DNA of 39,610 nt from a virus. Where the stretch lies: positions 1 to 39,610 of IMG/VR virus record IMGVR_UViG_3300027782_003512, one strand, 5' to 3'. The translations under genes and the position numbers were made by a program. Under the pieces are notes generated by a model that worked only from the letters and a program-made list of their open reading frames with translations, made no database searches and had not been told where the DNA came from. Below, one piece after another: positions 1 to 39,610 of this stretch (position 1 is its first letter; every line of letters begins with the position of its first letter).

Positions 1-2
1 TT

Positions 3-1688
3 CTTGCTGGGCTTGGCACTCCCACTAAGCAGTTCAGTAGTTGTGTGCTCATTCGCAGTGATGATGATCTTGACTCCATTTTTGCTAGTGGCGAAATGAT
101 GGCCAAGTATGCCAGCAAACGTGCTGGCATTGGCTTGGAGGTTGGACGTCTTCGCAGCCTAGGTAGTCCCATCAGAGGTGGTGAGATTATGCACACAGGT
201 ATGATACCATTCCTGAAAAAATGGTTTGGTGACCTGCGCAGTTGTAGCCAAGGTGGTATTCGCAATGCGTCAGCCACTGTGTTCTATCCCATATGGCATT
301 TGCAGTTTGATGATCTCATCGTGCTGAAAAACAATCAAGGCACTGAAGAGACTCGAGTGAGACACATGGACTACGGTGTTGTGCTGAGTGCGTTCTTCTG
401 GAGACGCTTCAAGAACAAAGAAAACATCACATTCTTTGACCCCAACGAAGTACCGGACCTTTATGAAGCATTTTATAAAAACACACAGAGATTTGAAGAG
501 CTATATGTAAAGTACGAAAAACGTAAAGACTTGCGTAAGAAAACAATGAGTGCCGAAGAAGTGTTTCGGTCAGGCATTCTCAAGGAGCGTACAGATACAG
601 GTCGCATCTATTTGGTGTTTATTGATAATGTTATGGAGCAGGGTCCTTTCGATCCAGAATATCATACCATATATCAAAGTAACTTGTGCTGTGAGATCTT
701 ATTACCAACTCGTCCATTCAAAAGACTAGACGACGAGACTGGACGCATAGCGTTATGTACACTGGGATCCATTAACTGGGGTGCGTTCCGTAACCCAGAA
801 GACATGCGCCGTGCATGTCGCATACTACAGCGTAGTCTGTGCAATATCTTGGACTATCAAGATTTCTTGAGCATCCAAAGCAAGTTGAGCAACGATGAAA
901 TCCAACCCTTAGGCATTGGAGTGACCAACCTTGCTTATTGGCATGCAAGAAGGGGAATAAAATATGGCGACAAGGATGCATTGGCAGAAGTTAAAACATG
1001 GATGGAGCATCAGGCCTTTTACCTTACAGAAGCCACAGTCGAGCTGGCCAAAGAAAGAGGTCGTTGCAAAGATTCCGATCACACCAGATACGGTAAAGGA
1101 GAGTTCCCTTGGGAAAGAAGAGCCAGAGGAGTCAACGAACTCACTGACTTTGCCCCAGAACTTGACTGGGAATCACTCCGACAAGAAATGAAACTGCACG
1201 GTGTTCGAAATGCCACACTAATGGCTATCGCACCTGTGGAGTCTAGTAGTGTGGTTATTAACTCAACTAACGGAATTGAAATGCCTATGAGTTTGATCAG
1301 CACTAAGGAATCTAAGGCAGGTTCATTTACACAGGTAGTTCCGGAATACAATAGATTGAAACACAAATATCAGTTAATGTGGGAACAGAAAGACTGTGAC
1401 GGTTATATTAAAACAGCGGCAGTGCTGGCTGCATACGTGGATCAAAGTATTTCGACCAATACCTTTTACAATCCAGCACACTTTCCAGATCGCAAAGTAC
1501 CAACCACGCTGATTGCCAAGAACTTGATGCAGGCACACGTATGGGGATTGAAAACATTCTACTACAGTTTGATCAACAAGGCTGGGAGTAGACAAGAACA
1601 ACGAACACCAGAAGTACACTACAACGGATTTCACAACGAACGTGAAATCATAGAAGAAGATGAAGACTGCGAGGCATGCAAACTATGA
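3..1688 (+). CDS. nrdA: Class Ia ribonucleotide reductase, large (alpha) subunit, 5'-truncated by window edge
   Basis: This subunit reduces ribonucleoside diphosphates to deoxy forms for phage DNA synthesis. The frame is open from base 3, so the N-terminal part (any ATP cone and early barrel) lies outside the window. Visible family landmarks are the redox cysteine in FSSC (bases 42-44), the active-site segment NLCCE near 681-695 (Asn, thiyl Cys, Glu), a radical-transfer Tyr-Tyr pair near 1560-1565 (FYYS), and a C-terminal CEAC shuttle pair. The LKNN...RVRHMDY block is also typical of NrdA. It overlaps nrdB by 4 bases (ATGA), so the two are translationally coupled. The internal GTG at 45 is not the true start. 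Confidence 0.96.
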   Translation, partial: LAGLGTPTKQFSSCVLIRSDDDLDSIFASGEMMAKYASKRAGIGLEVGRLRSLGSPIRGGEIMHTGMIPFLKKWFGDLRSCSQGGIRNASATVFYPIWHLQFDDLIVLKNNQGTEETRVRHMDYGVVLSAFFWRRFKNKENITFFDPNEVPDLYEAFYKNTQRFEELYVKYEKRKDLRKKTMSAEEVFRSGILKERTDTGRIYLVFIDNVMEQGPFDPEYHTIYQSNLCCEILLPTRPFKRLDDETGRIALCTLGSINWGAFRNPEDMRRACRILQRSLCNILDYQDFLSIQSKLSNDEIQPLGIGVTNLAYWHARRGIKYGDKDALAEVKTWMEHQAFYLTEATVELAKERGRCKDSDHTRYGKGEFPWERRARGVNELTDFAPELDWESLRQEMKLHGVRNATLMAIAPVESSSVVINSTNGIEMPMSLISTKESKAGSFTQVVPEYNRLKHKYQLMWEQKDCDGYIKTAAVLAAYVDQSISTNTFYNPAHFPDRKVPTTLIAKNLMQAHVWGLKTFYYSLINKAGSRQEQRTPEVHYNGFHNEREIIEEDEDCEACKL

Positions 1689-2797
1689 GCAAACAACAAT
1701 ATAACCTAACATCAAAAACAGACTATCTCAATCGCAAGATGTTTTTGGACCCAGCTGGTCCAGTTACCATACAACGCTTTGAAGAAGTCAAGTATAAAAA
1801 GATAGCAGACTTTGAAGCCACAGCACGTGGCTTCTTTTGGCAACCAGAAGAGATTAGCCTAACCAAAGACTCAAATGATTTTAAAGATGCCAGCGATGCT
1901 GTGAAACATATCTTTACATCAAACTTGTTACGTCAAACCGCATTGGACAGTTTGCAAGGGCGCGGCCCAAGTCAAATCTTTATGCCTGTTATCAGCCTGC
2001 CAGAACTAGAAGCATTGGTCTACAACTGGACATTCTTTGAAACCAACATTCATTCAAAGAGCTACAGTCACATCATTCGTAACATCTACAACGTGCCCAA
2101 GGAAGTGTTCAACACCATCCACGACACCAAAGAAATCGTAGATATGGCGTCAAGTGTGGGCAAGTACTACGACGAACTACACAGAATAAATTGTCATAAA
2201 GAATTAAGCAGTGAAATGACAGGTATGGTTCTCGAACAAGAACATATCAAAGCAATTTGGTTGGCACTCAACGCCAGCTATGCACTAGAAGCCTTCCGCT
2301 TTATGGTATCATTTGCCACAAGCCTGGCCATGGTAGAGAACAAGATCTTTATGGGCAACGGAAACATTATCCAATTGATCCTACAAGATGAGTTGTTACA
2401 CAAGGGTTGGACTGCTTATTTGATTAATCAAGTGGTGAAGGAAGATAGCCGCTTTGCAGAAGCTAAAGCAGAGTGCGAGTCTGAAGTATACGCAATGTAT
2501 CTAGATGTTATTCGTGAAGAAAAGGACTGGGCAGACTATTTGTTTAACAAAGGTCCAGTTATTGGATTGAACGCTAACATTTTAAAAGACTTCGTTGACT
2601 TCACAGCAGTCGGAGCATTAAAAGAAATTGGTATTAAGTATCAGGCAAGTGCTCCTAAGAGCACTCCAATTCCTTGGTTCAACAAACACGTTGACACCAG
2701 CAAAAAACAAACAGCTCTACAAGAAAGTGAAAGCACTAACTACGTAATAGGAGTCATGGGAGAAAATCTTGATTATGATGCTCTTCCAGCTATATAA
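1685..2797 (+). CDS. nrdB: Class Ia ribonucleotide reductase, small (beta) subunit
   Basis: NrdB carries the diiron-tyrosyl radical that activates NrdA. At 370 residues it is of normal length. Visible ligands and motifs are the ALDS Asp, FFETNIH (Glu and His), the radical Tyr in SKSYSHI, EQEH and LEAF glutamates, and QDELLH near the end of the helical core. The FWQPEE segment supplies the radical-path Trp. The start at 1685 is chosen over an ATG at 1676 because it gives the ATGA overlap with nrdA. The C-terminal tail (TNYVIGVMGENLDYDALPAI) corresponds to the flexible NrdA-docking peptide with its Tyr. Confidence 0.96.
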   Translation: MSKQQYNLTSKTDYLNRKMFLDPAGPVTIQRFEEVKYKKIADFEATARGFFWQPEEISLTKDSNDFKDASDAVKHIFTSNLLRQTALDSLQGRGPSQIFMPVISLPELEALVYNWTFFETNIHSKSYSHIIRNIYNVPKEVFNTIHDTKEIVDMASSVGKYYDELHRINCHKELSSEMTGMVLEQEHIKAIWLALNASYALEAFRFMVSFATSLAMVENKIFMGNGNIIQLILQDELLHKGWTAYLINQVVKEDSRFAEAKAECESEVYAMYLDVIREEKDWADYLFNKGPVIGLNANILKDFVDFTAVGALKEIGIKYQASAPKSTPIPWFNKHVDTSKKQTALQESESTNYVIGVMGENLDYDALPAI

Positions 2798-2803
2798 TAA
2801 ACC

Positions 2804-2971
2804 ATGTATAAAGCACAATTCAAAAGAAGCAATCCTTACGAATCTTGGACTACTATAGGTCACTATGGCAGCGAACAATCTGCCATAGCAGCAGCACTGA
2901 GTTATAAAAACAAAGGCATGCTGCTGGTCAGAGTCACGGACAAGAGCGGCGGTATTGTGTACACAGGTTAA
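2804..2971 (+). CDS. Small hypothetical protein (55 aa)
   Basis: A 55-residue reading frame fills the gap between nrdB and the glutaredoxin gene, starting MYKAQFKRSNPYESWTTIG and ending GGIVYTG. It has a mixed alpha/beta look with an Ala-rich centre. No family is recognised. No strong ribosome binding site is seen, but it starts 7 bases after nrdB ends, so reinitiation would serve. Its position inside the dNTP-synthesis operon suggests co-expression with nrdAB. Confidence 0.6.
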   Translation: MYKAQFKRSNPYESWTTIGHYGSEQSAIAAALSYKNKGMLLVRVTDKSGGIVYTG

Positions 2972-2984
2972 TCAAGGAAACATA

Positions 2985-3239
2985 ATGACAGCTATCGTAT
3001 GGAGTAAGTATAATTGTCCCTATTGTGATCAGGCCAAGGCCCTGCTAACACAAAGAGGGATTGGATATGAAGAACGTAAGATTGGAGATGGTTACAGTAG
3101 AGAAGAGCTTTTAGAAGCTGTTCCAAACGCAAGAACTGTTCCTCAGATTTTTATTAACAATCAATTGATTGGCGGGTTTACAGAACTTAGAACTTATTTA
3201 GAACAAACGGCCGGTGGATTCGGCGAAGGAAAAATATGA
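2985..3239 (+). CDS. grx: Glutaredoxin
   Basis: An 84-residue dithiol glutaredoxin with CPYC active site near residues 11-14, the cis-Pro TVP motif and the GG pair (IGGF) that bind glutathione. It reduces the C-terminal cysteines of NrdA, which agrees with its place just downstream of nrdAB. An AAGGAAA ribosome binding site at 2974-2980 supports the ATG at 2985 rather than an upstream GTG at 2955. The stop overlaps the next start. Confidence 0.93.
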   Translation: MTAIVWSKYNCPYCDQAKALLTQRGIGYEERKIGDGYSREELLEAVPNARTVPQIFINNQLIGGFTELRTYLEQTAGGFGEGKI

Positions 3240-3529
3240 TGTTGATAGACAAAGGAATTGCAGCTGGAGAAGTAGTCACGCTGAAACTTACCAGCGGAGA
3301 AGAATTAGTGGCAAAATTAGTAGAAGATCAGATCATGCACTACAGACTGTCCCATCCTATGGTGATTGCCATGAGTCCAAACGGACCGGCACTAATGCCC
3401 TATCTGTTTACTGTGAATCCCAGTAAAGAAGTTAGAATAGCCAAGGGTGTAGTGGCTGTGGTAGAAGCCACAGATAAATCATTTGCTGATCAGTTTATAC
3501 AGCAGATCACTGGTATCGCATTGGCTTAA
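3236..3529 (+). CDS. Hypothetical protein, possibly Sm/SH3-like beta fold
   Basis: A 97-residue protein whose start overlaps the glutaredoxin stop (ATGATG at 3236-3241; either ATG could be used). The segment GEVVTLKLTSGEELVAKLVED resembles the first strands of an Sm-like or SH3-like barrel (strand, turn with SGEE, strand), followed by a hydrophobic core and a VVAVVEAT strand. Similar small proteins are common near metabolic genes of T4-type phages. The fold assignment is inference only; no catalytic motif is visible. Confidence 0.7.
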   Translation: MMLIDKGIAAGEVVTLKLTSGEELVAKLVEDQIMHYRLSHPMVIAMSPNGPALMPYLFTVNPSKEVRIAKGVVAVVEATDKSFADQFIQQITGIALA

Positions 3530-3532
3530 ATA
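3527..3532 (+). promoter_or_regulatory. T4-like late promoter motif (TAAATA)
   Basis: TTAAATAG sits 7 bases before the ATG at 3540, which has no Shine-Dalgarno sequence. It is one of seven such placements in the window. Confidence 0.4.
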
Positions 3533-3539
3533 GTATATT

Positions 3540-3860
3540 ATGGCTATTTCAAAATTAAACGATCTATTAGATCAAACCGACAGTACCCAAACAAGCTCAT
3601 ATCTATATGAAGCTAACACTGGTATTGCTATTGACTATACTCCGTATCTGTCACGGATATCAGCATCGCTGGAAACAATTTCTACAAAATTAACATCTAT
3701 CGAGTCATTGGCAACAACTGATGGTATTAAAACCATACCGGCTTATAGCTGGTTGTTAGCAGCCAGTATGTATAAAATTTCTGTTGATGACACCGGAGCA
3801 ATAGGGCTAATAGCATTGACAGATTATCATACTAAATTAAATGACATAGCTAAATTCTAA
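3540..3860 (+). CDS. Hypothetical phage protein (106 aa)
   Basis: A Ser/Thr-rich protein with heptad-like spacing in SRISASLETISTKLTSIESLA, suggesting a short amphipathic helix or coiled coil, and no signal peptide or membrane span. No family is recognised. The start has no ribosome binding site and lies just after a TAAATA motif. It is followed by the M15 peptidase gene with a similar start, so the two may be late, possibly virion-related, genes. Confidence 0.75.
   Translation: MAISKLNDLLDQTDSTQTSSYLYEANTGIAIDYTPYLSRISASLETISTKLTSIESLATTDGIKTIPAYSWLLAASMYKISVDDTGAIGLIALTDYHTKLNDIAKF
3851..3856 (+). promoter_or_regulatory. Imperfect late promoter motif (TAAATT)
   Basis: CTAAATTC lies 6 bases before the ATG at 3863, in the same geometry as the other TAAATA sites but with one mismatch. 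The start has no Shine-Dalgarno sequence. Confidence 0.25.
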
Positions 3861-3862
3861 TT

Positions 3863-4846
3863 ATGCCAACCCCACAATCAACTAGTATTGGGCCAAGTGG
3901 CGGAATAGGACCTTATCCAAATCTACCTCATCAACACTCTCCAGGTAGTTTAAATCGTCAGGAACCGCTATACAATCCGTTTAATGTTTATGCCAACGGT
4001 GTAGAGATTGCACTCTATAATGCTGCCACGGTTCCTGGAACGTTCACAGACACTACTGTGCCGAGGGTCACTGTGGCAGCAGCTATACAGAACGTAGATG
4101 GCGATGACGGCAACACTGCTGGTAAAGCAGAAGCAGATAGATTTTTAGCAGAAGGCAGGATTACTGCCGAAGAACACAAGAAGATCACTACCACCGCTTC
4201 GCCAAAAACTCCGGGTGTAGGTCCTAGCGCACCAGTGCCCAGTCGTAGTTCTGCCGCAGTTCCTGGAAATATCACTCTTGCCACGGTGTTGACACCTAAT
4301 GGTACTACACTTGCAACAATGATCAAAAATGTTTCCTTTCCAAGAACCATACAACAACTGGCAGACCATAACTCTACAGTTATAGGTGCCCAAAATGTAG
4401 TTAATAATCTAGCAGCATTGGCGCTTAATTGCCTAGAACCTATCAAGGCCAAATATCCGAATGTACAGATAACCAACAGCTTTAGACATGGCGAAGTGAA
4501 GAATGGTCAGAAGATACCAGATCGCGGCCAACACGGCTCAGGTCAGGCCATGGATCTACAGTTTCGAGGAGTTCCTGCTCACAGCTATTTCGACATAGCT
4601 GTGTGGATCAGTAAAAATATTCCCTACGATCAACTGTTATTAGAATACAAAGTCGGAACAACAGTGTGGATTCATGTTAGCTTTGCTGCACCCGGTTTAC
4701 CCTTCGGTGGTACCAGTGTTAGAAAAAGCAAAGGGGTGGCCAGCACACTGGCAACTTTGAACGGTGCAGCGGGTGGTAAGTTTACTCCTAATCTACATGC
4801 GGATATCATACAGGGCGCATTAACAAATAAGGTTGTACTTGGTTGA
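3863..4846 (+). CDS. M15-type peptidoglycan peptidase with long N-terminal region
   Basis: The C-terminal half holds a zinc D-Ala-D-Ala carboxypeptidase/endopeptidase (M15) pattern: His224 and Asp231 in QHGSGQAMDLQF, and His271 in WIHVSF, matching the H-x6-D...H zinc site. The YDQLLLEY segment is also typical. The first 200 residues are Pro/Gly/Ser/Thr-rich and low in complexity. There is no signal peptide, so it is more likely a virion-associated cell-wall enzyme or tail protein than a plain lysin; that role is inference. The start lacks a ribosome binding site and follows a TAAATT motif. Confidence 0.85.
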   Translation: MPTPQSTSIGPSGGIGPYPNLPHQHSPGSLNRQEPLYNPFNVYANGVEIALYNAATVPGTFTDTTVPRVTVAAAIQNVDGDDGNTAGKAEADRFLAEGRITAEEHKKITTTASPKTPGVGPSAPVPSRSSAAVPGNITLATVLTPNGTTLATMIKNVSFPRTIQQLADHNSTVIGAQNVVNNLAALALNCLEPIKAKYPNVQITNSFRHGEVKNGQKIPDRGQHGSGQAMDLQFRGVPAHSYFDIAVWISKNIPYDQLLLEYKVGTTVWIHVSFAAPGLPFGGTSVRKSKGVASTLATLNGAAGGKFTPNLHADIIQGALTNKVVLG

Positions 4847-4847
4847 T

Positions 4848-5258
4848 ATGAAAAAATTATTTTGGAACGTATTAGGATTTCTAAGTTTGGGAATGGCCTA
4901 CATAGGGTTGATAACTCCAGGCATCCCCTATAGTTGTTTTGTCGTAGCCGCAGCATATTGTTTTTCAAAAGGTTCAGAACGCATGCACCGTTGGATCTAC
5001 AGTCACCCAATCTTCGGCCCGTTCTTAACAAATTGGAATGAAAAGAGAGTATTTCCACAGAAAATGCGCTATATGATGTTGACAATGATGTCAATTAGCC
5101 TTATAATAATGTATGTGACAGGAGTAAAACCTGTAGGCATACTAAGCACAGCAGTGTTTATGATGATAGTGGCAATTTGGGCATGGAGATTTCCTAACAC
5201 CCCCGAAGAACACGATCGCCGCAAAGCAGCTGGTGAAAAGATAGGTTGGCTTAAATAA
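4848..5258 (+). CDS. DUF454 (YbaN-like) inner membrane protein
   Basis: A 136-residue protein matching the DUF454 family throughout: an N-terminal Leu-Gly membrane segment, ITPGIPYSCFVVAAAYCFSKGSERMHRW, then HPIFGPFLTNW and two more membrane segments at about 75-115. The family is common in proteobacterial inner membranes but has no firm function, and it is uncommon in phages. The start at 4848 follows the previous stop by one base; the upstream start at 4833 would overlap the peptidase. It could alter the host membrane during infection. Confidence 0.85.
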   Translation: MKKLFWNVLGFLSLGMAYIGLITPGIPYSCFVVAAAYCFSKGSERMHRWIYSHPIFGPFLTNWNEKRVFPQKMRYMMLTMMSISLIIMYVTGVKPVGILSTAVFMMIVAIWAWRFPNTPEEHDRRKAAGEKIGWLK

Positions 5259-5306
5259 CAACACACACAGTATACAATTAATTTTTAACAAAGGTAAAAC
5301 AGTAAT

Positions 5307-5510
5307 ATGGCAACAGGTAAAGTAAAATGGTTTAATGACGCTAAAGGTTTTGGTTTCATTACTCCAGACAACGGTGGCGCAGACTTATTTGCACACTTTT
5401 CACAGATTAATTCAAGTGGCTTCAAAAGTCTACAAGAAGGACAGAGTGTAAGGTTTGAAGTAACTCAAGGTCAAAAAGGCGAGCAGGCTAGCAATATCCA
5501 GCCCGCTTAA
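5307..5510 (+). CDS. csp: Cold-shock domain protein (CspA family)
   Basis: A 67-residue single cold-shock domain with [15 protein letters not shown] (RNP1) and LFAHF (RNP2). It binds single-stranded RNA or DNA and melts mRNA structure, or acts as an antiterminator. It is full length. It stands alone between the DUF454 gene and the tmRNA, with AAAGG about 10 bases before the ATG. A phage copy could aid translation or transcription of structured phage RNAs. Confidence 0.95.
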
Positions 5511-5511
5511 G

Positions 5512-5830
5512 AAATTGTTGTAATTCCTTCGACAAGGATGTGTTCAAGACGCGGGTTCGACTCCCGCCACCTCCACCCAAATGTATTTGAAATAGTATAT
5601 TTAGGTGGGGGTGACCAGGCTATCGATTGGGCAAATAGTTAGAGACGGCAACACGGTAGGCGATGACCGTTAATCAAGCAAATAAACGTAAATGCAAAAG
5701 CAGATACATTCGACTTCAGCGCAATGAGCTTCACTGGTAACACCGTTCGCGGTGCTGCTAATGACAGCAGATTTGCCCTAGCTGCCTAAAAAACAGCGGT
5801 CCGAGGTAGTTATACCTTGTAACCAAAAAT
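5512..5830 (+). ncRNA. ssrA: Two-piece (circularly permuted) tmRNA
   Basis: The acceptor piece comes first: T-arm GCGGG-TTCGACT-CCCGC at 5551-5567, then CACCTCC-A-CC at 5568-5577. The 5' part follows after a 29-base spacer: GGGGGTG at 5607-5613 pairs fully with CACCTCC, restoring a 7-bp acceptor stem. Downstream is a tag frame that can run from GCA at 5694 to TAA at 5787-5789 (31 codons), ending NDSRFALAA, the usual proteolysis-tag C-terminus. The genomic 3' end reads CCC rather than CCA, so trimming or CCA addition would be needed. The tag start is inferred; a shorter tag starting near ANDSRFALAA (from 5757) cannot be excluded. Outer ends are approximate. Confidence 0.88.
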
Positions 5831-5835
5831 AGCAG

Positions 5836-5862
5836 AAAGCACCTTCGGGTGCTTTTCTTTTG
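5836..5862 (+). terminator. Rho-independent terminator after tmRNA
   Basis: AAAGCACC-TTCG-GGTGCTTT stem with a UUCG tetraloop followed by a T-rich run. It ends the tmRNA transcript. Confidence 0.9.
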
Positions 5863-5881
5863 ACTCCTGGTGTAATAATAC

Positions 5882-5918
5882 TGTAACATTTATGTGTTTA
5901 AATATTTACTGTGTTACA
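5882..5918 (+). promoter_or_regulatory. Inverted repeat upstream of pstS
   Basis: TGTAACA at 5882-5888 and TGTTACA at 5912-5918 are perfect inverted copies 23 bases apart, just before the pstS ribosome binding site. They could be an operator, perhaps for a phosphate-starvation regulator, but they do not match the Escherichia coli Pho box closely. A TAAATATT motif lies between them. Confidence 0.3.
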
Positions 5919-5935
5919 AAATAAAGGAGACACAG

Positions 5936-6952
5936 ATGAAAAAAATCTTAGCAGTCGTTGCGGCATCGTTGTACTTGATGTCACCGACAGCAAATGCACA
6001 AACGATCACAGGGGCAGGCGCAACCTTCCCCTTTCCCATTTACAGCAAGTGGGCAGAGGCATATCAAGTCAAAACTGATGTTCAGTTGAACTATCAAAGC
6101 ATCGGTAGTTCAGGTGGCATCAAACAGATCAAAGCAGCCACTGTGGACTTTGGTGCCACAGATGCACCATTAAAAGGTGACGAGTTAACAGCAAGCGGAT
6201 TGGTTCAGTTCCCCACAGTGTTGGGCGGTGTTGTACCAATCATTAACATAGAAGGCATCAAGCCTGGTGAGTTACAGTTAACTGGTGAAGTGTTGGCGGA
6301 AGTCTATTTGGGCACAATCACACAATGGAACGATGCCAAGATTGCAGCATTGAACCCCAAGGCCAAGTTGCCTGCAGAGAACATCACGGTAGTACATCGT
6401 GCAGATGGTTCTGGTACAACATTTATCTTTACTGACTACTTGACCGAAGTCAGCAAGACCTGGGCTGAGAAAATGGGCAAAGGTGCCGCTGTGAAATGGC
6501 CTGCCGCCAGTTCAGTAGGTGGCAAAGGCAATGAAGGTGTTGCTGCCAATGTGGGTCGTGTAAAGAATTCAATTGGTTATGTAGAATATGCCTATGCCAA
6601 GAAAAACAAAATGACCTATGCTAAATTGCAAAATCGTGATGGCAAGTATGTTGACCCAGATGACCTAACGTTTGCAGCCGCTGCCGCAGGTGCTGATTGG
6701 TTCGCAACACCAGGCATGGGCATCAGTTTGGTAAATCAAAAGGGCGCACAATCATGGCCCATCACAGGTGCAACATTTATCCTGATGTATCGTGAACCAA
6801 AGAACGCAAAGAACAGCCAAGAAACCATCAAGTTTTTTGATTGGGCATTTGTAAACGGTGGTAAAATGGCTGCAGAACTTGACTATGTGCCATTGCCAAA
6901 AGCAGTCACTGACCGTATTCGCAGTGACGTTTGGACACAGATTAAGAAATAA
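5936..6952 (+). CDS. pstS: Phosphate ABC transporter substrate-binding protein
   Basis: A 338-residue periplasmic phosphate-binding protein. It has a signal peptide (MKKILAVVAASLYLMSPTANA, cut before Q) and PstS hallmarks: GAGATFPFPIY, GSSGGIKQI, DFGATDAPL, HRADGSGTTFIFTDYL and IGYVEYAYA. It would raise phosphate uptake by the host Pst transporter; no pstCAB genes are present. AAAGGAG precedes the ATG at 5936, so the in-frame start at 5894 is not used. Phage pstS is a known auxiliary gene in marine and freshwater T4-type phages. Confidence 0.96.
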   Translation: MKKILAVVAASLYLMSPTANAQTITGAGATFPFPIYSKWAEAYQVKTDVQLNYQSIGSSGGIKQIKAATVDFGATDAPLKGDELTASGLVQFPTVLGGVVPIINIEGIKPGELQLTGEVLAEVYLGTITQWNDAKIAALNPKAKLPAENITVVHRADGSGTTFIFTDYLTEVSKTWAEKMGKGAAVKWPAASSVGGKGNEGVAANVGRVKNSIGYVEYAYAKKNKMTYAKLQNRDGKYVDPDDLTFAAAAAGADWFATPGMGISLVNQKGAQSWPITGATFILMYREPKNAKNSQETIKFFDWAFVNGGKMAAELDYVPLPKAVTDRIRSDVWTQIKK

Positions 6953-6956
6953 AAGG

Positions 6957-6983
6957 TTGACTTTGCAAAGTCATAAGTATAAT
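6957..6983 (+). promoter_or_regulatory. Sigma70-like promoter for the barrel protein gene
   Basis: TTGACT (6957) and TATAAT (6978) with a 15-base spacer, shorter than ideal. It lies just before the gene at 7022. Confidence 0.5.
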
Positions 6984-7021
6984 ATTATAGATTAACACAG
7001 TAAATTAACAAAGGAGAAACT

Positions 7022-7576
7022 ATGAAATTTACAAAACAACTGTCACTTGCACTAGCCTCATTGTTGGTCACAGGTTCAGCATTGGCCAATGGTTATGCTA
7101 CCTATGAGTACAGCGAAGAAGAAAACCGTAAAACCAGCGCCAACAACATTGTTAACGCGGTGGTAGTCGGCTTTAAAGCTGCCGAAGGTTGGGACTACAG
7201 TCTCAAAACCAACACCAGCCAAACTGCACTGGGTTCAGGCTCAATCAGTTCAGGTCTAGAAGTTCGTGCTAGAAAATCCATGGGCATGTTCTACTTGGGC
7301 GGACGCCTGGGTGAACGTATCACCAGCGCCACACACTTCAGCACCTACGCTATCGACGCAGGTGTTAAGTTTCCATTGGCAGCTGGCTTCACTGGTGATG
7401 TAGGCGGTCGTTATCGCAATGCATTCGAAAGCGGTAAAGCCTACGAAACACAACGTGTGCATGCCACAGTGGGCTATGCATTGACCAAGCAAGACTCTGT
7501 TGCCGTACGTTTTTCACGTAGTTACGGTGACGAAGAAAAAGACGCATGGCGTCTGAGCTACACACGTAGTTTCTAA
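7022..7576 (+). CDS. Small outer-membrane beta-barrel protein
   Basis: A 184-residue secreted protein with a signal peptide (residues 1-22, cut after ALA) and alternating polar/hydrophobic strands to the end, finishing in RSF with a C-terminal Phe as in substrates of the BAM machinery. The size fits an 8-stranded barrel. It has its own promoter, AAAGGAG ribosome binding site and terminator. A phage barrel could change surface receptors, exclude other phages or alter permeability; none of these can be shown here. Confidence 0.8.
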   Translation: MKFTKQLSLALASLLVTGSALANGYATYEYSEEENRKTSANNIVNAVVVGFKAAEGWDYSLKTNTSQTALGSGSISSGLEVRARKSMGMFYLGGRLGERITSATHFSTYAIDAGVKFPLAAGFTGDVGGRYRNAFESGKAYETQRVHATVGYALTKQDSVAVRFSRSYGDEEKDAWRLSYTRSF

Positions 7577-7592
7577 TCACTGTGTGCTCAAT

Positions 7593-7618
7593 AAAGGACC
7601 TTCGGGTCCTTTTATTTT
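7593..7618 (+). terminator. Rho-independent terminator
   Basis: AAAGGACC-TTCG-GGTCCTTT stem, UUCG loop, then TTATTTTT. It ends the barrel-protein transcript. Confidence 0.92.
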
Positions 7619-7658
7619 TCCTATTACAGCAATAGAAATAATTGTTGTAAATACCTAT

Positions 7659-7687
7659 TGATTTTAGGTTTTAATAGGATATATAAT
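7659..7687 (+). promoter_or_regulatory. Sigma70-like promoter for rubrerythrin
   Basis: TTGATT (7659) and TATAAT (7682) with a 17-base spacer. Confidence 0.65.
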
Positions 7688-7718
7688 ATACACATACAAC
7701 ACAAACAAGGAGAAATGT

Positions 7719-8156
7719 ATGACTGAAAAAATCAAAGGTACACGTACCGAAGAAAATCTTAAAGCTGCCTTCGCAGGTGAATCTCAGGCTAACCGCCGTT
7801 ATTTGTATTTCGCGAACATGGCTGACGTCGCTGGAGACAACGACATTGCTGCTCTATTCCGCAGCACTGCTGAAGGTGAAACTGGACACGCACACGGTCA
7901 CATGGAATTTCTAATTGAAGGTGGTGCTGGTGATCCAGGTACAGGTATGAGTGCTAAAACCACCACCGAAGCTTTGGAATCAGCTATACACGGTGAAACA
8001 CACGAGTACACTGACATGTATCCAGGCATGGCCAAGACTGCTCGCGACGAAGGCTTTGACGAAGTAGCTGATTGGTTTGAAACACTGGCCAAGGCTGAAC
8101 GCAGCCACGCTAATCGTTTTACCAAAGCATTAGTTTCTCACAAAGAAACACAATAA
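7719..8156 (+). CDS. rbr: Rubrerythrin (ferritin-like diiron domain only)
   Basis: A 145-residue erythrin domain. Diiron ligand motifs are [34 protein letters not shown] and [10 protein letters not shown]. The family reduces hydrogen peroxide. The usual C-terminal rubredoxin domain is missing; a separate rubredoxin gene starts 10 bases downstream and probably supplies the electrons. AAGGAG lies at the right distance from the ATG. It would protect against oxidative stress during infection. Confidence 0.93.
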
Positions 8157-8166
8157 GGGGATGACC

Positions 8167-8301
8167 ATGCAACAATACATGTGTACAGTATGTGGTCATA
8201 TTCATGACGAAGCCGCAGATGGCGTGTTTGAAGAACTGGACAAATATCACATCTGTCCAGAATGTGGTTGTGGCAAGGAAGAATACCAACTGGTAGCCTG
8301 A
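8167..8301 (+). CDS. Rubredoxin-like protein, electron donor to rubrerythrin
   Basis: A 44-residue protein with the two rubredoxin knuckles: CTVCG (Cys6, Cys9) and CPECG (Cys30, Cys33), which hold one iron. It is shorter than a free rubredoxin and resembles the rubredoxin tail of a full rubrerythrin, so the pair looks like a split rubrerythrin. The AAGGGG at 8154-8160 is spaced for the ATG at 8167, not the in-frame ATG at 8161. Confidence 0.88.
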   Translation: MQQYMCTVCGHIHDEAADGVFEELDKYHICPECGCGKEEYQLVA

Positions 8302-8363
8302 ATACATAAAATCTGTAGCCTCTTTTAATGTTTTTCACTATGTAGTCTGTGATAATTCTGTTA

Positions 8364-8394
8364 TATAATAAATACGCACACATATGAAGTGTGT
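8364..8394 (+). promoter_or_regulatory. Putative -10 box and 5' hairpin of the pqqA mRNA
   Basis: TATAAT at 8364-8369 has no good -35. A start 7 bases downstream would fall at the foot of the hairpin GCACAC-ATATGAA-GTGTGT (8376-8394). The hairpin is followed by ATTTTT, so it may instead terminate the rubredoxin transcript. Confidence 0.4.
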
Positions 8395-8416
8395 ATTTTT
8401 ATAAAGGAGTACTATT

Positions 8417-8488
8417 ATGTGGACAAAACCAGAAGCAGTTGAAATGCGTTACGGGTTCGAGATCACGATGTATATCGCTAATCGTTAA
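8417..8488 (+). CDS. pqqA: PqqA, precursor peptide of pyrroloquinoline quinone
   Basis: A 23-residue peptide, MWTKPEAVEMRYGFEITMYI followed by ANR, that matches PqqA over its full length. Glu15 and Tyr19 form the conserved E-x3-Y pair that PqqE cross-links to build PQQ. An AAAGGAG ribosome binding site (8403-8409) lies 7 bases before the ATG, and the gene has its own terminator. No pqqB, C, D or E is in the window, so host enzymes would have to process it. PQQ is the cofactor of methanol dehydrogenase and other quinoprotein dehydrogenases, which suggests a methylotrophic or PQQ-using host. The identification rests on the whole-peptide pattern. Confidence 0.9.
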   Translation: MWTKPEAVEMRYGFEITMYIANR

Positions 8489-8504
8489 TCAGAACTAAAA
8501 GAAT

Positions 8505-8527
8505 GGCCCACTGAAGTGGGCCTTCTC
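8505..8527 (+). terminator. Rho-independent terminator after pqqA
   Basis: GGCCCAC-TGAA-GTGGGCC perfect 7-bp stem followed by TTCTCTT. It makes pqqA a single-gene transcript. Confidence 0.85.
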
Positions 8528-8555
8528 TTGACATGTGTATTAAGTATGTTATACT
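8528..8555 (+). promoter_or_regulatory. Sigma70-like promoter for SGNH-epimerase operon
   Basis: TTGACA (8528) and TATACT (8550) with a 16-base spacer, directly after the pqqA terminator. Confidence 0.75.
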
Positions 8556-8587
8556 ATATTTTTATGATTGATATTTTCGGAGGAATT

Positions 8588-8998
8588 ATGTTAGAGTGTT
8601 TAATTATGGGTGACAGTATTGCAGTAGGCACATCACAGGCTAGACCTGAGTGTGTGAGTTATAGCAAAGGCGGTATCAACTCATATGACTGGCTCAACAA
8701 AAATGTGAGCAAGAGTCCGTATGTGGCCAAACATGTGATTATCAGCCTTGGTGCCAATGATCACCGGGGTGTGAAAACAGAAGCAGAGTTGCGAGTTATT
8801 CGAGAGCTTACTAAAGCTGATCGGGTGTACTGGATTGATCCGGGACAGGATCGTAAACCTATTCCACACGATGCAATCGTTCGGATCGCTAAAGAGTACG
8901 GAGATACAATCATTCTTCGACCTAAAGATCACATGAGTACCGACGGTGTACATCCTACTGGTAAAGGATACAAAATGATTGCTGAGCAAACAAAATGA
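8588..8998 (+). CDS. SGNH/GDSL-type hydrolase
   Basis: A 136-residue protein with all SGNH blocks: GDS (Ser10), Gly28-Gly29, GAND (Asn57) and DGVHPT (Asp119, His122). It probably removes acyl groups from a saccharide or lipid; the substrate is unknown. The domain is short for the family. GGAGG precedes the ATG at 8588, so upstream in-frame starts are not needed. The stop overlaps the epimerase start by 4 bases, suggesting joint action on a surface or virion glycan. Confidence 0.87.
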   Translation: MLECLIMGDSIAVGTSQARPECVSYSKGGINSYDWLNKNVSKSPYVAKHVIISLGANDHRGVKTEAELRVIRELTKADRVYWIDPGQDRKPIPHDAIVRIAKEYGDTIILRPKDHMSTDGVHPTGKGYKMIAEQTK

Positions 8999-9963
8999 AT
9001 ATTTTAGTAACAGGTGGCCTAGGACTTATCGGCCATAACATAGTTCGACGACTACAAGCACAAGGTCACACAGTAAGTATCATTGATACAAAAACCAATT
9101 ATGATATTATTCCTCAGGAAGAAATTGATCATCTCATAGCACAACGTTCACAGGGATTGGACTTGACAAAATACTATTGTCTTGACATTGTGAATAAATG
9201 GACCATGGAGTCATGCTTTAGCGTTGACAAGCCCGAAATAGTCATACATATGGCTAGTTTTCCACGACAGAAGGTGGTAAATGCTCACCCAGGCCGCGGC
9301 AGTCGAACCATGTCAGAAGGACTGCTGAATTTGCTAGACCATAGCAACACATACGGAGTTCGAAAGTTTATCTACATTTCAAGTTCGATGGTCTACGGTG
9401 ATTTCAAAGACGATGTAAAGGAAGATTATGAATGCAAACCACAAGGACAATATGGAATCCTCAAACTCGCAGGCGAATGGCTGGTCAAAGATTATACTCG
9501 TCGTACTGATCTTGTTCATACTATTATCCGTCCCAGTGCTGTTTATGGGCCACTTGATGTTGAAGACCGAGTCATCTCAAAATTCATCCTCCGTGCAATG
9601 CGAGGACAACCACTTCAAGTCAACGGAGCTCAAGAAACCTTAGACTTCACCTATGTAGATGATGCCGCAGATGGTATTGTTGCCGCCGCTCTTTCTGATC
9701 GCACAGACAACAAGACCTATAACATTACCAAAAGTCACAGCCACAGTTTATTGGATGCTGCCAAATTGGCAGTCAAAGTTGCAGGCCGGGGTGAAATCAT
9801 TGTAGGCAATCGTGATTTGGATTTCCCCAGCAGAGGAGCACTGAATATAGATGCTGCTCGCAGAGATTTTGGATTTGATCCAAAAGTGGATGTTGACGAA
9901 GGGTTTCAAATCTACTACGATTGGTTAAAATCGGATCCCTATTTTAGTGTTGACAAACACTAA
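8995..9963 (+). CDS. NAD-dependent epimerase/dehydratase (extended SDR)
   Basis: A 322-residue extended short-chain dehydrogenase with the nucleotide motif TGGLGLIG (residues 6-13), a Ser-Ser-Ser stretch before MVYG and the catalytic Tyr153-x3-Lys157 (YGILK). RPSAVYGP and FTYVDDAADG are typical of nucleotide-sugar 4-epimerases and dehydratases. The exact sugar cannot be read from sequence. Translational coupling to the SGNH hydrolase suggests a sugar-modification pair. Its end overlaps a promoter for the next gene. Confidence 0.92.
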   Translation: MNILVTGGLGLIGHNIVRRLQAQGHTVSIIDTKTNYDIIPQEEIDHLIAQRSQGLDLTKYYCLDIVNKWTMESCFSVDKPEIVIHMASFPRQKVVNAHPGRGSRTMSEGLLNLLDHSNTYGVRKFIYISSSMVYGDFKDDVKEDYECKPQGQYGILKLAGEWLVKDYTRRTDLVHTIIRPSAVYGPLDVEDRVISKFILRAMRGQPLQVNGAQETLDFTYVDDAADGIVAAALSDRTDNKTYNITKSHSHSLLDAAKLAVKVAGRGEIIVGNRDLDFPSRGALNIDAARRDFGFDPKVDVDEGFQIYYDWLKSDPYFSVDKH

Positions 9964-9978
9964 CAAAGACGTTATACT
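9950..9978 (+). promoter_or_regulatory. Sigma70-like promoter
   Basis: TTGACA (9950) and TATACT (9973) with a 17-base spacer, starting inside the epimerase gene and driving the gene at 10010. Confidence 0.8.
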
Positions 9979-10009
9979 ATGTGTACAGTAAATTTTTAGG
10001 AGTTCTATT

Positions 10010-10405
10010 TTGAGTATGCATCTAGAAGGTCCGTGGCTGTCGACCACAGGTAAACGAAAAGGCAAACAAAAGTTTGCTTCAGCAGAACATGCTAGAACAG
10101 CTCGTGAGTTGGACCAGTCGTGGAAAGATCTGCTGAGGCGTCAGGGCATAGAGCAAGAGGAAAAGAAGCGTGGCCGTGCTATGAATGCTCCGAGCTTGAG
10201 CAGTTCCTACAGCCTCAAGATTCCAGAAGGCCGCGATACCACATCTCATATCAAAAGTGTAGATACTGGTGGTAATGCTGTTTTAAAGCCCAGTCCGGTG
10301 TATACTGGTACTATGGTCAAGGGAATTGCTACGATGCACAAGAGCAATGCTGTACCGGTATTTTCCAATGAAGAGGCGGTAGATATATCCAAAATGCGTC
10401 GATAA
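10010..10405 (+). CDS. Hypothetical phage protein (131 aa), TTG start
   Basis: A basic N-terminal half (STTGKRKGKQKFAS..., ELDQSWKDLLRRQGIEQEEKKRGR), then Ser/Pro/Gly-rich segments ending in EEAVDISKMRR. It resembles small conserved proteins of T4-type phages that infect aquatic bacteria, but no function is known to me. AGGAG at 9998-10002 is 7 bases before TTG 10010 and 13 before ATG 10016, so TTG is the better start. Confidence 0.75.
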   Translation: MSMHLEGPWLSTTGKRKGKQKFASAEHARTARELDQSWKDLLRRQGIEQEEKKRGRAMNAPSLSSSYSLKIPEGRDTTSHIKSVDTGGNAVLKPSPVYTGTMVKGIATMHKSNAVPVFSNEEAVDISKMRR

Positions 10406-10699
10406 TTGCCGGTTTTCGTCTATGAATCCAAAATATCGACTATATATTAAACGTTTCGCAAAGAAACTGAGATAGTAGAACCAAAGTATGTCAAAAGCAG
10501 AAACAGTTCCGCGGGTCTTGGCCAATGAGAAACCCGTATTTTCGGGATGCCAAGGGTCGCCAAAGGCACACAAGTTATGAGATTGTGCGTCCAATGGAGA
10601 CAACTACACGAAAGTAGGGTTCTTTCAGAGCCTCGTGAAGTTAACTCCCTTTATGTAATGTGATTTGATTTTGAATCACACCAAGTCAAAGGAGGACTT
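10406..10699 (+). other. Non-coding, probably structured region upstream of the lysin gene
   Basis: No convincing gene. A nested stem has CTTGGC (10517-10522) pairing with GCCAAG (10549-10554) around CCCG-TATTTT-CGGG. A second hairpin, TGTGATT/AATCACA (10659-10680), lies 8 bases before the lysin ribosome binding site. A 30-codon frame (10488-10580, starting MSKAETVPR) overlaps the first structure and has only a weak ribosome binding site; it is not called. Confidence 0.45.
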
Positions 10700-11254
10700 A
10701 TGGAAAAATTAACAAAAGTAGTTTCCTATGTAATAGGATTGTTTGCAGTAATCTTTTTGATTACACAGTTAACCTCGATGAAGTTTGAAGATCTCAAATT
10801 GAAAAACGGGTTATATAACAAAGATGTAGTGTCTATTCACACCCGAGAAAAACAACTTGACTGTTTAGCCATCAATATCTATCGCGAAGCAGGCTATGAG
10901 CCCTTTGAAGGTAAGGTGGCAGTGGCGCAGGTAACTATGAATCGGGTAGCTGCTGGCAAATTCGGCAACGATGTCTGCGGAGTAGTGTACCAAAAAAATG
11001 TGTTTATGAACAAGGTTATTTGCCAATTCTCATGGGCCTGTGACCAAGTACATAGAAATCGACCAATTAACAAGGAGGCTTATAATGAAAGCTATGAAGT
11101 CGCAAAAAAAGTTCTGTTGGAAGGATTTAGATTGTCTATTCTCAAAGATGCTTTGTATTATCATGCCACCTATGTTAATCCAAGATGGCAGTTAGATAAA
11201 GTCGGTCAAATTGGACAACACATTTTTTACAAACAGAAAGGAATCAATATATGA
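10700..11254 (+). CDS. SleB-type cell wall hydrolase with signal anchor (probable endolysin)
   Basis: A 184-residue protein with an N-terminal membrane segment (about 7-27) and a Hydrolase_2/SleB-type domain: LAINIYREAGYEPFEGKVAV, AQVTMNRV, CGVVYQK, CQFSW and ALYYHATYVNPRW. The glutamate in the REA motif is the expected catalytic residue. The domain cleaves peptidoglycan glycan strands. The N-terminal segment suggests a signal-anchored lysin that is exported and then released. AAAGGAGG precedes the ATG. It overlaps a holin-like gene by 4 bases, which supports a lysis role. Confidence 0.86.
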   Translation: MEKLTKVVSYVIGLFAVIFLITQLTSMKFEDLKLKNGLYNKDVVSIHTREKQLDCLAINIYREAGYEPFEGKVAVAQVTMNRVAAGKFGNDVCGVVYQKNVFMNKVICQFSWACDQVHRNRPINKEAYNESYEVAKKVLLEGFRLSILKDALYYHATYVNPRWQLDKVGQIGQHIFYKQKGINI

Positions 11255-11550
11255 TAGACATTACACAGATCAAAGAATTCGTACAAACTAAGATTTCTGT
11301 AATCTCAGCAGAAACATTTGGTTGGCTCGCAGCCATTGTTCTACATGCTGCCACTGTGCCTAGCATGTTAGCAGTGATGGCAGGACTGACTGATAGACTG
11401 CCCGGAGTTGACCTAGTACTATTGGTTTGGACCGGCTTAACTCTGCTGTTTATCAAGGCCACTATTCAAAAGGACATGCTAAACATTGTCACTATCGGAC
11501 TTGGATTCATCATCCAGGCCACATTAATGGCTTTGATATTTTTTAAATAA
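11251..11550 (+). CDS. Small membrane protein, holin candidate
   Basis: A 99-residue protein with three predicted membrane spans (about 23-45, 51-70, 76-98) and few charged residues between them. The ATG overlaps the lysin stop (ATGA). Size, topology and partner fit a class I holin, but no conserved holin motif is recognised, so this rests mainly on context. Confidence 0.6.
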   Translation: MIDITQIKEFVQTKISVISAETFGWLAAIVLHAATVPSMLAVMAGLTDRLPGVDLVLLVWTGLTLLFIKATIQKDMLNIVTIGLGFIIQATLMALIFFK

Positions 11551-11567
11551 TTTGGTAAAGCACCCGG

Positions 11568-11596
11568 TTGACATTGACCAACTGTGGTGCTATACT
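11568..11596 (+). promoter_or_regulatory. Sigma70-like promoter
   Basis: TTGACA (11568) and TATACT (11591) with a 17-base spacer, upstream of the lipoprotein operon. Confidence 0.82.
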
Positions 11597-11630
11597 ATTA
11601 ATACTGAAAACACACACAGAAAGGTCAGTG

Positions 11631-12116
11631 ATGAAAAAGACGTTAATTTTAGGTTTGGTAGGTTTGGTAATCACAGGGTGTTCGTCGATGAAACCAATTC
11701 AGGAAAGCAAAGTCTATATGCAGCCCGGTTGGTATCAAGATTGCGCACAGGCCGGAACTGAAGGATGGTTTTGGAAAGAAAAAGAAATGGCCTATGCCTG
11801 TGGCGCTGGCGAATCAATTCATGCTCAGGCCGCAGAAGAACAGATGTATGCTATCGCTATGAATAACTTTGCCAAGCGAATCAATTCAGAAGTTAACAGC
11901 GAAACACGCATCGAGTTCAAAGATGACAAAAAGTCCACCTATACTAAAATCTCCTATATGGTACGAGAAACTACCATTCGCGAGCATTTGCAACGCGAAG
12001 TTGGACATTTTACCATGCAGGGTAGACACTACACCTTTGTGAAACTGAAAATGCCAAAAACAGTTTTCGATCAATTGATCGCTGAAAGCAAAGAGCAGAA
12101 AGCCGCACGTCAATGA
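11631..12116 (+). CDS. Lipoprotein, possibly LPP20-like
   Basis: A 161-residue protein with a lipoprotein signal (MKKTLILGLVGLVITGC, lipid-bearing Cys17). The mature part has AAEEQMYAIAMNNFAKRINSEV and an alternating-strand segment reminiscent of LPP20-type lipoproteins, a weak resemblance. AAAGG lies before the ATG at 11631. It would sit in the periplasmic face of a membrane and may take part in lysis or exclusion. It overlaps the next gene by 4 bases. Confidence 0.8.
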   Translation: MKKTLILGLVGLVITGCSSMKPIQESKVYMQPGWYQDCAQAGTEGWFWKEKEMAYACGAGESIHAQAAEEQMYAIAMNNFAKRINSEVNSETRIEFKDDKKSTYTKISYMVRETTIREHLQREVGHFTMQGRHYTFVKLKMPKTVFDQLIAESKEQKAARQ

Positions 12117-12463
12117 ATCGAGATCAATGGCGATTGTTTATGCTCTTTGTAGTATTTGCAGCCATCCTACTACTGCTGTCAGGTTGTGGATCAACCAAGG
12201 TGGCAGCTGAGAAACCACAGTACTGCTATACCAATCAAACCATTCAGTCTCAGGATGGAGAAAAGGTAACCAGTAGGACTGTGGTTGAATGCACTGATGA
12301 TCAATTCAAACGGCTGACTGCTGTGAGAATGGGCATGGCTGACCACTGCGGTATCGCAAATAGAACTGTTCGATCTGGAGATAAACTTGTTAACGTACAA
12401 ATCAAAAGCTGTCAAATTCTTGACCACAACGGTGCTGTTGTTGGCTATGAATACGTCCAGTAA
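12113..12463 (+). CDS. Small lipoprotein (116 aa)
   Basis: It has a signal with lipobox LLSGC (Cys25) followed by a Cys-rich mature part (Cys38, Cys60, Cys79 and Cys99 by approximate count) that could form disulfides. No family is recognised. It is coupled to the upstream lipoprotein gene by an ATGA overlap. Its last 77 bases overlap the start of the next gene in another frame. Confidence 0.75.
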   Translation: MNRDQWRLFMLFVVFAAILLLLSGCGSTKVAAEKPQYCYTNQTIQSQDGEKVTSRTVVECTDDQFKRLTAVRMGMADHCGIANRTVRSGDKLVNVQIKSCQILDHNGAVVGYEYVQ

Positions 12464-12815
12464 TGCTCAGACCATAAACATAGAAAATCCCAAATTCTAT
12501 GAAAGCTCAAACGGATCATTACTGGATCAAATTATCGATGTGTCGTTTGGGTGGTTCAAAGGGTTAGACTCCGAACAAAAAGCAGCCTATTACAGTTCAC
12601 TGATCCTAGCATTAGAGGAAGTGCAGCCTGGACAGTTTGCTCGTTGGTACAAGAACAATGCCAGCGGCACTGTACGGGTGGCTTGGCAATATCCAAAAAA
12701 CGGGACAATGTGTAAACGTCTGCACATTCATTTGATAGCTCACGACACAGAAAAGAACATGCAGACCACAGCCTGTTTTAACGAAGTAGATAATAGATGG
12801 CATTGGCACAACTAA
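12387..12815 (+). CDS. Secreted hypothetical protein, TTG start inside upstream gene
   Basis: Starting at TTG 12387, the first 28 residues form a good signal peptide (MLTYKSKAVKFLTTTVLLLA, then cleavage after SNA). GGAG at 12377-12380 is 6 bases upstream. Starting at ATG 12447 would delete the signal peptide. The mature part (about 114 aa) contains IDVSFGWFKGLDSEQKAAYYSSL and a conserved-looking Trp-rich end; no family is recognised. The 77-base overlap with the upstream gene is unusually long. Confidence 0.72.
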   Translation: MLTYKSKAVKFLTTTVLLLAMNTSSNAQTINIENPKFYESSNGSLLDQIIDVSFGWFKGLDSEQKAAYYSSLILALEEVQPGQFARWYKNNASGTVRVAWQYPKNGTMCKRLHIHLIAHDTEKNMQTTACFNEVDNRWHWHN

Positions 12816-12818
12816 ATA
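12813..12818 (+). promoter_or_regulatory. T4-like late promoter motif (CTAAATAC)
   Basis: TAAATA ends 7 bases before the ATG at 12826, which has no Shine-Dalgarno sequence. The motif also contains the stop of the preceding gene. Confidence 0.45.
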
Positions 12819-12825
12819 CTAGTTC

Positions 12826-14316
12826 ATGAGAATACATACAAGCGACAAATTCATTGCCTGGTCAGCTCTACTCAGCGGATTAACAGTTTCTGCGGTGGCC
12901 ATCTATTATAGTGTGGCCGGACTAGTGGCCATATTCTCTGCGGCAGTTATCCCAATCATTGTGATGGGTGTGGCCTTGGAAATCAGCAAACTTGCCGGCA
13001 CTGTATGGCTCAAACAAAATTGGACTCGAGCACCGTATTTTATTCGAGCATACCTGCTTGCAGCTATTGCCATACTAATGTTAATCACCAGCATGGGTAT
13101 CTTTGGATTCCTAAGCAAAGCACACAGTGATCAAAGTCTTGTATCCGGTGATGTACAGAGCAGGATCGCAATCTACGACGAAAAGATCAAAACAGCCAAG
13201 GACAATATAGATGCGAACCGCAAGGCGCTTAGACAGATGGATGAGGCTGTGGACCAAGTTATGGGTCGAAGCAGTGATGAAAAAGGTGCCGACAAAGCTG
13301 TTGGGCTCCGAAGAGCACAGCAAAAAGAAAGAGTCCGCCTTCAATCTGAGATTGCGGCCGAACAGAAAATTGTTGCCGCCGTTAGCGAAGAACGTGCGCC
13401 TATCGCGGCGGAAGTACGAAAGGTCGAGGCTGAAGTAGGACCTATAAAATACATTGCCAATTTTATCTACGGTGACAACCCGGATGCCAATGTATTAGAA
13501 AAAGCAGTGACCTGGGTGATCATTATCATTGTTGTGGTGTTTGATCCGTTGGCTGTTATTCTATTATTGGCCAGTCAATATAGTTTCCAATGGTTCCGCA
13601 AACAAGAAGAAGAAGAAGACAATCTAAAGGTTGCTGAGATAGAAACAGCTCCTGAGGAACCAGAGGCAGAGCCTGAAGAGGAACTAGAACCGAATCAATT
13701 GGGACCTGCAGCCACAGCATTGTGGCCATTTCCTTCAGCACACGAATTACAAACACACACAGAAGAAGTTCCAAGCGAAACACCGTTGACTGCACTAGGA
13801 GGTGATATAACAGCACCGGAGGAAAAGCCAGCAGAAGTGGTAGGGGACATACCACTCGAACAGTGGAACAAAATGATCGAAGAAGCTGAAAAGGCTGTAG
13901 AACAAGAACGTGAAATTGAAGACAGTGATATAATTAACTCTGCTCCTGAAACAGAAAAACAAGCCATGACAGCATGGAAACATGACAATCCAGAGTCTAG
14001 TCTAAAAATTCAACGGCGTCTATTAGATAAAGGCATCATCGATCATTTACCTTGGCAGGATTATATCAAACCACAGGCAGACTTCGTAGACGATGCAGCC
14101 GTAGAAGCTAAGAAGTGGGCCGATGAAAATCCTGATACAGAGGAATCAGAAAAAGCCAAAGAGTGGGCCAAAGAACAGAGTACAGATGCAGATCTGTCTT
14201 GGATGGAAAAGGACACTCAAGGCAATCAAGTTAAAAAGGTCAAAGAAATATATCAACAGAACGCTGAGCAAAACGAAAAGACTCTATGGCAACGCATTCA
14301 AGGCGTGAAGAAGTGA
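12826..14316 (+). CDS. Large membrane/coiled-coil phage protein with acidic tail
   Basis: A 496-residue protein. Membrane segments lie at about 10-30, 34-54 and 68-92, then a charged coiled-coil region (about 100-205), a fourth membrane span (VTWVIIIIVVVFDPLAVILLLAS, about 228-250), and a long acidic, Pro/Glu-rich C-terminal half. Proteins of this layout occur in T4-type phages of aquatic bacteria and some are virion proteins; the role here is unknown. It follows a late promoter motif without a ribosome binding site, suggesting late expression. It overlaps the next gene. Confidence 0.8.
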   Translation: MRIHTSDKFIAWSALLSGLTVSAVAIYYSVAGLVAIFSAAVIPIIVMGVALEISKLAGTVWLKQNWTRAPYFIRAYLLAAIAILMLITSMGIFGFLSKAHSDQSLVSGDVQSRIAIYDEKIKTAKDNIDANRKALRQMDEAVDQVMGRSSDEKGADKAVGLRRAQQKERVRLQSEIAAEQKIVAAVSEERAPIAAEVRKVEAEVGPIKYIANFIYGDNPDANVLEKAVTWVIIIIVVVFDPLAVILLLASQYSFQWFRKQEEEEDNLKVAEIETAPEEPEAEPEEELEPNQLGPAATALWPFPSAHELQTHTEEVPSETPLTALGGDITAPEEKPAEVVGDIPLEQWNKMIEEAEKAVEQEREIEDSDIINSAPETEKQAMTAWKHDNPESSLKIQRRLLDKGIIDHLPWQDYIKPQADFVDDAAVEAKKWADENPDTEESEKAKEWAKEQSTDADLSWMEKDTQGNQVKKVKEIYQQNAEQNEKTLWQRIQGVKK

Positions 14317-14702
14317 CAGCTAAGATTTTAGTTATAACACCGCCCGATGACACAGTATTACAAGGTCTAAGAATAACCCATGTAAATCTCACCAACGAAC
14401 AAACTGCTATAGTGTCTCAGGCAATTCTAAAAAATAATCTGTCTCATAATGTCATCAATTATGTATGGCATATTGGCAATCCCATATCCTGGCTACTGCA
14501 AATGAAATCTCAGAGCGATCTTATTATATTCAATGCAGACTCTGATACAGAAAGCGATATGATCACCGGTTATCTAGCAGCAGATCCAAGATCTTATTAT
14601 TTTGGCACATTGCGAGATTTACATGTGGCCAACGATCGTGTTATACTTAACAGTGATGAAATTTTAAACCTATTGGAGACTATTGCAAAATATCATGTTT
14701 AA
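14313..14702 (+). CDS. Hypothetical phage protein (129 aa), GTG start
   Basis: An alpha/beta protein (TAKILVITPPDDTVLQG..., SDLIIFNADSDTESDMITGYL, VILNSDEILNLLETIAKYH) with alternating strands and helices like a small Rossmann-type fold. The GTG at 14313 gives a GTGA overlap with the preceding gene; ATG 14286 would overlap by 31 bases. No family is recognised. It overlaps bS21 by 8 bases. Confidence 0.7.
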   Translation: MTAKILVITPPDDTVLQGLRITHVNLTNEQTAIVSQAILKNNLSHNVINYVWHIGNPISWLLQMKSQSDLIIFNADSDTESDMITGYLAADPRSYYFGTLRDLHVANDRVILNSDEILNLLETIAKYHV

Positions 14703-14931
14703 ACCCAACAAACTTCTAGGCACCGGTGTTGTAGTTAAAGAAAACGAAAACATCAATCAAGCCTTGCGCAGATTAAAGAAAAAAGTAGAAGAATCAGGTG
14801 TTCTTGATACACTAAGACAAAAAGAATTCTACGAAAAACCAACCACTGAACGCAAACGTAAAAAAGGTGCGGCTAAGGCACGTTGGCGAAAGAAACTTCG
14901 TGAAAACGAATTACCTAAAAAACAATTTTAA
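14695..14931 (+). CDS. rpsU: Ribosomal protein bS21
   Basis: A 78-residue bS21: VVVKENENINQALRRLKKKV, then EESGVLDTLRQKEFYEKPTTERKRKK and a basic helix KARWRKKLRENELPKK. The protein sits on the small subunit near the anti-Shine-Dalgarno and mRNA exit region and affects initiation. Phage copies are known and may replace the host protein to favour phage mRNAs. This is relevant here, because many genes lack a Shine-Dalgarno sequence. The ATG at 14695 gives the family-typical N-terminus. Confidence 0.93.
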   Translation: MFKPNKLLGTGVVVKENENINQALRRLKKKVEESGVLDTLRQKEFYEKPTTERKRKKGAAKARWRKKLRENELPKKQF

Positions 14932-14942
14932 GAAAGAATCAT

Positions 14943-15524
14943 GTGCTAACAGATATTATGATCGACTTGGAGACCTTAGATGTTCTCCCCACAGCAACAA
15001 TTTTAACCATTGGCGCTGTTAAATTTGACCCATTCGGCGATGACGTAAACGAAAAGAAATGTGAGAAATTTTATGTCCGTGTTGATGTTGACAGTTGTGA
15101 TCGGATTGGTGCTACGGTTTCGCAGGCTACCTTAGACTGGTGGGCTAACCAAAGCCAAGATGCTCAGAACGAAGCATTTGATCCTGCGAACAGAATCTCC
15201 ATTGAAGAAGCAATAACACAACTTTATAAGTTCTGTTGGGGTGCTAAACGTGTATGGAGTCACGGTGCAGGGTTTGACGTCACAATCTTAGAATGGTATT
15301 TCCGTAAAATTGGCAAAGCTATTCCTTGGAGTTTTTGGGAAGTGCGTGACACTCGTACAATTTTTGATATCGGTATTAATCCCAATCGGCCTCCTGTACT
15401 CAAACACCATGCTCTTGAAGATGCTTGGAATCAAGCAGTCGGAGTACAAAATGTCTACAAGGCTCTACGTATGAGCACTATGAGCGACGGCAATTACATT
15501 GCACCTTTTGCGAGCACAAGATAA
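14943..15524 (+). CDS. dexA: DEDDh 3'-5' exonuclease (DexA-like)
   Basis: A 193-residue exonuclease with the DEDDh residues visible: Asp8 and Glu10 in MIDLET, Asp112 in SHGAGFDVTILEW, His156 and Asp160 in HHALEDAWNQA. The layout fits the Rv2179c/T4 DexA-like family, which degrades single-stranded DNA or RNA. The GTG at 14943 is needed to keep the first beta strand; its ribosome binding site is weak. It lies next to MazG, a common phage nucleotide-metabolism neighbourhood. Confidence 0.85.
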   Translation: MLTDIMIDLETLDVLPTATILTIGAVKFDPFGDDVNEKKCEKFYVRVDVDSCDRIGATVSQATLDWWANQSQDAQNEAFDPANRISIEEAITQLYKFCWGAKRVWSHGAGFDVTILEWYFRKIGKAIPWSFWEVRDTRTIFDIGINPNRPPVLKHHALEDAWNQAVGVQNVYKALRMSTMSDGNYIAPFASTR

Positions 15525-15527
15525 TAC

Positions 15528-15812
15528 ATGGACACACAAACTAAAGAAGTAATGGACATTCTCCAAGAAGAATGTGCAGAAGTAATTCAGGCTGTTAGTA
15601 AGATCAGCCGTTTTGGACTGGACAACTATAAGCCAGGCAAACCCAAAACCAATAGAGAACACCTTGAAGAAGAACTAGGCGATATGATGGCTATGATTGA
15701 TATTCTGCACAGCATGGACATTGTCAGCTACACTAACATCGAACGTGCTCAAGCTGCTAAAATTGAAAAACTTAAAAAATGGTCAAATATTCAAAATCTA
15801 GAGAATATCTGA
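15528..15812 (+). CDS. mazG: MazG-like nucleotide pyrophosphohydrolase
   Basis: A 94-residue all-alpha NTP pyrophosphatase with the metal-binding pairs E-x2-E (EECAE, Glu15/Glu18) and E-x3-D (EEELGD, Glu48/Asp52). The family hydrolyses (d)NTPs to monophosphates, and phage forms have been linked to modulating ppGpp or recycling host nucleotides. It starts 3 bases after the exonuclease gene ends. Confidence 0.9.
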   Translation: MDTQTKEVMDILQEECAEVIQAVSKISRFGLDNYKPGKPKTNREHLEEELGDMMAMIDILHSMDIVSYTNIERAQAAKIEKLKKWSNIQNLENI

Positions 15813-15820
15813 TATAAATA
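15813..15820 (+). promoter_or_regulatory. T4 late promoter consensus (TATAAATA)
   Basis: Exact TATAAATA, 76 bases before the dnaK start, so this transcript would have a leader with a normal ribosome binding site. It also overlaps the mazG end. Confidence 0.5.
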
Positions 15821-15896
15821 AAATTGTGAATTGCACCGTCAAGGGCAGTTTATAGAGCATAGTGCTCAAATAGATCTTACTTTAAAGGAGATAGAC

Positions 15897-17795
15897 ATGT
15901 CTAAGATCATCGGTATTGACCTCGGCACCACCAACTCATGCGTGGCTGTTATCGAGAATGGAAAATCCAAAGTTATTGAAAATTCAGAAGGTGCAAGAAC
16001 CACACCCTCAATCGTGGCTTATACCCCAGAAGAAATCATTGTTGGCGCTTCAGCCAAGCGTCAAGCAGTAACAAATCCCAAAAACACAATCTATGCCAGC
16101 AAGCGATTGATTGGTCGCAAGTTTAAAGAACAGGCTGTACAGAAAGACCTTGATCTCATGCCCTATGAGATCTACGAAAACTCCAACGGCGATGCTTGGG
16201 TTCGAGCTCAAGGCAAAGAACTAGCACCCCCACAGATTTCAGCAGAAGTTCTACGTAAAATGAAGAAGACCGCAGAGGACTATCTGGGACATGAAGTGAC
16301 CCAAGCAGTTATCACTGTGCCTGCATACTTCAATGACAGTCAACGTCAAGCAACCAAAGATGCAGGTAAGATTGCAGGACTAGAAGTACTACGTATTATC
16401 AATGAGCCAACCGCGGCTGCACTGGCCTATGGTGTAGACAAACAGGACAAACAAGATCGAAAGATTGCTGTATATGACCTAGGCGGTGGTACGTTTGACG
16501 TAAGCATTATTGAAATTGCTAATGTGGATGGCGAGAAACAGATCGAAGTGTTATCTACCAACGGTGATACATTCCTGGGCGGGGAAGATTTCGACCAACG
16601 TATCATGGATCATCTCTGCGATGAATTCAAGAAAGAACAGGGCGTGGATCTTACCAAAGATATGTTAGCACTGCAACGTCTAAAAGATGCAGCAGAAAAA
16701 GCCAAGATCGAATTGTCTAGTAACACCAGCACAGATGTTAATCTACCTTACATCACTGCAGACGCTTCTGGTCCACGTCATATGAACATCAAGATCAGTC
16801 GTGCTAAGTTAGAGTCGTTGGTAGAAGAACTAGTCAATCGAAGTTTAGAACCATGCCGTACAGCTCTCAAAGACGCAGGCGTGAGTGCCTCAGACATTGA
16901 CGAAGTCATCCTAGTAGGCGGTCAAACACGCATGCCTAAGGTTCAGGAAGAAGTTGAAAAGCTGTTTGGTAAAGCACCACGTAGAGATGTCAATCCAGAT
17001 GAAGCTGTAGCAGTTGGTGCTGCTATCCAAGGTGCTGTATTAGGTGGTGATCGCAAAGACGTTCTATTGCTAGATGTAACACCTTTGAGTTTAGGTATCG
17101 AAACAATGGGCGGTGTGATGTCAAAAATTATCCAAAAGAACACAACTATCCCAACTAAAGGACAGCAGACATTCTCCACAGCAGAAGACAACCAACCAGC
17201 TGTAGACATCAAAGTGTTCCAAGGTGAACGTGAGCTTGTTAAGTTTAACAAACTCTTAGGTGAATTCAAACTAGACGGCATTGCTCCTGCACGTAGAGGA
17301 CAGCCACAGGTTGAAGTGACCTTTGACATCGATGCCAATGGCATCATGCATATCAGTGCCAAGGACAAAGCCACAGGCAAAGAGAACAAGATCACTATCA
17401 AATCCAACAGTGGTTTATCAGAAGCTGAGATCGAAGCTATGATCAAAGACGCAGAGCTAAATGCAGAAGCAGACAAAAAAGCTCGTACGCTGATCGATAC
17501 AAGAAATTCAGCTGAAGCACAGGTACATGAAGTCAAAAAAGATCTTGAAGAATTCCGTGCAGAGCTCACAGAAGCAGAAGTCACAGAAATCGAAACTGTG
17601 ATCACCGCAGTGGAAACAGCGGCCAACGGTGATGACGCTGAAAAGATCACCGAAGAGCTTAATAAAGTTTTCCCGGCAATGAAAACATTGTTGGAGAAAA
17701 AGCAGGCCAAGGAACAGGCAGCACAAGCACAGCCTACTCAGCCTGAAGCAGATGATGTAGTTGATGCCAGCTTCACAGAGAAGAAGGCAGACTAA
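15897..17795 (+). CDS. dnaK: Hsp70 chaperone DnaK, full length
   Basis: A 632-residue complete Dna[14 protein letters not shown] phosphate loop, [54 protein letters not shown], the [14 protein letters not shown] linker, the peptide-binding domain and the helical lid, ending in [21 protein letters not shown] precedes the ATG at 15897. No dnaJ or grpE is seen, so it would use host co-chaperones. A complete dnaK is uncommon in phages. It could aid virion protein folding or protect host proteins, and it is followed by an Hsp20 gene. Confidence 0.97.
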
Positions 17796-17802
17796 TCATA
17801 AC

Positions 17803-17827
17803 TGAGGTACTTTCGAGGCCTCAATTG
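17803..17827 (+). terminator. Hairpin after dnaK, possible weak terminator
   Basis: TGAGG...CCTCA stem with one added wobble pair and a 9-base loop, followed by AATTGTTCTTACTTT. The T run is imperfect, so readthrough into hsp20 is likely. Confidence 0.4.
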
Positions 17828-17851
17828 TTCTTACTTTAAAAGGAGACTATT

Positions 17852-18295
17852 ATGAACAATCAATTAACAAAATTAGATGCTCTAAGCAGAGCACTCATTG
17901 GGTTTGACACCATGTTTGACCAAATGGAACGCCGGTATGCTAACAGCGTACCCAACAACTATCCACCACACAATATTCTCAAGACTGGTGACAATCAGTA
18001 TGAGATTCAAATTGCTGTGACCGGATTTGAAAAATCGGAAATTGCTGTTACTGTAGAATCAAATGTTCTTACAGTTACAGGCGAAGGAGCAGAATCTATT
18101 CGTCACGAACAGCCGGAGATTGTTTACCTACACAGAGGCCTTGCTACTCGAGATTTTGTCAAAGAATTTCCTTTGGCAGAACACATCGAGGTAGTTGGTG
18201 CAGAAATCCGTAACGGTATGCTGATCGTTAAACTAATACGCAATGTTCCTGAAAGCGCCAAGCCCAAGGTCATTGACATCGTTGACATTAAATAG
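17852..18295 (+). CDS. hsp20: Small heat shock protein (Hsp20/IbpA family)
   Basis: A 147-residue alpha-crystallin domain protein: N-terminal ALSRALIGFDTMFDQMERR as in IbpA, PPHNILKTGDNQYEIQIAVTGF, then VESNVLTVTGE and a GMLIVKL end strand. It is an ATP-independent holdase that passes unfolded proteins to DnaK, encoded just upstream. Hsp20 genes are frequent in T4-type cyanophages. AAAAGGAG precedes the ATG. Confidence 0.94.
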   Translation: MNNQLTKLDALSRALIGFDTMFDQMERRYANSVPNNYPPHNILKTGDNQYEIQIAVTGFEKSEIAVTVESNVLTVTGEGAESIRHEQPEIVYLHRGLATRDFVKEFPLAEHIEVVGAEIRNGMLIVKLIRNVPESAKPKVIDIVDIK

Positions 18296-18301
18296 TAAAA
18301 T

Positions 18302-18326
18302 ATAAGGGAGGGTAACCTCCCTTATT
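18302..18326 (+). terminator. Hairpin after hsp20
   Basis: ATAAGGGAGG and CCTCCCTTAT form a perfect 10-bp stem with a 4-5 base loop, followed by TAAATATT. The stem is strong and the T run weak. Confidence 0.65.
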
Positions 18327-18349
18327 AAATATTACATCATAGGAATTAT

Positions 18350-18649
18350 ATGTCAACAGATACCGCAGTAGAAGAATCAGTAGTTGTAGCACTAAAACCT
18401 CCCGGATTATGGAAGGTGATTTTTCTCAATGATGATTCCACCCCAATGGAATTGGTTATAGAACTGCTAACAGGAATTTTCAAGCACACAGAATCGTCTG
18501 CTAAAGAAGTCACACTGGAAATACATGAAACTGGCAGCGGCGTGGCCGGTGTCTACAGTTTTGAAATCGCCGAACAAAAAGGCATGGAAGCCACAGCAGT
18601 GGCTAGACAGAATGGTTCACCTTTGCGTGTACAAGTGGACCCAGAATGA
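18350..18649 (+). CDS. clpS: Clp protease adaptor ClpS
   Basis: A 99-residue ClpS with the core WKVIFLNDDSTPMELVIELL and the IHETGSGVAGVYSFEIAEQK block. ClpS delivers N-degron substrates to ClpA-ClpP and can block other substrates. It overlaps heme oxygenase by 4 bases. Together with the ClpP-like gene at 35666 it suggests phage control of host proteolysis, but no ClpA is in the window. Confidence 0.93.
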   Translation: MSTDTAVEESVVVALKPPGLWKVIFLNDDSTPMELVIELLTGIFKHTESSAKEVTLEIHETGSGVAGVYSFEIAEQKGMEATAVARQNGSPLRVQVDPE

Positions 18650-19191
18650 GTCTACGAGAAATTACCAAAGACCTCCATCATGAGGCAGAAACTACAACAT
18701 TTGCTAAGATGTTGCTCAGTGGCAAAATTGAAAAACAAGACTACAGAAACTATCTGTACAATCTACTAGCAGTATACGATCCAATCGAATGGTACTGCAA
18801 ACGTCAGGGCTTTCTTGACACCATGCCGGACCTTCCAAGACTAAAGTCTATATACGCAGACTTTCAAGAATTAGACGATGGCTCATACTGTTATCTAACT
18901 CCTGCTACATTAGAGTATCAAGCATACTTGCATAGACTAGGCAATGATCCACAACGTAAAGCACAAATTAAGGCCCATCTATACTGCCGTCACATGGGCG
19001 ACCTATTCGGTGGACAGATCATCAAGAAGCAGGTAGCACATATATCAAGTGGTAAGTTCTACGACTTTGAAAATGGCGATGACATGAAAGGTGCTATCCG
19101 TGCAACACTAACAGACGAACTGGGTGACGAAGCTCGTGTGGCTTTTGAGTATGCTATTAAAATGATGCGAGATTTGTACCGTGGAGAATAA
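18646..19191 (+). CDS. hemO: Heme oxygenase
   Basis: A 181-residue biliverdin-forming heme oxygenase: LREITKDLHHEAET with the proximal heme histidine (His11/12), FAKMLLSGKIEKQDYRNYLYN, and HLYCRHMGDLFGGQIIKK covering the distal helix with its Gly-Gly. It opens heme to biliverdin, CO and iron. It lies between clpS and a bilin reductase with overlapping ends, so heme is probably turned into a reduced bilin in one pathway. Iron release is another possible benefit. Confidence 0.92.
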   Translation: MSLREITKDLHHEAETTTFAKMLLSGKIEKQDYRNYLYNLLAVYDPIEWYCKRQGFLDTMPDLPRLKSIYADFQELDDGSYCYLTPATLEYQAYLHRLGNDPQRKAQIKAHLYCRHMGDLFGGQIIKKQVAHISSGKFYDFENGDDMKGAIRATLTDELGDEARVAFEYAIKMMRDLYRGE

Positions 19192-19864
19192 TGTTTGGAA
19201 CACACTGATAGAGATACAATCTCTATTTGAGAAGTCGTTCGATAGCACAGGTACTGAAGTGTTTGAGCCGGGGATGGATCGGTTTAATCAACCGGGTTGG
19301 GTTAATAGAATTTGGACCAGTGATGATTATCGTAGAGCTCATATCGATGTAGTCGATGCCCGATCCACAAAGGGACTCTGGATGATGCATTGCTGTATTT
19401 TCCCACACATCCATAACCCGGCACCTATTTACGGATTTGATGTTATTGCAGGTAAGAATAAGATCACTGGGTGTTTTCATGATTTCAGCCCTGCTGGAGA
19501 TATCGAACATCACCTTATTGATTGGTTTGCTGCAGAAACTCAAAAATTACAGTGGAATAAAACACGGAAACTACCCGAGTGGGCAGAACGTATTTTCACA
19601 GGATCTATGATTGCTGCGGGCAATGTCAGCGATCCGGAAGAACTAGAACAGATCATGGATCTTGTAAAACTTACCACAGAAGTATATCTCAAGCATGTAG
19701 GTGATACTAATCGCACAGCTAAGAACACTACTCACAATCAAAATTACTACGCACAAAATCAGAAACAAAACCCTCATACACCGAAGGTAATGGTTAGTTT
19801 AGGGCTTTCAGAGGACGATGTACAGCATTTCATCCAAGAGTGCCTGTTCCCTGAAATTCGCTAA
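19181..19864 (+). CDS. Ferredoxin-dependent bilin reductase (PcyX/PebS type)
   Basis: A 227-residue HY2-family protein. The core reads HCCIFPHIHNPAPIYGFDVI, then GKNKITGCFHDFSPAG, as in ferredoxin-dependent bilin reductases, with a conserved Asp near 87 and histidines at 76 and 78 near the expected bilin site. The family reduces biliverdin to phycobilins. Phage members are known (PebS in cyanophages, PcyX from metagenomic phages); which product this one makes cannot be read from sequence. The GTG at 19181 overlaps heme oxygenase by 11 bases; no ATG start is in frame nearby. Confidence 0.87.
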   Translation: MENNVWNTLIEIQSLFEKSFDSTGTEVFEPGMDRFNQPGWVNRIWTSDDYRRAHIDVVDARSTKGLWMMHCCIFPHIHNPAPIYGFDVIAGKNKITGCFHDFSPAGDIEHHLIDWFAAETQKLQWNKTRKLPEWAERIFTGSMIAAGNVSDPEELEQIMDLVKLTTEVYLKHVGDTNRTAKNTTHNQNYYAQNQKQNPHTPKVMVSLGLSEDDVQHFIQECLFPEIR

Positions 19865-19867
19865 ATA
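19862..19867 (+). promoter_or_regulatory. T4-like late promoter motif (CTAAATAC)
   Basis: TAAATA ends 6 bases before the ATG at 19874 and includes the stop of the bilin reductase gene. CTAAATACTAG is identical to the site at 12812-12822. No Shine-Dalgarno sequence. Confidence 0.45.
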
Positions 19868-19873
19868 CTAGCT

Positions 19874-21385
19874 ATGCGAATATTTGAATTTAAAACCCCA
19901 CAATCAACTACAGAATTAGCAGATCTTTTAGATAAAGCAAAAGATAAGCCTAAGGCACTGAATATGCTTGCGGCAGGCATTGATGCTATTTTAATAACAA
20001 CAAATAAATTATTATCTAGAGTCAAAGCTAATGAAAAAAATGTTGTGCAAGAACCAAAGCCTGCGCCAACACCTCCCCCACTTACTGCACCTGCTGGCCC
20101 AGCTATTCCTAATACGAATCAAATTGCTAAAACAGAAAGTTTAGAAGAAACAACCATACAAGATATACCTTCTCTAAAATCAAAGATTGACGGTATTGAA
20201 AGCAATATTAAATTATTAAAAAAATTAAAATTAGGAAAGCAGGCAGTACTAATTGTAAAACAATTAGAAGCACAAATAAATGAATTTGAAGAAGAAATAA
20301 AGAATGCATTAAAAGAAGCAACTGACTCTTATAAATCTTTAGATCCGTATATTAGTAAAATGTTATCAAAAGTTAATGAAAATAATGAACAAAGTATTGC
20401 TAGGGCTAGATCGATATTCTTAAACGATGAAATACCGATAGAAGAAGCCAAACGATTCCTTGAAGTGGCTCAAACAGGGGTAATCGATATGATCCCAATG
20501 GTTAAAAAATCAAAAGGAAAATTAGATCAATTCGTAGTTAATGATCCTGTGGTAAAAAGAGTGTATGCTAAAGTAATTGCTGATTTTATTAATTGGATTC
20601 CTGGTAAAACTGCCGGGAACGTTGGACCGGGTGAATTTGCATTGGTTATGTTAGGAAATCCTACAGGCAAAGAGAAAAAAGGAGATCTTAAGATAGGTGA
20701 TGAAATGTTTGAAGTAAAAGCTGGAAATACAAGTCAAGCAGAATTAAAGACCGGTAAATTAGGTACACCAAAAAGAACTGGGGCAATATTCGATACCGGA
20801 GTTTCAGGAAAGGCTGTTTGGCCAGAGATAGAGAAAATTTTAGTAAGCTACGGCTTTGAAAATATGACTGAACGCAAAAAAGATGCAGAAGGAAATATAA
20901 AAAACCACACAAGATATAATCTACAGGCAAATAATTTTGAAAACTATAATCAAGAATTTGATAGATTAGGTATGAATTTATCTGCAAGAGCAGAACTATT
21001 AACAAAAATATCTGAAAAAATATTCCCTGCATCAACTTTTGATATAAAACTTGTTAAAAAATCAATTCAGGCCATTCTTATGCAAACGAACGGAAAGCTA
21101 ACACCAGCAACTGTGCCACCGGGGGAATCAAATCAGTTACAAAATAATAATATGTTGTTAAGATATCTCAATACATTATCACTGCAGACTTATCGAGAGG
21201 AAGGATCATCAAAAGACAACTTTTTATTTTTAAATAAAACAACTAGAGAGTTTAGAGTTTATAGAGGACAACAACTGGATAAAGAGTTAAATAATCCGCT
21301 GTCTGATCTTAAACTTATATCTGGCATAGCATTTAGCCTAGTTGATAAACAAAGCAAAGCTACCCCTAGAATCACACTCGGTTAA
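19874..21385 (+). CDS. Large hypothetical protein with nuclease-like motif
   Basis: A 503-residue protein that is visibly more AT-rich than its neighbours. It has an N-terminal helical part with a Pro-rich stretch (about 55-75), a charged coiled-coil region (about 90-165) and a central segment GPGEFALVMLG...KKGDLKIGDEMFEVKAG (about 255-285). Its Glu, Asp and E-x-K spacing resembles a PD-(D/E)xK nuclease core. The C-terminal part is unrecognised. It follows a late promoter motif and lacks a ribosome binding site. It could be a virion or capsid-associated nuclease; this is inference. Confidence 0.7.
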   Translation: MRIFEFKTPQSTTELADLLDKAKDKPKALNMLAAGIDAILITTNKLLSRVKANEKNVVQEPKPAPTPPPLTAPAGPAIPNTNQIAKTESLEETTIQDIPSLKSKIDGIESNIKLLKKLKLGKQAVLIVKQLEAQINEFEEEIKNALKEATDSYKSLDPYISKMLSKVNENNEQSIARARSIFLNDEIPIEEAKRFLEVAQTGVIDMIPMVKKSKGKLDQFVVNDPVVKRVYAKVIADFINWIPGKTAGNVGPGEFALVMLGNPTGKEKKGDLKIGDEMFEVKAGNTSQAELKTGKLGTPKRTGAIFDTGVSGKAVWPEIEKILVSYGFENMTERKKDAEGNIKNHTRYNLQANNFENYNQEFDRLGMNLSARAELLTKISEKIFPASTFDIKLVKKSIQAILMQTNGKLTPATVPPGESNQLQNNNMLLRYLNTLSLQTYREEGSSKDNFLFLNKTTREFRVYRGQQLDKELNNPLSDLKLISGIAFSLVDKQSKATPRITLG

Positions 21386-21440
21386 TAAACTGCCCTTTTA
21401 ATTTAGATTAATCTAATTAGTTAATTCTCTATGCTCTCCG

Positions 21441-21448
21441 TATAAATA
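21441..21448 (+). promoter_or_regulatory. T4 late promoter consensus (TATAAATA)
   Basis: Exact TATAAATA ending 5 bases before the ATG at 21454. No Shine-Dalgarno sequence lies between. Confidence 0.6.
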
Positions 21449-21453
21449 TTGTT

Positions 21454-21603
21454 ATGAGCTGGTTTAACAGAAGTCCTCGAATTAAAGAACCTACTAAACA
21501 TACACCACCCCACCGTACTAGTCCTGCTTCAGAAAAAATGTTAGACCAAGCAAAGAAAACAGGACCAGACAAAACTCCTTCCAAGAAAAAAGACAAACAA
21601 TAA
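21454..21603 (+). CDS. Small basic phage protein (49 aa)
   Basis: Starts MSWFNRSPRIKEPTK and ends in a Lys-rich tail, Pro- and Lys-rich throughout and probably unstructured. Its layout resembles short conserved proteins in T4-type phages; function unknown. The TATAAATA motif directly upstream supports it as a real late gene. Confidence 0.65.
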   Translation: MSWFNRSPRIKEPTKHTPPHRTSPASEKMLDQAKKTGPDKTPSKKKDKQ

Positions 21604-21664
21604 TCGCATCATATAATTCGCTGCCATTTTACTGTAAATAATTTTACATTAAGGAGCGAACCTA

Positions 21665-23770
21665 ATGAAATTATTTAAATCAGCCATGGTGGCGCTGGCT
21701 TTCCTGTTCACCTCAGTAGCAAATGCATTTGAGTCCGGCACAGACTATAATAGTGCAAACATGTCTTATACCGCTAATAGCACGATCAGTCAAAATATAG
21801 TATTTGATAGTGCGATGCAAAGTGGTGGTACACTGACTTTTTCAGTGGAAGCACACGCAGGTGGTGGTCGACCATTGCAACACGATACCGGACAAATTAA
21901 ATTAGAATACTATAATGGCGGAACCTTATTGGGTTCTAGTACTACCAGTTACGCCACCGGTAATCTACTACAAATGAATGCCTGGAGTTCAGGTCCAGGT
22001 GACAACTCAGAACCTTGGAGTACACTATCATTGACTTCTACTAATTGTGGTACTGCAGGCAGTTGTGCCAGTGTCACTCATGTCAAAGTTATCATGATTG
22101 GTACAGATACATCATGGTGGGCAGGTAATTATGGTCCACAATGGCGTGTACCAACAGTAACATTCACACCAACAGGTGGATCGGCGGGTAGCAACATATT
22201 GTATAATCCAGAGTTTGGTCTTGATTCATCGGGTGTATTTGCACAAGGTTGGACCAGTTCTTCCAGCTGGGGTGCATGCGGTACAACCAGTGGATCTGTA
22301 ATGTGTACAACCACAGCAGCCGGCATCACAGCAAACATGAGCGGTGGCGGCTATGATGCCAATGGTGGTACTACAGCAGCAACACCGGGTGGATACACCG
22401 GTACATTGTCGGTTACATCCTTCAGCGGCAGCAGCAGCGGATCAGGAAGTGGATCACCTACTGTAACAGGAACCACAACGACCAATCAAACTACCACCAG
22501 CAACAGCAGAGGCTCAAGTACAACCGCTACCAGCACAGTTGATGGTACAACTTCAGAAACAGATGTAGTGACTAGAGGAACCTCAGTCACTACAGTAGTT
22601 GAAACTAGAAATCGTGGTGATCAAACAGAAAAAACTCTAACTGTTAATCAGGTGTTCACTACCACTGTGACCACACCGGTGACCACAACAACCACTACAG
22701 TTACACCTTACACCACAACTACCACAGTCACAACACCAGTAACAGTTACTACAGTCACGACACCAGTAACAGTTACTACATACAGTGACGGAACATCAAC
22801 AACTACAAACGGTACAGCCACTACCAGTACCAGTACCAGCGATGAAGTTGTTACCAGCGTTGTAGTAGGTACTACCACAACAGTTGCGGCTGTTACTGTG
22901 GATGAGGTGCTGTCCAGTGCAACAACCACAGCATATCAGACCAGAATTGATCAGTTTGATAGACTAGCAGAAGCTAACATACGAGAAAATTCTATTTTAG
23001 TCAGCGATCCATTAATTCGTCATAGAGCCCACGACGGTGAAATTAAATTAATAGGTGCAAATGTCAACGAACGCACTGTGTTTGATATCACAGCATCGAG
23101 ATCAGGCACCGATACTGTTGACGGATATCAATCAACTGCTAATCGATACAGTTTAGGTATAGCACATTTGGTAAAAACTGATTTAATGATAGGCGGACAG
23201 TTTAGTCAAATTAACCTAAACATGGATGGAAATAACAGCACAGGATCTTTGTATAAAAATGCTGTAAATTTATACGCACTATGGACTAGAAACGATTGGT
23301 TAGTCAAAGGCGATGTTGGGCATGCAAAAAATAAATTTAATACCACTCACGCACTTCCTGATTTAAATTTATCAAATAGTGCCAGTGCCGCAGGCGAAGA
23401 CTTATGGGCACAGGTAAGACTTTATACCCCTGCTAAGAAAGGCGTTAGATTATTTGCTGGTGCTAGAAAAGAACAAAATCGTCGAGACTCGGCGACTGAT
23501 TCAGGATCAGCATTATCAGCAGTTGACTATGCCGCAGTTAATAAGATAACTGATACCACCGAAGCAGGTATACGTGTTGATCATTATGTCAACGACAAGA
23601 TGAGTGTGTATGCAGAATACAGCCAAAACAGTAGACATTTAGAAACTGGCAAAGCAGGCCTAAGTTTTATTTCTAAAAAGAATGCTACAATTCAAATAGG
23701 CACTATTCAACAAAGACAAAACGATCTACGAAACAGTGGCGCGATGTTAGAGTTGAAAATTTTATTTTAA
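21665..23770 (+). CDS. Autotransporter-like outer-membrane protein with Thr-rich linker
   Basis: A 701-residue protein. It has a signal peptide (1-21, cut after ANA), a secreted N-terminal domain (about 22-250) with beta-rich, Trp/Gly-rich sequence, and a Thr/Val/Ser-rich low-complexity linker (about 262-424). A short helix (about 425-450) precedes a C-terminal beta-barrel of about 250 residues with alternating strands, ending MLELKILF with a terminal Phe. This is the plan of a type V autotransporter, although no named domain is recognised in the passenger. AAGGAG precedes the ATG. A phage-encoded surface adhesin or receptor-masking protein is a possible role. It is rare in phages as far as I know. 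Confidence 0.72.
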   Translation: MKLFKSAMVALAFLFTSVANAFESGTDYNSANMSYTANSTISQNIVFDSAMQSGGTLTFSVEAHAGGGRPLQHDTGQIKLEYYNGGTLLGSSTTSYATGNLLQMNAWSSGPGDNSEPWSTLSLTSTNCGTAGSCASVTHVKVIMIGTDTSWWAGNYGPQWRVPTVTFTPTGGSAGSNILYNPEFGLDSSGVFAQGWTSSSSWGACGTTSGSVMCTTTAAGITANMSGGGYDANGGTTAATPGGYTGTLSVTSFSGSSSGSGSGSPTVTGTTTTNQTTTSNSRGSSTTATSTVDGTTSETDVVTRGTSVTTVVETRNRGDQTEKTLTVNQVFTTTVTTPVTTTTTTVTPYTTTTTVTTPVTVTTVTTPVTVTTYSDGTSTTTNGTATTSTSTSDEVVTSVVVGTTTTVAAVTVDEVLSSATTTAYQTRIDQFDRLAEANIRENSILVSDPLIRHRAHDGEIKLIGANVNERTVFDITASRSGTDTVDGYQSTANRYSLGIAHLVKTDLMIGGQFSQINLNMDGNNSTGSLYKNAVNLYALWTRNDWLVKGDVGHAKNKFNTTHALPDLNLSNSASAAGEDLWAQVRLYTPAKKGVRLFAGARKEQNRRDSATDSGSALSAVDYAAVNKITDTTEAGIRVDHYVNDKMSVYAEYSQNSRHLETGKAGLSFISKKNATIQIGTIQQRQNDLRNSGAMLELKILF
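22733..22786 (+). repeat. 27-bp tandem repeat in the Thr-rich linker
   Basis: ACACCAGTAACAGTTACTAC begins at 22733 and again at 22760, in frame (27 bases, 9 codons), coding TTPVTVTTV-type repeats. It fits linker growth by slippage. Confidence 0.75.
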
Positions 23771-23791
23771 GTAAGGTAACCATGGGAGTTA

Positions 23792-24085
23792 ATGAAAACA
23801 TTCAATAAAATATTATTAGGCATGGTGGCGGTGACAACGGTACTTGCTCCGCTTGTGCCTAAAAATCTTAGTGTGAATATCGATCTCGGATCTTCCAGTA
23901 AGGCGAGATCTTATGTGTTTTCAGATGCAGACTGCGACCTTAGTTACAAAACTATCACTGACACTGGTATACAAATCTGCGAATATCAGTGCAGAGACAA
24001 GGAAAAAACTAGAGTGTTCAAAACTTTAAATTCGCAATCTATGTGTTTAACAACTGTGGTTGAATCTATAAAACAATATCAGTGA
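23792..24085 (+). CDS. Secreted Cys-containing hypothetical protein (97 aa)
   Basis: The N-terminal signal (about 1-28) is followed by a mature part with five or so cysteines (DCDLSYK, ICEYQCRDK, MCLTT) that may form disulfides in the periplasm. No family is recognised. GGGAG lies about 5 bases before the ATG. The stop shares its last base with the next start (TGATG). Confidence 0.7.
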   Translation: MKTFNKILLGMVAVTTVLAPLVPKNLSVNIDLGSSSKARSYVFSDADCDLSYKTITDTGIQICEYQCRDKEKTRVFKTLNSQSMCLTTVVESIKQYQ

Positions 24086-24207
24086 TGAAATCAACATCTT
24101 GGCGGTTTTGGATTAATTTATTGTTGGTATTTTATGTATTGACATTTTTACCATTGACTCTTTACAGTTTGTTTTATAATGTTTCTGAAATTATCGTAGG
24201 TAAATAA
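24085..24207 (+). CDS. Single-span membrane peptide (40 aa)
   Basis: MKSTSWRFWINLLLVFYVLT continues with a hydrophobic span to about residue 32, then a short tail. The ATG overlaps the preceding stop by one base, so translation is probably coupled. It is too short for family recognition. Confidence 0.6.
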   Translation: MKSTSWRFWINLLLVFYVLTFLPLTLYSLFYNVSEIIVGK

Positions 24208-24224
24208 TTGTTTAAGGAGCCATT

Positions 24225-24581
24225 ATGCGTAAGTTAATAATGACGTTCCTATTCTGCCTAACTAGCTCTATAGCCAACGTCCAGTCGCAAGAAATTTCCG
24301 CTGTTGAACCAACGCCAGAGTTTTCCAAAGCAGTCATGCAAGATCCCGCTTACATTGAATCTGGCAAACAAGTCTGGGACGGTCAGTGTCGCCATTGCCA
24401 CGGCAACAGTGCCTACCCAGGCAAAGCGCCCAAACTCAAGCCCTCGAGCTACCAACCCGACTTTGTGTATGACCGTGTCACCAATGGTTTTCGCAAAATG
24501 CCCGGTTGGAAAGCCGTATTCAACGAAAAACAGCGGGTTGGTGTCACTGCATACATAATGAGTGATTCATTTTCTCCCTAA
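24225..24581 (+). CDS. Periplasmic class I c-type cytochrome
   Basis: A 118-residue protein with a signal peptide (1-22) and a single heme c site, CRHCH (Cys55, Cys58, His59), in GKQVWDGQCRHCHG. Met92 in FRKMPGW is the likely distal ligand. Small cytochromes of this kind carry electrons in the periplasm; in methylotrophs they accept electrons from PQQ-dependent methanol dehydrogenases, but this one cannot be assigned to that role from sequence alone. AAGGAG precedes the ATG, within a cassette repeated before the gene at 24609. Confidence 0.87.
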   Translation: MRKLIMTFLFCLTSSIANVQSQEISAVEPTPEFSKAVMQDPAYIESGKQVWDGQCRHCHGNSAYPGKAPKLKPSSYQPDFVYDRVTNGFRKMPGWKAVFNEKQRVGVTAYIMSDSFSP

Positions 24582-24593
24582 CAATAAATAAAA

Positions 24594-24665
24594 GTTTAAG
24601 GAGCCATTATGTTTAAAACAGCAATGGCGTTCCTATTCTGCCTAGTAGGCTCTATAGCACACGCC
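24594..24665 (+). repeat. Second copy of a ribosome-binding-site plus signal-peptide cassette
   Basis: GTTTAAGGAGCCATTATG at 24594-24611 is identical to 24210-24227. The following signal-peptide bases also match closely (CGTTCCTATTCTGCCTA and CTCTATAGC shared with 24243-24275), while the mature proteins differ. This indicates duplication of an expression and export module. Confidence 0.8.
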
Positions 24666-24923
24666 CAGGAGATTATTGATTTAACCAAACCAATGAAATG
24701 TTCAGACGCACAATCAGTTATGAACTATTTTGTAGACACACATAAAGAAACACCTGTCTGGGTTGGAAAATCCGTGCATAACACTCACATAACATTATTG
24801 ATGAACAAAGAAACTCGTTCGTGGACTATGATAGAATATGACACTAGATTAGCATGTGTATTAGGTGCTGGTGAAGATAAGTCAGGCAGCGATTCTAACT
24901 CTGTGCTAGGGACACCTATATGA
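24609..24923 (+). CDS. Secreted hypothetical protein (104 aa)
   Basis: A signal peptide (MFKTAMAFLFCLVGSIAHA) is followed by an approximately 85-residue mature part with two cysteines and the segment NTHITLLMNKETRSWTMIEYD. Small periplasmic proteins with this pattern occur in aquatic phages, but the function is not known. Its upstream region and signal peptide are a near copy of those of the cytochrome gene. Confidence 0.75.
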   Translation: MFKTAMAFLFCLVGSIAHAQEIIDLTKPMKCSDAQSVMNYFVDTHKETPVWVGKSVHNTHITLLMNKETRSWTMIEYDTRLACVLGAGEDKSGSDSNSVLGTPI

Positions 24924-24927
24924 TCAG

Positions 24928-25686
24928 ATGTTATATGCCCATCAAGGATTCGTCCTGAAACGCTGTGGCATACTCTTGGGCTCGCTCTTGATCTGTCTTG
25001 GTATATCAGCTAAGGCAGACAATCACTCACAGGCAATCACAGCAAAATCTTGGATAGTTGCTGATGCCCAAGGTACGGTGTTAACCAGTGACAATATCAA
25101 CCAGCAAAGAAGCATAGCCAGTATTACTAAGCTGCTTACTGTTATGGTGGTTCTTGATGCCAGACAAGATCTTGGGAAAAAGATTCAATCTCATACCAGG
25201 CAACAGTTAATCGATCTTACCTTAATACGTTCTAATAATTCTGCGGCAGAAAAACTCTGTCAAAATTATCCAGGTGGAAGGTCACGTTGTATTCGTGCAA
25301 TGAATGACAAAGCTATTGAATTAGGCATGTATCAATCTAGATTTGTGGATCCTAGCGGTCTCAATCGAGCCAATGTCAGTACAGCGTCGGATCTTGTTAA
25401 ATTGGTACGTGCTGCTGAAACATATCCAAAAATAGTGACTGCCAGCAATACAAGCACATTGAAAATCAAACACAAAAAGAAGTATAGAATTTATAACAAT
25501 ACTAATCCTATTATAGCCAAAGGATATAAATTTCAAGTTAGTAAAACTGGATGGATCAATGCATCTGGAGGATGCATTGTAATGATGCTGGACACTGCCT
25601 TGGGAAAACGTATTGTGATTCTGCTAGGCAGTAAAAATACACGCACCCGTATTCACGAAGCTGAATTAGTTGCTAATCTTAAATAA
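24928..25686 (+). CDS. D-alanyl-D-alanine carboxypeptidase (peptidase S11, PBP-like)
   Basis: A 252-residue serine DD-peptidase with the three penicillin-binding motifs: S65-I-T-K68, S102-N-N104 and K206-T-G208. A hydrophobic N-terminal signal (about 10-28) sends it to the periplasm. The family removes the terminal D-Ala of peptidoglycan stem peptides or cleaves crosslinks. It lacks the C-terminal domain and amphipathic anchor of PBP5, so it resembles short PBP7-like forms. No clear ribosome binding site is seen at ATG 24928. A phage copy could remodel the wall or protect against lysis from outside. Confidence 0.88.
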   Translation: MLYAHQGFVLKRCGILLGSLLICLGISAKADNHSQAITAKSWIVADAQGTVLTSDNINQQRSIASITKLLTVMVVLDARQDLGKKIQSHTRQQLIDLTLIRSNNSAAEKLCQNYPGGRSRCIRAMNDKAIELGMYQSRFVDPSGLNRANVSTASDLVKLVRAAETYPKIVTASNTSTLKIKHKKKYRIYNNTNPIIAKGYKFQVSKTGWINASGGCIVMMLDTALGKRIVILLGSKNTRTRIHEAELVANLK

Positions 25687-25739
25687 CTACCCCAACACGA
25701 TATAATTCTCTACTACTAATATTCTTAGGCTGTGCAGTT

Positions 25740-25745
25740 TAAATA
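25740..25745 (+). promoter_or_regulatory. T4-like late promoter motif (TTTAAATATTAG)
   Basis: TAAATA ends 5 bases before ATG 25751, which has no Shine-Dalgarno sequence. Confidence 0.42.
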
Positions 25746-25750
25746 TTAGT

Positions 25751-25894
25751 ATGGCAAATTCATTTTTAGATGATCTACGAGAACAATTAGAACAGGTAAA
25801 GAATCCTGTGCTGTTCTTTGTAATCATGTGTGGAATATTTTTTGTCATCGGCACATTGGCCTTAACTGGTATATATTTTTACACCCGTGCTTAA
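25751..25894 (+). CDS. Small single-span membrane protein (47 aa)
   Basis: MANSFLDDLREQLEQVKNPV is an amphipathic head, followed by one membrane span (about 20-42) and a short basic end. Its stop shares TTAA with the stop of the opposing gene on the minus strand. The late-type motif at its start supports it as a real gene. Function unknown. Confidence 0.65.
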   Translation: MANSFLDDLREQLEQVKNPVLFFVIMCGIFFVIGTLALTGIYFYTRA

Positions 25895-26226
25895 TGTTTT
25901 CTAGGATGGTCGATCAACCATTTCTCTAGTTGTTCTAAATTTAAATCCCCGTCAAAGTGTTTCTTGAATGCCCGATAGAATCGTATCTTCTCTGGGTTGC
26001 CAGCAAAGCGAGCCATGATTTGATCTTCCTCTAACTGTGCCCGTTGAAACTCTGGTAATAGTTCTTCATAGCTGTAATATCCAAACAGCATAAAACAAGC
26101 CAGTACCGACGTTATGAAAATAAAGGCATCGATGTATTCATGGAATATGATTAGTATTGCAGGAACTAAAAATATACCAAGAATAGAACCTAATACTATT
26201 AGCAGTGTCTTAGTTACTGGATTCAC
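25891..26226 (-). CDS. Hypothetical membrane protein (111 aa)
   Basis: Two membrane spans (about 7-27 and 31-52) and a charged cytoplasmic tail with EELLPEFQRAQLEEDQIMARFAG and LEQLEKWLIDHP. It is one of only two minus-strand genes and overlaps the upstream one by 17 bases, so the pair forms an operon. Function unknown. Confidence 0.7.
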   Translation of the reverse strand: MNPVTKTLLIVLGSILGIFLVPAILIIFHEYIDAFIFITSVLACFMLFGYYSYEELLPEFQRAQLEEDQIMARFAGNPEKIRFYRAFKKHFDGDLNLEQLEKWLIDHPRKH

Positions 26227-27034
26227 TTGCTTGTTTCTCTGCTTTTTGTTGCTGTAGGAAAAGTTCGTATTCTTTTAGCTTTTTCTGATGTTCAAACCAT
26301 TCTTGTTTTCTAACTCTCTCTAGTGTGTCTCTATATCTAGTGTCAGTTACACTACCCCAACGTTTTTGCGCATCGTGGGCAATCCACATGAACATGCCCA
26401 TCATAACAAACACTAATATTACTGCGGCAATACCCACTGAAATTTCAAAGTGATAATGCGCCATTCGTTGTTTACGTAATCTAGCTTTTTCTATTTCTTT
26501 AACCATAAGAACTTTTTGCTGTGCTCCAAGTTCTTTTGTCATAGATTCTACTTCAGTGTACAGCGCACCCAGTTCAGGCGGGCTTTGATATATCATGAGC
26601 TCACGAAGTTCCTTGCCCATTTGTTCCAGTTGCTTTTGCATCAGCACACGTTTCAACGCACGTTTGGCCAGACTGTCACCACCCGAATATACTTCATTCT
26701 TTGATCGTTTTTCTTCGTCTTCAAGAACTGCTAGACATTTGAAATAGTTGTCATAGTATTGGCCGAGATAGTCACCAATTTCAGTATAGATATTAGTGGT
26801 TTCTTCACTGCGTTTGTTTAGTTCTTTTACCCGGATTTTTTCTTCGTTGAGTTGTTTGACAGCAGCGTCGGGTATTGGTTTACCATCGTACTTTTTGTGA
26901 AACTGATCGTCGAGATCTTTGAGTACGCCTTTTACATCACCCGCGGCACTTTTGATGTCCTTGTAAAGTTGACACCCTTTCTTTACGGCCTGAACTGCAC
27001 CGTTTGCTAAGGCAAAGAGGGTAAACGGATCCAT
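26210..27034 (-). CDS. Conserved phage membrane/coiled-coil protein (274 aa)
   Basis: The N-terminal part MDPFTLFALANGAVQAVKKG resembles a protein found in T4-type phages of aquatic bacteria. A helical region follows, with coiled-coil character (about 60-190), then a membrane span (ISVGIAAVILVFVMMGMFMWIA, about 199-221) and a charged Gln/Lys-rich tail. A GGAG ribosome binding site lies 8 bases before the ATG on the minus strand, and a TAAATATTA motif is about 30 bases upstream. It may be a membrane-linked late protein; no function is known. Confidence 0.72.
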   Translation of the reverse strand: MDPFTLFALANGAVQAVKKGCQLYKDIKSAAGDVKGVLKDLDDQFHKKYDGKPIPDAAVKQLNEEKIRVKELNKRSEETTNIYTEIGDYLGQYYDNYFKCLAVLEDEEKRSKNEVYSGGDSLAKRALKRVLMQKQLEQMGKELRELMIYQSPPELGALYTEVESMTKELGAQQKVLMVKEIEKARLRKQRMAHYHFEISVGIAAVILVFVMMGMFMWIAHDAQKRWGSVTDTRYRDTLERVRKQEWFEHQKKLKEYELFLQQQKAEKQASESSN

Positions 27035-27076
27035 CTAGTCGCTCCAGAATCTCTAATTCTATTAATATTTACTTAC

Positions 27077-27105
27077 TTGACAGTCTTTTAAACTGATGCT
27101 ATAAT
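27077..27105 (+). promoter_or_regulatory. Sigma70-like promoter
   Basis: TTGACA (27077) and TATAAT (27100), 17-base spacer, with TATGTG just after. Drives the phosphoesterase operon. Confidence 0.87.
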
Positions 27106-27133
27106 ATGTGTATATTTCTGTAAAAGAGACTCT

Positions 27134-27994
27134 ATGAAGATCAAACTTGTATCTGATTTGCATTTAGAATTCAGCGATTGCGTTATCACAAATAACGACA
27201 ACTGCGATGTTCTAATTTTGGGCGGCGATATTATGGTTGCCCAAGATCTGCACGATCATCCAGAACCCGCTAATACCGCAGATCAAGCAGCCATTGCAGC
27301 TGGTGTCGGTTTGGGTCGTAGACAGGAAAAGGCACAGCGTTTCCGTGATTTCTTCAAGCGTTGCAGTTTCCAATTTCCACACGTGATCTATATTGCAGGC
27401 AACCATGAATTTTACAATGGTAAATTCTATGCTGGCATTGATTACCTACGTGAGGAGTGTGCTAAGTATCCTAACATCTATTTCTTAGAGCAAGACACGA
27501 AGATCATCGACGACGTTGTGTTTGTTGGCGGAACATTGTGGACTAATATGAATCGTCGTGATCCACTTACAATGCATGCCATTGAAGGTATGATGAACGA
27601 CTTTCGTATCATTCGAAACGATCAACGGAACTATGCCGCTATGAGTGCGTTGGATGTTGCTGTACGTCACGACAGAACTCTTGCCTACATCAAGCTGATG
27701 GTTCAGGAACACAAGGACAAAACTTGCGTTGTAGTTGGTCATCACAGTCCTAGTTTCCAAAGTGTACACCCAATGTATGCTCACGAAACTTTGATGAACG
27801 GTGGTTATCACAGCGACTTGAGTGAGTTCATCTTAGATCACCCACAGATCAAACTGTGGACACATGGACACACTCATCATCCGTTTGATTATGTGATTGG
27901 TGAGACTAGAATTGTATGTAACCCACGTGGTTATGAGGCTGATGGATATAGTGAAGGCACTGGATGGGATCCAGAGAAAGTGATTGAAGTATGA
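27134..27994 (+). CDS. Calcineurin-like metallophosphoesterase
   Basis: A 286-residue phosphoesterase with the full metal-site series: SDLHLEF (Asp8, His10), LGGDIM, AGNHEFY, VVGHHSP and THGHTHHP. The family hydrolyses phosphodiesters or phosphomonoesters, from nucleic acids to cyclic nucleotides; the substrate is not readable here. Phage members are widespread. It overlaps the next gene by 4 bases. Confidence 0.92.
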   Translation: MKIKLVSDLHLEFSDCVITNNDNCDVLILGGDIMVAQDLHDHPEPANTADQAAIAAGVGLGRRQEKAQRFRDFFKRCSFQFPHVIYIAGNHEFYNGKFYAGIDYLREECAKYPNIYFLEQDTKIIDDVVFVGGTLWTNMNRRDPLTMHAIEGMMNDFRIIRNDQRNYAAMSALDVAVRHDRTLAYIKLMVQEHKDKTCVVVGHHSPSFQSVHPMYAHETLMNGGYHSDLSEFILDHPQIKLWTHGHTHHPFDYVIGETRIVCNPRGYEADGYSEGTGWDPEKVIEV

Positions 27995-28386
27995 ATATAA
28001 CTGTTTACAGTCGGAATCGCTTGTACGAAACATTCACCAAGTGGGATGTTCCTCGTGACTTTGCTGACCCTATGGCTAACTATTTGGTCTATGGCTATGA
28101 GCCTGGTGGATTCTTTACATCAGTGTTAGCCAATGATTTCTTTGCAGCCATACAGTCAAGTCATCCTGCCAACACTGTGGAAGCATTGAAATGCCTAGTA
28201 GGGTGGATCGATAATTGTATGCCTCCAGAAGCCTACAGCAATTACAACCGAGTCAGCGAGTGGTGTCGTCTACCTGAAGGCCATCGCAGAGCCATACTCG
28301 AACAACGGGGATTGATCTACACAGAGCAAGAAGAAATAATGTTAGCTCTTCGAGAAGAATCTACAATTGAACCAATACTGTATTAG
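27991..28386 (+). CDS. Conserved phage hypothetical protein (131 aa)
   Basis: Has the segment GYEPGGFFTSVLANDFFAAIQSSHPANT, which I associate with a small protein common in aquatic T4-type phages, followed by a helical region with two Cys. It is soluble, without signal or membrane span. It is coupled to the phosphoesterase by an ATGA overlap. Function unknown. Confidence 0.78.
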   Translation: MNITVYSRNRLYETFTKWDVPRDFADPMANYLVYGYEPGGFFTSVLANDFFAAIQSSHPANTVEALKCLVGWIDNCMPPEAYSNYNRVSEWCRLPEGHRRAILEQRGLIYTEQEEIMLALREESTIEPILY

Positions 28387-28399
28387 AAAGGGGTGAGGT

Positions 28400-28717
28400 A
28401 TGATGTTAGATAGTCAACGACTAATAACACTGTTAAAAGGACCTGATTGGTATGCACACCAATCTGCTAAAGAACTGTTGGACATTTTAAATCAAGGAAA
28501 AAGAAAAAGATATAAGTCTATGAGTGCTATGGCTGATAGACATATCGAAATCATTATGGAATGTTTTAATCATGAGGATTCTATAAGAATCTTAAAAACT
28601 TGGTTAAGCACATATAGATTACCTTTAAATCCAGACAGGCTCAAAACGTTTGAACAGTTTCATAACCGGGTTGGTAAACTGGCAATACAGAATGCACAAT
28701 CTATTCGAAGTTACTGA
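28400..28717 (+). CDS. Hypothetical protein (105 aa)
   Basis: A basic, mainly helical protein (LITLLKGPDWYAHQSAKELL, HIEIIMECFNHEDSIRILKTWL). An AAAGGGG ribosome binding site is 6 bases before ATG 28400; ATG 28403 is a possible alternative. No family is recognised. Confidence 0.68.
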   Translation: MMLDSQRLITLLKGPDWYAHQSAKELLDILNQGKRKRYKSMSAMADRHIEIIMECFNHEDSIRILKTWLSTYRLPLNPDRLKTFEQFHNRVGKLAIQNAQSIRSY

Positions 28718-28796
28718 AAGTAGGATATAATACCGTTATGCGTTGAAAACATCAGATATCGTTTTGGAAAAATAAAAATTCAAAGACAGTTTGGCA

Positions 28797-28825
28797 TTGA
28801 CTAGATTGCTGAGATATAGTATAAT
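28797..28825 (+). promoter_or_regulatory. Sigma70-like promoter
   Basis: TTGACT (28797) and TATAAT (28820), 17-base spacer, followed by ATGTG as in the promoter at 27077. Confidence 0.82.
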
Positions 28826-28848
28826 ATGTGTATTAATGGAGTTGAATC

Positions 28849-29025
28849 ATGATTAAACTTTGGTTAGCATTTATTATTGTTGCTGTTCTAATTCACTTTG
28901 GCATTAGTGCCTTGAGAAATATGAACGGTTTAGAACAATTAGCCTTGACAAAAAGCATAGGCTATAGTATACTTGTATCACTGGCAGCAGTAATGCTGAT
29001 GACAGTAATTGTTATTTTATTTTAA
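28849..29025 (+). CDS. Small two-span membrane protein (58 aa)
   Basis: MIKLWLAFIIVAVLIHFGIS is the first span, and SILVSLAAVMLMTVIVILF the second. A GGAG ribosome binding site precedes the ATG and a strong promoter is upstream. It lies immediately before the prohibitin-like gene, which is also membrane-bound, so it may be a partner. Confidence 0.68.
   Translation: MIKLWLAFIIVAVLIHFGISALRNMNGLEQLALTKSIGYSILVSLAAVMLMTVIVILF
28945..28973 (+). promoter_or_regulatory. Internal sigma70-like promoter
   Basis: TTGACA (28945) and TATACT (28968), 17-base spacer, inside the small membrane gene and upstream of the prohibitin-like gene. It may give a second transcript. Confidence 0.65.
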
Positions 29026-29034
29026 GGAAACACA

Positions 29035-29829
29035 ATGAAGCGTATTTTGACTCTCTCTATTTTGGCTGCTGCCGTTTTGGCCACAGGTTGTACTCGTATC
29101 GAAACCGGTGAGGTGGGTGTGCGAGTGGGCTTTGACCGCCAGATTCAGCCAGGCGAATTGTTGCCCGGATCATTCAATCAAACTATCATCGGTGATGTGC
29201 TCACATTCCCCATCAAGGATGTGAATGTCACATTGGAGAACATGACCCCTGTGGCCAAAGACAACTCAACCATGAAAGACTTTGATGCTGTGGTTGTTTA
29301 CAACATCAATCCACAGCAAGTGAGTGAATTGTACGCAACCAAGAACAAGAGTTTCCACGCTGAGTTCAAAGGTGACACCTATGTGATGTACAACTATATT
29401 GTGCAAAATGCTAGAAATGCCATTTACAAAGCGGCTCGCAAGTACGAAGCACTAGACATGGCAGACAACCGCACTGACATGGAAAAGTTCATTCAAGAAG
29501 AAATTGCTCGAAATCTTGCTGAAGAAAAACTAGATGGTTCAATTACCATTAGCCAGGTCATGATCCGTAATGTGTTGCCCAGTGACACAGTGGTTGAGAG
29601 TGCCAATGCCCTGGTTCGTAGTAAAAACGAACTCAAGCAAAAAGAAGTTGAAGTTAAAACTGCCGAAGCAGAAAGTCGCAGAATGGCAGCATTGGCTAAT
29701 AACTCAGGTGCTAGTATTGCATTCATGCAAGCACAGGCTATGTTGAATATCAGTGAAGGTATCAAGAACGGTCAAGTGCAGACAATCGTTGTGCCCAGCA
29801 ACTTCAACGCATTGATGATGAACAAGTAA
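29035..29829 (+). CDS. Prohibitin/SPFH (Band 7) domain lipoprotein
   Basis: A 264-residue protein with a lipoprotein signal ending LATGC (Cys19), then an SPFH domain (IETGEVGVRVGFDRQIQPGEL, LTFPIKDVNVTLENM, DAVVVYNINP) and a helical tail rich in Glu/Ala/Lys (about 195-245) of the kind that drives ring assembly. SPFH proteins form membrane scaffolds and modulate proteases such as FtsH; bacterial ones are usually anchored by a membrane span rather than a lipid. Similar genes occur in T4-type cyanophages. AAGGAAA precedes the ATG. Confidence 0.88.
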   Translation: MKRILTLSILAAAVLATGCTRIETGEVGVRVGFDRQIQPGELLPGSFNQTIIGDVLTFPIKDVNVTLENMTPVAKDNSTMKDFDAVVVYNINPQQVSELYATKNKSFHAEFKGDTYVMYNYIVQNARNAIYKAARKYEALDMADNRTDMEKFIQEEIARNLAEEKLDGSITISQVMIRNVLPSDTVVESANALVRSKNELKQKEVEVKTAEAESRRMAALANNSGASIAFMQAQAMLNISEGIKNGQVQTIVVPSNFNALMMNK

Positions 29830-29830
29830 T

Positions 29831-29992
29831 ATGTGGGCGTTGATTATTGCACTTACAATGGATGTAGCACCCTTTGAGGTAAAGTTTACTCAATTGGCTG
29901 AGGTCAAAACATATCAAGAATGTAGAGATCTTTCTAAAATCCTCAAGGACCGTGGTTTAAACGCCCACTTGTTTTGTGTACAACAACAATGA
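29831..29992 (+). CDS. Small hypothetical protein (53 aa)
   Basis: Starts MWALIIALTMDVAPFEVKFT, a hydrophobic head that could be a signal, with a Cys pair in the rest (ECRDLSK, LFCVQQQ). It sits one base after the prohibitin-like gene and overlaps the next start by 4 bases. No family is recognised. Confidence 0.6.
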   Translation: MWALIIALTMDVAPFEVKFTQLAEVKTYQECRDLSKILKDRGLNAHLFCVQQQ

Positions 29993-30447
29993 AAAAAATC
30001 TATTACGAAAAACGTGGACGTAGGTATGTGCCTGTGCAAGAGTACGACGGCGACTTCATGGACAGTTACTCCGAGGGCACACACCTTTTGATGGTGTATC
30101 CAGGTGGGCAAAGTCGCCGGTACAACATTGATCCGGCTTATGCTCCTATGATTGCGGCTGCTCGAGTAGCTGAAGATGCTATCTGCCGAGCAATCAGTAA
30201 GGCCAGCGAAATGCGTCCAGCACGTACTCCAATCACTCCCGGTCAAAAAAAGGCTTGGGAGAAGTTGGCTAAAGAACTAGGGGATGAGTTAGCTACCCTT
30301 CATGGATTATGCATTCATGACTGCGCCGAAGCAGGTGTTAAAGCCATGCAACAAGAAGCTGACAAATTGATGAAGCACGAGGGCGTTCGTAAATCATATG
30401 AACATTTTCTGCTGATGTGTGAACTAACCAAGGAAAAAGAACAATGA
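29989..30447 (+). CDS. Conserved phage hypothetical protein (152 aa)
   Basis: Starts MKKIYYEKRGRRYVPVQEYD, with the GTHLLMVYPGGQSRRYNIDPAYAPMIAAARVAEDAICRAI block, followed by a helical C-terminal half. Soluble. The ATG at 29989 gives an ATGA overlap with the preceding gene and is preferred over 29974. Function unknown. Confidence 0.75.
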   Translation: MKKIYYEKRGRRYVPVQEYDGDFMDSYSEGTHLLMVYPGGQSRRYNIDPAYAPMIAAARVAEDAICRAISKASEMRPARTPITPGQKKAWEKLAKELGDELATLHGLCIHDCAEAGVKAMQQEADKLMKHEGVRKSYEHFLLMCELTKEKEQ

Positions 30448-30686
30448 TAGCAGCCCAAATGGCCAGTTGGTTGATAGGCAGTATTTTATTTGCGTTAGGC
30501 ACGTTGGTATTGATATTTGGATTGATTTTGATCAACAATCTCTTGCACAAATATTGGAAACCAGTGACTGTGATAATGTTTAGAAATGAAAGCATCTATC
30601 CAAAAATACGTTATAGTATCCCAGAAGATTTTGAATACAAAGAGCCCAAATTAGAGCAGGAAAAGATTGACAAAAATACATCTTGA
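30444..30686 (+). CDS. Small membrane protein (80 aa)
   Basis: One long membrane segment (about 8-34) followed by a charged tail with Tyr/Pro/Glu. It is coupled to the preceding gene by an ATGA overlap, and a promoter for the next gene lies in its 3' end. No family is recognised. Confidence 0.65.
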   Translation: MIAAQMASWLIGSILFALGTLVLIFGLILINNLLHKYWKPVTVIMFRNESIYPKIRYSIPEDFEYKEPKLEQEKIDKNTS

Positions 30687-30695
30687 TGTTATCAT
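30667..30695 (+). promoter_or_regulatory. Sigma70-like promoter
   Basis: TTGACA (30667) and TATCAT (30690), 17-base spacer, probably driving the long run of small genes from 30730. Confidence 0.7.
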
Positions 30696-30729
30696 TACTG
30701 TATAGTTTATTATCAACGAAAGGAATCTC

Positions 30730-31287
30730 ATGATCATTATCAAAGACTTTATGCAAACAGTGGATTATCGTATCACTGAGGGCAGTGACTATGGCTGGAA
30801 TTGTTTTGGACCAAATGCCTATAGACTAGATTCTTGGAATCAAGAACAAGATGGGCATAATGTTAGTATGGTGTTTGATACCCGCACTCAAGTAGTCTAT
30901 CAGATGAGCGCCTATGACTATGTCAACGAACGTGCCTATCGCTGGATCAATCCAGAATACCGATCTGCTCATGACAACGAATCAGAAGATCGAGGTGTGA
31001 TTGTTGATCAAGCGTGGGACGATGTCAACTACACTGATCTTGAAGTGGCTGAAGACATGTTGGAAAAAGCCCGTGCTATCGTAGCCGAAGAAGACTATGA
31101 TACTCGTGTACAAGTTCCTGTAGAGTTCACAGATCAAGAAATGCTGACCTATATGAAGTTGGCTCACGAACTTGATATTACATTCAACGAATTAGTTGAG
31201 AGAGCACTTAGAGAAGCTATTTCGGCATACGAAGAAGATCTCACACACGAAAAACCTAAAAAACACAAGAAGAAAAAGAAAGATTAA
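30730..31287 (+). CDS. Conserved phage hypothetical protein with Lys-rich tail (185 aa)
   Basis: The N-terminal domain is rich in Trp/Tyr/Asp (SDYGWNCFGPNAYRLDSWNQE, VYQMSAYDYVNERAYRWINPEYR), followed by an acidic stretch. A helix-turn-helix-like segment (MLTYMKLAHELDITFNELVERALREAIS, about 137-165) and a Lys-rich tail (KKHKKKKKD) end the protein. The basic tail suggests nucleic acid binding. AAAGGA precedes the ATG. Function unknown. Confidence 0.75.
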   Translation: MIIIKDFMQTVDYRITEGSDYGWNCFGPNAYRLDSWNQEQDGHNVSMVFDTRTQVVYQMSAYDYVNERAYRWINPEYRSAHDNESEDRGVIVDQAWDDVNYTDLEVAEDMLEKARAIVAEEDYDTRVQVPVEFTDQEMLTYMKLAHELDITFNELVERALREAISAYEEDLTHEKPKKHKKKKKD

Positions 31288-31289
31288 TA

Positions 31290-31619
31290 ATGATTTCTGA
31301 ACCACAAAAGTTCTTAGAAGATCTCAAGACTGGAGTTCGATATATAGTGATCAATGACTGCTATGGCGGCTTCGGTCTCAGTGATCGTGCTCGTGAAGAA
31401 TACAAGCAGTTAGCTGGTATCACAGATCCTAGTTGGTATGATCGTGACGTGGCCAGAGACGATCCCTATCTGGTCAAGGTGGTCAAGGAACTTGGCTCTG
31501 CTGCCAGCGGCGGTCATGCCAAACTCAAGATAGTAGAAATACCCGGAGATGTGTTGTGGCATATTGGTGAGTATGACGGTGTAGAGTGGATAGCTGAAGA
31601 TCACAGAACCTGGAAATGA
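31290..31619 (+). CDS. Conserved phage hypothetical protein (109 aa)
   Basis: Contains YIVINDCYGGFGLSDRAREE, DRDVARDDPYLVKVVKEL and YDGVEWIAEDHRTW, a pattern I associate with a short protein found in many T4-type phages. It lies at the head of the tandem small-gene array but lacks the array's C-terminal motif. It overlaps the next gene by 4 bases. Function unknown. Confidence 0.8.
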   Translation: MISEPQKFLEDLKTGVRYIVINDCYGGFGLSDRAREEYKQLAGITDPSWYDRDVARDDPYLVKVVKELGSAASGGHAKLKIVEIPGDVLWHIGEYDGVEWIAEDHRTWK

Positions 31620-31927
31620 GTAAGCCTATAGTCATGCTTCCCGAACAATGGGATAGCATCCTTGAACGTATCAAACAACGGGAAAAGCCCAGCGTCTATC
31701 TTTCTAGATCAAAAATGAAAGAGACACTGGGTTTTACAGTACGTGATTATCGAGAATATGTCAAAGACCCAGACTATGTAAGCCGGCCAGATGATGGTGA
31801 ATGGTATAATATGGAACCGAGTGGGTGGTTCGAAGGCAAAATGAATGTGCGTACCATTCGATTGGATTTCTACGATGAACAGAAACGCACAATGTTCCTA
31901 TTAAGATATGGTAACGGACAAGATTAG
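31616..31927 (+). CDS. Tandem small-gene array, member A (103 aa)
   Basis: The C-terminus reads IRLDFYDEQKRTMFLLRYGN, matching the array pattern D/E-E-Q...MF-x-L-R/K. The N-terminal half (MLPEQWDSILERIKQREKPS) is divergent. The start overlaps the preceding stop (ATGA). Function unknown. Confidence 0.72.
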   Translation: MSKPIVMLPEQWDSILERIKQREKPSVYLSRSKMKETLGFTVRDYREYVKDPDYVSRPDDGEWYNMEPSGWFEGKMNVRTIRLDFYDEQKRTMFLLRYGNGQD

Positions 31928-32159
31928 AATCGGCTCGCTCAATGAGATTCTAGCAACACGAGTTAGAACAGTTTACCCGTATCGTGTAAACTTTGATAAT
32001 ATCACACGTAATCAAATTGAAGAGATGTCTTTGTGGTGTATCAACAACTGCAAAGATCTATGGCGTGAAGAACACTATCACGCATTGTATTTTCAATTCA
32101 CCGATGATTATGATGCCATGATGTTTATGTTAAAATTTGGCGGAAGAGGTAACGTATGA
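31908..32159 (+). CDS. Tandem small-gene array, member B (83 aa)
   Basis: Has the array features: NQIEEMSLWCINNCKDLW (the W-C-x3-C segment) and the C-terminal LYFQFTDDYDAMMFMLKFGG. ATG 31908 overlaps the preceding gene by 20 bases. It is coupled to the next member by ATGA. Confidence 0.72.
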   Translation: MVTDKIRIGSLNEILATRVRTVYPYRVNFDNITRNQIEEMSLWCINNCKDLWREEHYHALYFQFTDDYDAMMFMLKFGGRGNV

Positions 32160-32413
32160 ATTTAGAAAAACAAATCTTAGATGAACTCGGCACAAAGATG
32201 CAGAGTGAAATAGATCGAGAAGTCATGTGGGGCATGCTCAAATCGTTGGGTTGGCGCAGAGTAAATTTGGATAGATTTACAGACAACCACCATGCTGTTG
32301 ATATCACATATTGGTTAGCAGAACACTGTAATCATGCCTTTGAAAGAAGAGGTGCAGACTTTATCTTTGAATCTGAAGTAGATGCTGTGAATTTTACTCT
32401 GAGGTGGAAATGA
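32156..32413 (+). CDS. Tandem small-gene array, member C (85 aa)
   Basis: Array pattern: DITYWLAEHCNHAFERRGAD, then FIFESEVDAVNFTLRWK at the C-terminus. The N-terminal helix is acidic. ATGA overlaps lie at both ends. Confidence 0.72.
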   Translation: MNLEKQILDELGTKMQSEIDREVMWGMLKSLGWRRVNLDRFTDNHHAVDITYWLAEHCNHAFERRGADFIFESEVDAVNFTLRWK

Positions 32414-32643
32414 GAATCGAACTAAGAAAAAATTTTAGTCATAGAGAAGTGGCAGATTGGATGAACAAGCACATAGGCCCAATAGAGGAAGATGTCACTT
32501 GGTTTTGGAGTACGGGTGAAGTATATAGACAAGAAAGCCCCTACTATCCAGGCTTAATGGAAGACAAGGTACGGCCAGATGGAATAAGGATTTGGAAGAA
32601 TGATTCCAGCCTAGTTACCATGGCCGTACTGAAGTGGTCATGA
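32410..32643 (+). CDS. Tandem small-gene array, member D (77 aa)
   Basis: A divergent member: HREVADWMNKHIGPIEEDVT keeps the Trp helix, and the C-terminus IRIWKNDSSLVTMAVLKWS keeps the LKWS end but not the D-A-x-M-F core. ATG 32410 gives the ATGA overlap; GTG 32404 is less likely. Confidence 0.68.
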   Translation: MRIELRKNFSHREVADWMNKHIGPIEEDVTWFWSTGEVYRQESPYYPGLMEDKVRPDGIRIWKNDSSLVTMAVLKWS

Positions 32644-32894
32644 ACTCGGCACAAACACGTAGATATCGCAGGGCGTTCCGTACATTAGAACACAATGTTC
32701 TAATCGATGCTAACAAACACAGGGCCGCTGGCAACTGGTGCGCAGCCCAGTTTGGTAAACGCTGGGAAGCCATAGGCAAAAATACCGATGGGTTGTGGAC
32801 CATGTTCTGGGCAGGTCGAGATAATCACGACAAATACATATTTCATTTTGTTGAAGAACAAGATATGCTGATGTTTATATTGAAATGGTCTTGA
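32640..32894 (+). CDS. Tandem small-gene array, member E (84 aa)
   Basis: Array pattern: AAGNWCAAQFGKRWEAIGKN and the C-terminal FHFVEEQDMLMFILKWS. The N-terminus is basic (NSAQTRRYRRAFRTLEHNVL). ATGA overlap at the start and TTGA at the end. Confidence 0.72.
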   Translation: MNSAQTRRYRRAFRTLEHNVLIDANKHRAAGNWCAAQFGKRWEAIGKNTDGLWTMFWAGRDNHDKYIFHFVEEQDMLMFILKWS

Positions 32895-33088
32895 ATGTTG
32901 ATTACGGTCGCCGCAGAGTGAAACTGACTCATAGTGCTGTCGCAGCCGAGCCGTTGAGTCGTACCTTGTGGGATCAAAGTCAATGGTGTTCGGAAACCTT
33001 CAAATCTGAAACCTGTACTTATCACGACGGCAGATGGTACTTCAAACGAGCACAGGACCTAACTATGTTCTTGATGAGGTGGTCTTAA
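32891..33088 (+). CDS. Tandem small-gene array, member F (65 aa), TTG start
   Basis: Array pattern: LWDQSQWCSETFKSETC and GRWYFKRAQDLTMFLMRWS. TTG 32891 overlaps the preceding stop as TTGA, in the same geometry as its neighbours; ATG 32885 is the alternative. The stop shares one base with the next ATG (TAATG). Confidence 0.7.
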   Translation: MNVDYGRRRVKLTHSAVAAEPLSRTLWDQSQWCSETFKSETCTYHDGRWYFKRAQDLTMFLMRWS

Positions 33089-33465
33089 TGGCTGTAGCGA
33101 AAACCAAAGGTTATCGATTTGAACCCGCTCAAGGTTACCTGGGTCCTAGACCTAAAGGAGATACATATAGATATATGATTATCGAAGATAGAGTAGAGGA
33201 AGTACGAGAGGTAATGGTGCATGAGTTCACCATGGGTGATGTTGAGGATCCGGATCTTTATGCTGCCGAACCACTTTGGCAATGGCAAGAGAGTGAGAGT
33301 GGAAAATGGATTATGGAACATGCAGTCGAGACACCAATGTGGCATAGAATTCCAGATCCAATGCAATATGGATACGCATATCGGATCAGTGCAAAACTAG
33401 CAGGACCTGCTCTCACAGAGTGGTTATTACGATATGGGGATGGCAATTGGAAAAAGCCAAATTGA
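33088..33465 (+). CDS. Tandem small-gene array, member G (125 aa, longer)
   Basis: The longest member. The first half (RFEPAQGYLGPRPKGDTYRY, VREVMVHEFTMGDVEDPDL) is unlike the others. The C-terminus AYRISAKLAGPALTEWLLRY keeps the final L-L-R-Y as in member A. Start at ATG 33088; the in-frame start at 33034 would overlap member F and is not needed. Confidence 0.7.
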   Translation: MAVAKTKGYRFEPAQGYLGPRPKGDTYRYMIIEDRVEEVREVMVHEFTMGDVEDPDLYAAEPLWQWQESESGKWIMEHAVETPMWHRIPDPMQYGYAYRISAKLAGPALTEWLLRYGDGNWKKPN

Positions 33466-33647
33466 TGTCTATTTTGAATTCCTATCATGTAGTTAGATTG
33501 GATAGAGATGAAAACTTTAACAAAAAACTAACTTGGTGCATGGAACACTGTCAACATAAATTTCGAGATATAAAAGAATCCAATTGTCGAGCTTGGTATT
33601 TCCAAGATGAACAAGATGCTGCTATGTTTGCCATGAGATGGTCGTGA
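33465..33647 (+). CDS. Tandem small-gene array, member H (60 aa)
   Basis: The most compact and typical member: NKKLTWCMEHCQHKFRDI and CRAWYFQDEQDAAMFAMRWS. ATG 33465 shares its first base with the preceding stop (TGATG). It defines the array's core: W-C-x3-C helix, then W-Y-F-x-D-E-x-D-A-x-M-F-x-x-R-W. Confidence 0.74.
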   Translation: MSILNSYHVVRLDRDENFNKKLTWCMEHCQHKFRDIKESNCRAWYFQDEQDAAMFAMRWS

Positions 33648-33865
33648 TCGTTGTATATCTCAACGACACCGATATCCCCTACGAACAAGCTGAAGAATAT
33701 TTTGCCGAAGCAGCGGCATGGGCTACACGACAATGTTCTAGTTATGTTGATTATTATGTTCAAGATGTTACCGACGTTTCTCTTACCAACGATTTTGTCA
33801 CTGTTTATTATTTCAAAGATCCAAACGATGCTTTACTATTCCAACTAAAATGGAAAAACAGTTGA
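33644..33865 (+). CDS. Tandem small-gene array, member I (73 aa), GTG start
   Basis: Array pattern: AEAAAWATRQCSSYVDYY and VYYFKDPNDALLFQLKWKN. GTG 33644 gives GTGA with the preceding stop; ATG 33638 is the alternative. It is the last member, followed directly by a strong promoter. Confidence 0.7.
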   Translation: MIVVYLNDTDIPYEQAEEYFAEAAAWATRQCSSYVDYYVQDVTDVSLTNDFVTVYYFKDPNDALLFQLKWKNS

Positions 33866-33890
33866 CATAATTCTCGTTCGGTGTTATAAT
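33862..33890 (+). promoter_or_regulatory. Sigma70-like promoter
   Basis: Consensus TTGACA (33862) and TATAAT (33885), 17-base spacer, just after the small-gene array. Confidence 0.9.
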
Positions 33891-33919
33891 AGTATATCAT
33901 TTAATAACGAAAGCATACT

Positions 33920-34090
33920 ATGGCAGGCAAAGCGAAATCAGTTTACTTAACAGTGACTACATTAGATCACAAAACAGTATTTCATCGTATGTTTTTCAAC
34001 GCGAAAGAATTTAATGAGTTTGTTAAAACTGAAGAGTTCAAAGCAAAATATCCAACAACAGAATTTAACATTGTGAAAGAAACCTATTAA
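33920..34090 (+). CDS. Small hypothetical protein (56 aa)
   Basis: MAGKAKSVYLTVTTLDHKTV, then a helix (FFNAKEFNEFVKTEEFKAKY) and an end strand (EFNIVKETY). The alpha/beta plan recalls the small single-domain proteins of the neighbouring array but without the array motif. The promoter at 33862 and AACGAAAG ahead of the ATG support it. Confidence 0.68.
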   Translation: MAGKAKSVYLTVTTLDHKTVFHRMFFNAKEFNEFVKTEEFKAKYPTTEFNIVKETY

Positions 34091-34091
34091 T

Positions 34092-34313
34092 ATGCATAAA
34101 ACAATTTACACAGAAGTTGAAGTAGATGTCGATTTGAGCGACTTTGACACAGAAGATCTAATTGAAGAACTAGAGTCACGTGGCTGTGGTACACCAGAGT
34201 ACGGTGATGGCAAGGAACTACTTGAAGTCATTTATCTAAAGCGTAGACTTGGCCAAGACTATCAAACAGAATTAGACCAATTAATTTGGAATGGCTTGGG
34301 GCGTATTATATGA
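34092..34313 (+). CDS. Acidic phage protein (73 aa)
   Basis: MHKTIYTEVEVDVDLSDFDT, then EDLIEELESRGCG and a basic helix VIYLKRRLGQDYQ. This layout is common in small proteins of several phages; function unknown. It starts one base after the preceding gene and overlaps the next by 4 bases. Confidence 0.74.
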   Translation: MHKTIYTEVEVDVDLSDFDTEDLIEELESRGCGTPEYGDGKELLEVIYLKRRLGQDYQTELDQLIWNGLGRII

Positions 34314-34786
34314 AACAAGAACTAGATAAGTTGTTGTGCGAACGATATCCCAAGATGATGGTGAACCGTAATGGTGCAGTAACTGAGACCTGTATGTGTT
34401 GGGGCTTTGAGTGCGGTGATGGTTGGTTCAATATCCTAGATCAACTCATGGGTAATATTCAACATCACATTGATTGGAACCTAAGGCAACGGCAAGTAGC
34501 TATTGATTATAACAGCACAGCAGCTCCAGAATCAATGAGAAAAGTTCCTGAACTTGTTCCGCAGGTGACTCTCGATCAGGTCAAAGAAAAGTTTGGCACA
34601 CTGCGTTTCTACTACACAGGTGGAGATAATTATATCGATGGAATGGTACGTATGGCAGAATCTATGAGTGGTGTAATCTGTGAAGAATGCGGTAGTCCAG
34701 GCAAACGTCGTGACGGTGGATGGATTTATACTGCCTGCGATACACATACTAAACCAGAACATTTTACAGAACAGGAAGAAGTATGA
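34310..34786 (+). CDS. Phage protein with Cys/His zinc-binding-like end (158 aa)
   Basis: Contains KEKFGTLRFYYTGGD and a C-terminal CEECGSPGKRRDGGWIYTAC followed by DTH, that is C-x2-C...C-x2-H, a likely zinc site. The pattern is known in many phages as a protein of unknown function. ATG 34310 gives the ATGA overlap and is preferred over 34286. Confidence 0.8.
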   Translation: MKQELDKLLCERYPKMMVNRNGAVTETCMCWGFECGDGWFNILDQLMGNIQHHIDWNLRQRQVAIDYNSTAAPESMRKVPELVPQVTLDQVKEKFGTLRFYYTGGDNYIDGMVRMAESMSGVICEECGSPGKRRDGGWIYTACDTHTKPEHFTEQEEV

Positions 34787-35187
34787 AAATAGGATTCAGT
34801 CTTGGCAGATGTATTCGAGATATTGTTAATGAAAAGATCAGTATTGATGACGTAGCTTTTATCATTACTTCTACTAGCATACACACCAAAGAGCAATTAG
34901 CTGATGTGATTCTCATGTACACTTCAGAACCCACGTATCTTTATAACTGTGATTATGATCAATGTGTAGCGGTAGCCAATATGTTATGGGATAACAATCG
35001 ACTATTACAACCACGTAGACAGGGCTTGCAGAGACATGCGCAACCAGAAAATGCTGTTTGGGTTGATATGTTTCCCACACAGCTCAGTGAAAAACAGTCT
35101 GTCAAGTCTGCCTGGGATGCCTATAGATTTATGCTACATATGACTGAGAATGTTGATAATGAAGCCGTAGAGGTTTTCAAACAGTAG
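34783..35187 (+). CDS. Hypothetical protein (134 aa)
   Basis: A helical protein with SLGRCIRDIVNEKISIDDVA at the start and DQCVAVANMLWDNNRLLQPRR in the middle. No family is recognised. It overlaps the preceding gene by 4 bases. Confidence 0.7.
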   Translation: MKIGFSLGRCIRDIVNEKISIDDVAFIITSTSIHTKEQLADVILMYTSEPTYLYNCDYDQCVAVANMLWDNNRLLQPRRQGLQRHAQPENAVWVDMFPTQLSEKQSVKSAWDAYRFMLHMTENVDNEAVEVFKQ

Positions 35188-35195
35188 GAGAGGAT

Positions 35196-35384
35196 ATGAT
35201 CAAAACAGGATCAAAATGGAGCAGTGTTACTGGCCAAGAATTTCGAGTATTAGATGTAATCGAAATTGACAGTCACACCTGGGTACATTATATCAAAGAA
35301 AATGCACCGGAAGATGACATCCGTGAATACAGTTGTTATATAGAGAGTTTTTTAAGTAGATTCCGAGAACAGCCTAATGATTAA
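35196..35384 (+). CDS. Small phage protein (62 aa)
   Basis: IKTGSKWSSVTGQEFRVLDV, then HTWVHYI...REYSCYIESFLSRF. This beta-rich pattern (a W, HYI and SCYxESF order) recurs in short phage proteins of unknown function. GGAG precedes the ATG; it overlaps the next gene by 8 bases. Confidence 0.74.
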   Translation: MIKTGSKWSSVTGQEFRVLDVIEIDSHTWVHYIKENAPEDDIREYSCYIESFLSRFREQPND

Positions 35385-35652
35385 TTTTAATTTTAATATC
35401 AGAATACCCGGATCAAATCATTTTGAAAATATTCGAGTTTGGCACGGCTCTTTGCCCGTCGCTTACAAGCATTGGGAACTACAGATCTACTTCAGTGCAG
35501 ATATCATCGATGTTCGTGCTGAGATCACTGCCAAACAGAGTCACAGCGGGGTAAGACTGTGCCTGGGATTACTGGGATTTAACGTGGATTTCAATGTCTA
35601 TGACACAAGGCATTGGGCAGATGGCAAATGGGTCAGCAGCGACCCAGCATAA
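35377..35652 (+). CDS. Small phage protein (91 aa)
   Basis: A beta-rich protein with ELQIYFSADIIDVRAEITAK, LCLGLLGFNVDFNVYDTRHW and a Trp near the end. No signal peptide. It resembles a short conserved phage protein; function unknown. Confidence 0.7.
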   Translation: MINFNFNIRIPGSNHFENIRVWHGSLPVAYKHWELQIYFSADIIDVRAEITAKQSHSGVRLCLGLLGFNVDFNVYDTRHWADGKWVSSDPA

Positions 35653-35665
35653 GTAAGAGTACATC

Positions 35666-36241
35666 ATGGAGCAGAGGGTGAAAAAACTAGAAGAGTTTAT
35701 AGCTGTAGATAGAATAGATCTTAAATTGCTAGAGTGCCATACCTATCTGCTCAACGGCGAAATCAACGAGGAATCTGTGGGATCTTGCATGAAATGGTTG
35801 ATTTTTGAAAATTTGGATTACGCCAAGGAAAAAACCCTGACCATATATATCAATTCCACAGGTGGCGATCTCTACCAAACTTTTGCATTGATTGATGTGA
35901 TGAGATCTAGTCCGCACGTGATAAGATGCATAGGCATGGGTGCCGTGATGAGTGCTGCTTTCCTGATCTTTGCTAGTGGCGATAACGGTCACAGATACGC
36001 AGCAAAAAATACCAGTTTCATGTGTCATCAGTTCACAGAAAGCATGGATTCTAAATATCACGATCTCAAAGCCACGATGAAAGAAAATGATCACTGTAAT
36101 CAACGTATGATCACTGTGTTGCAAGATGCTACTGGACTAGCGCCGGGAGTGATCAAGAAAAAACTGTTGTCGGCATCCGATGTTTATCTTACAGCACAAG
36201 AAGTAGTCACTCTCGGAGTGGCTGACCATATTTTAGCATAG
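35666..36241 (+). CDS. clpP: ClpP-like serine protease
   Basis: A 191-residue ClpP-fold protein with Ser96 in GMGAVMSAAFLIFASG, His121 in NTSFMCHQF and Asp172 in SASDVYLTAQE forming the expected triad, and YINSTGGDLYQTFALIDVM for the strand before it. ClpP is the peptidase core of Clp proteases. Its N-terminal part differs from host ClpP, so it may act as a prohead-type or stand-alone protease, or assemble with host ClpA/X. A ClpS gene lies at 18350. Confidence 0.88.
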   Translation: MEQRVKKLEEFIAVDRIDLKLLECHTYLLNGEINEESVGSCMKWLIFENLDYAKEKTLTIYINSTGGDLYQTFALIDVMRSSPHVIRCIGMGAVMSAAFLIFASGDNGHRYAAKNTSFMCHQFTESMDSKYHDLKATMKENDHCNQRMITVLQDATGLAPGVIKKKLLSASDVYLTAQEVVTLGVADHILA

Positions 36242-36248
36242 GTACAAA

Positions 36249-36515
36249 ATGAAAACAGATTCAAAGGTAGTAGTATTAGGCGGCAAGCTAGAAGCAGACG
36301 CTAAACGCAAACAAGATCTTCTAGACGTTATTGACGCTATGAGATTGATGGTGCAGAGTGGAGAGATCGCAGAGTTCGTAGCAGCCAGCATAGATGAAGA
36401 TGGTATCACACAGATTCATGTGTGTGCCTTGGACTTGCCTGGCAGCATTGGCCTGTTTGAAATTGGCAAGCATCTGCTGATCGCTGGAGAAACAGGAATT
36501 TCAGACTTAGAATAA
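36249..36515 (+). CDS. Hypothetical protein (88 aa)
   Basis: A mixed helical/beta protein: LLDVIDAMRLMVQSGEIAEF, ASIDEDGITQIHVCALDLPG. It lies 7 bases after ClpP and probably belongs to the same transcript. No family is recognised. Confidence 0.7.
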   Translation: MKTDSKVVVLGGKLEADAKRKQDLLDVIDAMRLMVQSGEIAEFVAASIDEDGITQIHVCALDLPGSIGLFEIGKHLLIAGETGISDLE

Positions 36516-36554
36516 TCTGTGGCAAAAATGCCACATAAAGTACACAGATTTCTG

Positions 36555-36583
36555 TTGACAGATAAATAAAAAGGTCATATACT
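36555..36583 (+). promoter_or_regulatory. Sigma70-like promoter
   Basis: TTGACA (36555) and TATACT (36578), 17-base spacer. First of two promoters before the leader and tRNA region. Confidence 0.82.
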
Positions 36584-36641
36584 ACGTACAGTTGTTTAGA
36601 AAAGGTGTCAAGATTTATTTTGCCAGAAATGCAAATAGGGG

Positions 36642-36670
36642 TTGACAACAATGATAAATACCTGTATAAT
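36642..36670 (+). promoter_or_regulatory. Sigma70-like promoter
   Basis: Consensus TTGACA (36642) and TATAAT (36665), 17-base spacer. Second promoter, probably driving the leader frame and tRNA cluster. Confidence 0.9.
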
Positions 36671-36727
36671 TAACACATAGACAGCAAAAATGTTGTCTAC
36701 AAAGAAAAGGTTTAAAGAGAAAGCAAG

Positions 36728-36871
36728 ATGAAAACAAGATCATTACATACTAACTGTAAATCCATAGCCCAGGTGATAGGCTCAATGCCTTCATATTGGC
36801 TCTCGATTGATAGTTTTACTAATGATCGTACACCAGAGCTAGGCCAGGGGTCCCGGAGGACCGTAGTGTAA
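36728..36871 (+). CDS. Small leader-type protein (47 aa)
   Basis: MKTRSLHTNCKSIAQVIGSM, then PSYWLSIDSFTND and a basic end. It lies 57 bases after a consensus promoter, and its 3' end overlaps competing hairpins that precede a terminator. It may be a real protein or an attenuator leader peptide. The ribosome binding site (AAAGAGAAAGCAAG) is moderate. Confidence 0.5.
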   Translation: MKTRSLHTNCKSIAQVIGSMPSYWLSIDSFTNDRTPELGQGSRRTVV

Positions 36872-36897
36872 AAGAATACACCGCAACACTCCAAGGA

Positions 36898-36925
36898 CCC
36901 CAGGACTGAACACCCTGGGGTTTTT
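36898..36925 (+). terminator. Rho-independent terminator with competing upstream pairing
   Basis: CCCCAGG (36898-36904) pairs with CCTGGGG (36914-36920), followed by TTTTT. The left arm is also part of GGACCCC (36895-36901), which is fully complementary to GGGGTCC (36847-36853). That segment in turn can fold locally as GGTCC-CGGA-GGACC (36849-36862). Confidence 0.85.
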
Positions 36926-36942
36926 ATTTGTTGTAAGGAAAA

Positions 36943-37119
36943 ATGAAACAGAGAGATTATTTAAAATTAAATGAACATATCAATGAACAGGCGTATGAAT
37001 CTCTTTTTGGTAAAGAACTTACCGAAGAACAGCTTCAGAAACTTATTCGAGATAAGTTTGAACGTGCTAGACAATATCACGAAGCGTTAGCGAAAGCACC
37101 GACGTTCAGTGTATATTGA
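36943..37119 (+). CDS. Small helical protein (58 aa)
   Basis: MKQRDYLKLNEHINEQAYES, then FGKELTEEQLQKLIRDKFER and a tail ending SVY: charged, helical, soluble. TAAGGAAA precedes the ATG. It lies between the terminator and the tRNA cluster. No family is recognised. Confidence 0.65.
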   Translation: MKQRDYLKLNEHINEQAYESLFGKELTEEQLQKLIRDKFERARQYHEALAKAPTFSVY

Positions 37120-37353
37120 CACAGCACAAAGTGTGAACAAGGAGTAACGAGGACTCCGCCCTGCACTTAAAACATGGGGCAAACGGGCGGCCTGTAGGAT
37201 GGAGCACTTCTTGTAGTGTGAAAAATTACAGCGTATTAAAGCATTCTTTACGAACAGTCAGACTAAGTAGTTTAGAATGTTTTAATACACACATTCTCCT
37301 TTCACCCTTTGACGGTGTCAAAAAGCATAGCGGAGAGTGTGTTTACAATTAAT
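37120..37353 (+). ncRNA. Structured non-coding leader before the tRNA cluster
   Basis: No gene fits. Several strong pairings are visible: GGAGT (37141-37145) with ACTCC (37153-37157); CCGCCC (37156-37161) with GGGCGG (37185-37190); and a 15-bp stem, GTATTAAAGCATTCT (37233-37247) with AGAATGTTTTAATAC (37274-37288), with one G-U pair. ACACATTCTCC and GGAGAGTGTGT then flank an inner stem TTTGAC-GGT-GTCAAA (about 37308-37322). It is a candidate structured RNA or RNase processing region. Confidence 0.5.
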
Positions 37354-37437
37354 GGAGATGTAGGAAAATTGGTAACCCCAGTGGACTGTAAATCCGCCGC
37401 TTCGGCACTGCTGGTTCGACTCCAGCCGTCTCCACCA
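37354..37437 (+). tRNA. tRNA-Tyr(GTA)
   Basis: GGAGATG acceptor pairs with CGTCTCC, anticodon GTA at 37388-37390, long variable arm (class II), T-arm GCTGG-TTCGACT-CCAGC, encoded CCA. Confidence 0.93.
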
Positions 37438-37443
37438 AGTTTT

Positions 37444-37519
37444 GCCTCGTTCATATAACGGTCTATTATATCCGCCTGTCTAGCGGAATACAGGGGTTCG
37501 ACTCCCCTACGAGGCGCCA
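37444..37519 (+). tRNA. tRNA-Asp(GTC)
   Basis: GCCTCGT/ACGAGGC acceptor, anticodon stem TCCGC/GCGGA with loop CTGTCTA (anticodon GTC), discriminator G, encoded CCA. Confidence 0.93.
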
Positions 37520-37525
37520 GTTTAT

Positions 37526-37601
37526 TCCCCAGTAGCACAGCGGTAGTTGCACTTGACTGTTAATCAAGGTGTCCGTGGTTCGATCCCACGCTGGGGAGCC
37601 A
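37526..37601 (+). tRNA. tRNA-Asn(GTT)
   Basis: TCCCCAG/CTGGGGA acceptor, anticodon stem CTTGA/TCAAG with loop CTGTTAA (GTT), discriminator G, encoded CCA. Confidence 0.94.
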
Positions 37602-37608
37602 GATATAT

Positions 37609-37682
37609 TCCGGTGTAGTATAATGGCAGTGCGGCGGTCTCCAAAACCGCTAGTGGGAGTTCGATTCTCTCCACCGGAGCCA
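37609..37682 (+). tRNA. tRNA-Trp(CCA)
   Basis: TCCGGTG/CACCGGA acceptor, anticodon stem GCGGT/ACCGC with loop CTCCAAA (CCA), discriminator G, encoded CCA end. Confidence 0.93.
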
Positions 37683-37690
37683 AACAATTT

Positions 37691-37765
37691 GCACGATTCG
37701 TCTATCGGTTAGGACGCTGCCCTTTCAAGGCGGAAAGACGAGTTCGATTCTCGTATCGTGTACCA
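37691..37765 (+). tRNA. tRNA-Glu(TTC)
   Basis: GCACGAT/ATCGTGT acceptor with a G-U first pair, anticodon loop CTTTCAA (TTC), T-arm CGAGT-TCGATTC-TCG, encoded CCA. Confidence 0.9.
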
Positions 37766-37772
37766 ATTTAAT

Positions 37773-37846
37773 GCGTGGTTAGTTAAATGGTATAATCAAA
37801 CGTTGCCAACGTTTAGTCAAGAGTTCGATTCTCTTACCCCGCACCA
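37773..37846 (+). tRNA. tRNA-Gly(GCC)
   Basis: GCGTGGT/ACCCCGC acceptor with one T-C mismatch, anticodon stem AAACG/CGTTT with loop TTGCCAA (GCC), encoded CCA. Confidence 0.88.
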
Positions 37847-37849
37847 AAT

Positions 37850-37941
37850 GCCAGCGAGACTTGGAAGTCAGAGAGGTTTTATAAACCTTTTAGCGCCAGA
37901 TTAGCGTTCTTGAGAGGGTTCGATTCCCTCCGCTGGTACCA
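37850..37941 (+). tRNA. Atypical class II tRNA with TAT anticodon
   Basis: GCCAGCG/CGCTGGT acceptor, anticodon stem GAGGT/ACCTT with 7-base loop TTTATAA (anticodon TAT at 37880-37882), a variable arm with a 5-bp stem AGCGC/GCGTT, T-arm GAGGG-TTCGATT-CCCTC, encoded CCA. The D-loop is very short. TAT reads the Ile codon AUA, yet tRNA-Ile is class I, so the identity is unclear (Ile-like or Leu-like). Confidence 0.65.
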
Positions 37942-37982
37942 AAGATTATTTCGTAAATATCTCTTGAATTTGTATACTGTAT

Positions 37983-37988
37983 TAAATA
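37983..37988 (+). promoter_or_regulatory. T4-like late promoter motif (ATTAAATA)
   Basis: TAAATA ends 5 bases before the ATG at 37994, which has no Shine-Dalgarno sequence. Confidence 0.45.
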
Positions 37989-37993
37989 TCATT

Positions 37994-38548
37994 ATGCACT
38001 ACAAATTCATTGATCTGCCAAATGTAGATAAGATACAAGAACAAATCCTAAGAAACTTACCTCAGGATCTAAAATCACGTACTCTTTACATGACATTCGC
38101 AGACGATGCATTTAAAAAGTGTGTGCCGTTGGTTCATGCTGTGGAGACTATAAAACCATGGAGCGAGATTGATGTAATCGGACTCATGGTGTGTATGCCC
38201 CACGCAAATATTCCAATTCACACAGATCTAGGAAAAATTATAGATACAAAATATTCTTTGAATATTCCAATATATAATTGTGATCGTCCGTATACAAGTT
38301 TTTATAAACCATTAGAAGGCACAGCCCAAAATATATGGGTTCTACCTGATGCATTACCTAGCGGTGACGATCAAACGTTAATTAGATATCATGAGAATGA
38401 TGTGCAAGAGATTGCAAGGATGCATCTTTATAAACCTGCATTCTTTAACACACAAATTCCACATGGGATTATAAATCCCACTGATGATGTGAGAATAGTT
38501 GTAAGTATTAGATTTTCGACTCCGTTCGACTTATCTAAGTTTAATTAA
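37994..38548 (+). CDS. Fe(II)/2-oxoglutarate-type oxygenase-like protein (184 aa)
   Basis: A double-stranded beta-helix pattern with H-x-D (His76, Asp78 in IPIHTD) and a distal His157 in PHGIINPTDDVRIVVSIRF with a following Arg, as in 2-oxoglutarate oxygenases and aspartyl-hydroxylase-like proteins. The substrate is unknown; phage members may modify proteins or nucleic acids. It lies alone inside the tRNA cluster with its own late-type motif and no ribosome binding site, so it looks like an independent insertion or late gene. In-frame sequence upstream (from 37910) overlaps a tRNA and is not used. Confidence 0.75.
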   Translation: MHYKFIDLPNVDKIQEQILRNLPQDLKSRTLYMTFADDAFKKCVPLVHAVETIKPWSEIDVIGLMVCMPHANIPIHTDLGKIIDTKYSLNIPIYNCDRPYTSFYKPLEGTAQNIWVLPDALPSGDDQTLIRYHENDVQEIARMHLYKPAFFNTQIPHGIINPTDDVRIVVSIRFSTPFDLSKFN

Positions 38549-38555
38549 AATTTAT

Positions 38556-38632
38556 ATAGCGGTGCCAGAGAGGCCTAATGGCGCAGTCTGCAAAACTGTT
38601 GTTCGTGGGTTCAAATCCCACCCGCTATTCCA
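38556..38632 (+). tRNA. tRNA-Cys(GCA)
   Basis: ATAGCGG/CCGCTAT acceptor, anticodon stem GCAGT/ACTGT with loop CTGCAAA (GCA), T-arm GTGGG-TTCAAAT-CCCAC, discriminator T, encoded CCA. Confidence 0.92.
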
Positions 38633-38636
38633 GTAT

Positions 38637-38713
38637 GCCCTTGTACGCTAATTGGTAGTGCGGATTCTCTCAAAAGGAGTTGGCTGTCTGTTCGAATCAG
38701 ACCAGGGGTACCA
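38637..38713 (+). tRNA. tRNA with CAA anticodon (Leu) but class I variable loop
   Basis: GCCCTTG/CAGGGGT acceptor with two wobble pairs, anticodon stem ATTCT/GGAGT with loop CTCAAAA (CAA), T-arm GTCTG-TTCGAAT-CAGAC, encoded CCA. The variable loop is only 5 bases (TGGCT), whereas tRNA-Leu normally has a long arm. The anticodon reads UUG. Confidence 0.75.
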
Positions 38714-38719
38714 AGTTAT

Positions 38720-38811
38720 GGAAGATGATGCAGCGGGGTTGGTCCTGCGACTGGCCTTGAAAACCAGGTTCTCTTAACAGGGATGGGGTTCGACTCCTCC
38801 GTCTTCCGCCA
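38720..38811 (+). tRNA. tRNA-Ser(TGA)
   Basis: GGAAGAT/GTCTTCC acceptor, anticodon stem with a C-A closing mismatch, loop CTTGAAA (TGA), long variable arm (class II), discriminator G, encoded CCA. Confidence 0.88.
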
Positions 38812-38816
38812 AATAT

Positions 38817-38890
38817 TCCCGGATAGTTAAATGGTATAACGGAGGCTTGATAAGCCTTTATTACAAGTTCGATTCTTGTTCTGGGAACCA
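38817..38890 (+). tRNA. tRNA-Ile(GAT)
   Basis: TCCCGGA/TCTGGGA acceptor, anticodon stem GAGGC/GCCTT with loop TTGATAA (GAT), T-arm CAAGT-TCGATTC-TTG, discriminator A, encoded CCA. Confidence 0.9.
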
Positions 38891-38899
38891 ATTTTATAT

Positions 38900-38973
38900 C
38901 TCCGTGTGGCGTAATGGTAGCGTTCGTGTTTTGGGGACATGAGGTGAAGGTTCGATTCCTTCTACGGAGACCA
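38900..38973 (+). tRNA. tRNA-Pro(TGG)
   Basis: CTCCGTG/TACGGAG acceptor, anticodon stem CGTGT/ACATG with loop TTTGGGG (TGG), T-arm GAAGG-TTCGATT-CCTTC, discriminator A, encoded CCA. Confidence 0.92.
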
Positions 38974-38981
38974 AACAATTT

Positions 38982-39056
38982 GGGGGCAGCAGAGGGCTGC
39001 GGTGGTTCCTTGCAAGAATCATGACTACAAGGGTTCGATACCCTGGGCCTCCACCA
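38982..39056 (+). tRNA. tRNA-Ala(TGC)
   Basis: Anticodon stem GGTTC/GAATC with loop CTTGCAA (TGC). The acceptor GGGGGC pairs with GCCTCC and carries a G3-U70 pair, the alanine identity element. The D-loop is very short and pair 7-66 is mismatched. Encoded CCA. Confidence 0.82.
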
Positions 39057-39082
39057 ATAATTTTTTAACCAAGGAGAATGAT

Positions 39083-39106
39083 ATGAAACGTTCAGATAAA
39101 CGTTAG
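39083..39106 (+). other. Seven-codon mini-ORF with strong ribosome binding site
   Basis: MKRSDKR, preceded by AAGGAG (39072-39077) at good spacing, between two tRNA genes. Too short to call a protein; it may load ribosomes or be chance. Confidence 0.3.
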
Positions 39107-39142
39107 TGTCATCTTTGACCCCCGTATGGTCTTAGATGGCAC
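39106..39142 (+). ncRNA. Hairpin between tRNA-Ala and tRNA-Lys
   Basis: GTGTCATCT (39106-39114) pairs with AGATGGCAC (39134-39142), with one G-U, around GACC/GGTC. The stem directly follows the mini-ORF. Confidence 0.5.
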
Positions 39143-39168
39143 GTAAAAGAAAATCTATTACGATCCAT

Positions 39169-39243
39169 CCACAGCAAACTTTGATGGCGAAGTATCCGGC
39201 TCTTACCCGGACTAACTGAGTTCGATTCTCAGGCTGTGGACCA
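39169..39243 (+). tRNA. tRNA-Lys(CTT)
   Basis: CCACAGC/GCTGTGG acceptor, anticodon stem TCCGG/CCGGA with loop CTCTTAC (CTT), T-arm CTGAG-TTCGATT-CTCAG, encoded CCA. Confidence 0.92.
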
Positions 39244-39246
39244 TAT

Positions 39247-39321
39247 GGGGGTATAATTCAAAGGCTAGAATAGCCGGCTTTTAACCGGTCTATCAGGGTT
39301 CGAATCCCTGTGCCCCTACCA
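39247..39321 (+). tRNA. tRNA-Lys(TTT)
   Basis: GGGGGTA/TGCCCCT acceptor, anticodon stem GCCGG/CCGGT with loop CTTTTAA (TTT), T-arm CAGGG-TTCGAAT-CCCTG, encoded CCA. Confidence 0.92.
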
Positions 39322-39392
39322 TATAAAAACACACTTCCGACAGCAGGCGGAACTTAGAAGATGTCCATTCGGGTGAGTGTGTTTTTATATGG
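39319..39392 (+). repeat. 17-bp perfect inverted repeat joining two tRNAs
   Basis: CCATATAAAAACACACT (39319-39335) and its exact reverse complement (39376-39392) enclose a 40-base loop that has its own stem TTCCG/CGGAA. The left arm starts in the CCA of tRNA-Lys and the right arm ends in the first two bases of tRNA-Met. Confidence 0.85.
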
Positions 39393-39465
39393 TAACGTAG
39401 CATAATGGTCGTGCACCTCCTTCATACGGAGCAAGGTGCTGGTTCGAATCCAGCCGTTACCACCA
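39391..39465 (+). tRNA. tRNA-Met(CAT)
   Basis: GGTAACG/CGTTACC acceptor, loop TTCATAC (CAT), T-arm GCTGG-TTCGAAT-CCAGC, encoded CCA. Fully paired position 1-72 argues against an initiator. An AUA-reading Ile2 tRNA is also possible. Confidence 0.85.
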
Positions 39466-39610
39466 AGTTTTGTAAGTGTCAGCAAGTGAAGTCACGCTGT
39501 CTAGGTTTCTTCGAAGGACCAAAACAGTAGAAGGCAAATGGGTTCAACTCCCACCCTGCGGGGAACTGCAGGGGTCTGTAAAGGAGACTACGCTGGACGG
39601 AGCCCAAGTG
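39466..39610 (+). other. Possible degenerate tRNA-like segment at window end
   Basis: A hairpin GGTTT-CTTCGAA-GGACC would give a TCG (Arg) loop, and TGGG-TTCAACT-CCCA resembles a T-arm. No matching acceptor stem or CCA was found. It could be a tRNA remnant or another structured RNA cut by the window edge. Confidence 0.25.

Follow-up and report, generated by a model that had tools for sequence, protein, structure and literature searches.

Cyanophages that carry psbA provide just the part of a host pathway that is consumed most rapidly. For PQQ synthesis, the closest described systems come from methylotrophs and their phages. Methylophilaceae hold one pqqBCDEFG set beside multiple pqqA genes (PMC4109929), and another PQQ producer, grown on methanol, had a solitary copy among its two most expressed pqqA genes (PMC9851590). 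The Lake Baikal phage populations VP_139 and VP_266 are T4-like and have predicted Methylophilaceae hosts; VP_266 encodes PqqA, for which the authors proposed boosted methanol oxidation (PMC7678222, 2020). The idea of a phage pqqA is thus not wholly new, having been reported for a Methylophilaceae phage in 2020 (PMC7678222). Host control of phage metabolic genes has also been described, and PMC10976474, citing Zeng and Chisholm (2012), attributes control of pstS and further cyanophage genes to host PhoB.

We evaluated a solitary pqqA gene in a viral fragment that is linear and 39,610 bases long. This whole stretch of DNA is called the window, and gene absences refer to that fragment. The initial annotation had suggested that it could be a minimal auxiliary metabolic gene by which a phage supplies only the precursor peptide. 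As far as our searches reach, what is new is how widely solitary pqqA occurs among cultured methylophages, the occurrence in phages of a host pqq box together with its geometry, and a covarying leader.

Identity and layout of the pqqA gene

The features of the window used in this analysis are as follows, with the pqq boxes treated further below.

5475-5880, permuted tmRNA, matched by the beta_tmRNA model (140 bits) and by tmRNA_permuted
8302-8318, + strand, weak distal pqq box ATACATAAAATCTGTAG (1.0 bits; 23 bp 5' of the proximal box; second best in 8261-8420)
8325-8341, + strand, proximal pqq box TTAATGTTTTTCACTAT, a putative host-regulator site (degenerate; 5.6 bits with the host-derived matrix)
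8364-8369, + strand, -10 element TATAAT, starting 39 nt past the start of the box
8370-8398, + strand, predicted 5'-end hairpin of the pqqA transcript (fold z -3.6)
8403-8409, + strand, ribosome binding site AAAGGAG, 7 nt 5' of the ATG, read from the sequence
8417-8488, + strand, pqqA, 23 codons plus stop (ATG at 8417-8419, stop ending at 8488)
8505-8529, + strand, intrinsic terminator of pqqA (7-bp stem at 8505-8522 with 6 G-C pairs, T-rich tail; fold z -3.9)
8528-8555, + strand, sigma-70 promoter of the next gene (TTGACA-16-TATACT, 11/12 matches)
8588-8998, GDSL/SGNH hydrolase gene (Pfam), the next gene 3' of pqqA

The pqqA frame translates to MWTKPEAVEMRYGFEITMYIANR followed by the stop. 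Two PqqA models matched this peptide above their curated cut-offs: PF08042 (Pfam PqqA) with an E-value of 8.9e-9 and 35.6 bits (cut-off 21.1), and NCBIfam TIGR02107 with 1.5e-9 and 37.4 bits (cut-off 20). Window pqqA was the only TIGR02107 match in the whole record, and 14 control genomes searched in the same way gave no match. The E-x3-Y cross-link pair is present as Glu15 and Tyr19, in agreement with the initial annotation of a complete 23-residue PqqA.

The signals flanking the gene also agreed with that annotation in most respects. It had named a ribosome binding site and a terminator belonging to pqqA, and both were recovered, the former as AAAGGAG at 7 nt from the ATG and the latter as a 7-bp GC-rich stem with a T-rich tail. 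Since the promoter of the hydrolase gene begins after the terminator, pqqA is set apart from the downstream gene. The proposed extent of 8376-8527 needs amending in one point: the promoter, comprising the proximal box and the -10 element, lies upstream of its start.

The hairpin at the predicted 5' end was compared among relatives, where it takes the form ACATACT-loop-AGTATGT directly 3' of the -10 element. In 25 sequences, 94% of cells of the homologous 7-bp stem were paired, and four of the seven pairs changed on both sides, a level of covariation that exceeds slid or shuffled controls. Host pqqA leaders likewise tend to fold. This comparison supports the view of a solitary gene with a short predicted transcript and a hairpin at its 5' end, and such a short mRNA would be expected to gain protection from a 5'-terminal hairpin. 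The stem is followed by T5 and also matches a terminator scan. Rubrerythrin and rubredoxin genes (7719-8301) lie just 5' of pqqA and are kept in some relatives. The hairpin as merely the rubredoxin terminator was rejected because it is kept in relatives, some of them with no rubredoxin match within ~5.5 kb upstream. At the level of sequence analysis, we thus confirmed window pqqA as a real, intact 23-residue gene with its own predicted promoter and terminator.

The remainder of the PQQ pathway was searched for in the same fragment. The window had no match to the PqqB model or to the PQQ_2 repeat of PQQ dehydrogenases, and nothing above cut-off for the PqqE model; the PqqC model also had no match there, a weaker negative because that search matched no control genome. 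PqqB, PqqC, and above-cut-off PqqE were equally absent from 34 long viral records, namely the window and 33 further ones from pqqA-bearing relatives or other phages. The earlier description of a pqqA unaccompanied by pqqB, pqqC, and pqqE therefore stands within the window. Phage-family genes in the window include those for ribonucleotide reductase, endolysin, exonuclease, and PstS. With the viral record, these phage genes, and a conserved gene order, pqqA is a host-type metabolic gene located within a viral genome.

Other parts of the window hold genes that merit mention in their own right. A heme oxygenase is followed by a ferredoxin-dependent bilin reductase at 18646-19864 (Pfam), the latter being PcyA-like in NCBIfam at a score below cut-off. 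This pair is unusual for a phage whose host is presumably non-photosynthetic. A small cytochrome c of the Cytochrome_CBB3 family with a signal peptide-like start (24225-24581) could be a phage electron carrier gene, and 15 tRNA genes form an array at 37354-39465.

Distribution and conservation of phage pqqA

A tblastn search of PqqA against 50,697 phage records identified the gene in nine Methylophilales phage records (P19250A, Venkman, MEP301, MEP401, MEP402, and four of Melnitz), nine being the number found and not the share of a known total. These records represent four lineages and include small genomes of 35-44 kb, and the cultured phages in which pqqA was found all infect Methylophilales. 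The gene is annotated in none of the nine, with the Melnitz-1 record having an opposite-strand frame annotated at the pqqA position, and the papers that describe MEP301, MEP401/402, Venkman, and Melnitz leave phage pqqA unmentioned. Further matches came from a single record of an uncultured podovirus and from two records labelled Acinetobacter. The two latter matches (Acinetobacter phage MD-2021a) were set aside: the record examined, CAKLQF020000010.1 (L513), consists of ppk, a PqqA-like frame, pqqB, and pqqC, a context in which the stretch looks bacterial.

Viral contigs were collected with a pattern fixed on residues 1-14 and free at residues 15-23, which returned at least 120 contigs. E15, T17, and Y19, along with the 23-residue length, were present in 120 of 120 viral contigs among the matches listed, so the cross-link residues noted in the window are also kept in related phages. 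Codons 15-23 of viral pqqA gave a pN/pS of 0.12; with pS near saturation at 0.72 and pN at 0.08, the peptide is under purifying selection. Chance similarity to PqqA was ruled out by the profile scores, this residue conservation, and the low pN/pS.

Gene order is conserved as well. In relatives, pqqA lies upstream of a gene resembling that at 10010-10405 of the window, a SleB-like lysis gene, and a gene for a 496-aa membrane protein, and around it the genes for rubrerythrin, GDSL hydrolase, and an epimerase come and go. The largest related contig with this order is 364 kb, and the gene sought in related phage contigs was thus found there in a stable setting. Among 20 other contigs of related phages, selected mainly for having no pqqA in the fetched stretch, pqqA was located elsewhere in two and absent throughout in 18, which indicates a gene that is common in the phage family and not universal or essential. 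A nucleotide search for close phage relatives of the window found none.

A pqq box shared by hosts and phages

The motif search was trained solely on 44 Methylophilaceae-type pqqA upstream regions, with no viral sequences in the training set, and resulted in a 17-bp near-palindrome, CTMATGAWWWTCATKAG. The literature was searched for an earlier description of a pqqA palindrome, with no relevant result. At a score of at least 8 bits, the box was found upstream of pqqA in 93% of host genes and 63% of 142 viral genes, compared with 3.7% of viral sequences after dinucleotide shuffling and 1.8% of other stretches of the same viral contigs. The exact sequence occurs at 14 sites in ten Methylophilaceae genomes, 13 of them 5' of pqqA (at ~94-146 bp) and one 5' of pqqB; a reversed control pattern had zero occurrences in these genomes. 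The box is also found in some non-Methylophilaceae genomes.

Spacing to the promoter is similarly constrained. In hosts a -10-like hexamer is offset from the box by 61 nt in 28 of 41 cases and by 62 nt in the other 13 (baseline 3%), and in viruses the offset peaks at 38 and 39 nt (26/89 each; baseline 6%), placing the viral box one 23-bp step closer to the -10 element than the host box. Mean second-site scores were also highest at a 23-bp offset in the host set and in the viral set, with few second sites reaching 2 bits. The pattern AATG-N2-4-TTCACTAT-N20-24-TATAAT was found in viral loci in 12 distinct contexts, all 12 upstream of pqqA. Four cultured phage types carry the box (Melnitz, Venkman, P19250A, and MEP301), and it is missing in MEP401/402.

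Most relatives of the window phage have the box TTAATGATTTTCACTAT or similar, scoring 8-14 bits. Phages and hosts therefore share a site at a matching promoter position, with a weak match in the window itself, where some other sites outscore the 5.6-bit box of pqqA. Those of the other sites that were placed lie in coding sequence or where it begins, and probably reflect chance in AT-rich DNA. The shared box is unlikely to stem from host contamination, because eight of the ten strong-box viral contigs checked match phage protein families (longest frame) and four cultured phage types have the box as well. As no -35 hexamer was seen and the box is centered ~43 bp before the likely transcription start, the natural reading is that the factor binding the box would be an activator.

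Possible role of phage pqqA and alternative explanations

We consider it probable that the locus serves a large tailed phage as a self-contained cassette for refilling PqqA, supplying the substrate of PQQ under host pqq control. The regulator that hosts normally use for their own pqqA would also turn on the phage gene, host PqqD/PqqE would cross-link the phage peptide at Glu15 and Tyr19, and host enzymes would complete the cross-linked peptide to PQQ, so that PQQ-dependent dehydrogenases of methanol (or of other alcohols or sugars) could stay supplied with cofactor during infection. PqqA is consumed one for one and PqqB-E are persisting catalysts, and PqqA alone would therefore need continuous making once host expression fails. 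On this reading, phage PqqA would lead to PQQ in infected cells, with a gain to the phage. The benefit of one more pqqA is not obvious, however, because hosts already hold several copies: all 120 sampled Methylophilaceae genomes have pqqA, mostly as several copies (1-12). Set beside a lone pqqBCDEFG set (PMC4109929), these copies also speak for the refill reading, since the hosts themselves follow a like scheme. The proposal of a minimal auxiliary metabolic gene is supported in part, with the reality of the gene, its phage context, and its conservation borne out. A broader reading, judged from sequence comparisons and in our view evenly poised, is that unrelated phage lineages of 35 to 364 kb with PQQ-using betaproteobacterial hosts may carry a one-peptide cassette on an undescribed host pqq operator, leaving its timing to the host regulator.

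Identical peptide variants in some phages and hosts, the host-like promoter architecture, and the absence of pqqA from many related phages would all fit a passenger, that is, a host cassette of box, promoter, pqqA, and terminator that was captured and is kept by recurrent transfer and not by phage benefit. We find this quite improbable given the low pN/pS in viral copies, the retention of pqqA in place while its neighbors come and go, and its carriage by four separately isolated lineages, small genomes included. Phage PqqA might otherwise act as a decoy or modulator whose binding to PqqD/PqqE would slow PQQ synthesis or divert it, or the boxes might titrate the host regulator. By reasoning only, a small peptide on the maturation complex could be a competitor of host PqqA, and a box on many phage genome copies could bind the regulator. 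A decoy, however, would be free to lose the cross-link pair and its surrounding residues, which are unchanged in 120/120 contigs among the matches listed, and the fixed distance of the box to the -10 element plus a complete gene fits expression instead of titration; an inhibitory role of either kind seems very remote.

Both the gene and the family of the phage suggest a PQQ-using betaproteobacterial host, and the nature of that host affects which dehydrogenases would be served. The link to methylotrophs drawn in the initial annotation is strong for the gene family, as seen from the nine Methylophilales phage records, whereas for this contig the host is a matter of prediction. The cassette could operate as described in a non-methylotrophic betaproteobacterium, with PQQ going to glucose or alcohol dehydrogenases and not to methanol oxidation, which is a variant of the main reading and does not exclude it. 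The C-terminus of window PqqA, GFEITMYIANR, is typical of Burkholderiales, and genomes such as those of Burkholderia, Polaromonas, and Derxia share endings of this type. The beta tmRNA model finds weak matches in Methylophilaceae genomes, and the window tmRNA is not Methylophilaceae-like; it is matched at greatest length by a few Burkholderiales genomes and nowhere as long in the sampled Methylophilaceae, although all of these matches are short or modest. The box in genomes outside Methylophilaceae is compatible with this variant too. Methylophilaceae-like MYVMNR endings in many close phage relatives and the Methylophilales hosts of all cultured pqqA phages found argue the other way, and we regard a non-methylotrophic host as unlikely.

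If phage pqqA does refill the PQQ substrate under host control, a 23-codon gene would be a common phage way to sustain methanol oxidation in infected marine and freshwater methylotrophs, and it would offer a clean test case for phages that carry the consumed component of a pathway and not its catalysts. A host pqq operator is also indicated, and its regulator can be sought directly. Ordinary gene callers overlook genes of this kind, as the opposite-strand frame in Melnitz-1 illustrates.

Comparison with known systems

The psbA gene of cyanophages differs from phage pqqA in that its product is a protein subunit, whereas PqqA is a 23-residue substrate that cofactor synthesis destroys. The extra solitary pqqA genes of Methylophilaceae and other methylotrophs likewise combine many pqqA with a single pqqBCDE (PMC4109929, PMC9851590), but those copies are chromosomal and the one described here is viral. 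The cyanophage genes under PhoB (PMC10976474) resemble this locus in pairing a phage gene with a host-regulator site and so tying it to the metabolic state of the host. For PhoB the regulator is known and binding has been shown; here the site is a candidate, is specific to pqq genes, and precedes a gene whose product is a consumed substrate. The Lake Baikal populations VP_139 and VP_266 resemble our case in that a phage, VP_266, encodes PqqA. There, pqqA accompanies a phage methanol dehydrogenase and was seen in one population, whereas here it is alone in the window, comes with a predicted promoter, a hairpin, and a candidate host box, and is widespread among phages.
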